Below are positions 1-39,344 of a stretch of DNA of 39,344 bases, one piece after another. A model generated the notes under the pieces. The model had not been told where the DNA came from. It ran no database searches and was given only the letters and a program-made list of their open reading frames with translations. The translations under genes and the position numbers were made by a program. The stretch is from Deltaproteobacteria bacterium (GTDB lineage: Bacteria > Myxococcota > Myxococcia > Myxococcales > JAHFDP01). How positions within the stretch are numbered: the first letter of the stretch is position 1; each line of letters begins with the position of its first letter. The DNA lies in NCBI GenBank assembly GCA_023248955.1, contig JAHFDP010000013.1, forward strand, positions 1 to 39,344, read 5' to 3'.

Positions 1-239
1 CCGCAATCGCACCGCAAAGTGGGACCGACGTGGTCGCCGTGATCGGCGTTGATTCGCTGCTCAACGGCTCGCGCGGCGAGCTTGAGCGCCTCGCGGCGCG
101 CTGCGGTCTCGATGGATTCCCAGGTTTCTTTGCCACAACGCCGGTACACCTCCGTGATCGAGCCGCGACGCATGTCGGCGGCTCCACGGAGTTCCTCCAA
201 TAACGCAGCGCGATCGAATTCCATTTTCTCGACGTTCAT
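1..239 (-). CDS. Partial transposase N-terminus, ISKra4-like (3' end beyond window)
   Basis: An open frame starts at ATG 239 and runs off the left edge, giving about 79 residues beginning MNVEKMEFDRAALLEELRG. The end visible here reads HVGPTLRCDCG, which from memory resembles the first zinc-ribbon-like segment of ISKra4-family transposases, where a Cys-x-Cys-Gly motif precedes a conserved Lys-Thr-Phe block. The catalytic DDE part would lie outside the window. An 8-bp inverted repeat with a good -10 element lies just upstream. The family call rests on a short segment and could be wrong; the open frame itself is better supported than its name. Downstream neighbours are not visible. Confidence 0.5.
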   Translation of the reverse strand, partial: MNVEKMEFDRAALLEELRGAADMRRGSITEVYRRCGKETWESIETAARREALKLAARAVEQRINADHGDHVGPTLRCDC

Positions 240-255
240 TAGGCCTCCCGTTACC

Positions 256-273
256 GATAGTATACATACTATC
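256..273 (-). promoter_or_regulatory. Perfect 8-bp inverted repeat / promoter upstream of partial transposase
   Basis: GATAGTATACATACTATC is a perfect dyad (8-bp arms, 2-bp centre) ending 17 bp before the ATG at 239. Read on the minus strand it contains TATACT, a near-consensus -10 hexamer. It may be promoter plus operator. No convincing -35 was found at ideal spacing. Confidence 0.45.
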
Positions 274-296
274 AGAACAGGAGAGCAAAAAAACCC

Positions 297-590
297 GTCT
301 CACTTTGGTGACGTGCACCCGGCCGGCGGCGCAGGTTTGGCGGCGTCGTCGGGCGATCGGCCGAATTACACTGCACTGAAATCTGCACCACCGTGCGTCT
401 CTCCCGACCTACCCAAATCAAACCTCCGACGGCAGACGGATGGGCCGTTGGGGCCGCGGTGACTTGCTACCACCCGAATCCGACCCTCCTCCACGCATCC
501 GGTCACCGCGGCCCCAACGGCCCAGTCCGTCACGCCGTCGGGCTCCGGCCGCCGCCCAGGCAAAAGTTTCTAAGGAAGCCGGGCGCGCCA
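297..590. repeat. Long intergenic inverted-repeat element, copy 1
   Basis: The gap between proC and the partial transposase has no convincing gene. It holds a perfect 23-bp inverted repeat at 441-463 and 502-524 with a 38-bp loop, and the arms extend with small gaps to about 426 and 545. The segment 547-573, read on the minus strand, matches AAACTTTTGCCTGGGCGGCG and is shared with the elements at 18203-18684 and 23951-24129. The left side at 301-310 carries CACTTTGGTG, also found at both ends of the 18-kb element. It lies just downstream of proC, so it could also end transcription of that operon. Confidence 0.65.
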
Positions 591-596
591 GCGCGC

Positions 597-1427
597 TCAA
601 GCTTTCTTCAGAAACTCTTCCCCCAACTCCCGCGCACGCGCAGTCGCAGCTTCGACCGCGTCGATCAGCGTAGTCCTCAGCCCGCCCGCCTCCAGCGTGT
701 GCAATCCCGCGATGGCGGTGCCACCCGGCGAAGTCACGCGATCCTTGAGCAGCCCGGGATGTTCGCCGGTCTCGAGGAGAAGCTTGGCCGAGCCAAGAAC
801 AGTCTGCGCCGCGAGCTGCTGCGCCGCGGATCGCGCTAGTCCGACTTTGACGCCCGCGTCGGAAAGCGCTTCGATGATGAGAAACATGTACGCCGGCCCG
901 CTGCCCGAAAGGCCGGTGACCGCATCGAGCTGCGCTTCTTCCAGTACCAGGGTAATGCCCACTGAATCGAAGATGCGCTTGGCGTCTTCGAGATCGGCGG
1001 CGGTGGCGTGCTCGCCCGCGGCGATGGCCGTGGCGCCGGCGCCGACCAGCGCGGGTGTGTTGGGCATGGCGCGGACGAGCCGCGTTGGGCGGTGCAGACG
1101 ACGCTCGATCGCCGCGAGCGGAACGCCGGCAGCGACGGAAATGAGCAGGGTATCGGGCTTCAACGCGCCAGCGATTTCGCGCAACACGTGAACCATGATC
1201 TGCGGTTTCACACAGAGCAGCAGGACGTCCGCCGCCGCGGCTACCGCGACGTTGTCGCCCACCTCGATTTCGAAGGTGCGCTTGAGCTCGGCGCGCCGCT
1301 CGGGCCGTCGCGCGCTGGCGATGATGGACGAGGGCGAAGCCGCGCTTTTTGCGAGCAACCCACGAATGAGCGCCTCGCCCATGTTTCCGGCGCCGATGAA
1401 ACCAAGCTTCTTCACGATGGTGCTCAT
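597..1427 (-). CDS. proC: Pyrroline-5-carboxylate reductase
   Basis: A 276-residue protein of normal ProC length. It reduces 1-pyrroline-5-carboxylate to L-proline with NAD(P)H in the cytoplasm. The N-terminal Rossmann motif FIGAGNMG is at residues 10-17, and the C-terminal dimerisation and active-site region carries the family signature around LSGSGPAYMFLIIEAL. The start ATG at 1427 overlaps the TGA of the upstream oxidase gene by 4 bp (ATGA), so translation is probably coupled. Proline synthesis encoded in a row with apparent imino-acid oxidases is unusual; it may recycle pyrroline-5-carboxylate or balance redox. A longer in-frame extension upstream lacks family similarity and was rejected as start. 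Confidence 0.93.
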   Translation of the reverse strand: MSTIVKKLGFIGAGNMGEALIRGLLAKSAASPSSIIASARRPERRAELKRTFEIEVGDNVAVAAAADVLLLCVKPQIMVHVLREIAGALKPDTLLISVAAGVPLAAIERRLHRPTRLVRAMPNTPALVGAGATAIAAGEHATAADLEDAKRIFDSVGITLVLEEAQLDAVTGLSGSGPAYMFLIIEALSDAGVKVGLARSAAQQLAAQTVLGSAKLLLETGEHPGLLKDRVTSPGGTAIAGLHTLEAGGLRTTLIDAVEAATARARELGEEFLKKA

Positions 1428-2980
1428 CCGATGATCATCTCCTCGTGCTCCAGCCGGCCTTCGGCGAAGCGGCTCAGCGCGTAGCGTTGTAGCACCTCGT
1501 CGATCGGCCCACCGGCGAGCCAGTCGGCCATGCGCTCGGCCACTGCGGGCGCCATCATGAAACCGTGCCCGACGAAGCCACTCATTTGCACCAGTCCGCG
1601 CACGCCGGGCGTCTCGCCGAGAATCGGTGAGTGGTCCGGCGTGACGTCGTAGCAGCCCGCCCATTGGCGGATGACTTTGACGCCGCCCAGTCGCGGGATG
1701 AGGCGCGTGACGCCCTCGGCAAAACGCGCAGCGAAGCGCGCGCTCGATGTTTGATTGAGGCCCGGTGGTTCCGCTGGATCGCCCATGCCGCCGACGATTT
1801 CGCCGCGCATCGATTGGCTGAAGTAGAGGCCGGACGAGAGCTCGCTAACGAGTGGATCGAGAAACGGTTTGAGCGGTTCGGTGACCAGGATTTCATGCCG
1901 CATGGGAACGTTGGGTAGCGTGACGCCCGCCAACCGCGCGACTTCCACGCTCCATGCACCAGCGGCGATCACCACGGTTGTCGCAGCGACACGGCCGTGG
2001 TTGGTGACCACGCCGCGTACTTCGCCGCGCTCGATTTCGATCTGCTCGACACCAGTGAACGTTTCCACGCGGGCTCCGCCGCGTCGCGCGCCATCGGCGT
2101 AGCCCCAGAGAAAGGGCCACGGAAAAACGACGCCGTCCTCGGGGTGGTAGGCCGCCGCGACGAGTTGGGAGTCGTCGAGATCGGGCACGATGGATCGCGC
2201 TTCGGTGGGCGTGAGAATTTCGGTGCGCACACCGTGGCGCCGCTGAAATTCGGCGCGCTGCTCGGCGGCGCGCGCTTCGGCGGCGGTGCGCGCGGTGAAG
2301 AGATAACCGCCTTGCCGCAGCCAAACGTTGATCCCCAGCTCCTGCGCGAAGTGGCGCATGAAGCCGATCGATTCCTTGCACAACTCGATGAACGGCGCGG
2401 TGGTCCACTGCATCCGCACGCCGCCACCGTTGCGTCCACTGGCGCCTTCGCAGAGGTAGCCGCGCTCGAGGACCAGCACGTCGCGAACACCCCGCCGCGT
2501 GAGGCCGTACGCCAGCGCAAGGCCCATGATTCCGCCACCGATAATTAGTATATCTACACGATGAGGAAGGTGTTCGTCCCCCTTCGTCATGGCCGTCCCC
2601 GGGCTTGACCCGGGGATTGACCCGGCCATCCACGGGGTTGTTGCCGGCTCGATACACGTGGATGGCCGGCTCTGTGGCCGGCTATGACGAGCTACTGAGT
2701 CAGGTTCGCCGTCCTTCCCCGGCGCAGCCATCCCCGCCAACACCGCGAACTCTGTTGGCACGATCGGCGGCCGCGCCGTAAATGGCTGCTCCATCTTCGG
2801 CCCGCCACACTTTGCCAGATGCCGCTTCAACCCGACGACACAGCTCTTCCCCTGACACGGCCCCGTCCCCAGTCCGGTGTAGCGCTTCACGCTCTCCACA
2901 TCGCCAAGCCCGCGTTCCACGGCCTCGTCGATGTCATGCGCCGTCACATCTTCGCAGGCGCAAATCAGCGTTTTGTGCAT
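1424..2980 (-). CDS. Bfd [2Fe-2S] domain fused to DAO-type FAD oxidoreductase (SoxB-like beta subunit)
   Basis: A 518-residue fusion. Residues 1-60 are a Bfd-like [2Fe-2S] domain with Cys at 7, 9, 42 and 47 (CAC ... CQGKSC). From about residue 130 a D-amino-acid/sarcosine oxidase fold begins with the dinucleotide motif IIGGGIMGLALAYG, and a typical SoxB-like C-terminus with GFVGHGFMMAPAVAERMADW follows. Known relatives are beta subunits of dye-linked proline, hydroxyproline, sarcosine, octopine or glycine (HCN) dehydrogenases. The linker between the domains is encoded by a 113-bp palindromic repeat (2586-2698). The ATG at 2980 overlaps the end of the upstream gene by 16 bp; a GTG at 3004 is an alternative start. 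The exact substrate cannot be read from the sequence. Confidence 0.85.
   Translation of the reverse strand: MHKTLICACEDVTAHDIDEAVERGLGDVESVKRYTGLGTGPCQGKSCVVGLKRHLAKCGGPKMEQPFTARPPIVPTEFAVLAGMAAPGKDGEPDSVARHSRPQSRPSTCIEPATTPWMAGSIPGSSPGTAMTKGDEHLPHRVDILIIGGGIMGLALAYGLTRRGVRDVLVLERGYLCEGASGRNGGGVRMQWTTAPFIELCKESIGFMRHFAQELGINVWLRQGGYLFTARTAAEARAAEQRAEFQRRHGVRTEILTPTEARSIVPDLDDSQLVAAAYHPEDGVVFPWPFLWGYADGARRGGARVETFTGVEQIEIERGEVRGVVTNHGRVAATTVVIAAGAWSVEVARLAGVTLPNVPMRHEILVTEPLKPFLDPLVSELSSGLYFSQSMRGEIVGGMGDPAEPPGLNQTSSARFAARFAEGVTRLIPRLGGVKVIRQWAGCYDVTPDHSPILGETPGVRGLVQMSGFVGHGFMMAPAVAERMADWLAGGPIDEVLQRYALSRFAEGRLEHEEMIIG
2586..2698. repeat. Palindromic repeat element inside a coding sequence
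   Basis: The ends read GTCATGGCCG and CGGCTATGAC, and the inner arms CCGGCCATCCACG and CGTGGATGGCCGG are perfect complements. A further small palindrome CCCGGGCTTGACCCGGG is present. It resembles intergenic repeats I know from alphaproteobacteria whose translations give PGSSPGTAMTKG-like peptides, exactly as here. It lies in frame in the linker between the Bfd and FAD domains. Confidence 0.75.
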
Positions 2981-4353
2981 ACGCTTCCCACGGCCGAGAG
3001 CCACGGAATCGATGTGCGTCCCTCGTCATCCACAACGACGGCGAATCCGCACACCGATTCGTTGTCGACGAGCGCGACCTCCGCATCGACCTGAGCCGCC
3101 AATTCGTAAGCTGGCGCGGGCCGCGCGGCGATGGCGATCAGATCGCAGTCGACTTTCCGTTCGCCGATTTGCAGCGCGTGCACCGGCGATCCAATCGCGC
3201 GCAGGTTGTCGGACAGCGCGACCTCCTCCACGGCGTAGCCAACTTCGCGCAACGCCGCGGCCTGCCGTGGTCCTTCCGCGCCTTCGCCGATTAGCACTGC
3301 ATGTTCACCGAGACGTAAGTCGTGTCGACGCGCGAGATCCACAAGCCCGCGTGCGGCGTAGATGCCGGGGCGATCGTTGTCCTCGAAGGCGAGTGGTTGG
3401 CTGGTGGTGCCGGTGGCGAGAATAAGATTTTCAAAAGAGATGGATTCGAGATGGTTGTGGCGGCGGACGAGGAGGGTGCGGTCCCCCCTCCCTGACCCTC
3501 CCCCGCAAGGGGGGAGGGGATTCGTCTGGAAGGGATTCGGCTGGAGGGGATTGGGGGCGTACAGCCCGATCGCAATCGCGCCGTCGTTGCTATCGATAAT
3601 CAATGGATCGATCCCGCGCGCGGCCATGTCCCGAGCGGCTTTGCGGCCGGCCTCACCCGCGCCAACGATCACGACTTCAGCATGCCGTGTCTCGCCCGCG
3701 GCCACCTCCATTGCCGCATCGGGCAACGTCCCTAATCCCGCCAGCCGCCGCGCCACGGCCGAGGCCGTCGTGTTTGCGAGCCGATTCCACGTCATCAAAT
3801 GATGGTGATCGAGCCCATGCGGCGTGGCCACGTCGATGATGCCGAGCAGGTCGTGCCCCGCGCTCCCGATCGCATTCTGCCGCTCGACGCGAATACTTTC
3901 GTGACACAACGTCATACACGCTGGCAGCGATGGTTTTCCGTCGATTCGCACGTAGCACTGCGCGCAAGATCCCGCGAAACAGAAGGGCCCGCGTGGTCGG
4001 TGGTATTTTGGACTCCGCGAAAAGATGCGCACGCCGGCGCGCAACAACGCCGCGGAGATGGTGTCGCCGGCGAGAAAAGGGATCGATTTTCCCTCGAAGT
4101 TGATGGTTTGTAAGTCGGTCACGCGTCGTGACGCTAGCTCGTCCGGATGCTCGTGGCCAGATCGTCTGGGCGTGAAAAGTCTGCACGCTCCTGCATTCGA
4201 AGCAAGCGCTTCTGTCATGAATACATGTGCGTTTGTAATCGAAGCAGGTGCACCTGTCTCGAACGCAACCGGGCCTGCGTTCGAAGCAAGGGGACCTGCA
4301 TCCCGAGTGAGCGCGCTCGTCAACGAAGCAGCCGCGCCCTCCGCGGCAATCAA
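2965..4353 (-). CDS. Ferredoxin-like plus FAD/NAD-binding oxidoreductase subunit (SoxA/HcnAB-like)
   Basis: After an unusual N-terminal stretch, residues from about 78 form a plant-type [2Fe-2S] domain with the Cys pattern CFAGSCAQC plus a later PAC, as in the N-terminus of sarcosine oxidase alpha. An FAD-binding Rossmann motif VIVGAGEAGRKAA follows, then a second nucleotide-binding segment VLIGEGAEG. It probably pairs with the Bfd-FAD subunit downstream, feeding electrons from an imino acid to the respiratory chain. The canonical C-terminal Bfd domain of such alpha subunits is absent and is instead fused to the next gene. A G-rich palindrome (3482-3520) is inserted in frame in the FAD domain. 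The start is uncertain: TTG 4353 includes seven-residue repeats, while GTG 4122 would begin just before the ferredoxin domain. Confidence 0.75.
   Translation of the reverse strand: MIAAEGAAASLTSALTRDAGPLASNAGPVAFETGAPASITNAHVFMTEALASNAGACRLFTPRRSGHEHPDELASRRVTDLQTINFEGKSIPFLAGDTISAALLRAGVRIFSRSPKYHRPRGPFCFAGSCAQCYVRIDGKPSLPACMTLCHESIRVERQNAIGSAGHDLLGIIDVATPHGLDHHHLMTWNRLANTTASAVARRLAGLGTLPDAAMEVAAGETRHAEVVIVGAGEAGRKAARDMAARGIDPLIIDSNDGAIAIGLYAPNPLQPNPFQTNPLPPCGGGSGRGDRTLLVRRHNHLESISFENLILATGTTSQPLAFEDNDRPGIYAARGLVDLARRHDLRLGEHAVLIGEGAEGPRQAAALREVGYAVEEVALSDNLRAIGSPVHALQIGERKVDCDLIAIAARPAPAYELAAQVDAEVALVDNESVCGFAVVVDDEGRTSIPWLSAVGSVCTKR
3482..3520. repeat. G-rich palindromic repeat inserted in frame in the SoxA-like gene
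   Basis: On the minus strand the core TTGCGGGGGAGGGTCAGGG recurs with one change at 15682-15700 in an intergenic position. Here it encodes PLPPCGGGSGRG between two parts of the FAD domain. Just upstream in the gene, three short degenerate copies of a ~14-bp unit encode the NPLQ/NPFQT/NPLPP series. No frame disruption results. Confidence 0.75.
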
Positions 4354-4365
4354 CGCATCTGCTAC
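4177..4365. repeat. 21-bp-phased degenerate palindromic tandem array (about 9 units)
   Basis: CGAAGCA recurs at 4198, 4240 and 4282 (with ACGAAGCA at 4323), exactly 42 bp apart, and weaker units fall halfway between, giving a 21-bp period. The best units carry near-perfect dyads: GCAAGCGCTTCTGT, GCAGGTGCACCTGT, GCAACCGGGCCTGC and GCAAGGGGACCTGC. Because 21 is a multiple of three, the minus-strand frame reads as heptads of the type ALASNAG. The array lies between the aldehyde dehydrogenase stop and the conserved part of the SoxA-like protein. Confidence 0.75.
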
Positions 4366-4398
4366 GGAGTCAATGACGGCTGTTCTCTTGGTTGTCTC

Positions 4399-6111
4399 CT
4401 AAAAAACGAAGTGCCGACCCTTCTGTCGCCGCGCGTAGATCGAAAGCGTCGCCTGCGCTTCCCCAACTCCCATGTTCCCGCTCTCCCCGATCGTTGACGC
4501 GCCGAACTCTTCCCACTCCAACGCGGAATCGGTTCCGTCGTTTTCCTTGAGCATCCCGCCCAGCCGACGCCGCGCGCGTTGCAGCTTGGCGTCGTCGCGC
4601 GTCCAGATACTCGTCGCCAAATCGTGCGGATTTTCGAAGAGTGAAAAACGCACGAAGTCATCGAACGACGCCAGCTCCATCGCCACCAGCACCGGCATGA
4701 AAAGTTCTTCCGTGGCGATGTGAAAATTCCGCACGCCCTTGCCATCCCAATCAACGGACAGCGCCGTCGCGGGGGTGACGCCAGCAATGATCGACGGTCC
4801 GACCACCTCCGCGTTTTCGCCCCACGTGCCACCGCCACGCTCGCCCGCGCGAACCACGTTGAGCCCGGCGCGCTTGGCTGCCGCGACGAGATCGATCGCC
4901 GTCTGCGCCTTGTGCACCATCAGCGGCCCGACCACTTTCGTTCCTTCGCCGCGTGGGTCGCGCACTTCCCAACGTCCCATCTCCGCGTCGATGAGCGGCA
5001 ACAATACATCGAGTGTCTTTTTCGATCCGGCCACGCCATGCAGCCCGGTGCACTTGTGCGACGAGAGTCCGAGCTTCGAATAGGTGAGCCGCTCGGCGAT
5101 GCGCGTCAGCTCCTCTTTTGAATATCCATCGTCGACATACGACCAGTTGCAGCCGCCGCCTTCGAAGCGCAACCGCTGCAAGCCGCGGACGGTCTGCATG
5201 GCGCGCGCGGTGTCCGCGGACCCGGTCACCGCCACCACCGCCACGCGCGGATCGGCCGCCAGTTGGCTCACGCCTTTTCCGAAGCCTTCCACTTTCTGCA
5301 ACTGATGCGGATCCGCGCCGGCCGCCAGCATCAAGCGAATCAGCGTGGTGTTGGTGAGCCCCGAAAACGGATGCCCCTTGAAGATGAACGGACAGCCCGA
5401 CAAGTAGGCGCCGACCAGGTGAATGGCCGGAATGCCGTAGATGAAATTCATCGGCGTGATGATCGCCGCCAGCCCCGCGGGCAGATAGGAATCGCGCCAG
5501 TAGCTCTGGCCGGGCACCATCTGCGGCACCATCTCGCCGCGCAGCGCGGTCTCGGCGTTGCCTTGCAAATGGTCTGCGGCGCGCTTGGCTTCGAAGAAAT
5601 CCTTGTCCGCCTCGAGCTTCGTTTTCGGCGTCTGCTGCCGCAATTCGTGAATGCACTCTTCGTAAAAATATTCGAGCAGTCGCGAAAAATTCTGGATCAC
5701 GAGCTTGCGGTAACCGAGCCCTTCCTCGGCCCAGGCCATCGATTTCCAGTAGCGATCGCCCGCGCTGACGCCGGCCTCCACGTCTTCGCTCGTCGACGCT
5801 GGCAATTCAAACAACGTCACGCGCCGATCCGCTTGCGACTTCATCGACGCGAATTCACCCCGAGCCGGTGCGCGCCAAGTGCCGTCGATAAAATTAGCGA
5901 GGCGGGGCGCGGGATCGCCGGGCTTCTGCGGAATTTTCGCGCAGGTCAAAACGTACGGTCGCAGCGCTTCGCACTCCTTGTCGGAAATACCGCGCGCGAA
6001 GAGGCTCCAGGCCTTGCGTCGCTCGGGATAGAGCTTGGCCAGCGGATCTTCGCCGAGTTGGTTGCGGGCGGCGAAAGCGGTGAGCTCACGTTGCAGCGTT
6101 GCGATGTCCAT
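4399..6111 (-). CDS. Aldehyde dehydrogenase family protein, probable pyrroline-5-carboxylate dehydrogenase
   Basis: A 570-residue NAD(P)-dependent aldehyde dehydrogenase. The catalytic Cys is C354 in SSHKCTG and the general-base Glu is E317 in FEGGGCN. The segment IITPMNFIYGIPA is the usual coenzyme-site loop region. First gene of the operon with the two FAD/Fe-S subunits and proC, so oxidation of glutamate semialdehyde (open-chain pyrroline-5-carboxylate) to glutamate is the best guess from context. Other semialdehydes, such as those from lysine or hydroxyproline, cannot be excluded. The start ATG 6111 has GGGAG close upstream; a frame extension to 6165 looks non-coding. No proline dehydrogenase (PutA) domain is fused to it. 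Confidence 0.85.
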   Translation of the reverse strand: MDIATLQRELTAFAARNQLGEDPLAKLYPERRKAWSLFARGISDKECEALRPYVLTCAKIPQKPGDPAPRLANFIDGTWRAPARGEFASMKSQADRRVTLFELPASTSEDVEAGVSAGDRYWKSMAWAEEGLGYRKLVIQNFSRLLEYFYEECIHELRQQTPKTKLEADKDFFEAKRAADHLQGNAETALRGEMVPQMVPGQSYWRDSYLPAGLAAIITPMNFIYGIPAIHLVGAYLSGCPFIFKGHPFSGLTNTTLIRLMLAAGADPHQLQKVEGFGKGVSQLAADPRVAVVAVTGSADTARAMQTVRGLQRLRFEGGGCNWSYVDDGYSKEELTRIAERLTYSKLGLSSHKCTGLHGVAGSKKTLDVLLPLIDAEMGRWEVRDPRGEGTKVVGPLMVHKAQTAIDLVAAAKRAGLNVVRAGERGGGTWGENAEVVGPSIIAGVTPATALSVDWDGKGVRNFHIATEELFMPVLVAMELASFDDFVRFSLFENPHDLATSIWTRDDAKLQRARRRLGGMLKENDGTDSALEWEEFGASTIGESGNMGVGEAQATLSIYARRQKGRHFVF

Positions 6112-6114
6112 GAC

Positions 6115-6134
6115 GGCTCCCAGAGGAAGGAGCC
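6115..6134 (-). promoter_or_regulatory. Hairpin overlapping the ribosome binding site of the aldehyde dehydrogenase gene
   Basis: On the minus strand GGCTCC and GGAGCC form a 6-bp stem with an 8-nt loop, ending 3 nt before the ATG at 6111. The 3' arm contains the GGGAG Shine-Dalgarno sequence, so folding would mask the start of the operon's first gene. The stem is short; this could be chance. Confidence 0.35.
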
Positions 6135-6186
6135 CGTGTGTAGGACGACGTCGAGGCGGACACAACGGGGTGAAACTGAGCAGCGG

Positions 6187-9100
6187 TCAGTGTGTCGTAA
6201 ACGTGATGGAACCCGTTCCTCCACCGCCCCAACCAGTACCTCCCGCCGCGCTCCGCGTGGTGGTGTCGCTGCTTCCAACGAGGCTTGTGTAGTAAATCGC
6301 GATTCGCCCACCGCCACCGCCGACGTGGGTGTTTCCACCCTTGGCCCGGAAGGTCCCGCTGCCACCAAGCGGCCCTGTCGTGATGTAGAGCGAACCGCCA
6401 GAGCCCGATCCTGAGTAGCCGCCGCTCTCTCCTCCGTTCGCTGAGATCGTGCCGTTTAGCGTCAGCGTGCCGGTTGTGATGAGACGAATGGCGCCACCGC
6501 CGTTGGGGCCGGTCTCGCCTGCGGCACCACCGCCGGCTGAGCCCAGGTTGGTCGGTGCCGTTGCGAGGGAAGCGTCATAGGTCGCCGCCGCTGTGCCAGC
6601 TCCGTTCGCTCCTAGTCCGCCGTAGCTTCCGCCCGGGCCGTCGTAGCCGCCGCCGCGGCCCGGGCCACCGCCAGGACCGTTGCCGGTGCCGCCGCCGCCA
6701 ACGCCCGTGTATCCCTGTCCGTCGGCTGAGATTGTCGAGGTTGAGTCGATGTTGACGTTTCCAGTTGCGTTGATGGTTCCGCCTAGGCCCTGCCAAGTTC
6801 CGCTGACAAGTGCGGAGTTGTTGATGCTCTGCACAAGCAGCGTCGATGAGTTGGTGACATCGAGCGTGGTGCAATTGAGCGTCGTTTGGCCGCCGATGGT
6901 GAGAGTCGCGCCCGTCACTCCGGAAGGACCAACTGTGACGGCGTTCAGGTTGACCGTTGTACTGGCTGGATACGCGAACGCCTTATAAACATAGAGCTTG
7001 TTGTTGGCGACCGAGTTATCGAAGAAGGCGATGGTTCCGTCGGAAGCGGACTGTCCACCTTTGGCGGTCGAGGTCGCGAAGCCAGAAAAGCTGCTGTTGG
7101 TCGTGTAATACACTGCCACGCGCCCGCCGCCGCCGCTGCCGTTCGCATTGGACATTCCGGTGCGGTTGCCGCCGTTGGCCGTGAAAGTTCCCGCGCCGGT
7201 GAGCGTGCCGGTTGTTACATAGACGGAGCCGCCCGATCCGCCGCCGTTGTAGTTGCCGGAAGGATCGCCGTCAGCGGAGATGGTCCCGTTGAGCGTCAGC
7301 GTTCCAGTCACCGTCAAATTTATCGCGCCGCCTCCACTTCCACCGATATCGCTGGTCGCGCCACCTCCCGCGGAGCCGAGGTTGGTTGGCGCGCTCGCGA
7401 GCGTGAGATCGTAGGTCCCGCCAGGTGTGGTCGTCTGCGTGCCGCCTCCGCCGCCATACCCGCCGCCGGGGCCGTCGTAGGAGCCGCCGCGCCCGCTGCC
7501 TCCGCCGGGACCATTTCCCGTTCCGCCTCCGACGCCCGTGTAGCCCTGGTAATTGGCGGAGATCTTCGAACCGGAGTTCACCGTCGTGTTCACCGCCGTG
7601 AGCGTGACACCACTCCCCTGCCAGGTGCCGCTGACCAGCGCCGAGTTGTTGATGCTTTGCAAAGTCATCGTTGAGTTTTGCGTGACGGTAATCGTTCCGC
7701 TGCAGGTGACGGTGCTGCCCCCGCCGATCGTCAGCGTTGCGCCCGTCGCGCCAGTTGCGCCGACATCGATGTTCTTGAGGCTGAGCGTCTGCGAGGACGG
7801 GTAGGCGAACGCTTTGTAGACGTAGAGGCTGTTCGCGCCGCTGCCCGCCGAATTGTCGAAGAAGGCAATGGTTCCGTTGGACGCAGCTTGTCCGCCTTTT
7901 GCGGTCGAGGTTGTGAAACCGGAAAAGCTGCTGTTGGTCGTGTAATACACTGCTACCCGCCCGCCGCCGCCGCTGCCATTTGCATCGGACTGCCCGACGC
8001 GGTCGCCGCCATTGGCGGTAAAGCTTCCGGAGCCCGTGAGCGTACCGGTCGTCACGTAGAGCGAACCGCCCGAACCGCCGCCGTTGTAGCCGCCGCCCGG
8101 ATCTCCATTGGCGCTGATGGTTCCGTTTAGTGTCAGGGTCCCCGTCACTGTCAGTGTGATCGCGCCGCCTCCGTTGCCGCCCGCATTGCCGGTTGCGCCA
8201 CCGCCCGCCGATCCAAGGTTGGTTGGCGCGGTCGAGAGCGCGAGATCGTAAGTGCCGCCGGGAGTGCTGCTCTGGGTGCCACCTCCACCGCCATACCCAC
8301 CGCCGGGGCCGTCGTAGGATCCGCCGCGACCAGCACCACCACCGGGGCCGTTTCCAGTGCCGCCTCCGCCGACGCCCGTGTAGCCCTGGTAGTCGGCATT
8401 GATGCTCGACCCTGCGTTCACAGTGACATTGTTGGCGTTGATGGTGCTGCCCGTACCCACCCATGCACTGCTGACTTGGGCTGAGTTGTTGATGCTCTGG
8501 ACTACTACGTTGGAGTTACCCGTAACGGTAAGTGTTCCCTGCACAGTGATCGTGATGCCGCCCGCGACGGTGAGCGTGGAGGCGCTGTTCACGGTGACGT
8601 TGTTGTAGGTTGCGTTCGATGACCAGCTGGTGTTGCCACTCACCGTCTGGTCGGAGCCGAGGATCTGGAACGTCTTCGCGCCGCTGGTGCCGCCGCCGGG
8701 TGTGGGGTTGAACACCGTCACGCTCACATTCGAGGCCGTGGCCAAATCGCCGCTGGTGATGGCGGCGGTTAGCTGGGTCCCGCTGACATAGGTGGTGGTT
8801 CTCGCGCTGCCTCCCCACTTCACGCTCGAGGTGGAGACGAAGCTGGTGCCATTCACCGTGAGGGTCAACGCACCTGCACCTGCGCTCGCCGACGTTGGGC
8901 TGATGCTGCTGGTGGACGGGACGGGGTTGGTGGCGCTGTTCACCGTGAAGGTTTGTCCGCCGCTGGTGCCGCCGCCGGGCGCCGGTGTGGTGACGGTGAC
9001 GCTGGTGGTCCCGACCGAGGTGATGTCGCCGGAGAGAATCGAGGCGGTGAGCTGCGTCGGGCTCATGTACGTCGTGGTGCGCGCCGCGCCGCCCCAATTC

Positions 9101-10134
9101 ACCGTGGAAGCCGCGAAGAAGTTGGTGCCATTCACCGTGAGGGTGAAGCCGGATCCATTTTGGGTCGCCGAGGTAGGACTGATGCTGGAGGTGGTGGGCG
9201 CCGCGTAGACCTCGGTGATGAAGACGTTGGCCGAGATATTGCGTGTCGTATCTTTAATGTAGTCAGCGGGATGCGACGTATAGACGCCGCGCGAAACCCA
9301 GCCGCCCGGACGGTAGCGCTTGGCGTACCACCAGGTGACGCCGCCGCTCGAATCGTTGGCGCTGGTCACGGTCACGTAGGCGGAGAGCGTTCCCGCGACA
9401 TCTGGTTTGAGTGTGACCGCATACATCGTTCCCATCGTGAGCGGCGTGCCAGGGGTAATCGGAATCAAGACCTTGGTCTTCACGTTCAGCGAAGGAATCG
9501 CCGTCAGCGCGTCCACCGTGCCCGAGGCATAGGCATTCGAAGCGCCTTGATCGTCGATGCCGCCCGCGCCGGTGAGGCTGTGGATTTCGGCCTTGATGTT
9601 TTGTCCGGAGCCGCCGCCGGTGCGAACCATGTCGACCGCCACGAACGTCACCATGCCCTGCGCGGCGCCGCCGGTGGGTGCGAGCGCCTGGAACGTTTGG
9701 CCGACCTTCTTCGTGGCGCGTGTGTTGTCCTGGATGGGGAATCCGTTGCCGGCCGAGAGTCCGCTGCCACCGTAGTTGGAGAGGCCGTTGACGCCTTTGG
9801 AAATGGTGACGGTGGCGGTTCCGGTGGCGTTGCCCGCGCCGGTGTCAGTGACGGTAACCGTATCGGTGGCGCCAGCTTGGCCGGGAGCGCCAGCGGTGTA
9901 GACGCCGGCGTTGGTAATGCTGCCCGACGCGCCGCCTTGCAACGCCCATGTGTAGGGCCCGGTACCGGCGGGGGTGAAGGTCTGGGTTTGTCCCTGCGCC
10001 AAGGTGACGTTGGCCGGAGAGAGGGTAGGGGCGACCGCTGAGCTAGCGTGGCCGAGATGAGTCTGTTGGAAATCGGTCGACGGACCACATCCGGCGCAGC
10101 AAAGAGCGACGGTCCAAAGTGCGAATGGGCGCAT
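6187..10134 (-). CDS. Large glycine-rich surface lipoprotein with IPT/TIG domains and three tandem units
   Basis: 1315 residues. MRPFALWTVALCCAGC is a lipoprotein signal with the acylated Cys at 16. An Ig-like region near residues 36-110 is followed by an anchor-like domain (to about 310) and two IPT/TIG domains, each marked by SISPTSA and a GGAxxTTxYxS-type segment. The last ~820 residues are three tandem units of about 280 residues (about 840 bp: conserved motif at 8371, 7531 and 6700), each with YTGVGGG, long Gly runs, TLTLNGTISA and GGRVAVYYT. The fold may be a beta-helix. A role as secreted adhesin or matrix protein is inferred only from architecture. GGAG precedes the ATG by 7 bp. Confidence 0.85.
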   Translation of the reverse strand: MRPFALWTVALCCAGCGPSTDFQQTHLGHASSAVAPTLSPANVTLAQGQTQTFTPAGTGPYTWALQGGASGSITNAGVYTAGAPGQAGATDTVTVTDTGAGNATGTATVTISKGVNGLSNYGGSGLSAGNGFPIQDNTRATKKVGQTFQALAPTGGAAQGMVTFVAVDMVRTGGGSGQNIKAEIHSLTGAGGIDDQGASNAYASGTVDALTAIPSLNVKTKVLIPITPGTPLTMGTMYAVTLKPDVAGTLSAYVTVTSANDSSGGVTWWYAKRYRPGGWVSRGVYTSHPADYIKDTTRNISANVFITEVYAAPTTSSISPTSATQNGSGFTLTVNGTNFFAASTVNWGGAARTTTYMSPTQLTASILSGDITSVGTTSVTVTTPAPGGGTSGGQTFTVNSATNPVPSTSSISPTSASAGAGALTLTVNGTSFVSTSSVKWGGSARTTTYVSGTQLTAAITSGDLATASNVSVTVFNPTPGGGTSGAKTFQILGSDQTVSGNTSWSSNATYNNVTVNSASTLTVAGGITITVQGTLTVTGNSNVVVQSINNSAQVSSAWVGTGSTINANNVTVNAGSSINADYQGYTGVGGGGTGNGPGGGAGRGGSYDGPGGGYGGGGGTQSSTPGGTYDLALSTAPTNLGSAGGGATGNAGGNGGGAITLTVTGTLTLNGTISANGDPGGGYNGGGSGGSLYVTTGTLTGSGSFTANGGDRVGQSDANGSGGGGRVAVYYTTNSSFSGFTTSTAKGGQAASNGTIAFFDNSAGSGANSLYVYKAFAYPSSQTLSLKNIDVGATGATGATLTIGGGSTVTCSGTITVTQNSTMTLQSINNSALVSGTWQGSGVTLTAVNTTVNSGSKISANYQGYTGVGGGTGNGPGGGSGRGGSYDGPGGGYGGGGGTQTTTPGGTYDLTLASAPTNLGSAGGGATSDIGGSGGGAINLTVTGTLTLNGTISADGDPSGNYNGGGSGGSVYVTTGTLTGAGTFTANGGNRTGMSNANGSGGGGRVAVYYTTNSSFSGFATSTAKGGQSASDGTIAFFDNSVANNKLYVYKAFAYPASTTVNLNAVTVGPSGVTGATLTIGGQTTLNCTTLDVTNSSTLLVQSINNSALVSGTWQGLGGTINATGNVNIDSTSTISADGQGYTGVGGGGTGNGPGGGPGRGGGYDGPGGSYGGLGANGAGTAAATYDASLATAPTNLGSAGGGAAGETGPNGGGAIRLITTGTLTLNGTISANGGESGGYSGSGSGGSLYITTGPLGGSGTFRAKGGNTHVGGGGGRIAIYYTSLVGSSDTTTRSAAGGTGWGGGGTGSITFTTH
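6190..8550 (-). repeat. Three ~840-bp tandem coding repeats
   Basis: The anchor sequence ACGCCCGTGTAGCCCTGG (plus strand) starts at 8372 and 7532, with a close variant at 6701, giving spacings of 840 and 831 bp. The first two units are closer to each other than to the third, which also lacks part of the GxNANGSGGGGR region. Boundaries are approximate. Confidence 0.8.
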
Positions 10135-10138
10135 GAGC

Positions 10139-10187
10139 GATCTCCGATCGATCGATCGATTATGCGCCTTGATTGTCGAATATCCAA
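10139..10187 (-). promoter_or_regulatory. Promoter and GATC tetranucleotide tract before the lipoprotein gene
   Basis: Minus-strand TTGGAT (10182-10187) and CATAAT (10159-10164) are separated by 17 bp, a good sigma-70-type spacing. Between the predicted start of transcription and the RBS lies GATCGATCGATCGAT (10146-10160), plus one more GATC at 10139. The tract is short (under four units) but sits in the 5' leader. Confidence 0.55.
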
Positions 10188-10194
10188 CAGCGGA

Positions 10195-10893
10195 CTACGT
10201 TCGTGTCCCGAAAATCGCGGTGCCGACGCGGACCAGCGTGGCGCCTTCCTCGATGGCTGATCCAAAATCACCGCTCATCCCCATCGACAGATCGCGGAGT
10301 TGGTGCAGACTTGCCAGCGCTCGCAGCGCGCGAAAATGGGGACGCGGATCGCCCGTGGCGGGCGGAATGGTCATGAGGCCCGCAACCTCGAGATGCGGGA
10401 AAGCACGAAGCTCGGCGAGCAGCGGCGCGAGCGATTCGGACAGGACGCCGGCTTTGCTCGCTTCGCGCGCGACGTTGACCTGCACCAAAACGCGCTGGAC
10501 CAGCCGGGTCCCCTGTGGCCCCGGCACGGCTCGCGCATCCACGCCTAAATGTTGGCCAGATTCCCGCGCGGCCGCGCGCCGATCCAACTCCTTCGCGACC
10601 TTGACGTTGTCGACGGTGTGTACGAGCGAAACGGCGCTGGCGACGTACTTCGCCTTGTTGGCTTGCAACGACCCGATGAGGTGCCAGCGCAGATCCACGA
10701 GGTCGGCCAGTGCCGCTGCTTTGCCGCGCCATTCCTGAACGTAGTTTTCGCCGAAGTCGCGTTGTCCCGCGGCATAAGCGGCGCGAATGGCCGACGCTGG
10801 TTGCAACTTCGAGACGGCGATCAGCGTGACGTGTTGCGGAATGCGCGCGCGCAGCGCAAGGAGACGTTCCGCAATGGCCGCGTCGGTGGTCAC
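10195..10893 (-). CDS. yggS: YggS/PROSC-family pyridoxal phosphate homeostasis protein
   Basis: 232 residues of the alanine racemase N-terminal fold. It binds pyridoxal 5'-phosphate and buffers its cellular pool; no catalytic activity is established for the family. The PLP lysine lies in LIAVSKLQP, and FGENYVQE, HLIGSLQANKAKYV and MGMSGDFGSAI are the conserved family blocks. GTG 10893 overlaps the stop of the upstream gene by 4 bp (GTGA) and aligns with the usual N-terminus; ATG 10920 is a possible longer start. It forms an operon with the aspartate-semialdehyde dehydrogenase gene. Confidence 0.92.
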   Translation of the reverse strand: MTTDAAIAERLLALRARIPQHVTLIAVSKLQPASAIRAAYAAGQRDFGENYVQEWRGKAAALADLVDLRWHLIGSLQANKAKYVASAVSLVHTVDNVKVAKELDRRAAARESGQHLGVDARAVPGPQGTRLVQRVLVQVNVAREASKAGVLSESLAPLLAELRAFPHLEVAGLMTIPPATGDPRPHFRALRALASLHQLRDLSMGMSGDFGSAIEEGATLVRVGTAIFGTRT

Positions 10894-11966
10894 GTGAGGT
10901 GACCATGTTTGAGCAGCCATTCCGCCGTCAGAATCGCGCCCTTGGCCGCACCCATCTTGGTGTTGTGGGAGACCAGCACATACTTGAGCCCGTTGGGCAG
11001 CGCGCTGTCAGCACGGAGTCGCCCCACCACCGTGCTCATGCCGTCTTCGGTGTCGCGATCGAGCCGCGGCTGCGGGCGATCGGCTTCGTCGCGCACCGTG
11101 ATGAGATGCCGGGGTGCACTGGGGAGGCCCTCGAGGCCGTCGCCGCGATAAGCGCGCAGCACTTCGGCGGCTTGTGTCGGACTTGACTTTTTCGCAAGTT
11201 GAACAAACACCGATTCGGTGTGTCCCTCGAGCACGGGGACGCGCATGCAGGTGCAGGAGATGGCCATGGGCGCGGGATCGATGGCCTCGCCGCGGAGCGT
11301 GCCGAGAATCTTGTGCGTCTCGCGCTCTACTTTTTCCTCCTCGCCGCGAATGAAGGGGACGACGTTGTCGAGGATGTCCAGCGCGATCACGCCTGGCGAT
11401 CGTCCCGCGCCGGAGACCGCTTGCAAGCTGGTCATGAAGACGCGTTCCACGCCGAAGGCCGCGTGCAGCGGCTTCAACGTCATGGCCAACCCGACGGTGG
11501 TGCAGTTGGCCCCCGGAGTGATGAAGCCGCGGAATCCGCGCTGGCGCCGCTGGATCGCGAGGAGGCCCGCGTGGCCGAGGTTCACGCCAGGAAGAAAAAT
11601 CGGAACGTCGGGCTCGTAGCGAAAAGCGCTGGCGGTGGAGATGACCGGGATGTCGCGCGCGAATTTTGGCTCGAGCGTTTTCGCCGGCTCGGACTCCACG
11701 GCGGAGAAAACGAGATCGAGACCGTTGGCCGACATCTTGGCTGCATCTTCCACGACGAGGCCGGCGTGCGCTTCGTCGAGCGGCTCTTTGCAGTACCAGT
11801 GCCCGCCGATGGCCTCGGCGTACGTCTTGCCGGCGCTGCGCTCGCTGGCCGCGACTTTGGCCACTGCGAACTGCGGGTGCGCGGTGAGCGAAGCCAGGAA
11901 TTGCTGCCCGGCGAGACCGGTCGCACCAAGAATGCCGACTTGCTTTTTTGTCAAGTTAGGCTCCAT
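10890..11966 (-). CDS. asd: Aspartate-semialdehyde dehydrogenase
   Basis: 358 residues. It reduces aspartyl phosphate to aspartate semialdehyde with NADPH, the branch point to lysine, diaminopimelate, threonine and methionine. The nucleotide motif VGILGATGLAGQQF is at the N-terminus, the catalytic Cys is in TPGANCTTVGL, and the His/substrate region is RVPVLEGHTESVFVQL. The sequence is closer to the archaeal/fungal-type branch (length, CMRVPVLEGH block) than to the E. coli type; that placement is from memory. It lies divergently from the cyclase gene at 12014 with a 47-bp gap that must hold both promoters. Confidence 0.93.
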   Translation of the reverse strand: MEPNLTKKQVGILGATGLAGQQFLASLTAHPQFAVAKVAASERSAGKTYAEAIGGHWYCKEPLDEAHAGLVVEDAAKMSANGLDLVFSAVESEPAKTLEPKFARDIPVISTASAFRYEPDVPIFLPGVNLGHAGLLAIQRRQRGFRGFITPGANCTTVGLAMTLKPLHAAFGVERVFMTSLQAVSGAGRSPGVIALDILDNVVPFIRGEEEKVERETHKILGTLRGEAIDPAPMAISCTCMRVPVLEGHTESVFVQLAKKSSPTQAAEVLRAYRGDGLEGLPSAPRHLITVRDEADRPQPRLDRDTEDGMSTVVGRLRADSALPNGLKYVLVSHNTKMGAAKGAILTAEWLLKHGHLT

Positions 11967-12013
11967 CGGTTTCGGTTCTGAAGATAGCGCAGGACGATGG
12001 TACCCTTAGTATC

Positions 12014-13057
12014 GTGATCAGTCGTGCAGCTGAAATAAAGCGGACCGTCGATGAGCTGACGATCCTCAACGACATCGGCAAGACGTTGACTTCGTCGTTG
12101 GAAATCTCGCAGGTGATGACCAACATCTTCGAGAAGGTCAGCGAGCTTTTGCGGCCGCGCAACTGGTCTCTGCTCCTCTACGACGAGGAGAAACGGGATC
12201 TCGCGTTTACGCACGCGGTGGGTGCGGGCGCCGATCGGTTGGTGGGCATGCACCTTCCGCCGCATGAGGGAATCGCCGGGTGGGTCTTCACGAAAATGGA
12301 GCCGCTGGCGGTGCCCGATGTGCGCGCCGATCCGCGGTTCGCCGCGCGCTTCGACGCCATCAGCTCGTTTCACACGCGCAGCATTTTGGCCGCGCCGTTG
12401 GCGTCGAAGGGGCGCTGCCTCGGCGTGGTGGAGCTGGTCTACGGCGCGCGCGACAAGTCGTTTCAGGCGCGCGATTTGCGCACGCTAGCCGCGGTGGCCG
12501 ACTTCGCGGCGATTGCGCTCGACAACGCGCGAAACTACGCCCGCGTGCAGGAGATCACCACCATCGACGATCACACCGGGCTCTTCAATGCGCGGCATCT
12601 CGCGGCCACGTTGGCCAAGGAAGTCGATCGCGCCACCCGCTTTGGACACCCGGTGAGCCTGGTGTTCATGGATCTGGATCGCTTCAAAGCGATCAACGAC
12701 ACCCACGGTCATCAGCGCGGATCGAGCACGTTGCGCGAAGTGGGGCGGCTGCTTGCGGCGCAGGTGCGATCGGTCGACGTGGCCACGCGTTACGGTGGAG
12801 ACGAATTCGCCATCGTGCTGCCGGAGACGGGCAAGGATCAGGCGGTGGAGATGGCGGAAAAAATGCGTGAGGAGATTTCCAAAGTCCGCTTTCTGGCCAC
12901 GGAAGGCCTGGCGTTGCGCGTGACGGCGAGCTTCGGCGTGGCCTGTTTCCCCGATGACACGGCGAGCGCGGATGATCTTTTGCAGCAAGCAGACAGAGCG
13001 ATGTACCTAGCCAAAGCCGCTGGACGAAACGGTGTGAAAGCCGCCGAGCGGAAGTAG
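12014..13057 (+). CDS. GAF-GGDEF diguanylate cyclase
   Basis: 347 residues. A GAF sensor domain covers about 20-165 (EGIAGWVF, FHTRSILAAPL), and a GGDEF domain covers about 180-340. The active site is an intact GGDEF in RYGGDEF, and an RSVD inhibitory I-site lies five residues before it, so product feedback is expected. It should make cyclic di-GMP from two GTP in response to an unknown GAF ligand. GTG 12014 has no clear Shine-Dalgarno; no better in-frame start exists before the GAF domain. The next gene, a glycosyltransferase, starts 4 bp after its stop, linking c-di-GMP with cell-surface sugar synthesis. Confidence 0.92.
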   Translation: MISRAAEIKRTVDELTILNDIGKTLTSSLEISQVMTNIFEKVSELLRPRNWSLLLYDEEKRDLAFTHAVGAGADRLVGMHLPPHEGIAGWVFTKMEPLAVPDVRADPRFAARFDAISSFHTRSILAAPLASKGRCLGVVELVYGARDKSFQARDLRTLAAVADFAAIALDNARNYARVQEITTIDDHTGLFNARHLAATLAKEVDRATRFGHPVSLVFMDLDRFKAINDTHGHQRGSSTLREVGRLLAAQVRSVDVATRYGGDEFAIVLPETGKDQAVEMAEKMREEISKVRFLATEGLALRVTASFGVACFPDDTASADDLLQQADRAMYLAKAAGRNGVKAAERK

Positions 13058-13061
13058 CGCG

Positions 13062-14120
13062 ATGGATTTTCGCACGCTCTCGGGTTCTCGCGCGCCGCTG
13101 GCCGATCGCCTCCGCGCAGCGCACGTGCGGTCGATTCTCCTCGTGGAAACCGCGTGGCTTGGCGATGTGGTCTTTGTGTCCGTTTTGGCGCAAGCGTTGG
13201 CGGCTGGTTTCCCAAACGCGCGCGTGACGCTCCTCTGCGCGCCGCGTGGCCGGGATGTGGGCGCCTGCATGCCCGGTGTTTCGGAAGTCATCGTTTACGA
13301 CAAACACGGAGCGGACGAAGGGCCAGCCGCGTTCACGCGCCTCCTTCGCCATTTGCGCGCGCGGCGATTCGATCTGTCGGTCTCGCCGCACCGCTCGGCG
13401 CGGACCGCGCTGCTCTCGCGTTTGGTGGGCGCGCCGCTTCGGCTTGGTTACGCCACGCCGCCCGGCGCGCTCTGCTTTACCGACACGGTTCCCGATCGCG
13501 GTGGCCGTTTCGCGGAGCGCGATCTCACGCTGGCGCGCGCTTTGGGAATCGAGAAGGCGTTCACCCCGCGGCTCGACGTGAACGCGGTTGGACGTGCCTC
13601 GGCGACGCGCGCGTTGGCGCAGCATGGTGTTCGGGAAGACGCGCGCCTGGTGGGGCTGGTGATTGGCAGCGAGCGCGCGACAAAACGTTGGCCCGCGGAG
13701 CACTTCGGATCGCTGGCGGCTTCCTTGCTGGCGCGCGGATTGACGCCGCTGCTGCTCGGCAGCCCCGAGGAGCGCGTGCTCGGGCAGCTGGTGCGACAAA
13801 TTGCGCCGAATACAATCGATATCGTTGGTAATACGGTGCTGGAAACGCTCGGCTTGCTGGAGCGCTGCGAACTGGTCGTCGGCGGCGATACCGGGCTCGT
13901 GCACGCCGCGCGAGCGCTAGGCCGCCCGACGGTGCCGCTGTTTGGTCCGACCGATCCGGCCGCGCATCTTTTTGGTGAACGCGATCGCCCGCAGTGGCTG
14001 ACGCTTCCCTGTGCGCCGTGCAGCAAGAGCGGGCCGCGGCGTTGTCCGCTCGGGCATCACAAGTGTTTGCGTGAGCTCAAAGTGGCGAAGGTGTTGGCTG
14101 CCGCCGTGGAATTGGTCTAA
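13062..14120 (+). CDS. GT9 heptosyltransferase-like protein (lipopolysaccharide core)
   Basis: 352 residues of glycosyltransferase family 9 (WaaC/WaaF/WaaQ type). Marks are the N-terminal ILLVETAWLGDVVFVS, GSERATKRWPAEHF in the middle, and the nucleotide-sugar end VVGGDTGLVHAARALGRPTV. The C-terminal Cys-rich LPCAPCSKSG resembles WaaF members. The probable role is transfer of heptose, or a related sugar, from an ADP-linked donor to the LPS core on the inner face of the membrane. It is coupled to the upstream cyclase (4-bp gap). The last codons run into the first palindrome of the operator array at 14112. Confidence 0.88.
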   Translation: MDFRTLSGSRAPLADRLRAAHVRSILLVETAWLGDVVFVSVLAQALAAGFPNARVTLLCAPRGRDVGACMPGVSEVIVYDKHGADEGPAAFTRLLRHLRARRFDLSVSPHRSARTALLSRLVGAPLRLGYATPPGALCFTDTVPDRGGRFAERDLTLARALGIEKAFTPRLDVNAVGRASATRALAQHGVREDARLVGLVIGSERATKRWPAEHFGSLAASLLARGLTPLLLGSPEERVLGQLVRQIAPNTIDIVGNTVLETLGLLERCELVVGGDTGLVHAARALGRPTVPLFGPTDPAAHLFGERDRPQWLTLPCAPCSKSGPRRCPLGHHKCLRELKVAKVLAAAVELV

Positions 14121-14221
14121 GCCAATCTACGAAACAGACGAAATTGGTCGCGACCAAAATAAGGACATTCGTATCTTGGTCTTGACCAATTTACGATTAC
14201 ACATAAAATGGTCAGGTGCCT
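14112..14221 (+). promoter_or_regulatory. Four-site 32-bp-phased palindrome array over the ATPase promoter
   Basis: TTGGTCTAAGCCAA (14112), TTGGTCGCGACCAA (14144, perfect dyad) and TTGGTCTTGACCAA (14176) start exactly 32 bp apart. A half-site ATGGTC begins at 14208, again 32 bp on. A promoter with -35 TTGACC (14182-14187), a 16-bp spacer and -10 TAAAAT (14204-14209) puts the transcription start on or next to the GTG at 14216. Site three covers the -35 and the half-site covers the start, so a bound repressor would block it. The three-turn spacing implies binding on one face of the helix. Confidence 0.75.
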
Positions 14222-15421
14222 CAAACTCGTTTCTACGACGCAATGCTTGATGAACACTTGCGCCACAACCGCCAGATGGCCTTTGTCACCGGGCCGCGCC
14301 AGGTGGGCAAGACGACGGTCTGCCGCGCGGCGGGATCGGTCTACCTCGATTGGGACAACACGGACGACCGTCGCGTCATCCTGCGTGGTCCTTCTGCGGT
14401 CGCCGATCGCGCCGGCCTCTCACGTTTGCACGCGCGTCCACCCGTCGTCGTGTTTGACGAGCTTCACAAGTTCCCGCGGTGGAAGCATTTCCTCAAAGGC
14501 TTTTTCGATACCTACGCCAGCCAGGCGCGCATCGTGGTCACGGGCAGTTCGCGCATGGATGTTTACCGGCGGGGCGGCGATAGCCTCATGGGCCGTTACT
14601 TTCTCTACCGGATGCATCCGTTCTCCTTGGGCGAAATCGCCTGGCAGAACATTCCCGACCCCAAGCGTTTGGTTCGTCCGCCCAAGCGTGTTGCCGCGGC
14701 GGATGCGCGCGCGCTCTGGGACCACGGCGGTTTTCCGGAACTGTTCGTCCATCGCGCACTCCGGTTTACGCGCCGTTGGTCCGCGTTGCGCCGGCAGCAG
14801 CTAGTCCGCGAGGACATCCGCGATCTCACGGTTGTGCGGGAGCTTGCGCAGATGGAGACGCTGGCGGAGCTGCTCCAGGAGCGCTCCGGAACGCAGCTCG
14901 TTTACAGCAATCTGGCGAACGAAATTCAGGTGAGCGTGGATACCGTGCGTCGCTGGGTGGAGTCCCTGTGTGGATTTCACCTGGGTTTCCTGCTGCGTCC
15001 CTGGTTTCGCAACATCTCCCGCTCGCTTCGCAAGGAGCCCAAGTGGTTTCTGTACGACTGGTCGAGCATTGATGATCAGGGGAAACGCGCCGAGACTTTC
15101 ATCGCCTGTCATCTGCTCAAGGCCGTTCACGGCTGGACCGATCTCGGTTTCGGCCAATTCCAACTTGGCTATCTGCGCGACAAGAGCAAACGAGAGGTCG
15201 ACTTCGTGGTCGTGCGGGACGGCAAGCCGTGGATGCTGGTCGAGGTCAAAAACGCCGATGGGCACTTGAGCCCCGCCCTTCGCTATTTCCAAGAGCAGAC
15301 CAAGGCTCCTTTTGCGTTTCAGGTTCTCCTCGACGCCGACTTTGTCGAGGCTGACTGCTTTGCGTCCCACCGTGGGCCGCTGGTGGTGCCGGCCAGGACG
15401 TTGCTCTCACAGCTCCTGTGA
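14216..15421 (+). CDS. AAA ATPase with DUF4143 / PD-(D/E)XK nuclease-like C-terminus
   Basis: 401 residues of the AAA_14 + DUF4143 type. Walker A is GPRQVGKTT (26-34) and Walker B VVVFDE ends at residues 81-82. A winged-helix-like middle is suggested by IQVSVDTVRRWVESL. The C-terminus carries REVDFVV (D329) and LVEVK (E343, K345), a pattern matching the PD-(D/E)XK nuclease core. Whether it cuts nucleic acid is unknown; many family members are uncharacterised and are frequently transferred. The GTG at 14216 coincides with the predicted transcription start, so the mRNA may be leaderless. Neighbouring genes are unrelated surface-sugar genes, which suggests an inserted solitary gene. Confidence 0.82.
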   Translation: MPQTRFYDAMLDEHLRHNRQMAFVTGPRQVGKTTVCRAAGSVYLDWDNTDDRRVILRGPSAVADRAGLSRLHARPPVVVFDELHKFPRWKHFLKGFFDTYASQARIVVTGSSRMDVYRRGGDSLMGRYFLYRMHPFSLGEIAWQNIPDPKRLVRPPKRVAAADARALWDHGGFPELFVHRALRFTRRWSALRRQQLVREDIRDLTVVRELAQMETLAELLQERSGTQLVYSNLANEIQVSVDTVRRWVESLCGFHLGFLLRPWFRNISRSLRKEPKWFLYDWSSIDDQGKRAETFIACHLLKAVHGWTDLGFGQFQLGYLRDKSKREVDFVVVRDGKPWMLVEVKNADGHLSPALRYFQEQTKAPFAFQVLLDADFVEADCFASHRGPLVVPARTLLSQLL

Positions 15422-15439
15422 CGAGTTGGTTTGAGTAAG

Positions 15440-15661
15440 ATGCTCGCAATGTTTCGCCGAATCGCGATCGCAGCGCTGTCGATTTCACTCGCGGCAACGC
15501 CCGCTTGCCTTTTTCCGCACCGCGTTTCCGCCGAGGAGCAGGCGCGAATCGATGCGTGCTTGAAGCGTTGTCCAGATGTTCGCGGCGGTGCGGAAACGTC
15601 CTCGTCTGGATTCACCGGGGATTCCCAAACGGAATGTGAGCACCGATGCACGGAGCGATGA
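15440..15661 (+). CDS. Small secreted Cys-rich protein with twin CX3C motif
   Basis: 73 residues. A hydrophobic signal (about residues 6-20) ends near ATPAC, which may be a lipobox, though position -3 is not a typical Leu. The mature part contains CLKRC and CEHRC, two CX3C pairs about 27 residues apart, as in disulfide-bonded helical hairpins. I do not recognise the family. ATG 15440 was chosen; ATG 15449 is also possible. It is followed at once by the palindromic repeat at 15672. Confidence 0.55.
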   Translation: MLAMFRRIAIAALSISLAATPACLFPHRVSAEEQARIDACLKRCPDVRGGAETSSSGFTGDSQTECEHRCTER

Positions 15662-15671
15662 TCATGCGCCA

Positions 15672-15774
15672 GATTTCCCTCTTGCGGGGGAGGGCCAGGG
15701 TGGGGGGATTGAAACCGACTGCGAGTGACGTGCTCCCCCACCCTCATCCTCCCCCCTCAAGGGGGAGGGAAATC
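15672..15774. repeat. G/C-rich palindromic intergenic repeat
   Basis: Arms 15672-15707 and 15733-15774 are complementary with a few gaps (GATTTCCCTC against GAGGGAAATC; CAGGGTGGGGG against CCCCCACCCT). The left arm shares a 19-bp block, with one change, with the copy inside the SoxA-like gene at 3482-3520. It ends 26 bp before the next gene, so it lies in that gene's leader region. Confidence 0.75.
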
Positions 15775-15800
15775 GGCGGATTGGGCCCGAATTTCGCCTC

Positions 15801-16748
15801 GTGAAGGCGCTCGTCGTTCGCGTCGACGATCGCGTCGGCAACGTCTTGCTCACCACGCCGCTCGTGCGCGCGCTGCTCGACGCGGGCTGGCAGGTCGATT
15901 GGCTCGTCGCCGCGCGGAAAGCTGCGGTGGCGGGAGGTCTCGGCGCCAGGTTGCGGCTCTACGACAAACGTGATCTTTGGCGCCGGCCGTGGCGATTGTT
16001 CACGTTGCTCGCCCAGCTGCGGCGCGCGCAGTACGACGTCACCATTGACGCCGCGCACTGGCATGCGTTTTCGGGCACCTCCGCGCTGCTGTCGCGCTGG
16101 TCGGGTGCGGCGCGGATCATCGGCCATGTGCGCGGTCCGTGGCGTCGGTTCTATACGGACGTGGTGGTGCCGATGGGCGGTTCGGAGATCGACGAGAAGT
16201 TGCGTCTGCTCACGCCGCTCGGCATTTCGGCGCGGACAAAAACGCTGCAAACCAAGCTGGGCGCGGACGAGCCGAGTCTGCAGCGTGCGCGAGCCGTGCT
16301 CGAGGCGGTTGGAATTCGTGGTGCGTTTGCACTCGTCAATCCGGGATCACGCAAGGCGGATCACCGCTGGCCCGCGGCGGCCTTCGCTGCACTGGCGAAG
16401 CGGCTTCGCGAGGCGCACGGTTTCGAAGTGCTCGTGACTTGGGGTCCGGGCGAAGAGACGCTTGCGCGCGAAGTTGCGGAAGCGAGTGGCGCAAAAAAAG
16501 CGCCATTTACGGATCTCTCGGTGTTGGCGGCGATCTTGCGAATTTGTCAAGTCGCCATTACCAACGATACCGGTCCCATGCACCTTGCCGCCGCTTGCGG
16601 CGCACCAACGGTGGCGGTGTTTGTGGGGTCGGATGCCAAGCGCTGGGCACACGCGGGCGCGTTCGTGGCGATTGATGGAGATGCGGCGGATGCCATGACA
16701 AAGGCGGAAGCCGCGGCCCTCGGATTCAAGAAGAATCGGACTCGATAA
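15801..16748 (+). CDS. GT9 glycosyltransferase, heptosyltransferase-like (second copy)
   Basis: 315 residues of family GT9. Visible marks are the N-terminal VRVDDRVGNVLLTTPLVRAL, the central LVNPGSRKADHRWP and the sugar-nucleotide site ITNDTGPMHLAAACGAPTV. Only distantly similar to the copy at 13062, so it is a second enzyme rather than a recent duplicate. The predicted role is addition of a core or O-chain sugar on the cytoplasmic side. GTG 15801 follows the G-rich palindrome. The next gene starts right after its stop codon. Confidence 0.85.
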   Translation: MKALVVRVDDRVGNVLLTTPLVRALLDAGWQVDWLVAARKAAVAGGLGARLRLYDKRDLWRRPWRLFTLLAQLRRAQYDVTIDAAHWHAFSGTSALLSRWSGAARIIGHVRGPWRRFYTDVVVPMGGSEIDEKLRLLTPLGISARTKTLQTKLGADEPSLQRARAVLEAVGIRGAFALVNPGSRKADHRWPAAAFAALAKRLREAHGFEVLVTWGPGEETLAREVAEASGAKKAPFTDLSVLAAILRICQVAITNDTGPMHLAAACGAPTVAVFVGSDAKRWAHAGAFVAIDGDAADAMTKAEAAALGFKKNRTR

Positions 16749-16749
16749 A

Positions 16750-18201
16750 ATGACAAGCCACCCTTTTTTGATGAGCGCGCTTCTCTTTGTGGCGCCGCTT
16801 GCCTCGGCCGGAAAACCACAATTGCCGTTACCTACGACGGCCGAGCGTGGCCCGGCTCCTTCGGCCAGTTCCAGCACGCCCCTCGAGTGGCACGCGCTGG
16901 AAGACCAGGCCGTGCAGCGGCTTTCCGCGTACTTGCGCATAGACACCGCCAATCCGCCCGGTAACGAGCTGCCCGCCGCGCAATTCCTGCAGCGAATTTT
17001 GGAGTCGGAAGGAATTTCCTCGACCCTTTATCCGTCCGCGCCCGGCCGCGCCAATCTCGTGGCGCGTCTGCGTGGAAATGGATCGAAGCGACCGCTGCTC
17101 CTCTTGAATCACCTCGATGTCGTGCCGGCCGATGCCACCGCGTGGAAGGTTCCGCCATTTTCCGGAACGGTGAAAGACGGCGTTATCTGGGGCCGCGGCG
17201 CCATCGACATGAAGAGCATCGGAATCATGCAGCTCACGGCCCTCATTGCGCTCAAACGATCGGGCGTGGCGTTGCAGCGCGACGTGATTTTTATGGCGGT
17301 CGCCGACGAGGAGGCCGGCGGAGAGCTCGGTGCGGCGTTCATGCTCAAGGCGCACGCGGAGTTGTTCTCCAATTTGGAGTACGTGCTCAACGAAGGCTCG
17401 CGCGGTGTCGAACGCGACGGCCGGCCGCTGTATTGGGAAATTTCGCCGGGCGAGAAAGCGCCGCTCTGGTTGCAGCTCGTCGCGCGCGGAACGGCCGGTC
17501 ATGCTTCGCGGCCCTTCCCTGCCGCGGCTACACATCGGCTAGCCCGCGCGCTGGGCCGCCTTGCCTCGTGGGAGCCGCCGGTGCGCGTCTTGCCGGAGAT
17601 CCAAGAATTTTTCGCCACCATCGCGCCGCTGCAGCCGGAGCCGCGTCGCACTTGGTTCAGCGACATCCGCGCCGCGTTGCAGAAGCCGGAAGTGCGCGAA
17701 GATCTTTCGCACACGCCGGACCTCGCAGCGCTGGTGCGCGACACCGTGGCCATCACGCTGCTCAAGGGCTCGGCAAAGATGAACGTCCTCCCGTCGGAAG
17801 CGAGCGCAGGCTTGGATTGCCGTCTCTTGCCAGGAACCGATCCCGATCAATTTCTCAAGACGCTGCGCGAGGTGATTGCGGACGACGGCCTGACGATTGT
17901 CGAGGAGGAACGCAACCGCGCCACGTCCTCCCCGTCGGACAGCGAAGCCATGCAGGTCATTCGGCGCGTCCTGGCGAAACACACGCCCGGCGTGCCGGTA
18001 GTCTCGCCGATCACGCGCGGCGCCAGCGATTCCCGTTTCTTTCGCGAGCGTGGAATTTCTGCGTACGGTGTTTCGCCGTACATGATGGATGATTCGCTTT
18101 ACGCGGGGATGCACGGTGTGGATGAGAGAATCTCGGTCGAGAATTTGCAGCGTGGATGTCGGATCATCTTCGAGGTGGTGGAGGGGATAGGTGGGCTGTG
18201 A
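16750..18201 (+). CDS. Secreted M20-family zinc metallopeptidase
   Basis: 483 residues. A signal peptide (LLFVAPLASA) targets it beyond the inner membrane. M20/ArgE-type metal ligands are visible: LLNHLDVVP (His, Asp), GRGAIDMKS (bridging Asp), ADEEAGG (catalytic Glu-Glu) and MHGVDERI near the end (His). A lid/dimerisation insert containing the conserved GTAGHAS loop lies in the middle. Members cleave dipeptides, amino-acid amides or N-acyl amino acids; the substrate is not predictable here. It starts 1 bp after the GT9 stop. Its stop codon touches the left end of the large inverted repeat. Confidence 0.88.
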   Translation: MTSHPFLMSALLFVAPLASAGKPQLPLPTTAERGPAPSASSSTPLEWHALEDQAVQRLSAYLRIDTANPPGNELPAAQFLQRILESEGISSTLYPSAPGRANLVARLRGNGSKRPLLLLNHLDVVPADATAWKVPPFSGTVKDGVIWGRGAIDMKSIGIMQLTALIALKRSGVALQRDVIFMAVADEEAGGELGAAFMLKAHAELFSNLEYVLNEGSRGVERDGRPLYWEISPGEKAPLWLQLVARGTAGHASRPFPAAATHRLARALGRLASWEPPVRVLPEIQEFFATIAPLQPEPRRTWFSDIRAALQKPEVREDLSHTPDLAALVRDTVAITLLKGSAKMNVLPSEASAGLDCRLLPGTDPDQFLKTLREVIADDGLTIVEEERNRATSSPSDSEAMQVIRRVLAKHTPGVPVVSPITRGASDSRFFRERGISAYGVSPYMMDDSLYAGMHGVDERISVENLQRGCRIIFEVVEGIGGL

Positions 18202-18202
18202 T

Positions 18203-18684
18203 CACTTTGGTGTGAGGAAAAAACTTTTTGCCTGCGCGGCGGGCGAGGCGGATCGCGCCCGCCGGGCGAATTTCGTGCGGTGCGGTTATTGATCGTGCGA
18301 GGGGGCCCTTGGAGGAGTTGGCAACCTTTTAAGGCTCCGGTCGCGCACCGCACGAAACCCGCCCATCGGTCACGATCCGAGGATAGTGAGTGGAATTTAG
18401 GTGCTTGATTTTTTATCAAGTATCGATTCCAGGCGACGATGCGCGTGCGCGATACTCGCTAAACATTTATCGAATCGAAGGTCCACTTCACTCACCTCGG
18501 GTTGCGACGGGGGGCGGGTTCTGGACGGTGCGCGACCGGAGCCTCAAGAGGTTGCCAACTCCTCCAAAGGCCCCCTCGCACGATCAATAACCGCACCGTC
18601 CGGAATCTGTCCCTCGTCGCGACCCGGCACCGCTCGCCGCGCAGGCGAAGAGTTTTTAGTGCTCACGCCAAAGTGATCACGAGC
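18203..18684. repeat. Large inverted repeat filling the gap between convergent genes (copy 2)
   Basis: The whole 482-bp gap is one element. Arms 18279-18350 and 18526-18597 are inverted copies with 3 mismatches in 72 bp. Similarity extends outward to both ends (GTGATCACTTTGG at 18198 and its complement near 18668-18680) and inward to about 18395 and 18486. Both ends carry AAACTTTTTGCCTGCGCGGCG-type sequence (18221-18243; 18631-18657). The centre holds CTTGATTTTTTATCAAG (18404-18420), a terminator-like hairpin. No gene was found in it. Transcripts from either side would fold into a very long RNA hairpin. Confidence 0.9.
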
Positions 18685-19751
18685 TACCGCCGATGCTTCG
18701 CCGACTCTTCCTCGAGATCCTCAAAAGCTTCCCTGGCATGCTGCCGCACCAACTCAGCTGCCGAAAGGATCTTCCCGATCGGCTCGCGCGAGCGAAAACC
18801 ATGTCTCCCCTTCATCGGCGCCGCGGGGACGGTCACTGAAATCGGCACCACGGGGTCCGGCGTTGGCGATTGGCCTTGGTCCGGTTGTTTTTGCACGTAG
18901 GCGATCTCGCTGAGCGGTTCGATGGGAGGTGTTCCCGCGGTGGGAACAGTTTCCTGCGCATCGGGTGCGGCGGCGGCCGTCGCCACTTGAGCGGGCGCGG
19001 GCGGTGTGGCTGGGTTCACGACAGGCGCGGCGCCGAGTTCCTCACCTTTGTCGGCGATCCACTTGCGCACCACCGAGCTCTTGACGGCGAAATTGACGCC
19101 GGTGATGGCAAGCCCGTCCGCCGAGCGGCGCGCAATGCTGGTGTTGATGCCGACCATGTGGCCGTTGCCATCGAGCAGCGGGCCACCGGAGTTGCCGCGG
19201 TTTACACTGGTCTCCATTTGGTAAACATCTTTGCCCTTCACGCCGTCGAAGTCGTTCCACTCGCCACCAATGCGGCCGGTGGTGAGCGACCACTTCGAGC
19301 CTTTTTCGGGATGTCCGATGGCCGCCGTTGCTTCGCCGACCCCTACGCCGCTGTCGTCGGAAATGGGCAACACGGGCAGTCCGCCGGGCGGATTGACGAT
19401 TCGCAAAAGTGCAAGATCGAGTTGCGCGCTCGAGACGAGGAGCTGCGCTTCGTAGCCGCTCTTGAGATCTTGCGCGTCGGCGCCGGTGACGCGCTCGGGT
19501 TTGAGATAGATGAAGAGCTTGGGCCATGGTCGGGCCGTGTCGTGGTTCAGGATGACATGCGCGTTGGTGATGACCAGGCCGTCGGAGCGAATGACCGAGC
19601 CCGAGCCGATCGATCCGACGTTGCCCTCGGTGCCGTAGACGAGCACGACACTCGGTGCAGCGGCGGCGTAGAGTTTCTTGTAATCGATCTCTTCCGCTCG
19701 CGCGGCGGTGGCCAGCAGGCAGAGTGCGGCGATGGCGTTGGTTCTCAGCAT
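18684..19751 (-). CDS. Secreted trypsin-like serine protease (S1C/HtrA-like, no PDZ)
   Basis: 355 residues. The signal peptide ends near ATAARA. The catalytic triad is visible: His in VITNAHVI, Asp in QLDLALLRI, and Ser in RGNSGGPLLD. The protease domain ends near residue 245; a Pro/Ala-rich tail and a charged C-terminus (REAFEDLEEESAKHRR) follow where DegP-type enzymes carry PDZ domains. Probably periplasmic or exported, in protein quality control or processing. A longer upstream frame is non-coding in appearance and was not used. It converges with the M20 peptidase gene across the large inverted repeat. Confidence 0.88.
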   Translation of the reverse strand: MLRTNAIAALCLLATAARAEEIDYKKLYAAAAPSVVLVYGTEGNVGSIGSGSVIRSDGLVITNAHVILNHDTARPWPKLFIYLKPERVTGADAQDLKSGYEAQLLVSSAQLDLALLRIVNPPGGLPVLPISDDSGVGVGEATAAIGHPEKGSKWSLTTGRIGGEWNDFDGVKGKDVYQMETSVNRGNSGGPLLDGNGHMVGINTSIARRSADGLAITGVNFAVKSSVVRKWIADKGEELGAAPVVNPATPPAPAQVATAAAAPDAQETVPTAGTPPIEPLSEIAYVQKQPDQGQSPTPDPVVPISVTVPAAPMKGRHGFRSREPIGKILSAAELVRQHAREAFEDLEEESAKHRR

Positions 19752-19789
19752 GGCGGCATTACATCCTACGCCGGCCTCGGCGGAAAGTT

Positions 19790-20182
19790 TCAGACCAAGA
19801 AACGGCGCGTCCGAAAATCGCGCTCCGCATAGGCACAGATGGCGAAGAGCGGCGGGAAGACGCTGGCCGGATCGTCGTCCGAAAATCGAAACGCGCGCAC
19901 ATAGGCCGCGGCGGCTTCGTTGGCGCGCTCCACCACGGCTTCCCACGGCTCGTTCGATTTGGCCGGTTCGATGTCGCACTGGTAGACGGCGAAAGAGGAG
20001 AGCCGCGCACCGTCGGGAAATTGCACCCAGACGATGATGCTGGCCACCGCGTGCCGCAAGGCGCTCAGCGCATCCACCACCTGCAACGCGTCGGCGCGGC
20101 GCCAGGCCCAATCCGTATCGAACGCCCGAATGGCCACGGCCTGGTAGGCTGCCGGCAGGGTCTCGAAAGCGGGGGAGCGCAC
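19790..20182 (-). CDS. Hypothetical protein
   Basis: 130 residues from a GTG at 20182, starting VRSPAFETLPAAYQAVA. TTG starts at 20215 or 20209 would add the plausible coding stretch LELDGQCYISG. The sequence is moderately hydrophobic, with AWRRADALQVVDALSAL and WVQFPDGARLSSFAVYQ, and carries no signal or motif that I recognise. It is divergent from the LptF/LptG gene, only tens of bases away, and reads toward the protease gene with a 38-bp gap, so the two may be co-transcribed. Confidence 0.6.
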   Translation of the reverse strand: MRSPAFETLPAAYQAVAIRAFDTDWAWRRADALQVVDALSALRHAVASIIVWVQFPDGARLSSFAVYQCDIEPAKSNEPWEAVVERANEAAAAYVRAFRFSDDDPASVFPPLFAICAYAERDFRTRRFLV

Positions 20183-20215
20183 GCCGCTAATGTAACACTG
20201 GCCGTCCAATTCCAA

Positions 20216-21295
20216 ATGCGTCGACTCGATCGCTACCTCGCCGTTTCCTACGCCGCCGCCGTGGCGTTGACGCTGGCGGTGCTCTGCGCGGTCTACTTGT
20301 TGGTTGATTTTGCCGACCATGCGCGGCTCTTTCACGGCGAGGGTTGGCCGTCGGCGGCGCTGGAGTTGTACGCGGCGAAGCTGGCGGTGATCGTGGCGCA
20401 GCTAGTGCCGGCGGCGCTGATCCTCGGCGCGGGGATTGCGCTGACGCGTCTGCGTGGACAGGGTGAGCTCACGGCGGCGTCCGCGCTGGGCTGTTCCCCG
20501 GGGCGGCTGGTGGCGCCGGCGCTCGCGGTGGCGATGCTGGCGGGCGCGGGGCTCAGCGTTTTTTCCGACCGCGTCGTTCCGCGCGCCGAGCATCGCGTGC
20601 AGCAGATTGCCATCGAGCGTTTTCATCTTTGGGGCGACTGGGGCCGTTTTCATGGACAGCACTGGTTTCGAATGGGCGATCGATTTATTCGGCTCGGCGC
20701 CGCGCAGGACGGCGGCTGGCGCGACGTCACCGTGCTGGAGATGGAAACGACGGGTGGGGTGTTTCATTTACGTCAGCGCATCGATGCGGCGTCGCTGGTA
20801 CGCAACGGCGATGGGTGGTCGTTGATCGGTGCAACGGTGCGGACGTTTGATGCCGCGAACACGATCGTCGAAAGTCACGCGCAGCGCCTCGACGCGGGGC
20901 CTTTCGATCCGGCCGGGCTTGTTGTTGACGAGTCGCGTCCGAGTGAGTTGTCCAATGCGGAGTTGGATCAGCACGCCGCCGCGCGCCAAGCGTCGGCGCT
21001 CCCGTCCGGCGAATTTATTTTGCTGCGCATGCAGCGCAACGCCGCGGCGTTTCTGGGCGTGCCGGGAACCGCGATCAGTGCGGCGGCGACGTTGCGGCGT
21101 CGTCGGCGCGGTGGGTTGACGACAGCGCTACTCGAAGGCGCGGCACTGACGGCGTTGTTGTGGGCGCTGACCGTGGTGTCGCGGGCGCTGGCGCTGGGCG
21201 GGCATCTGCCGCCGTGGCTGGGCGCGTGGGGCGTGGATCTTTTTGCGGCGGGCGGTGGTGCCTGGGCCTTGGCACGGGCGCGGATGACGAAGTAG
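20216..21295 (+). CDS. LptF/LptG-family permease
   Basis: 359 residues with the two-block layout of the family: three membrane segments at the N-terminus (about residues 8-110), a periplasmic beta-jellyroll-like domain in the middle (WFRMGDRFIRLG, VFHLRQRIDA, DGWSLIGATVRTF), and more membrane segments at the end. RLRGQGELTAASALGCSP is the conserved coupling-helix region contacting LptB. It extracts lipopolysaccharide from the inner membrane as part of LptB2FG. No partner LptG/F, LptB or LptC gene is in the window. ATG 20216 matches the usual N-terminus; the frame is open further upstream but overlaps the divergent gene. Confidence 0.88.
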   Translation: MRRLDRYLAVSYAAAVALTLAVLCAVYLLVDFADHARLFHGEGWPSAALELYAAKLAVIVAQLVPAALILGAGIALTRLRGQGELTAASALGCSPGRLVAPALAVAMLAGAGLSVFSDRVVPRAEHRVQQIAIERFHLWGDWGRFHGQHWFRMGDRFIRLGAAQDGGWRDVTVLEMETTGGVFHLRQRIDAASLVRNGDGWSLIGATVRTFDAANTIVESHAQRLDAGPFDPAGLVVDESRPSELSNAELDQHAAARQASALPSGEFILLRMQRNAAAFLGVPGTAISAAATLRRRRRGGLTTALLEGAALTALLWALTVVSRALALGGHLPPWLGAWGVDLFAAGGGAWALARARMTK

Positions 21296-21314
21296 CTGGC
21301 GACGCAGAACGAGG

Positions 21315-21328
21315 TTATACTTTTGGTA
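21315..21328 (+). promoter_or_regulatory. Promoter -10 directly before the antitoxin ATG
   Basis: TTATACT (21315-21321) is a strong -10 whose +1 would fall on or next to the ATG at 21328. ATAC and GTAT half-sites around it form a small dyad that could serve autoregulation by the RHH antitoxin. No convincing -35. Confidence 0.45.
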
Positions 21329-21582
21329 TGAAAACCGCGGTCTCGCTCCCGGACGATGTTTTTTCGCGCGCCGAGCGCTTGGCGAATCGGCTGCACAAAT
21401 CGCGCAGCGCGCTCTACCGCGAGGCGGTTTCCGAATACGTCGCGCGGCACGATGTCGAGGCGGTGACCGAGGCGCTCAACGGCGTTTGCGAAGCCCTCGA
21501 TACACGGCTGGACTCCTTTACACGGCTGGACTCCTTTTCGAAGGCCGCCGCTGGACGCATTCTCAAGCGGACCGAATGGTAA
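21328..21582 (+). CDS. Ribbon-helix-helix antitoxin (MazE-like)
   Basis: 84 residues. The N-terminal KTAVSLPDDVFSRAERLANR and SRSALYREAVSEYVARH are a typical CopG/RHH DNA-binding fold, expected to bind its own promoter. The C-terminus, where such antitoxins wrap the toxin, contains a duplicated TRLDSF made by a perfect 18-bp tandem repeat (21502-21519, 21520-21537). The reading frame overlaps the toxin gene by 7 bp, giving the usual antitoxin-first coupled pair. The mRNA may be leaderless. Confidence 0.88.
   Translation: MKTAVSLPDDVFSRAERLANRLHKSRSALYREAVSEYVARHDVEAVTEALNGVCEALDTRLDSFTRLDSFSKAAAGRILKRTEW
21502..21537 (+). repeat. Perfect 18-bp tandem duplication in the antitoxin gene
   Basis: ACACGGCTGGACTCCTTT occurs twice back to back, adding six residues (TRLDSF) in frame. 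It falls in the toxin-binding part of the protein. The copies are identical, so the event is recent or under correction. Confidence 0.9.
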
Positions 21583-21920
21583 TCGCGCAAGGCGATGTCT
21601 GTTGGGCGGAATTACCCGAGCCCATCGGATCTGGCCCCGGGTTTCGCCGGCCGGTCGTGGTGGTGCAGGGTGAAGCTTTCAACCGAAGTCGGATCGGTAC
21701 CGTGGTGTGTGTCCCGTTGACGAGCAACCTCAAATGGGCGGAAGCGCCCGGCAACTTGCTTTTCAAAGCGCGTGCGACGGGGTTGTCCAAGGACAGCGTG
21801 GCTAATGTTTCGCTGATCGTTGCTCTCGACCGATCGCAATTGCGGGAGCGGGTTGGGCGCGTTTCGCGGAGGCAGCTGGAGTTGCTGTTCGCGGGTCTTG
21901 ATTTGGTGCTTGGGCGGTAG
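21576..21920 (+). CDS. MazF/PemK-family endoribonuclease toxin
   Basis: 114 residues. The family blocks GDVCWAELPEP, GPGFRRPVVVVQ, TVVCVPLTSNLKWA and NVSLIVALDRSQL are all present in order, so the SH3-like PemK fold and RNase site appear intact. The toxin is expected to cleave mRNA when freed from the upstream RHH antitoxin, whose stop it overlaps (ATGGTAA). It converges with the glycosyltransferase at 21932 with an 11-bp gap. Placement in a chromosomal surface-sugar region suggests acquisition. Confidence 0.93.
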   Translation: MVIAQGDVCWAELPEPIGSGPGFRRPVVVVQGEAFNRSRIGTVVCVPLTSNLKWAEAPGNLLFKARATGLSKDSVANVSLIVALDRSQLRERVGRVSRRQLELLFAGLDLVLGR

Positions 21921-21931
21921 CGGCGCGCGTA

Positions 21932-23008
21932 TTACGAAGTAGTGCATTGTGATACGTCGGCCAGCGCGGCGCGGTACGCAGCCAATGTGCGCCGGGCCGT
22001 CTTTTCCCACGAAAAGTGGCGCGCATGCTCCATTCCGGCCACGCGCAACGTTTCTCGCTCACTTGATAAAAGCGCAAGTAGCCGTCGAATGGCGTTGGCG
22101 CAGCCTTCGACGTCGTCGGGATCGAAATAGGTCGCCGCGTCGCCGAGCACCTCGGGAATCGAAGCAGCACGGGCGGCGGCCACCGGCGTTCCGCAGGCCA
22201 GCGACTCCAGCGGAGGCAGTCCGAATCCTTCATAGCGCGACGGAAAACAGAATACCGAAGCGGCCCCGTAAAGCAGCGGCAACTCCTCTTTCGGTGCATC
22301 GCGCCAAACGATGGCGCGTGTTGGCGCTGCGAGCGGTTCCACTCCACACAGCACGAGTCCAATGTCATCGGGCAGCCGGCGGTGCGCTTGGATCAGCGTG
22401 GCCACGTTTTTGTGCGGCTTGTCGTTGCCCACGTAAAGCACGAAGCGTTTCGGAAGGCCGCGCCGCGCCCGGAAAGCTTCCAGCGTCGCCGCATCGTGCG
22501 GCCGAAAATCGCTGCTCGCGGCGAGCGGCGTCACGGTGATGTGATCCGCCGAAACGCCCAGTCGCGTGACGAGCTCCTGCTTGGCGAAATGGCTGACGGT
22601 GAGGATTCGCGCGCGCCGCGCCACCGGCCCCACGATCCACTGAAAATAAAGCGCCTGCGCGCGTCCGTAGTACTCCGGAAACGCGAGGTGGTTGGCGTCG
22701 TGCAGCGTGGCGATGAGCCGTTGCCGCCGTAAGAACGGAACCGAAAACGTGGTCGCATGCAAAAGCCGCGCATGGCGCGTTGCGAGTGGCAACTCGATCT
22801 GTTCGAGCGGAGACAAGAATGGCGATCGCGTGCGGGCTATAGAAACGTTGTTCGCGCGCGCGAGCGGTGGCGCGCCAGGGCCCGTGATGAACAGAAACGA
22901 AAGATCGGGCGCCAACGGTGGAATGCGTTCGGCCAGCTCCAGCGCGTAGCGCGCCATGCCCGCGGGCTTGCCATTGGCGACGCGCAGATCGATGGCGATG
23001 TCGATCAT
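21932..23008 (-). CDS. GT4-family glycosyltransferase
   Basis: 358 residues in the GT-B fold. The N-terminal DLRVANGKPAGMARYALEL is the acceptor-side motif, YVGNDKPHKNVATLIQAHR is the conserved RxxK-type region at the domain junction, and the C-terminal FPSRYEGFGLPPLESLACGTPVA carries the catalytic E-x7-E pattern. Likely a mannosyl-like or rhamnosyl-like transferase in exopolysaccharide or O-antigen assembly. It starts 9 bp after the methyltransferase stop, forming a two-gene minus-strand operon divergent from the ligase genes. Confidence 0.9.
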   Translation of the reverse strand: MIDIAIDLRVANGKPAGMARYALELAERIPPLAPDLSFLFITGPGAPPLARANNVSIARTRSPFLSPLEQIELPLATRHARLLHATTFSVPFLRRQRLIATLHDANHLAFPEYYGRAQALYFQWIVGPVARRARILTVSHFAKQELVTRLGVSADHITVTPLAASSDFRPHDAATLEAFRARRGLPKRFVLYVGNDKPHKNVATLIQAHRRLPDDIGLVLCGVEPLAAPTRAIVWRDAPKEELPLLYGAASVFCFPSRYEGFGLPPLESLACGTPVAAARAASIPEVLGDAATYFDPDDVEGCANAIRRLLALLSSERETLRVAGMEHARHFSWEKTARRTLAAYRAALADVSQCTTS

Positions 23009-23017
23009 CGAACCGCT

Positions 23018-23878
23018 TTACGACAGCGAGGCGTGCGCGAAGAGGTTGTCGAGATTGATGGCGCCGAGGGTGAGCCCGTCGAGGAGCGCGGAGGTTTGCG
23101 ACCAGCCATTTTTACCAAACCGCAAGAGCGGATTTCTGCTGCCGGCGACGCTTTGAATCGGCGGTAGGTGGACGAAACGCACCCGCGCAAATCCCGCCTT
23201 GATCAGCACGCGCCGCAGCGTTTTTGTCGAGTAGAGATGAAGATGATCTTTGGCTTCGAGATAGTGCGTGCCCGGCCGCATTCCCTTGAGCGCGCGCTTG
23301 AGCTTGGCCTTCACGAGCTGCACGTCGACGTTCGGCGTGTGAAGAAAAAGAAAACCGTTCTGGCGCAGAAGCGTTCGGATGTGCGTGAGGAGCGCGGCCG
23401 GATCGGCCAAGTGCTCGACCACGTCCCACAACGTGATGGCGTCGAACGATCCAGGCGCGAACCCGGCGTCCTGCAACCGGCCAGCGCGGATGGTGGAAAG
23501 CCCGAGGCGCTTTTGCGCAAAGTCGACGGCAGGCTTCGACATCTCCGAGCCGTGGGCCTCCCATCCGGGGACGCGAGAAGCGTGCTGCACGAAGTATCCG
23601 AGTCCGGCACCCACATCGAGCAGCCGTCCCGTCTTGCCCGCGAGGTAGCGCGCGCAGAAAGCGTCGTACATGGCGCGGTGCGCGTCGTTCCACCAGAACT
23701 GCGTTTCACCCGGATCGATCGGGCCGTCGCCGAAATAGGACGCGTAATTGGGATCGCCCTCGAAGGCTGAGAAGACGTGGCCGCAGCCCGCGCATCGAAA
23801 AATGTCAATTTCGAATTCGCGGAAGACGACGCGGTGTCGCGTGTTCGCGCAGAGGAGACAGGGGCGATCGGTGGGCAT
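23018..23878 (-). CDS. Class I SAM methyltransferase with zinc-ribbon N-terminus
   Basis: 286 residues from ATG 23878; in-frame ATG 23890 and GTG 23902 are alternatives. A Cys-rich zinc ribbon (CLLC, then CAGCGHVF) precedes a methyltransferase domain with SAM motif LLDVGAGLGYFVQHA and post-motif FDAITLWDVVEHL. This architecture is common in polysaccharide gene clusters, where such proteins methylate sugars or glycan ends. It precedes the GT4 gene in the same operon. The actual acceptor is unknown. Confidence 0.85.
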   Translation of the reverse strand: MPTDRPCLLCANTRHRVVFREFEIDIFRCAGCGHVFSAFEGDPNYASYFGDGPIDPGETQFWWNDAHRAMYDAFCARYLAGKTGRLLDVGAGLGYFVQHASRVPGWEAHGSEMSKPAVDFAQKRLGLSTIRAGRLQDAGFAPGSFDAITLWDVVEHLADPAALLTHIRTLLRQNGFLFLHTPNVDVQLVKAKLKRALKGMRPGTHYLEAKDHLHLYSTKTLRRVLIKAGFARVRFVHLPPIQSVAGSRNPLLRFGKNGWSQTSALLDGLTLGAINLDNLFAHASLS

Positions 23879-23950
23879 TCTGGCGCGCATCGGTAACGGC
23901 ACCAGGGTGGCAAGTCAATCTAGTGTGAGCTAGAGCTTCCTGGCGTATGC

Positions 23951-24129
23951 CAAAAGACTTTTCGCCTGATGCGGCGGGCGGTGGCCGCGGCATGACGGGC
24001 GGGCGGGGGCGGCTCGGGCGGCTGCGCAACTCCGCCAGTACGGCGATTGCAGAAAGAGGCAATCGCCGTACTGACGTCAGACAGTGCTCGCTTCGCCCGA
24101 GCCGCCCCCGCCCACCCGTCACGCCGCGG
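23951..24129. repeat. Intergenic inverted-repeat element, copy 3 (in a divergent promoter region)
   Basis: The gap 23879-24218 holds no gene. Arms 23985-24020 and 24094-24129 are inverted copies with 2 mismatches in 36 bp. Nested in the loop is a perfect 15-bp stem (24036-24050 / 24059-24073) with loop AGAAAGAG. The left flank 23954-23980 carries AGACTTTTCGCCTGATGCGG, related to the ends of the elements at 297-590 and 18203-18684. Unlike those it sits between divergent genes, so it cannot be just a terminator. Confidence 0.85.
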
Positions 24130-24190
24130 AGGTTGGTGAGGTGGAATTTCGTCACGGTTTCTTTCTTGTTTCGGCGGGGAAAAGACTTGA

Positions 24191-24196
24191 TAAAAT
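24191..24196 (+). promoter_or_regulatory. Likely -10 element before the polysaccharide membrane-protein gene
   Basis: TAAAAT in an otherwise GC-rich stretch (TTGATAAAATACC), about 23 bp before the TTG start at 24219. The nearest -35-like TTGTTT is 19 bp upstream, longer than ideal. Confidence 0.35.
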
Positions 24197-24218
24197 ACCA
24201 TGTGATCGGATTTCGCCG

Positions 24219-24776
24219 TTGCTAGTCCGCTCCCTCCTCTTGTCGCGCCGGGTTACCGACGTCGTTTGCGCGACGGCACTCGCGCTCGCCGGTCTCTCGC
24301 TGATCTCGGCGCCACGTGGCGTGGCTGTTCTAGCGCTGGTGACTGCGATTGCCGCGCTGGTCGTACGTGTTGCGCCGGTGGGATCTTTCGCAGCGAGCAG
24401 CGCGGCGGTGGCGATTGGTCAGTGGGGACTTGGTGCGCCGAGTCGGCTCGCTGGCGTTGCGGTGGCTGGTCTGCTGCTCCTCGTTTGGAGCTGGCGCGAG
24501 GAACGTCGCGGCTGGCTCGCTCCCGCGCGTTGGGCCGTTGTTGGTGCCGCCGTCGCCGCGGTGGTGGTCTACCCGCTGGCGCGCGCCGCAACGATCGGTA
24601 CGTCCTATGGCCCTTTGCGCGGCGAGGCGTGGCGACCTTGGGCCGTTCCGGTCTGGGCAATTTTTGTTTTGGCGCTCGATCCATTTTGCGCGGCGAAGCA
24701 GTCGGCCCCGCGCATCCTTGGGCTTTGTGCGCTGGTGATTGGCGCGGCGGTGCGGTTGCTGGGGATGCACGGGTGA
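24219..24776 (+). CDS. Hypothetical polytopic membrane protein
   Basis: 185 residues from TTG 24219; no ATG or GTG fits. It is almost entirely hydrophobic, with about five or six membrane segments (VVCATALALAGLSLI, GVAVLALVTAIAALVV, WAVVGAAVAAVVVYPLA, VWAIFVLALDPF). I do not recognise the family. Its stop overlaps the start of the O-antigen ligase-like gene (GTGA), so the two are translated together and it probably works in the same membrane step of polysaccharide assembly. Confidence 0.65.
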   Translation: MLVRSLLLSRRVTDVVCATALALAGLSLISAPRGVAVLALVTAIAALVVRVAPVGSFAASSAAVAIGQWGLGAPSRLAGVAVAGLLLLVWSWREERRGWLAPARWAVVGAAVAAVVVYPLARAATIGTSYGPLRGEAWRPWAVPVWAIFVLALDPFCAAKQSAPRILGLCALVIGAAVRLLGMHG

Positions 24777-26023
24777 CGCGTGGGTTGTGTCGGCGCCTGG
24801 TTTTTTTCTGTGCCGGCGCATTCGCGTTTTTTCTTCCCGTGTCCATTTTCGGTGAACAGGTTTCGCTGATTGCGCTTGGTGTGGCGCTCGTGGTTGCGCT
24901 GGTGCACGCGCGCACACCGTTGCGGCCGCTGGCTTTCGACGCTCCCGTTTTGCTTTACATGGTGGCCGCTGCAACTTCGGTGATCGCGTCACCGCTCGGA
25001 CTTGCGTTGTCGCCGCAGGCTTTTTTTTTCCGCACGGCGGCGGCCTACTTTTTGTGCTCGCGCGCGCTCGTTTTCGATGGAATGGACGACGTGGAATTGC
25101 GCGCCGCTTGGGCCGTTGGACTGTGTGCGGTTACCGCGGCTGCCGCGGGTGTGCTGGCGCTCGTGCAATTTCGCTCGGGATTCGATTTGCTCGCTGCGAT
25201 CCATTTGCGCGCCCCGATTCAGTCGGAGGCACCAGGTTTTCCAGGGCGCTTTGCGGCGATCGGATTTTTTCATTCACGCTTGGCCTTTGCGCACATGCTT
25301 CTGGTTCCGGCTGGATTGCTCGGTGGCGTGGTGACCCTGTGGCGCGGATCGCGTGCACGGCGAGCCATCGTTGCTGCCGCGCTTCTTCTCGTGTTGTGCG
25401 GTCTCGCGCTTTCGTTTGGGCGCATGGCGTGGATTGGTCTTGCCCTCGGCGTTGCTGTCGCGCTTCTCATCGTTGGTGGAACGCGCGCACGTGTTGTCGT
25501 TGCTGCGGCGGGCGCGCTCGCGCTCTGTTCACTCGCGCTACCCGCGGTTCGCGCGCGCGTTCATTCGCTCGGTGAAATCGGAAGCGTGCAGGCGCGCGGC
25601 TACGTCTGGTCGCGCGCGGCCGAGGTGATTTCCGAATATCCGCTGACGGGTACCGGTGCGGGAAGTTACCGCCGCGCACTCGACCCGCTGGTGGAAGCGG
25701 CGGGACCTTGTCCGGGTTTCATTCTCGCTTGGTGTCACAACACGTTCTGGACTTTGCTCGCGGAGAACGGACCGCTGGCGCTCACCGCGTGGCTCTGGCT
25801 GTGGGGCGCTTTTTTCGTGGCGCCGTGGCGCGCGTTTCGTGGGCACGCACCGGGATCGCTTTCGCGCGCACTGGCCGTCGGTGCCGTCGCCGCGGGTGTG
25901 GCCATCACCGTGGTGTCGCTCATGCACGATATTGTCGTCGATGGCCGCGCCAGCTACGCCGCGTTCGCGCTCTGCGGGTTGGTGGCTGCGCTCGAGGAAT
26001 CTGCTACAAGGCGCGCCGCATGA
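24773..26023 (+). CDS. O-antigen ligase / Wzy-like polytopic membrane protein
   Basis: 416 residues, about ten or more membrane segments. The Wzy_C/WaaL-type periplasmic loop is seen around RGYVWSRAAEVISEYPLTG and CHNTFWTLLAENGPLAL, including the family's H-N-x-(F/Y) site. It should join polymerised glycan to lipid A-core or polymerise repeat units; which one cannot be told. GTG 24773 overlaps the preceding stop by 4 bp. A second, unlike ligase-family protein lies at 27940 on the other strand. Its stop overlaps the next ATG by 4 bp. Confidence 0.85.
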   Translation: MTRGLCRRLVFFCAGAFAFFLPVSIFGEQVSLIALGVALVVALVHARTPLRPLAFDAPVLLYMVAAATSVIASPLGLALSPQAFFFRTAAAYFLCSRALVFDGMDDVELRAAWAVGLCAVTAAAAGVLALVQFRSGFDLLAAIHLRAPIQSEAPGFPGRFAAIGFFHSRLAFAHMLLVPAGLLGGVVTLWRGSRARRAIVAAALLLVLCGLALSFGRMAWIGLALGVAVALLIVGGTRARVVVAAAGALALCSLALPAVRARVHSLGEIGSVQARGYVWSRAAEVISEYPLTGTGAGSYRRALDPLVEAAGPCPGFILAWCHNTFWTLLAENGPLALTAWLWLWGAFFVAPWRAFRGHAPGSLSRALAVGAVAAGVAITVVSLMHDIVVDGRASYAAFALCGLVAALEESATRRAA

Positions 26024-26862
26024 ACGTGGTGACCAAATCGGCGTCGGTGCTGACACAGAACCCGCTGCTCTTTTCGAAAATCGTCGCGGCGCGCTTGCGT
26101 TGTCTCTTGCCCGCGCCGCGCGTGTTGGTGCGAAAAACCATTCGTGGTGTTGACTTCGAATTCGATCCAGCCTTCTCGCCGTTCACCGAGTTGATGTTTC
26201 GCGAAGCGTACGAAGTCACCACCGTGGAAGCGATGCGGCGTCTGCTCAGGCCCGGCGACACGTTCATCGACGTCGGCGCGAACATCGGATTTTTATCGGC
26301 GATGGGTGCGGGTCTCGTGGGCCAGACGGGGCAAGTTCACGCGTTCGAGCCGGTGCCGCGTTACTTCAAGAGCGTACAGCGCCTCGCGGAATTGAATTCC
26401 GGTCGCGTGATTGTGACCAACCACTGCGCGCTGGGCGATCGCGTCGGTACCGCGCCGATGGACGTGACCGCGTCGTCCAACATCGGCTGGAACACGATGG
26501 TGCAGGGCACGATGGATCAGGCCGAGCGCAAGGAGACGATCGACGTTCCGGTGCTGCGGCTTGACGCTTACATCGAGGAAAAAAAGCTCGCACGCATTGC
26601 GCTGATCAAGATCGACACCGAGGGATTCGAGTTTCCAGTGTTGCGTGGACTCTCCGGATACTTCGAAAAAAATCCGAGCGCCAAGACCACCATTCTTTGT
26701 GAGATCGCGCCGTACGTTTATCCGCGGCTGGGAACATCGCTCGACGAATTGCAGCGCGTGATGCGCGGCTATGGTTACCGCGCGCACAGCCTCGTGGCGA
26801 TGGGTCGCGAAGTCGATCTCACGCGGCTCACCGAAACGAGCAACGTGCTTTTTCTGCGTTAG
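26020..26862 (+). CDS. FkbM-family methyltransferase
   Basis: 280 residues. The SAM-binding motif is FIDVGANIGFLSAMG, followed by QVHAFEPVPRYF; the conserved IDTEGFEFPVLRG of the FkbM family follows. Such enzymes O-methylate sugars in glycans or natural products; here a role in capping or decorating the surface glycan is inferred from its position after the ligase-like gene. The ATG overlaps the previous stop (ATGA). Its TAG stop is also the first three bases of the inverted repeat at 26860. Confidence 0.88.
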   Translation: MNVVTKSASVLTQNPLLFSKIVAARLRCLLPAPRVLVRKTIRGVDFEFDPAFSPFTELMFREAYEVTTVEAMRRLLRPGDTFIDVGANIGFLSAMGAGLVGQTGQVHAFEPVPRYFKSVQRLAELNSGRVIVTNHCALGDRVGTAPMDVTASSNIGWNTMVQGTMDQAERKETIDVPVLRLDAYIEEKKLARIALIKIDTEGFEFPVLRGLSGYFEKNPSAKTTILCEIAPYVYPRLGTSLDELQRVMRGYGYRAHSLVAMGREVDLTRLTETSNVLFLR

Positions 26863-27040
26863 AGCGGTTTTCATTTGCGTCGATCCGCTGCAACGCACGA
26901 TCGCCGGTCGAAAACGACGGGCTCGCCGCTGCGCTGCTCGACGCACCAGAAGTGCGCCTGCGCTGCTCGCTCCTCTCGCGCCGTTTTCGCCTCGGCGCTC
27001 GCGTGTTTCGCCAGGCTCAACGCAAATGAAAACCGCTCTA
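26860..27040. repeat. MITE-like element with 21-bp terminal inverted repeats
   Basis: Perfect 21-bp arms, 26860-26880 and 27020-27040, beginning TAGAGCGGTTTTCATTTGCG. The interior keeps weaker dyad symmetry (GGTCGAAAACGACGG against CGCGCCGTTTTCGCC). The TAG at each end is the stop codon of the flanking convergent genes (FkbM on plus, GT2 on minus). It carries no open frame of its own. Confidence 0.9.
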
Positions 27041-27943
27041 GCTCGCGTCCGTCTTTTCTCGCGTCAACGCAATTCCCGCCGCCGTGCCGCGCGCCATGGC
27101 GCTGGTGCCCTCGACCAGCAGGCGTGGCGTGAGCTCACCGTTTCGCCACGGATAGACGACCGCGTATTTCATCCAGGTGATGCCGAGAAAAATCGGCAGT
27201 CCGACGCGCCGAAAGTTCTTCAAAAAAAAGAGCGTCTCGTTGCGATAAACCTCGGGACGCTGTGCGTAACGTGGCACGCGGCAGCCGCCGGATCCGACCG
27301 CGAGATGAACGAGCCGCGCTTCGGGATCGAAGATCACGCCGCCGAATCGCGCGTGCAGACGCAGGTAGAAGTCCGACTCTTCGCGCAGCGCGATTCCGGC
27401 GCCGAAGCGTTCGTCGAATCCGCCGATGGCGTTGTAACTGCGCTTGCGCACGGAGAGGTTGCCGCCGCCACCCACGCGAATGCGCGCGCGCTTGTCGTAG
27501 TCGAGGTTGGTGCGATCGCGGCCATACCAGCTGAACTCGCCAACGACGTCGCCCTTCGAACCCGGCCAGCGCACGTCGGTGATGCGGCCCGCGACGGCGT
27601 GGACGCAAGCATCCGCGAAGTTGGCGAGGTGCGCGGCGAGCCATCCCTTGGGAAGCTGCACGTCGTCGTCGATGAAGAGCACGATCTCGCCGCGCGCTTC
27701 GCGGGTGCCGACGTTGCGCGCGCGCGGCAAATTCGGTGGCGTCGTGGTGACGATGCGTACGCGATCGTCGCCTTGCGCGGCGATGAACGCGGCGGTTGTC
27801 GGCGAGCCTTCCGGCGTCTGATCGACGATGATCACCTCGAAGGCATCGTCGACTTCTTGCGCGAGAAGTTGCCGCACGGTCTCCACGAGTGTCTCGTCGC
27901 GGCGGTAGGTCGGTACGATGACGCTGGCGTAGGGGCCGGTCAT
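27038..27943 (-). CDS. GT2-family glycosyltransferase
   Basis: 301 residues of the GT-A fold. The start ASVIVPTYRRDETLVETV and LFIDDDVQLP (DxD-type metal site) are typical, with FGAGIALREESDFYLRL as the catalytic-base region (ED motif) and a C-terminal hydrophobic, amphipathic stretch. It transfers a sugar from a nucleotide donor in repeat-unit assembly. Last gene of the minus-strand operon running from thiO; its ATG overlaps the ligase-like stop (ATGA). The final TAG lies in the terminal repeat of the palindromic element. Confidence 0.9.
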   Translation of the reverse strand: MTGPYASVIVPTYRRDETLVETVRQLLAQEVDDAFEVIIVDQTPEGSPTTAAFIAAQGDDRVRIVTTTPPNLPRARNVGTREARGEIVLFIDDDVQLPKGWLAAHLANFADACVHAVAGRITDVRWPGSKGDVVGEFSWYGRDRTNLDYDKRARIRVGGGGNLSVRKRSYNAIGGFDERFGAGIALREESDFYLRLHARFGGVIFDPEARLVHLAVGSGGCRVPRYAQRPEVYRNETLFFLKNFRRVGLPIFLGITWMKYAVVYPWRNGELTPRLLVEGTSAMARGTAAGIALTREKTDAS

Positions 27944-29307
27944 ACGGTCTCCGGACAGAGCAGCGGCGCGCGAAGAAAAAAGGCCAGCGCCACGCCGTAA
28001 AATTCGAATTTCCAATTGCTGGCTGCGGTGAGAACCAGAAGTAGCGTGACAGCGGAGGCGACGAGCGCGCTGTGCCCCGGGCCGCGTGCTTCGCTCAAGC
28101 GGCGAACCACCGCGAAGGCCACCGCGGCCAGGCCAGCGACGAGCAGCAGCCCGCCTTCGGCCACGGCTTCGGCGTAAGCGTTTTGGATCGTGGTGTGATC
28201 GCCGAGCCACGGAAATTGCGCTTTCATGTCACCGCGCAAGTGAAGGGGATAGAGCCCAGGCCCGATGCCGAAGAGGGCGTTCTCCAGAAAAAGATCGCCG
28301 GCGCGTCGCACGTGAGCCGCGTGTTCTGAGAGCGAACCTGAGTTGGGATCGAAGGGTTTGAAGACCACCTGCAAGGCGATGTCGCGCGCGGCGGGAGAGA
28401 TTGTTAGCGCCGAGGTGGTGACCACCACGACGCCGACGGCCGCCGCGACGAGCAGGGCGGGGCGTCGTTTCCAGAGGAGAACGGCGCCCGCGGCCACCGC
28501 GCCGTACCAGCCGCTGGTGGAGAAGGTGGCCACGAACGTGAGCGCCTGCACACTGAGGAGAAAAAGCGCCAGCGACGATTTTGTTCGCGCGTACAACCAG
28601 CCGCTCACGCCGAGCGCGACGGTCAAGTAGGCGGCGAGCTCGCCTGGTTCGCCGAGTGGACCTGCCGCGCGCAGTACGGGCGTCCCACCGAAGTATTGCT
28701 GGTAGCTGGCCACGTGCTCCCACTGTGGGAGCACCGAGATGTGCGCGGCGAAGAAGGCGATTTGCAAAAGTCCGTAGAGAGCGGCGGCGGTCGCGCTCAG
28801 CGCAAACGTCCAACCCAACGCGCGTTCGGCGCGAAAAGTATCGATGGCGCGCGCGACGGAAAGGTAGGCGCACATCGCCGTGAGAAGACGGAACAGCTCG
28901 CGCGAAGCGCGGCCGATATCGAGATCGTCGTGGGCGACGAGCGAAACCAGCGTGGCCAAGAGGTAGGCGAACGCGAGAAGACCCAGCGCGGCCGTCGCGC
29001 GACGGTCGAGCGCGCGAAGGCGCCGCGGAGGCCAGATTCCTACGAAGGCCAGAGACGCGGCGAGAAACGCGGCTGGGTTGACCATGCGGTGCGCGAGCTC
29101 GAAGCGGAGCAGAAACGTCAGCGGAAGGACCGCCACCAACAGCAGCGTTCCGAGAAGCGGCCAGGTGATGGCCAGCGCCAGCGCGACGATGATTGCCGCG
29201 GGGCCCGGCGCGCCGACTGCGATGCAGGCGGCAAAGGCCAGCGCGGCCAACGCTCCCGCGCGTTGTCGCCACGGAGCGACGGATGCTTCATCATGCAAAG
29301 TCATCAT
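27940..29307 (-). CDS. O-antigen ligase/polymerase-like membrane protein
   Basis: 455 residues with about twelve membrane segments. The periplasmic Wzy_C-type loop is seen at LFGIGPGLYPLHL and TTIQNAYAEAVAEGGLLL. It lies between Wzz-like and GT2 genes, so a Wzy polymerase role is likeliest. It is not close in sequence to the protein at 24773. The start is MM (29307 or 29304). It begins 13 bp after the Wzz-like stop. Confidence 0.83.
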   Translation of the reverse strand: MMTLHDEASVAPWRQRAGALAALAFAACIAVGAPGPAAIIVALALAITWPLLGTLLLVAVLPLTFLLRFELAHRMVNPAAFLAASLAFVGIWPPRRLRALDRRATAALGLLAFAYLLATLVSLVAHDDLDIGRASRELFRLLTAMCAYLSVARAIDTFRAERALGWTFALSATAAALYGLLQIAFFAAHISVLPQWEHVASYQQYFGGTPVLRAAGPLGEPGELAAYLTVALGVSGWLYARTKSSLALFLLSVQALTFVATFSTSGWYGAVAAGAVLLWKRRPALLVAAAVGVVVVTTSALTISPAARDIALQVVFKPFDPNSGSLSEHAAHVRRAGDLFLENALFGIGPGLYPLHLRGDMKAQFPWLGDHTTIQNAYAEAVAEGGLLLVAGLAAVAFAVVRRLSEARGPGHSALVASAVTLLLVLTAASNWKFEFYGVALAFFLRAPLLCPETV

Positions 29308-29320
29308 GTCAAAGTTGCGC

Positions 29321-30118
29321 CTAGCCGCGCGTTGCCGAGCGCCTTCGTCTACTGGTCGCGGCGAGGGCGAGTCCGACGGCGAGTCCAGCGAACGCGCCGC
29401 GCGCCGCCCGCCGCTCAGGGTGCGGAACTTCGATGTAGGTGCCGTCGAGCACTTTCGGTTCGCTCCAGACCGAGGACGTGTGGAGGCGCGCGATGGTGTC
29501 GATGTACGTCGGGAGCAGATGCGCCTGCTGAGCGCCGACCGTGTTGCGCGCGAGCTCGGTGATGGCCGCGTCGCGCGGATCTTTCGATGCGGGTGTCAGC
29601 GGTTGATCCAACACACTGGCCGCGCGTACCAGCGCCTCTTCGACTTTGGCGCGGCCCTGTTCGTAAGCGATCTTTTCCTCGGCCACGAGGCGCGCCGAGA
29701 GTGTGTCACAGAGATGGCGCACCATGTCCCCGTCGGGGCCGGCAATGCTCAAGCGGACGAGGTTGGTATCTCGAATGTATTCCGCGTCGAGATCATAGCG
29801 CCGAAGTTGGTCGATCCAGGCTTCGCCGCGACCCTTGGGATCGGCGCGCAGTGCGGCCTCCACGAACGGCCGGTTGAGCATGCGTTCGCGTACCTGGCGG
29901 CCGGTGTCGACAGGGCGGTCGCTGAGCGCGCCGAACTGCACCAGGACTTCGCCCTTGGTGTTCGTTGCCGAGAGCCAGCCCGCGGCGGCGCCGAGTGCGA
30001 CGCCGATCGCGGCGGCCGCGAGGAGCGTGGGCCAACGCGTGATTTGGAACGAGAGCCAGTCGAGGAGATCGAAGGCCTCCGACGGGCGTGCGGTCGGTGC
30101 ATCAAGGGATTGCAGCAT
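29321..30118 (-). CDS. Wzz-like chain-length regulator / polysaccharide co-polymerase (no kinase domain)
   Basis: 265 residues. An N-terminal membrane segment (TLLAAAAIGVALGAAAGWLS) and a second near the C-terminus (GAFAGLAVGLALAATS) flank a helical periplasmic part. The Pro-rich HPERRAARG lies just before the second one, as in Wzz-type proteins. It would set glycan length together with the adjacent polymerase. ATG 30118 was chosen; a GTG at 30157 adds 13 residues. It is 57 bp from the flippase stop. Confidence 0.75.
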   Translation of the reverse strand: MLQSLDAPTARPSEAFDLLDWLSFQITRWPTLLAAAAIGVALGAAAGWLSATNTKGEVLVQFGALSDRPVDTGRQVRERMLNRPFVEAALRADPKGRGEAWIDQLRRYDLDAEYIRDTNLVRLSIAGPDGDMVRHLCDTLSARLVAEEKIAYEQGRAKVEEALVRAASVLDQPLTPASKDPRDAAITELARNTVGAQQAHLLPTYIDTIARLHTSSVWSEPKVLDGTYIEVPHPERRAARGAFAGLAVGLALAATSRRRRSATRG

Positions 30119-30175
30119 GGCGGCGGCGAATAGCACGCGGCTGGTATGGCGCGCCACGGCTCAGCGCGCGCGAGG

Positions 30176-31579
30176 TTAAGAAGTCGCCACCGAGTGTTGC
30201 AAGTCTTTGCGGGAGACGGCGCCGAATGCGACCGCGGCGCCGCCGTAAGCCACGGCTCCCAGCGCAATCACGATTGGCAGCGGGAGGTTCGCCGCGCGCG
30301 CGACGACGGCTAGGCAAATCGCACCCGCGGCCAGTGGGCGGGCCGCCGCGAAGAGCACACCGCGAAAATCGATTTCGTGGCGAAGGTAGATTGCGCTCGC
30401 GGCCAAGAAAACGAATTCGCCGATGGGCGTGGAGGCTGCGAGACCGCGCAGACCGAGGATCGGCACCAACATCGCCGCCGCGCCGACCTTGACGGCGAAC
30501 GCCACGCCGCGAAGTTGGGCCGCGCGCCACTCTTCGCCGCGCGCCAAAAACGTGACGCCGGCCAGCGGTCCAAGCGCCAAGAGCGGCAGCATGGCGAGGC
30601 CCACGCAGAGCGCGTCGCCCGCTGCGACGAAATGCTCACCGTAGACGAGCGAAGTGATGCGCCAGGCGAGCGTTGCGCCGCCAAACGCCAGTGGCGCCGT
30701 GAGCACGAAGAAGAGGCGCACCGATTTGGTAATCGGACCGCGCAAGCCGCCGGGCGTTCGCGCGACGTCGAGCAGCACGAGGTAGATGCCTTGCGACGCC
30801 ATCGCCGGAACGAGCAGGAGCAGCTCGACGAGTTTCGCGGTTGCGCCATAAAGGCCCTGCGACGCGGCGTTGGCGCCGAGCCAATCGTAGAGTGGGACGT
30901 CGATGGCCACGCTCATCGCGGTGAGCATGGCGTAGAGAGCGATCGGCAGGGATTCGCGCAAGACCTTTGGGCTGGCGCTGAATTCAAAGCGAGGTCGCGC
31001 GGCAGGCAACTGGCGTTGCGTGAAGAGGAGTGCCGCGATCGCCGCACCGAAACTTCCCGCGCCCACGCCGGCTAACACACCAACCGGACCCGAGCCCAGC
31101 GCGAGCGCCAAAAAACCCGCCGCCGAGGTGGCCGCGCGCGCCGCGGATTTGAGCCAGGCTTCCATCGCTAAATTTTCGAGGCCCATGAAAACGGCGAGCG
31201 CGTGATCGAGCAGGAGCTGGCCCGCTAAAAAAAACGCGGCGAGTACGAGCGCTGAACGCGCGTCGCCGTGACGGGTTAGCGCCAGAGCGCAGGTGACGAA
31301 GGCCACCGTGCCGACGGCGATGAGCTTGATGCCGCCCGCGATTCCCACACGCTCGAATTGCTTGCGGCCCAGGTCGCGTGCCACGAATGACGAGAGCCCA
31401 AGATCCGCACCGATGGCTAGCGTGGCGGCGGTGCCGTACGCTAATGCGTACGTGCCATAACCCGCCGTGCCGAGTTGCCGCACCAGGTAGACGTTGAAGG
31501 CCACGGAGATGGCGCGCGAAAAAACTTCGCCGATAACTTTGAGACGAACGTTGCGGGCGGCGCGCCGTGCGTTGGACAT
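30176..31579 (-). CDS. Wzx-type polysaccharide flippase (MATE/MVF superfamily)
   Basis: 467 residues with about 12-14 membrane segments. The N-terminus RLKVIGEVFSRAISVAFNVY and LGTAGYGTYALAYG is typical of the polysaccharide biosynthesis (RfbX) family. Flips lipid-linked repeat units to the periplasm, upstream of the polymerase. Its ATG overlaps the esterase stop by one base (TGATG). Long extension upstream in the same frame is antisense noise from the esterase region and was not used. Confidence 0.88.
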   Translation of the reverse strand: MSNARRAARNVRLKVIGEVFSRAISVAFNVYLVRQLGTAGYGTYALAYGTAATLAIGADLGLSSFVARDLGRKQFERVGIAGGIKLIAVGTVAFVTCALALTRHGDARSALVLAAFFLAGQLLLDHALAVFMGLENLAMEAWLKSAARAATSAAGFLALALGSGPVGVLAGVGAGSFGAAIAALLFTQRQLPAARPRFEFSASPKVLRESLPIALYAMLTAMSVAIDVPLYDWLGANAASQGLYGATAKLVELLLLVPAMASQGIYLVLLDVARTPGGLRGPITKSVRLFFVLTAPLAFGGATLAWRITSLVYGEHFVAAGDALCVGLAMLPLLALGPLAGVTFLARGEEWRAAQLRGVAFAVKVGAAAMLVPILGLRGLAASTPIGEFVFLAASAIYLRHEIDFRGVLFAAARPLAAGAICLAVVARAANLPLPIVIALGAVAYGGAAVAFGAVSRKDLQHSVATS

Positions 31580-32604
31580 CAGGCGAGGAGCGAGCGCGCG
31601 AGCTCGACGGCCATCGCCACCGAGCGATGCGTGAGGTTGAAATGCCCGCCGTCGAAAAGCTCGAAACGGTGCGCGATGTTGGCGCGCGTCAGTTCGGCGT
31701 GAATCTGCTGCGCGCCCATGTAGCTGTGAAATTCGTCGCGCAGGCCGGCCTCGATGGCGATGTGGCGCAACTGGCGCAACGCTGGAAGATGCGTGGGTGC
31801 GAGCCGCGCTGGATCCTGCTCTAGCCAACGTGCCCAAATGTCTTCGCGAAGACGTCCATCCGTGTCGAACGGAAGCAGCGGCGCACCGTCGGCGCTCGGC
31901 GAATAACAGGCGGACATGGCGATGCAGTTGACGGCGGCGAAGTCGGACGAGGAGAGCGTCGAGCGCGTGCGCATGGCGGCCCAGAAGCGATCGATGTCGC
32001 CGTCGAAAGTCCGCAACGTGGCCCAGGCCACCGGCAGCTCTGGGAGCATGTTGAACTCGAACGCGCTGTCGGCCGCGATGGCGCCGAGCGCGCCGAATAG
32101 ATCGGGCCGCCGCATGCCGAGCACGAGTGCGCCGTAGCCGCCGGAGCTCTTGCCCATCACCGCGCGGCCGCTTGGCGTAGGAACGGTGCGGAAGTGCGCG
32201 TCGACGTGCGCGACGATCTCTTCGCACACGTAACTGGCGTAGTGGCCCGTCGCTGCGGAATCGAGAAATTGTGATCCGCCGTAGCTCGTCCAGCAGTCTG
32301 GCATCACGAGAACGACGGGAGGACATTCACCACCCGCGATCTGCGCGTCGACTGCTTCGACGAAAGTTGGCTGAAACGCAGTGCGGTTTTGCCACATGTC
32401 CACTTGGCCGGTCATGCCCTGCAGACAATAAATCGCGGGCGTCGCGGCCCGTTCGGACCAACGCGGTGGCGTGTAGATCCAGAGCGGTCGCGTGCTCGGA
32501 TCGCCGAGCGGATTGCCGACGAGCAGCTTGCTCTCGAAGGTGATCTGGTGGAGTTTCCCTCGGAGATCGCGTCCCCAAGGATCGCGGGGCAGCGCGCGGA
32601 TCAC
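31579..32604 (-). CDS. Esterase-D-family alpha/beta hydrolase
   Basis: 341 residues of the alpha/beta-hydrolase fold. The nucleophile is Ser in GKSSGGYGALVLG, and the His end is FDGGHFNLTHR; HFRTVPTPSGRAV is usual for this branch. Not secreted, no signal peptide. Function in the polysaccharide operon may be deacetylation or thioester release, but this is guesswork. GTG 32604 overlaps the truB stop by 4 bp (GTGA). Confidence 0.82.
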   Translation of the reverse strand: MIRALPRDPWGRDLRGKLHQITFESKLLVGNPLGDPSTRPLWIYTPPRWSERAATPAIYCLQGMTGQVDMWQNRTAFQPTFVEAVDAQIAGGECPPVVLVMPDCWTSYGGSQFLDSAATGHYASYVCEEIVAHVDAHFRTVPTPSGRAVMGKSSGGYGALVLGMRRPDLFGALGAIAADSAFEFNMLPELPVAWATLRTFDGDIDRFWAAMRTRSTLSSSDFAAVNCIAMSACYSPSADGAPLLPFDTDGRLREDIWARWLEQDPARLAPTHLPALRQLRHIAIEAGLRDEFHSYMGAQQIHAELTRANIAHRFELFDGGHFNLTHRSVAMAVELARSLLA

Positions 32605-33536
32605 GGCCGTTCTTCATTCCCGCGCGCGAGGACGCGCAGCAATTTCACCGTGCCCATGCCGTCGCTTTCGCCGATGGCGAGCACGGCGCCGGCGAGGTCG
32701 GAGAGGCGCACGCGTCGTCCGCGCGGCATCGGCGGGGCCTTGAGCCGCATGAGATCCGCGGGCCCGAGCGCGCGACCGAATCCGATTTGGCGCGCGAGTC
32801 GATCGTCGAGCCGCAGCTCGTCGAGGCCCGACAGCGCTACTTGCGGCGCGAACAGCAGGCGCTCCATTTCGTCGCGTTTGCCGTCTTGCGAGAGCTTCAT
32901 CAACGTGTCGAGTCCGACGCTTCCCTCGAGCGAAAAAGGCCCGGTGCGCAAACGCCGAAGCGACTGCAGGTGCCCGCCAACGCCAAGCGCCGCGCCGAGA
33001 TCGTGCGCCACCGTGCGCATGTAGGCGCCCTTGCTCGAGCGGATGAAGAGCTTCACATCTGGCGCCGTGTAGCCATCGAAGCGGCACTCATCGATGGTGA
33101 TGCGCTTGGTTTCGCGCTCCACGATCTCGCCCGCGCGTGCAAGTTCATAGAGACGTTTGCCGTCGACTTTGCGCGCCGAATACATCGGCGTCAGTTGATC
33201 GATCTCGCCACGAAAACGCGGCAGCATCGCCTCGATGTCGGCGGCCGTGATGTGATCGATGCTGTGCGTGGAGAGCACCTGCCCCGCGGCATCCTGCGTG
33301 TCGGTGGCGGCGCCGAGACGAATCACGCACGCGTATTCTTTCTCGCCGTCGGTGACGTAGCTCGCCAGCTTGGTCGTCTCACCAATGCAGATCGGCAGAA
33401 CCCCCGTGGCGATCGGATCGAGCGTACCGGTGTGGCCGGCCTTCTTGACTTTGAGCAGCGCGCGTACGCGGCGGACCACGTCGAAGGAAGTGGGACCGGA
33501 CGGTTTGTCAATGACGATGATTCCGCTGAGGGACAT
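32601..33536 (-). CDS. truB: tRNA pseudouridine(55) synthase
   Basis: 311 residues. Makes pseudouridine at tRNA position 55. The catalytic Asp is in GHTGTLDPIATGVL, with KPSGPTSFDVV at the N-terminus and the DGKRLYELARAG and YMRTVAHDLG blocks after it. A normal PUA-like C-terminal domain follows. A housekeeping gene here feeding, by overlap, into polysaccharide genes; normally it sits near rbfA/rpsO. Confidence 0.95.
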   Translation of the reverse strand: MSLSGIIVIDKPSGPTSFDVVRRVRALLKVKKAGHTGTLDPIATGVLPICIGETTKLASYVTDGEKEYACVIRLGAATDTQDAAGQVLSTHSIDHITAADIEAMLPRFRGEIDQLTPMYSARKVDGKRLYELARAGEIVERETKRITIDECRFDGYTAPDVKLFIRSSKGAYMRTVAHDLGAALGVGGHLQSLRRLRTGPFSLEGSVGLDTLMKLSQDGKRDEMERLLFAPQVALSGLDELRLDDRLARQIGFGRALGPADLMRLKAPPMPRGRRVRLSDLAGAVLAIGESDGMGTVKLLRVLARGNEERP

Positions 33537-33545
33537 GCGCGGCTT

Positions 33546-34676
33546 CTAGCAGAGCGAAGATCGGATCGCGAGCCGGGCCGGATCGAACGCGGAAAGATCG
33601 AGCGCGGGCACATGGCCGAGGACCAACTGGGTGATTGCTTCGGCCGTTGCCGGACCGAGCAGCCAGCCGTTGCGCAAGTGGCCCGAAGCGAACCACACGC
33701 CGGGACCTTCCGGCGCGGCGCCGATCAGTGGCAATCCGTCGGGCGTGCTTGGCCGCAGTCCCGCCCAATGCTCGGTGGATGGGCCACGCAGGGTTGTTCC
33801 CAAATTGGGAGCAAGCGTTGCGGCGATCGTTTGCAGGAGGTGCGCGGCCTCGGGCGTGGTGCGTGGGTCGAAGCCAACGCGCTCCATCGTGGAGCCGACC
33901 AGCACACGCCCGCTCTTGCGCGGCACGAGGTAGCCGCCCGCGCCGCCCACGATGTGGTGCAATTGTCCCGAGGGAAGCTGTGCGGCGAGCATTTGTCCAC
34001 GGATCGGTGTCACCGCGTTTTGCGGAAGCTCGAGTCCTGGCAGCAGAGAGGACCAGCTTCCAGCGGTGATCACGATTGTATCGCAACCGAATACATTGTT
34101 TTCCGCGACCACGGTGCGTGCGTGTTGATCGGCGGTGATGCGCTGCACGTTGTCGATTCGGAAACGCACGCCGGCGCGCTCGGCGGCGACGGTCAGCGCC
34201 GCGATCGCGGCGATCGGATCGAGTTGCGCTTCGTCACGCAAGAAAAGCCCAGACCGCACGGGCGCAAGCGTGGGTTCGAGCGTGTGAACAGCGTCACCAT
34301 CGATGAACTCGGCAGCGAGGCCGCGTGTGCGCATCCACTGTGCGCGCGCGCGCAAATCGTTTTCGTCATTCCCCACGATCAGCGCACCGCATCGCCAATA
34401 CGATCCCGAGAGTTCTTGCGCGTTGAGTTCCTCCTCAAGCGCGGCGTGCAAGGCGCGGCTGCGCAACCCAAATTCGAGCAGCGGACCGGGCGCTTCGTTT
34501 TCGAATTGCGGTCCCAAAATTCCGGCTGCGGCGCTCGACGCTTGGGCGCCAGGTCGTGTGCGTTCGACCAGCGTCACACGCGCGCCCGCCTGCGCTAATC
34601 GCAGCGCGCACAACAGGCCGATGACGCCTCCACCGACCACCACCGTGTCGCTCGCTGCGCGCGCGCTTGAGCCCAT
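33546..34676 (-). CDS. thiO: Glycine oxidase / ThiO-like FAD oxidoreductase
   Basis: 376 residues with the DAO fold. The FAD motif is VVVGGGVIGLLCALRLAQAG; IRGQMLAAQLP and the C-terminal FASGHLRNGWLLGPATAEAI (ThiO signature region) support glycine oxidase, which makes the imine needed for the thiazole ring of thiamine. No other thi gene is in the window, and there is no room for a thiamine riboswitch in the 25-bp divergent gap with dut. First gene of the seven-gene minus-strand operon. ATG 34676 was chosen; the upstream extension overlaps dut. Confidence 0.82.
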   Translation of the reverse strand: MGSSARAASDTVVVGGGVIGLLCALRLAQAGARVTLVERTRPGAQASSAAAGILGPQFENEAPGPLLEFGLRSRALHAALEEELNAQELSGSYWRCGALIVGNDENDLRARAQWMRTRGLAAEFIDGDAVHTLEPTLAPVRSGLFLRDEAQLDPIAAIAALTVAAERAGVRFRIDNVQRITADQHARTVVAENNVFGCDTIVITAGSWSSLLPGLELPQNAVTPIRGQMLAAQLPSGQLHHIVGGAGGYLVPRKSGRVLVGSTMERVGFDPRTTPEAAHLLQTIAATLAPNLGTTLRGPSTEHWAGLRPSTPDGLPLIGAAPEGPGVWFASGHLRNGWLLGPATAEAITQLVLGHVPALDLSAFDPARLAIRSSLC

Positions 34677-34701
34677 GCTGGCGGCGGTGTAGCACGACCA
34701 C

Positions 34702-35154
34702 ATGGAACTTCTCATTCGCCGTGTTCGTCCCGCGCCCGAGGGTGCTTCGTTGTTGCCGCTTCCCGCCTATGCCACCGCGCTTTCCGCGGGACTCGATCTC
34801 GCCGCTGATCTGGCGGCGCCGCTGACTATTGCGCCCATGCAACGCACGCTGGTGCCGACCGGAATCGCCATCGCTGTTCCGGAGGGATTCGAAGCGCAAG
34901 TGCGCATGCGCAGCGGAACGGCGCTCAAGCTCGGGCTCGCGCTCCCCAATGCGCCGGGCACGATCGACGCGGATTACCGAGGTGAAGTGCAGGTCATGAT
35001 CATCAATCTGAGCGGCGCGCCGGTCACGCTTTCACGCGGCGATCGCATCGCGCAATTGGTGATCGCGCCGGTCGCGCGCGTGCGTATCGCCGAGTGCGAG
35101 GCGTTGCCCGACACGGTTCGCGGCGCGGGGGGATTTGGGTCGACAGGGAAGTAG
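34702..35154 (+). CDS. dut: dUTP diphosphatase
   Basis: 150 residues, standard trimeric dUTPase length. All five motifs are in order: [38 protein letters not shown] and [10 protein letters not shown] (glycine-rich lid over the active site). It splits dUTP to dUMP and pyrophosphate, keeping uracil out of DNA and feeding thymidylate synthesis. Divergent from thiO with a 25-bp gap. Confidence 0.97.
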
Positions 35155-35222
35155 GTCCGGAAATACACAGAGCGCGCGCTCGCATCTCGACGCTACCTCC
35201 ACCCCGATGCTACGAAACGCCC

Positions 35223-37481
35223 GTGCTCTGTTACCGCTGCGGTAGCCACATCAAAGAGGGTAGCGACGCCTGCGTCGTCTGCGGACAGAAGCTGGAGACC
35301 GGCTCGTCCGCGTTCGGCACCGGCACCACGAATCCGCGCGTGGCGGACACGTCGCCCTATCGCGTTGGCGACGTCATCGCACGGCGTTACGCCGTCCAAA
35401 TCGAGCTCGGCGAAGGTCCGCTGGGCTGGGTCTACAAATGCCTCGACGTTGAGCTGGATGTTGGCGTCGCGGTGAAGGTCTTGCGATCGCGCCTGTTGCA
35501 ATCCGAAGAGGAGCTGCGCGCGTTCGAGCGCGATCTGCGCGCCGTGAGCCGCGTGTCGCATCCCAACATCGTGCGCGTTTACGAAGTCGGCGCGGACGCC
35601 GATCGCACGTTTTTCACCATGCAGCACCTCGAGGGACTGTCACTCCGACGGATCATCGACGCGCGCTTCCAGAAGGGGCAGGCTTTTGCGCCGTCGGAAG
35701 TGGTGCCCATTATCGAGCAGCTCGCGGCGGCGCTGACGGCGGCGGAGTCGTCCCTCGCCCACGGCGACCTCAAGCCGGAGAACGTGATCGTCCTCCCCGA
35801 TCTGCTCAAGATCACCGATTTCGGATTGGCCACGAGTCTTCCGGGCGCGCCGTTTCTGGCGGCGCAGCGCAGCGCGGGAACGCATCGTTACTTGGCGCCG
35901 GAGTTCCTGGCCAGCGAGCGCCTGGATCCGCGCGTCGATGTTTTTGCGCTCGGTGTTTTGATTGGCGAGATGCTGGCGGGAACGGCTTACGAAGGTCCGT
36001 CGCTTGATTTGCGCGAGCGGCAGCCGGGGCTCTCCGCGGGTGTGGAAGCGGTCTTTCGCCGCGCCACCAGCGCCAAAGGCGCCGCGCGTTTCGCAAGCGC
36101 TGCCGAGTTGGCCGCGGAATTTTCGGCTGCCGTTGGGCGCGCGGAGGTGTCGCCTGACGCGCCGCGTGTCGAACGAAAACCCGTTCCGCCGCCACCGCCT
36201 TCCACCGTTGATTTCGTCGATGACAAGTACGTGCTGGAGTCTCGCGATCTGACGCCTGGACCGTTCGATGACGACGCCACCCCGACGGCCACACCAACGG
36301 ATCGTCGCCGTATCCAAGCAACGCCGCCTTCCGAGCGCGAACCGAAAGTGATCGCTCCGAAGCCGTTTGTAATACCGCGGTCATCGACGGGAACGATGCG
36401 GTTCGGAGCCGCGGAGCGTCCCGCGCGGCGCGGGCCGTTGGCGGTGACCGGTGCGGTGATCTTCTTGATCGCTGGTCTCCTCTGGTTCTTGGCCAACGGC
36501 GGCAGCAGCGAACGTCCAACACCCGCCGCGTCGTCACCGATGAGTGCGTTGGCAGCGAAGGTTCCGCCTGCACCTGGTAACACCGACGCAGGAGTTATCA
36601 CAGCCGTCGATGCGGGTGTTGCTGATGCGCCGAAAAAGAGCGCGACCGAATCAGCGCCGCCGGTGCCCGAATCCGCCAAGAGGCTAGCCGCGAAGCCGCA
36701 CGCCGCGGTTGTTTCTCCATCGCCTGCAAAGGCCGCATCGGACATGGCGACCGAGACGAAGAAACCGACTGTGGTCGTGGCGCATTTGCCTGCGACTTCC
36801 TCGGAAGATCCCGCGCCAGTCGTCGTGAAAAATCCCGAACCCGTGGCCGCTCCTCCCGGCGTTGCCGCCGTGGATGCGCCGCCCGTTCCCGCCGGAAGCC
36901 ACTGCCCGTTGGGCATGCGCCATGTGCCCGCCGGCGACTTCGTCATGGGCAGCGCCAAGGGCGACGACATGCGCAACTTCGGAGAGCGCAATGCCGAGCG
37001 TGTGACCACCAGCGCCTACTGCGTCGACTTGTACGAGTTTCCCAACCGGCCCGGAATGATTCCGCGCGTTTCCGTGTCGCAAGAGGAAGCCGACGCCAGC
37101 TGCCGCAAACTCGGCAAGCGGCTCTGCGACGAGCGCGAATGGGAGCGCGCCTGCAAAGGCCCGACGAATTTCCGCTTCCCGTACGCCGATCGTTACGATG
37201 GTTCCGTTTGTAATACGCAGGACGCCACGGACAATCCCCGGCCGCTGGGTGTCTCCGGACGCTTCGCCAACTGCCGCTCTGGCTATGGTGTTTACGATCT
37301 CTCCGGCAACGTCGGGGAATGGACCTCGTCACCGTACGACGATGGCGTTCCGGAAATCGCCGTCAAAGGCGGCAACTCCGCGCGACCAGGCTGGGACACG
37401 CGTTGCGCCAGCCGCACCAGCCGTCCGCCAAGCGCACGCGATTCCAAGTTGGGTTTCCGCTGCTGCGCAGACGCGCAATAA
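35223..37481 (+). CDS. Zinc ribbon - Ser/Thr kinase - FGE-sulfatase domain membrane protein
   Basis: 752 residues from GTG 35223. A zinc ribbon has Cys at 3, 6, 17 and 20. The kinase domain (about 50-310) has GEGPLGWVY, Lys85 in VAVKVL, a catalytic loop HGDLKPENV (H180-G-D182; Gly instead of the usual Arg, a non-RD kinase) and DFG at 199-201. A Pro-rich linker and one membrane segment (about 404-425) lead to a periplasmic Ala/Pro-rich stretch and an FGE-sulfatase (SUMF1-like) domain (about 560-750), with GSGVYDLSGNVGEWT-type core and TRCASR plus GFRCC at the end. The kinase faces the cytoplasm; the outer domain may sense or bind. The true modification target is unknown. Confidence 0.87.
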   Translation: MLCYRCGSHIKEGSDACVVCGQKLETGSSAFGTGTTNPRVADTSPYRVGDVIARRYAVQIELGEGPLGWVYKCLDVELDVGVAVKVLRSRLLQSEEELRAFERDLRAVSRVSHPNIVRVYEVGADADRTFFTMQHLEGLSLRRIIDARFQKGQAFAPSEVVPIIEQLAAALTAAESSLAHGDLKPENVIVLPDLLKITDFGLATSLPGAPFLAAQRSAGTHRYLAPEFLASERLDPRVDVFALGVLIGEMLAGTAYEGPSLDLRERQPGLSAGVEAVFRRATSAKGAARFASAAELAAEFSAAVGRAEVSPDAPRVERKPVPPPPPSTVDFVDDKYVLESRDLTPGPFDDDATPTATPTDRRRIQATPPSEREPKVIAPKPFVIPRSSTGTMRFGAAERPARRGPLAVTGAVIFLIAGLLWFLANGGSSERPTPAASSPMSALAAKVPPAPGNTDAGVITAVDAGVADAPKKSATESAPPVPESAKRLAAKPHAAVVSPSPAKAASDMATETKKPTVVVAHLPATSSEDPAPVVVKNPEPVAAPPGVAAVDAPPVPAGSHCPLGMRHVPAGDFVMGSAKGDDMRNFGERNAERVTTSAYCVDLYEFPNRPGMIPRVSVSQEEADASCRKLGKRLCDEREWERACKGPTNFRFPYADRYDGSVCNTQDATDNPRPLGVSGRFANCRSGYGVYDLSGNVGEWTSSPYDDGVPEIAVKGGNSARPGWDTRCASRTSRPPSARDSKLGFRCCADAQ

Positions 37482-37482
37482 A

Positions 37483-38589
37483 TTAGACAACTGGATCCGC
37501 TTTTCCGAGTCGTCCGAGCAGTCGCAGATGTGACGCCAGCGCGGCGCGCATGGTCGGGTGCGCATGGTAGGGCAGCCCAAAATCCGCGCAGGTTTTTTCG
37601 ACGATCTTCGAGAGCGCCGGATAGTGTACGTGGCAAATTTTCGGAAAGAGATGGTGCTCGATCTGAAAGTTGAGCCCGCCCAGGTACCAGGTGAGCAGCG
37701 GATTGTTGCGCGCGAAATTGACCGTGGTGCGCACCTGGTGCTCTGCCCAATCGCCGTGCATGACGCCATCGGCGGGCAGCGCGGGAAATTCGGCTTCGGC
37801 CATGCAATGCGCCAGTTGAAACGTGATCGCGAGCGTCAATCCGAGCATTCCGCTGGCCAGGGCGAAGGAGAGCAGCACCCATCCGATCGGATGGAAAAAC
37901 ATCGGGAGCACCAGCGCCCAGCCGAAGAAAAAAAGCCGTCCGCCGATGAGGCTGGTGAGTCCGAGCGCGCTGGGGCGCGGGAAGGGCTGGCCGGCGATGC
38001 GGCCTTTGACGAGGTCGCGGAAGTCGTCGAAGAATTCCCACTTGACCGGCAGCATGGCGTAGAGCGCCCACACGTAAATGGGTTGCAACCGGTGCACCCG
38101 CCAGCGCGACTGCGCCGGTGAAAATCGCAACATGGGACCGGCGGCAAGGTCGGCGTCGGCCCCCGCGATGTTGGTGTAGGTGTGATGAAAAACGTTGTGC
38201 TTGAAGGACCAGACGTAGGAGCTGCCTCCGACCAGGTCGAGCGTGAAGCCTAGCGCGCGGTTGATGCTGGGGCTTCGCGAATAGCTGCCGTGGTTGGCGT
38301 CGTGTTGGATGTCGAAGCCGACGGCCGCGACAGCGAGACCGACCGAGATTGTCAGAACAAGGCAGGTTACCCATCCGAAATGGCCGAAGACGAGGAGCCC
38401 GTACGAGGCGCCCAGCCAGGCCACGATGATGGCGGTCTTCAGATACATGGAGCGATTGTCGCGCCGGCGCAACCGTCGTCCGGCGAAGTAGTCATCGGCG
38501 CGGCGACGGAGCTCTTGCCGGAAAGCGCCGCCCTCCGGGAAACGAAGTCGGAAGCGGCCGGTTGCAGGTGCGCTCGATGGAGTGGTCAA
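37483..38589 (-). CDS. Membrane fatty acid desaturase
   Basis: 368 residues. Three His boxes of front-end/acyl-lipid desaturases are present: HDANH, HNVFHH, and QIEHHLFP. Four hydrophobic segments fit. It introduces a double bond in membrane fatty acids, probably adjusting fluidity or making polyunsaturated fatty acids. The start is a TTG at 38589, with no clear RBS and an AT-rich -10-like TAAACT next to it; an internal start would cut conserved sequence. It ends one base from the kinase stop (convergent). Confidence 0.87.
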   Translation of the reverse strand: MTTPSSAPATGRFRLRFPEGGAFRQELRRRADDYFAGRRLRRRDNRSMYLKTAIIVAWLGASYGLLVFGHFGWVTCLVLTISVGLAVAAVGFDIQHDANHGSYSRSPSINRALGFTLDLVGGSSYVWSFKHNVFHHTYTNIAGADADLAAGPMLRFSPAQSRWRVHRLQPIYVWALYAMLPVKWEFFDDFRDLVKGRIAGQPFPRPSALGLTSLIGGRLFFFGWALVLPMFFHPIGWVLLSFALASGMLGLTLAITFQLAHCMAEAEFPALPADGVMHGDWAEHQVRTTVNFARNNPLLTWYLGGLNFQIEHHLFPKICHVHYPALSKIVEKTCADFGLPYHAHPTMRAALASHLRLLGRLGKADPVV

Positions 38590-38677
38590 GTTTAAAGCTT
38601 AACAGACGAAGCAGAGTGTGGCTTGACGCGGGGCGACGTCACTTCCCTGCGCGTGCGGTCGTGCATATCCCTGGGGG

Positions 38678-39055
38678 GTGACGGTCGGCGAAGCCATCAA
38701 GCAGGTGAGCGAAAGCACATCCACGCTGCTGTCGCGCCATCTTGAGCTTTTTCGTGCGGAGCTACGCGCCGACGCCGTGAAGCTTGGGCGCGACGCAGGA
38801 ACTGGGCTTTCGGGATTGCCATTTCTGATGGTTGGATTTGCGCTCCTCAACGCGGCGCTGGCGTTTGCGGTGGGCAGTGAGCTGGGACTCGGGTGGGGAT
38901 TTTTCGTGGTGGGGCTTTTGGATTGCGCCATCGGCGCCATGGTCTCGCTCGCCGCGCTGCGCCGATTGCGCGCGGACCAACCGACCTTTCCGGCCACCAG
39001 CGACGAGCTTCGCCGCGATCGCGCGTGGCTCTCGTCGCTACGACAATCAATATAA
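38678..39055 (+). CDS. Phage-holin-like envelope protein (Act_holin/PF07332-like)
   Basis: 125 residues. A charged helix (TSTLLSRHLELFRAELRADA) precedes two membrane segments (LPFLMVGFALLNAALAFAVG and GFFVVGLLDCAIGAMVSLAAL). The family is usually found with DUF3618-type genes in cell-envelope stress operons, not phages; that is so here too. GTG 38678 lies behind a G-rich stretch that may serve as RBS. Name is by family resemblance only. Confidence 0.75.
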   Translation: MTVGEAIKQVSESTSTLLSRHLELFRAELRADAVKLGRDAGTGLSGLPFLMVGFALLNAALAFAVGSELGLGWGFFVVGLLDCAIGAMVSLAALRRLRADQPTFPATSDELRRDRAWLSSLRQSI

Positions 39056-39056
39056 T
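39051..39056 (+). promoter_or_regulatory. Internal -10 consensus at the end of the holin-like gene
   Basis: A perfect TATAAT in an AT-rich run (39051-39068) overlaps the stop of the holin-like gene, 23 bp before the next ATG. No good -35 was found; it could be a separate promoter for the DUF3618 gene. Confidence 0.45.
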
Positions 39057-39078
39057 ATATTTAATTTTCGACATTCAC

Positions 39079-39309
39079 ATGCCCACCGTCATCGTTCAAC
39101 GCGACCCCGCACTTATCCGATCCGACATCGCGCGCGCGCGTCTGGATGTGGCGCAGAGCGTCGATCGGCTGCGCGAAGAGGTGCGCGTGCGGATGGATTG
39201 GCGCGTCTGGTTTGCGAAGCAGACGCTGCCGATGCTCGGCGCCGCGTTTGTGGTCGGTCTTTTCGTTGCGCACCCTTGGAGGAGCTATGCCCGAATTTCC
39301 GATGAATGA
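39079..39309 (+). CDS. DUF3618-family small membrane protein
   Basis: 76 residues. RDPALIRSDIARARLDVAQSVDRLREEV is the DUF3618 helical signature (a DxxxIRxDIxxTR type pattern), followed by one membrane segment (LPMLGAAFVVGLFVA). Probably with the holin-like protein in the inner membrane. Function unknown. ATG 39079. It overlaps the next gene. Confidence 0.8.
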   Translation: MPTVIVQRDPALIRSDIARARLDVAQSVDRLREEVRVRMDWRVWFAKQTLPMLGAAFVVGLFVAHPWRSYARISDE

Positions 39310-39344
39310 TGTTCGCGAACCTGCACTCGGTGATCGGCGTCAAC
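39287..39344 (+). CDS. Start of a further gene, cut by window edge
   Basis: ATG 39287 follows a perfect GGAGG ribosome binding site 5 bp upstream and overlaps the DUF3618 gene by 23 bp. The 19 visible residues begin MPEFPMNDVREP. Too short to name; likely part of the same envelope operon. Confidence 0.65.
   Translation, partial: MPEFPMNDVREPALGDRRQ

What the first reader, a model, noticed from the sequence alone, without database searches (positions are those of the whole stretch)
14112..14221. Four palindromic sites at exact 32-bp spacing over the ATPase promoter
TTGGTCnnGACCAA dyads start at 14112, 14144 and 14176, and a half-site starts at 14208. The third covers the -35 and the half-site the start codon. 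Three helical turns between sites implies a cooperatively binding repressor on one face. No regulator gene is next to it, so the ATPase itself or a distant regulator may act.
Basis: partly seen in the sequence, partly recalled or inferred. Interest (0 to 1): 0.65.

Follow-up and report, generated by a model that had tools for sequence, protein, structure and literature searches.

The report
Defence-candidate ATPase reads its own promoter
The repeated palindromes are a regularly spaced array of binding sites covering the promoter of a stand-alone ATPase-nuclease gene; hundreds of related genes each carry their own version, and two protein positions change in step with the DNA letters, so the protein most likely binds and shuts off its own promoter - the first mechanistic handle on one of the most common but untested candidate phage-defence gene families.

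Summary
Window 14103-14214 holds seven 16-bp half-sites in alternating orientation (consensus nGACCAATnTAnG). This gives dyads every 32 bp over the promoter of an AAA_14-DUF4143 gene (GTG 14216). The same geometry recurs upstream of its relatives: exact 6-mer repeats at lag 32 occur in 80 of 124 genes (3.5 expected), and a 4-half-site array of exactly 16 bp in 100 of 113 exceeds every shuffle, while no other half-site length works. The motif letters differ from gene to gene, and they co-vary with the gene's own protein. Lys/Arg at residue 323 (hairpin of the PD-(D/E)XK-like domain) goes with C at half-site base 4 in 118 of 120 genes, against 5 of 67 without Lys/Arg. Residue 242 (start of the HTH recognition helix) tracks bases 11-16. 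Both were the top of 299 columns in independent sister pairs and held in new genes. Promoters are predicted leaderless (-10 end 6-8 nt before the start codon). No partner gene recurs nearby. Best reading: the ATPase is its own repressor. The family is PADLOC PDC-S01, an abundant single-gene defence candidate without experimental validation. Binding, repression and defence remain untested.

The parts
14103..14214 (.). Operator array: seven 16-bp half-sites in alternating orientation (14103-14118, 14119-14134, 14135-14150, 14151-14166, 14167-14182, 14183-14198, 14199-14214); consensus nGACCAATnTAnG
   Evidence: array score 61, shuffles at most 53
14112..14125 (.). Dyad TTGGTCTAAGCCAA (2 mismatches), overlaps the stop codon (14118-14120) of the upstream ORF
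14144..14157 (.). Dyad TTGGTCGCGACCAA (perfect)
14176..14189 (.). Dyad TTGGTCTTGACCAA (perfect), holds the -35 box
14182..14187 (+). -35-like hexamer TTGACC
   Evidence: same layout in relatives
14204..14209 (+). -10-like hexamer TAAAAT, spacer 16, six bases before GTG
14208..14213 (+). ATGGTC, end of the last half-site; the ATG is not in the ATPase frame
14216..15421 (+). AAA_14 + wHTH + PD-(D/E)XK-like (DUF4143) protein, 401 aa, start GTG; matches PADLOC PDC-S01
14939..14941 (+). Codon of D242 (second residue of the recognition helix); co-varies with half-site bases 11-16
15182..15184 (+). Codon of K323 (beta-hairpin of the nuclease-like domain); co-varies with half-site base 4
15092..15250 (+). 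Region carrying the PD-(D/E)XK-like residues E293, D329, E343, K345 (each in at least 218 of 221 subfamily proteins)

Best explanation
The array is the cognate operator of the ATPase encoded right behind it. Each protomer is proposed to bind a 16-bp half-site in two neighbouring major grooves: the hairpin around residue 323 of the PD-(D/E)XK-like domain reads the outer end (GAC[C/T] when residue 323 is Lys, GACA when Arg, often GAGT when Thr), and the winged-helix recognition helix (residue 242) reads the inner end about one turn away. Protomers pair head-to-head and tail-to-tail, giving dyads every 16 bp and a 32-bp repeat, and coat the -35, the -10 and the transcription start, blocking RNA polymerase. 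The mRNA starts at or next to the start codon (leaderless), so the gene is a self-contained, self-limiting unit. Shown by sequence: the array, its conserved geometry, its divergence in letters, the residue-base co-variation, the promoter position and the absence of a partner gene. Inferred: physical binding, protomer pairing, repression, and the leaderless transcript. Not known: what ATP hydrolysis and the nuclease site do; a defence role is only suggested by family assignment.
For: Lag-32 repeats: 27/46 (1.3 expected), 53/78 in an independent sample (2.5 expected), 80/124 overall (3.5 expected). Half-site length 16 only: 88% of 113 genes above all shuffles, at most 11% for 12-15 and 17-20; 100/113 exceed every one of 565 shuffles; 154/220 in the enlarged set against a stricter shuffle maximum. 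Residue 323 is the top of 299 columns for operator bases 2-6 (r 0.49, family-wise p<0.001) and residue 242 the top for bases 11-16 (r 0.46, p 0.0008) in 91 disjoint sister pairs. K/R323 with C4: 56/57 vs 2/43 in the discovery genes, 62/63 vs 3/24 in new genes; 12 of 13 sister pairs discordant at 323 change base 4 in the same direction. The link persists where no half-site overlaps a TTGAC box: 30/31 vs 5/65. The window obeys it: K323 with GACC, D242 with G13. -10 end to start codon 6-8 nt in 96 of 159 genes, SD-like 12/186 vs 38/139 in other ORFs. No recurrent neighbour other than paralogues.
Against: No binding or expression data. Co-variation shows dependence, not contact, and residues 242 and 323 could act indirectly. 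Recognition-helix columns as a group are not enriched; only single positions are. 33 of 220 subfamily genes lack a clear array. Position alone cannot exclude that bound protein activates rather than represses. The 16-bp array is confined to this subfamily: other DUF4143 genes have one palindrome near the start (49% vs 3.4% shuffled) but no 16-bp array.
Confidence: 0.78

Rival explanations
1. The array is the operator of a separate regulator encoded elsewhere in the genome, with the ATPase only a target.
For: Autoregulation was not measured; the window lies in one draft genome of 116 contigs.
Against: Operator letters follow residues of the ATPase itself across more than ten phyla and in sister pairs. 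Co-resident paralogues have their own operator letters; no near-identical pair among 110. No regulator gene recurs nearby. Perfect dyads occur only here in the genome.
Confidence: 0.07
2. The protein binds its array to activate or switch its own promoter (for example looping or ATP-driven remodelling) rather than to repress it.
For: AAA+ family; the array extends about 80 bp upstream of the -35; ATPase and nuclease motifs are intact in nearly all members.
Against: Sites lie directly on -35, -10 and start, where bound protein normally blocks polymerase (established knowledge); good -35 and -10 boxes need no activator.
Confidence: 0.13
3. The repeats are the end of a mobile element or the cleavage site of the nuclease domain (homing or transposition), not an operator.
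For: Patchy distribution and many paralogues per genome, and an intact PD-(D/E)XK-like site.
Against: No strong copy of the array downstream of any of 181 genes; no match in viral contigs with two exact patterns; the usual fixed register with -35, -10 and start codon fits regulation.
Confidence: 0.06
4. The palindromes act in RNA as a 5' hairpin or attenuator.
For: Inverted repeats next to a start codon are typical of such elements (general knowledge).
Against: The predicted start of transcription is at the start codon, so the array is not transcribed from this promoter; the repeat is strictly periodic at 32 bp, close to three helical turns.
Confidence: 0.02
5. Local duplication or chance.
For: Tandem duplication could give exact spacing in one genome.
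Against: Same geometry with different letters in unrelated genomes.
Confidence: 0.01

Closest known systems
PADLOC PDC-S01 (single-gene phage-defence candidate)
   Same: P0001 matches several PDC-S01 models (best E 2.6e-51); ATPase fused to PD-(D/E)XK; stand-alone gene (PMC12988326)
   Different: No operator, autoregulation, leaderless transcript or recognition code was found described; the held literature says experimental validation is pending
Pfam AAA_14 (PF13173) + DUF4143 (PF13635)
   Same: Both domains above cut-off
   Different: Pfam gives no function; DUF4143 genes outside this subfamily have at most a single palindrome, not a 16-bp array
Autoregulated winged-helix repressors (ArsR/SmtB, MarR)
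   Same: Fold of the middle domain (best PDB fold matches, E 0.006 and weaker); palindromic operator over own promoter
   Different: Here the DNA binder is an AAA+ ATPase with an intact nuclease-like domain, and that nuclease-like domain seems to share in reading the operator; long array instead of one or two sites
AAA+-winged-helix DNA binders (Orc1/Cdc6, RuvB, clamp loaders)
   Same: AAA+ followed by winged helix; Orc1/Cdc6-DNA is among the best fold matches
   Different: Not replication proteins; operator arrays over own promoter; TM-scores are low

Membership tests
AAA_14-DUF4143 family (Pfam) | Both Pfam domains above gathering score | tested here: met
   82.2 vs 27 and 91.3 vs 28.1 bits
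PADLOC PDC-S01 | Match to PDC-S01 profile over most of the protein | tested here: met
   E 2.6e-51, residues 5-372
PADLOC PDC-S01 | Protects against phage | not testable with these tools
   needs a phage challenge; literature says validation pending
PD-(D/E)XK nuclease superfamily | Conserved E / D / ExK motif | tested here: met
   E293, D329, E343, K345 in at least 218 of 221
PD-(D/E)XK nuclease superfamily | Fold match to a solved member | tested here: inconclusive
   weak sequence hit to Card1 and weak fold hit to Bax1; best fold hits are to the winged-helix part
PD-(D/E)XK nuclease superfamily | Cuts nucleic acid | not testable with these tools
   needs a nuclease assay
Autoregulatory repressor | Operator overlaps own core promoter | tested here: met
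   (promoter boxes predicted from consensus)
Autoregulatory repressor | Own protein specifies the operator sequence | tested here: met
   residue-base co-variation, (indirect evidence)
Autoregulatory repressor | Protein lowers transcription | not testable with these tools
   needs a reporter assay
Transposable element end | Matching repeat at the other end of the unit | tested here: not met
   no strong copy in 181 downstream flanks (up to 1.5 kb)

The most novel reading that the evidence does not exclude
The promoter array is more than an operator: the ATPase-nuclease assembles on it as an inactive, stored oligomer, and an infection cue (phage DNA, loss of ATP, damage) releases it, both inducing the gene and freeing an active nuclease, so that sensing, storage and regulation are one DNA-bound complex read by a two-part protein-DNA code.
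Probability: 0.15. Interest if true: 0.92.

Novelty: new variant of a known kind. Interest (0 to 1): 0.78.

Why it matters
PDC-S01 is reported as the fourth most common defence candidate in prokaryotes, with about 39,000 detected copies and no validated mechanism (PMC12988326). This gives it a molecular activity that can be tested at once: sequence-specific self-recognition with a readable code, so operators can be predicted in part from protein sequence and the reverse. It also suggests that a nuclease-like domain can serve as a base-reading module, and that some annotated starts of these genes may be wrong because the transcripts lack ribosome-binding leaders.

Tried and rejected
A single-protein scan of genome contigs found nothing; the alignment scan worked. 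A first Mantel test of domain identity against k-mer sharing hinted at the HTH, but with positional operator comparison it was weak and not significant once close relatives were removed; sister-pair contrasts replaced it. The recognition helix as a block is not enriched. Paralogue insulation (more different operators within one genome) was not found: 0.517 vs 0.512. Extra copies of the array downstream or upstream: none strong downstream; the own-versus-other comparison there is biased by base composition and is not used. The array-extent counter was too strict and is not used. Exact operator patterns in viral contigs: none. No solved relative by sequence for P0001. Promoter overlap as a confounder of the 323-base 4 link was tested and excluded. 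RNA hairpin, mobile-element end and duplication were considered and set aside.

Full report
Check of the observation. The dyads are present at the stated coordinates with exact 32-bp spacing; the first has two mismatches. A fit of alternating 16-bp half-sites shows seven of them at 14103-14214, sharing nGACCAATnTAnG; the four best such scores in the whole window are here, and 2000 shuffles of the region reach at most 53 against 61. Perfect dyads occur only at this promoter in the 3.83-Mb genome, and the eight one-mismatch sites elsewhere that were read have no 32-bp companions. The gene starts at GTG 14216, not at the ATG of 14208, which is in another frame. A -35-like TTGACC (14182), 16-bp spacer, TAAAAT (14204) and six bases lead to the GTG.

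The protein. It is an AAA_14 + DUF4143 protein of 401 aa. AlphaFold2 gives a confident model (pLDDT 92; C-terminal part 94.5): AAA+ domain, winged helix, PD-(D/E)XK-like domain. Fold matches are AAA+ proteins, several with winged helices bound to DNA, for the whole chain and ArsR/MarR repressors for the middle part. Walker motifs and E293/D329/E343/K345 are almost invariant. It matches PADLOC PDC-S01.

The same geometry in relatives. Relatives were taken from 195 genomes of the phylum, 80 loci of a public genome collection from many phyla, paralogues in 50 of those genomes and two further phylum samples. Exact 6-mer repeats at lag 32 were found in 27 of 46 genes of the first set (1.26 expected), 53 of 78 of the second (2.5 expected) and 80 of 124 together (3.5 expected); no other lag stands out. 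Strong inverted repeats occur in 68% against 11% of 214 other upstream regions; those controls show a mild lag-32 excess (18 against about 8), probably because some overlap other copies of the family. Fitting four alternating half-sites, only a length of 16 works: 88% of 113 genes exceed all shuffles. In the enlarged set 154 of 220 exceed a shuffle maximum of 52, and 187 reach 48. The dyad with the -35 box most often sits 33-34 bases before the start codon.

Who reads it. The letters differ between genes and sort with the recognition helix by eye. In 91 disjoint sister pairs, of 299 variable columns, residue 323 best predicts change in bases 2-6 and residue 242 best predicts change in bases 11-16, both significant after correction for all columns. 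Residue 323 lies in the hairpin between two strands of the nuclease-like domain, residue 242 at the start of the recognition helix. Lys or Arg at 323 goes with C at base 4 in 118 of 120 genes; without them 5 of 67. The rule, found in the first 100 genes, held in 87 later ones (62/63 vs 3/24); Arg goes with A at base 5; 12 of 13 sister pairs that differ at 323 change base 4 accordingly. Because GAC is also part of a -35 box, the test was repeated on half-sites outside TTGAC boxes (116/120 vs 5/67) and on genes with none (30/31 vs 5/65); it stands. This is sequence evidence that the ATPase itself specifies the operator; contact is inferred.

Promoter and neighbours. In 159 genes with -35- and -10-like boxes the -10 ends 6-8 bases before the start codon in 96, and SD-like motifs are scarce (12/186 against 38/139 in other ORFs), so the mRNA is predicted leaderless. 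In one annotated plasmid copy (L342) the array and a well-placed ATG lie upstream of the annotated start, which suggests the annotated start is too late. No neighbour family other than DUF4143 paralogues recurs in more than three of 144 loci.

Range. Seventy-one DUF4143 genes outside the subfamily have an inverted repeat near the start in 49% (3.4% in shuffles) but no 16-bp array; a minority show 22- and 44-bp repeats. So a self-specific operator may be general for the family, and the 16-bp array is the form used by this subfamily.

Novelty and limits. DUF4143 occurs in one paper of the held library; PDC-S01 is described as the fourth most common defence candidate, validation pending. I found no description of its regulation, but the library is incomplete. 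Binding, repression, transcript start and defence are not shown here.

Noticed in passing
window 15671-15786: GC-rich inverted repeat (CCCTCTTGCGGGGGAGGG ... CCCCCTCAAGGGGGAGGG) between two genes; looks like a dispersed repeat element.
   Followed up: no
L019-L023 and L312-L384: Other DUF4143 subfamilies carry single palindromes next to the start codon; a few have 22- or 44-bp periodic repeats (for example Rhizobium etli CFN 42, L343).
   Followed up: partly
L342 (Rhabdochlamydia plasmid), annotated start at 807: The array and a well-placed ATG lie 5' of the annotated start; annotated starts of leaderless members may often be wrong.
   Followed up: partly
L341 (Candidatus Bandiella numerosa plasmid): A relative annotated as two adjacent ORFs, so probably broken; array score near the shuffle level.
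   Followed up: no
genomes G165, G188, G067, G121: 16 to 19 DUF4143 genes in one genome, while many genomes of the same phylum have none at that threshold.
   Followed up: no
window 13062-14120: Upstream ORF on the same strand; its stop codon lies inside the first dyad, so the array begins at the very end of that gene.
   Followed up: no
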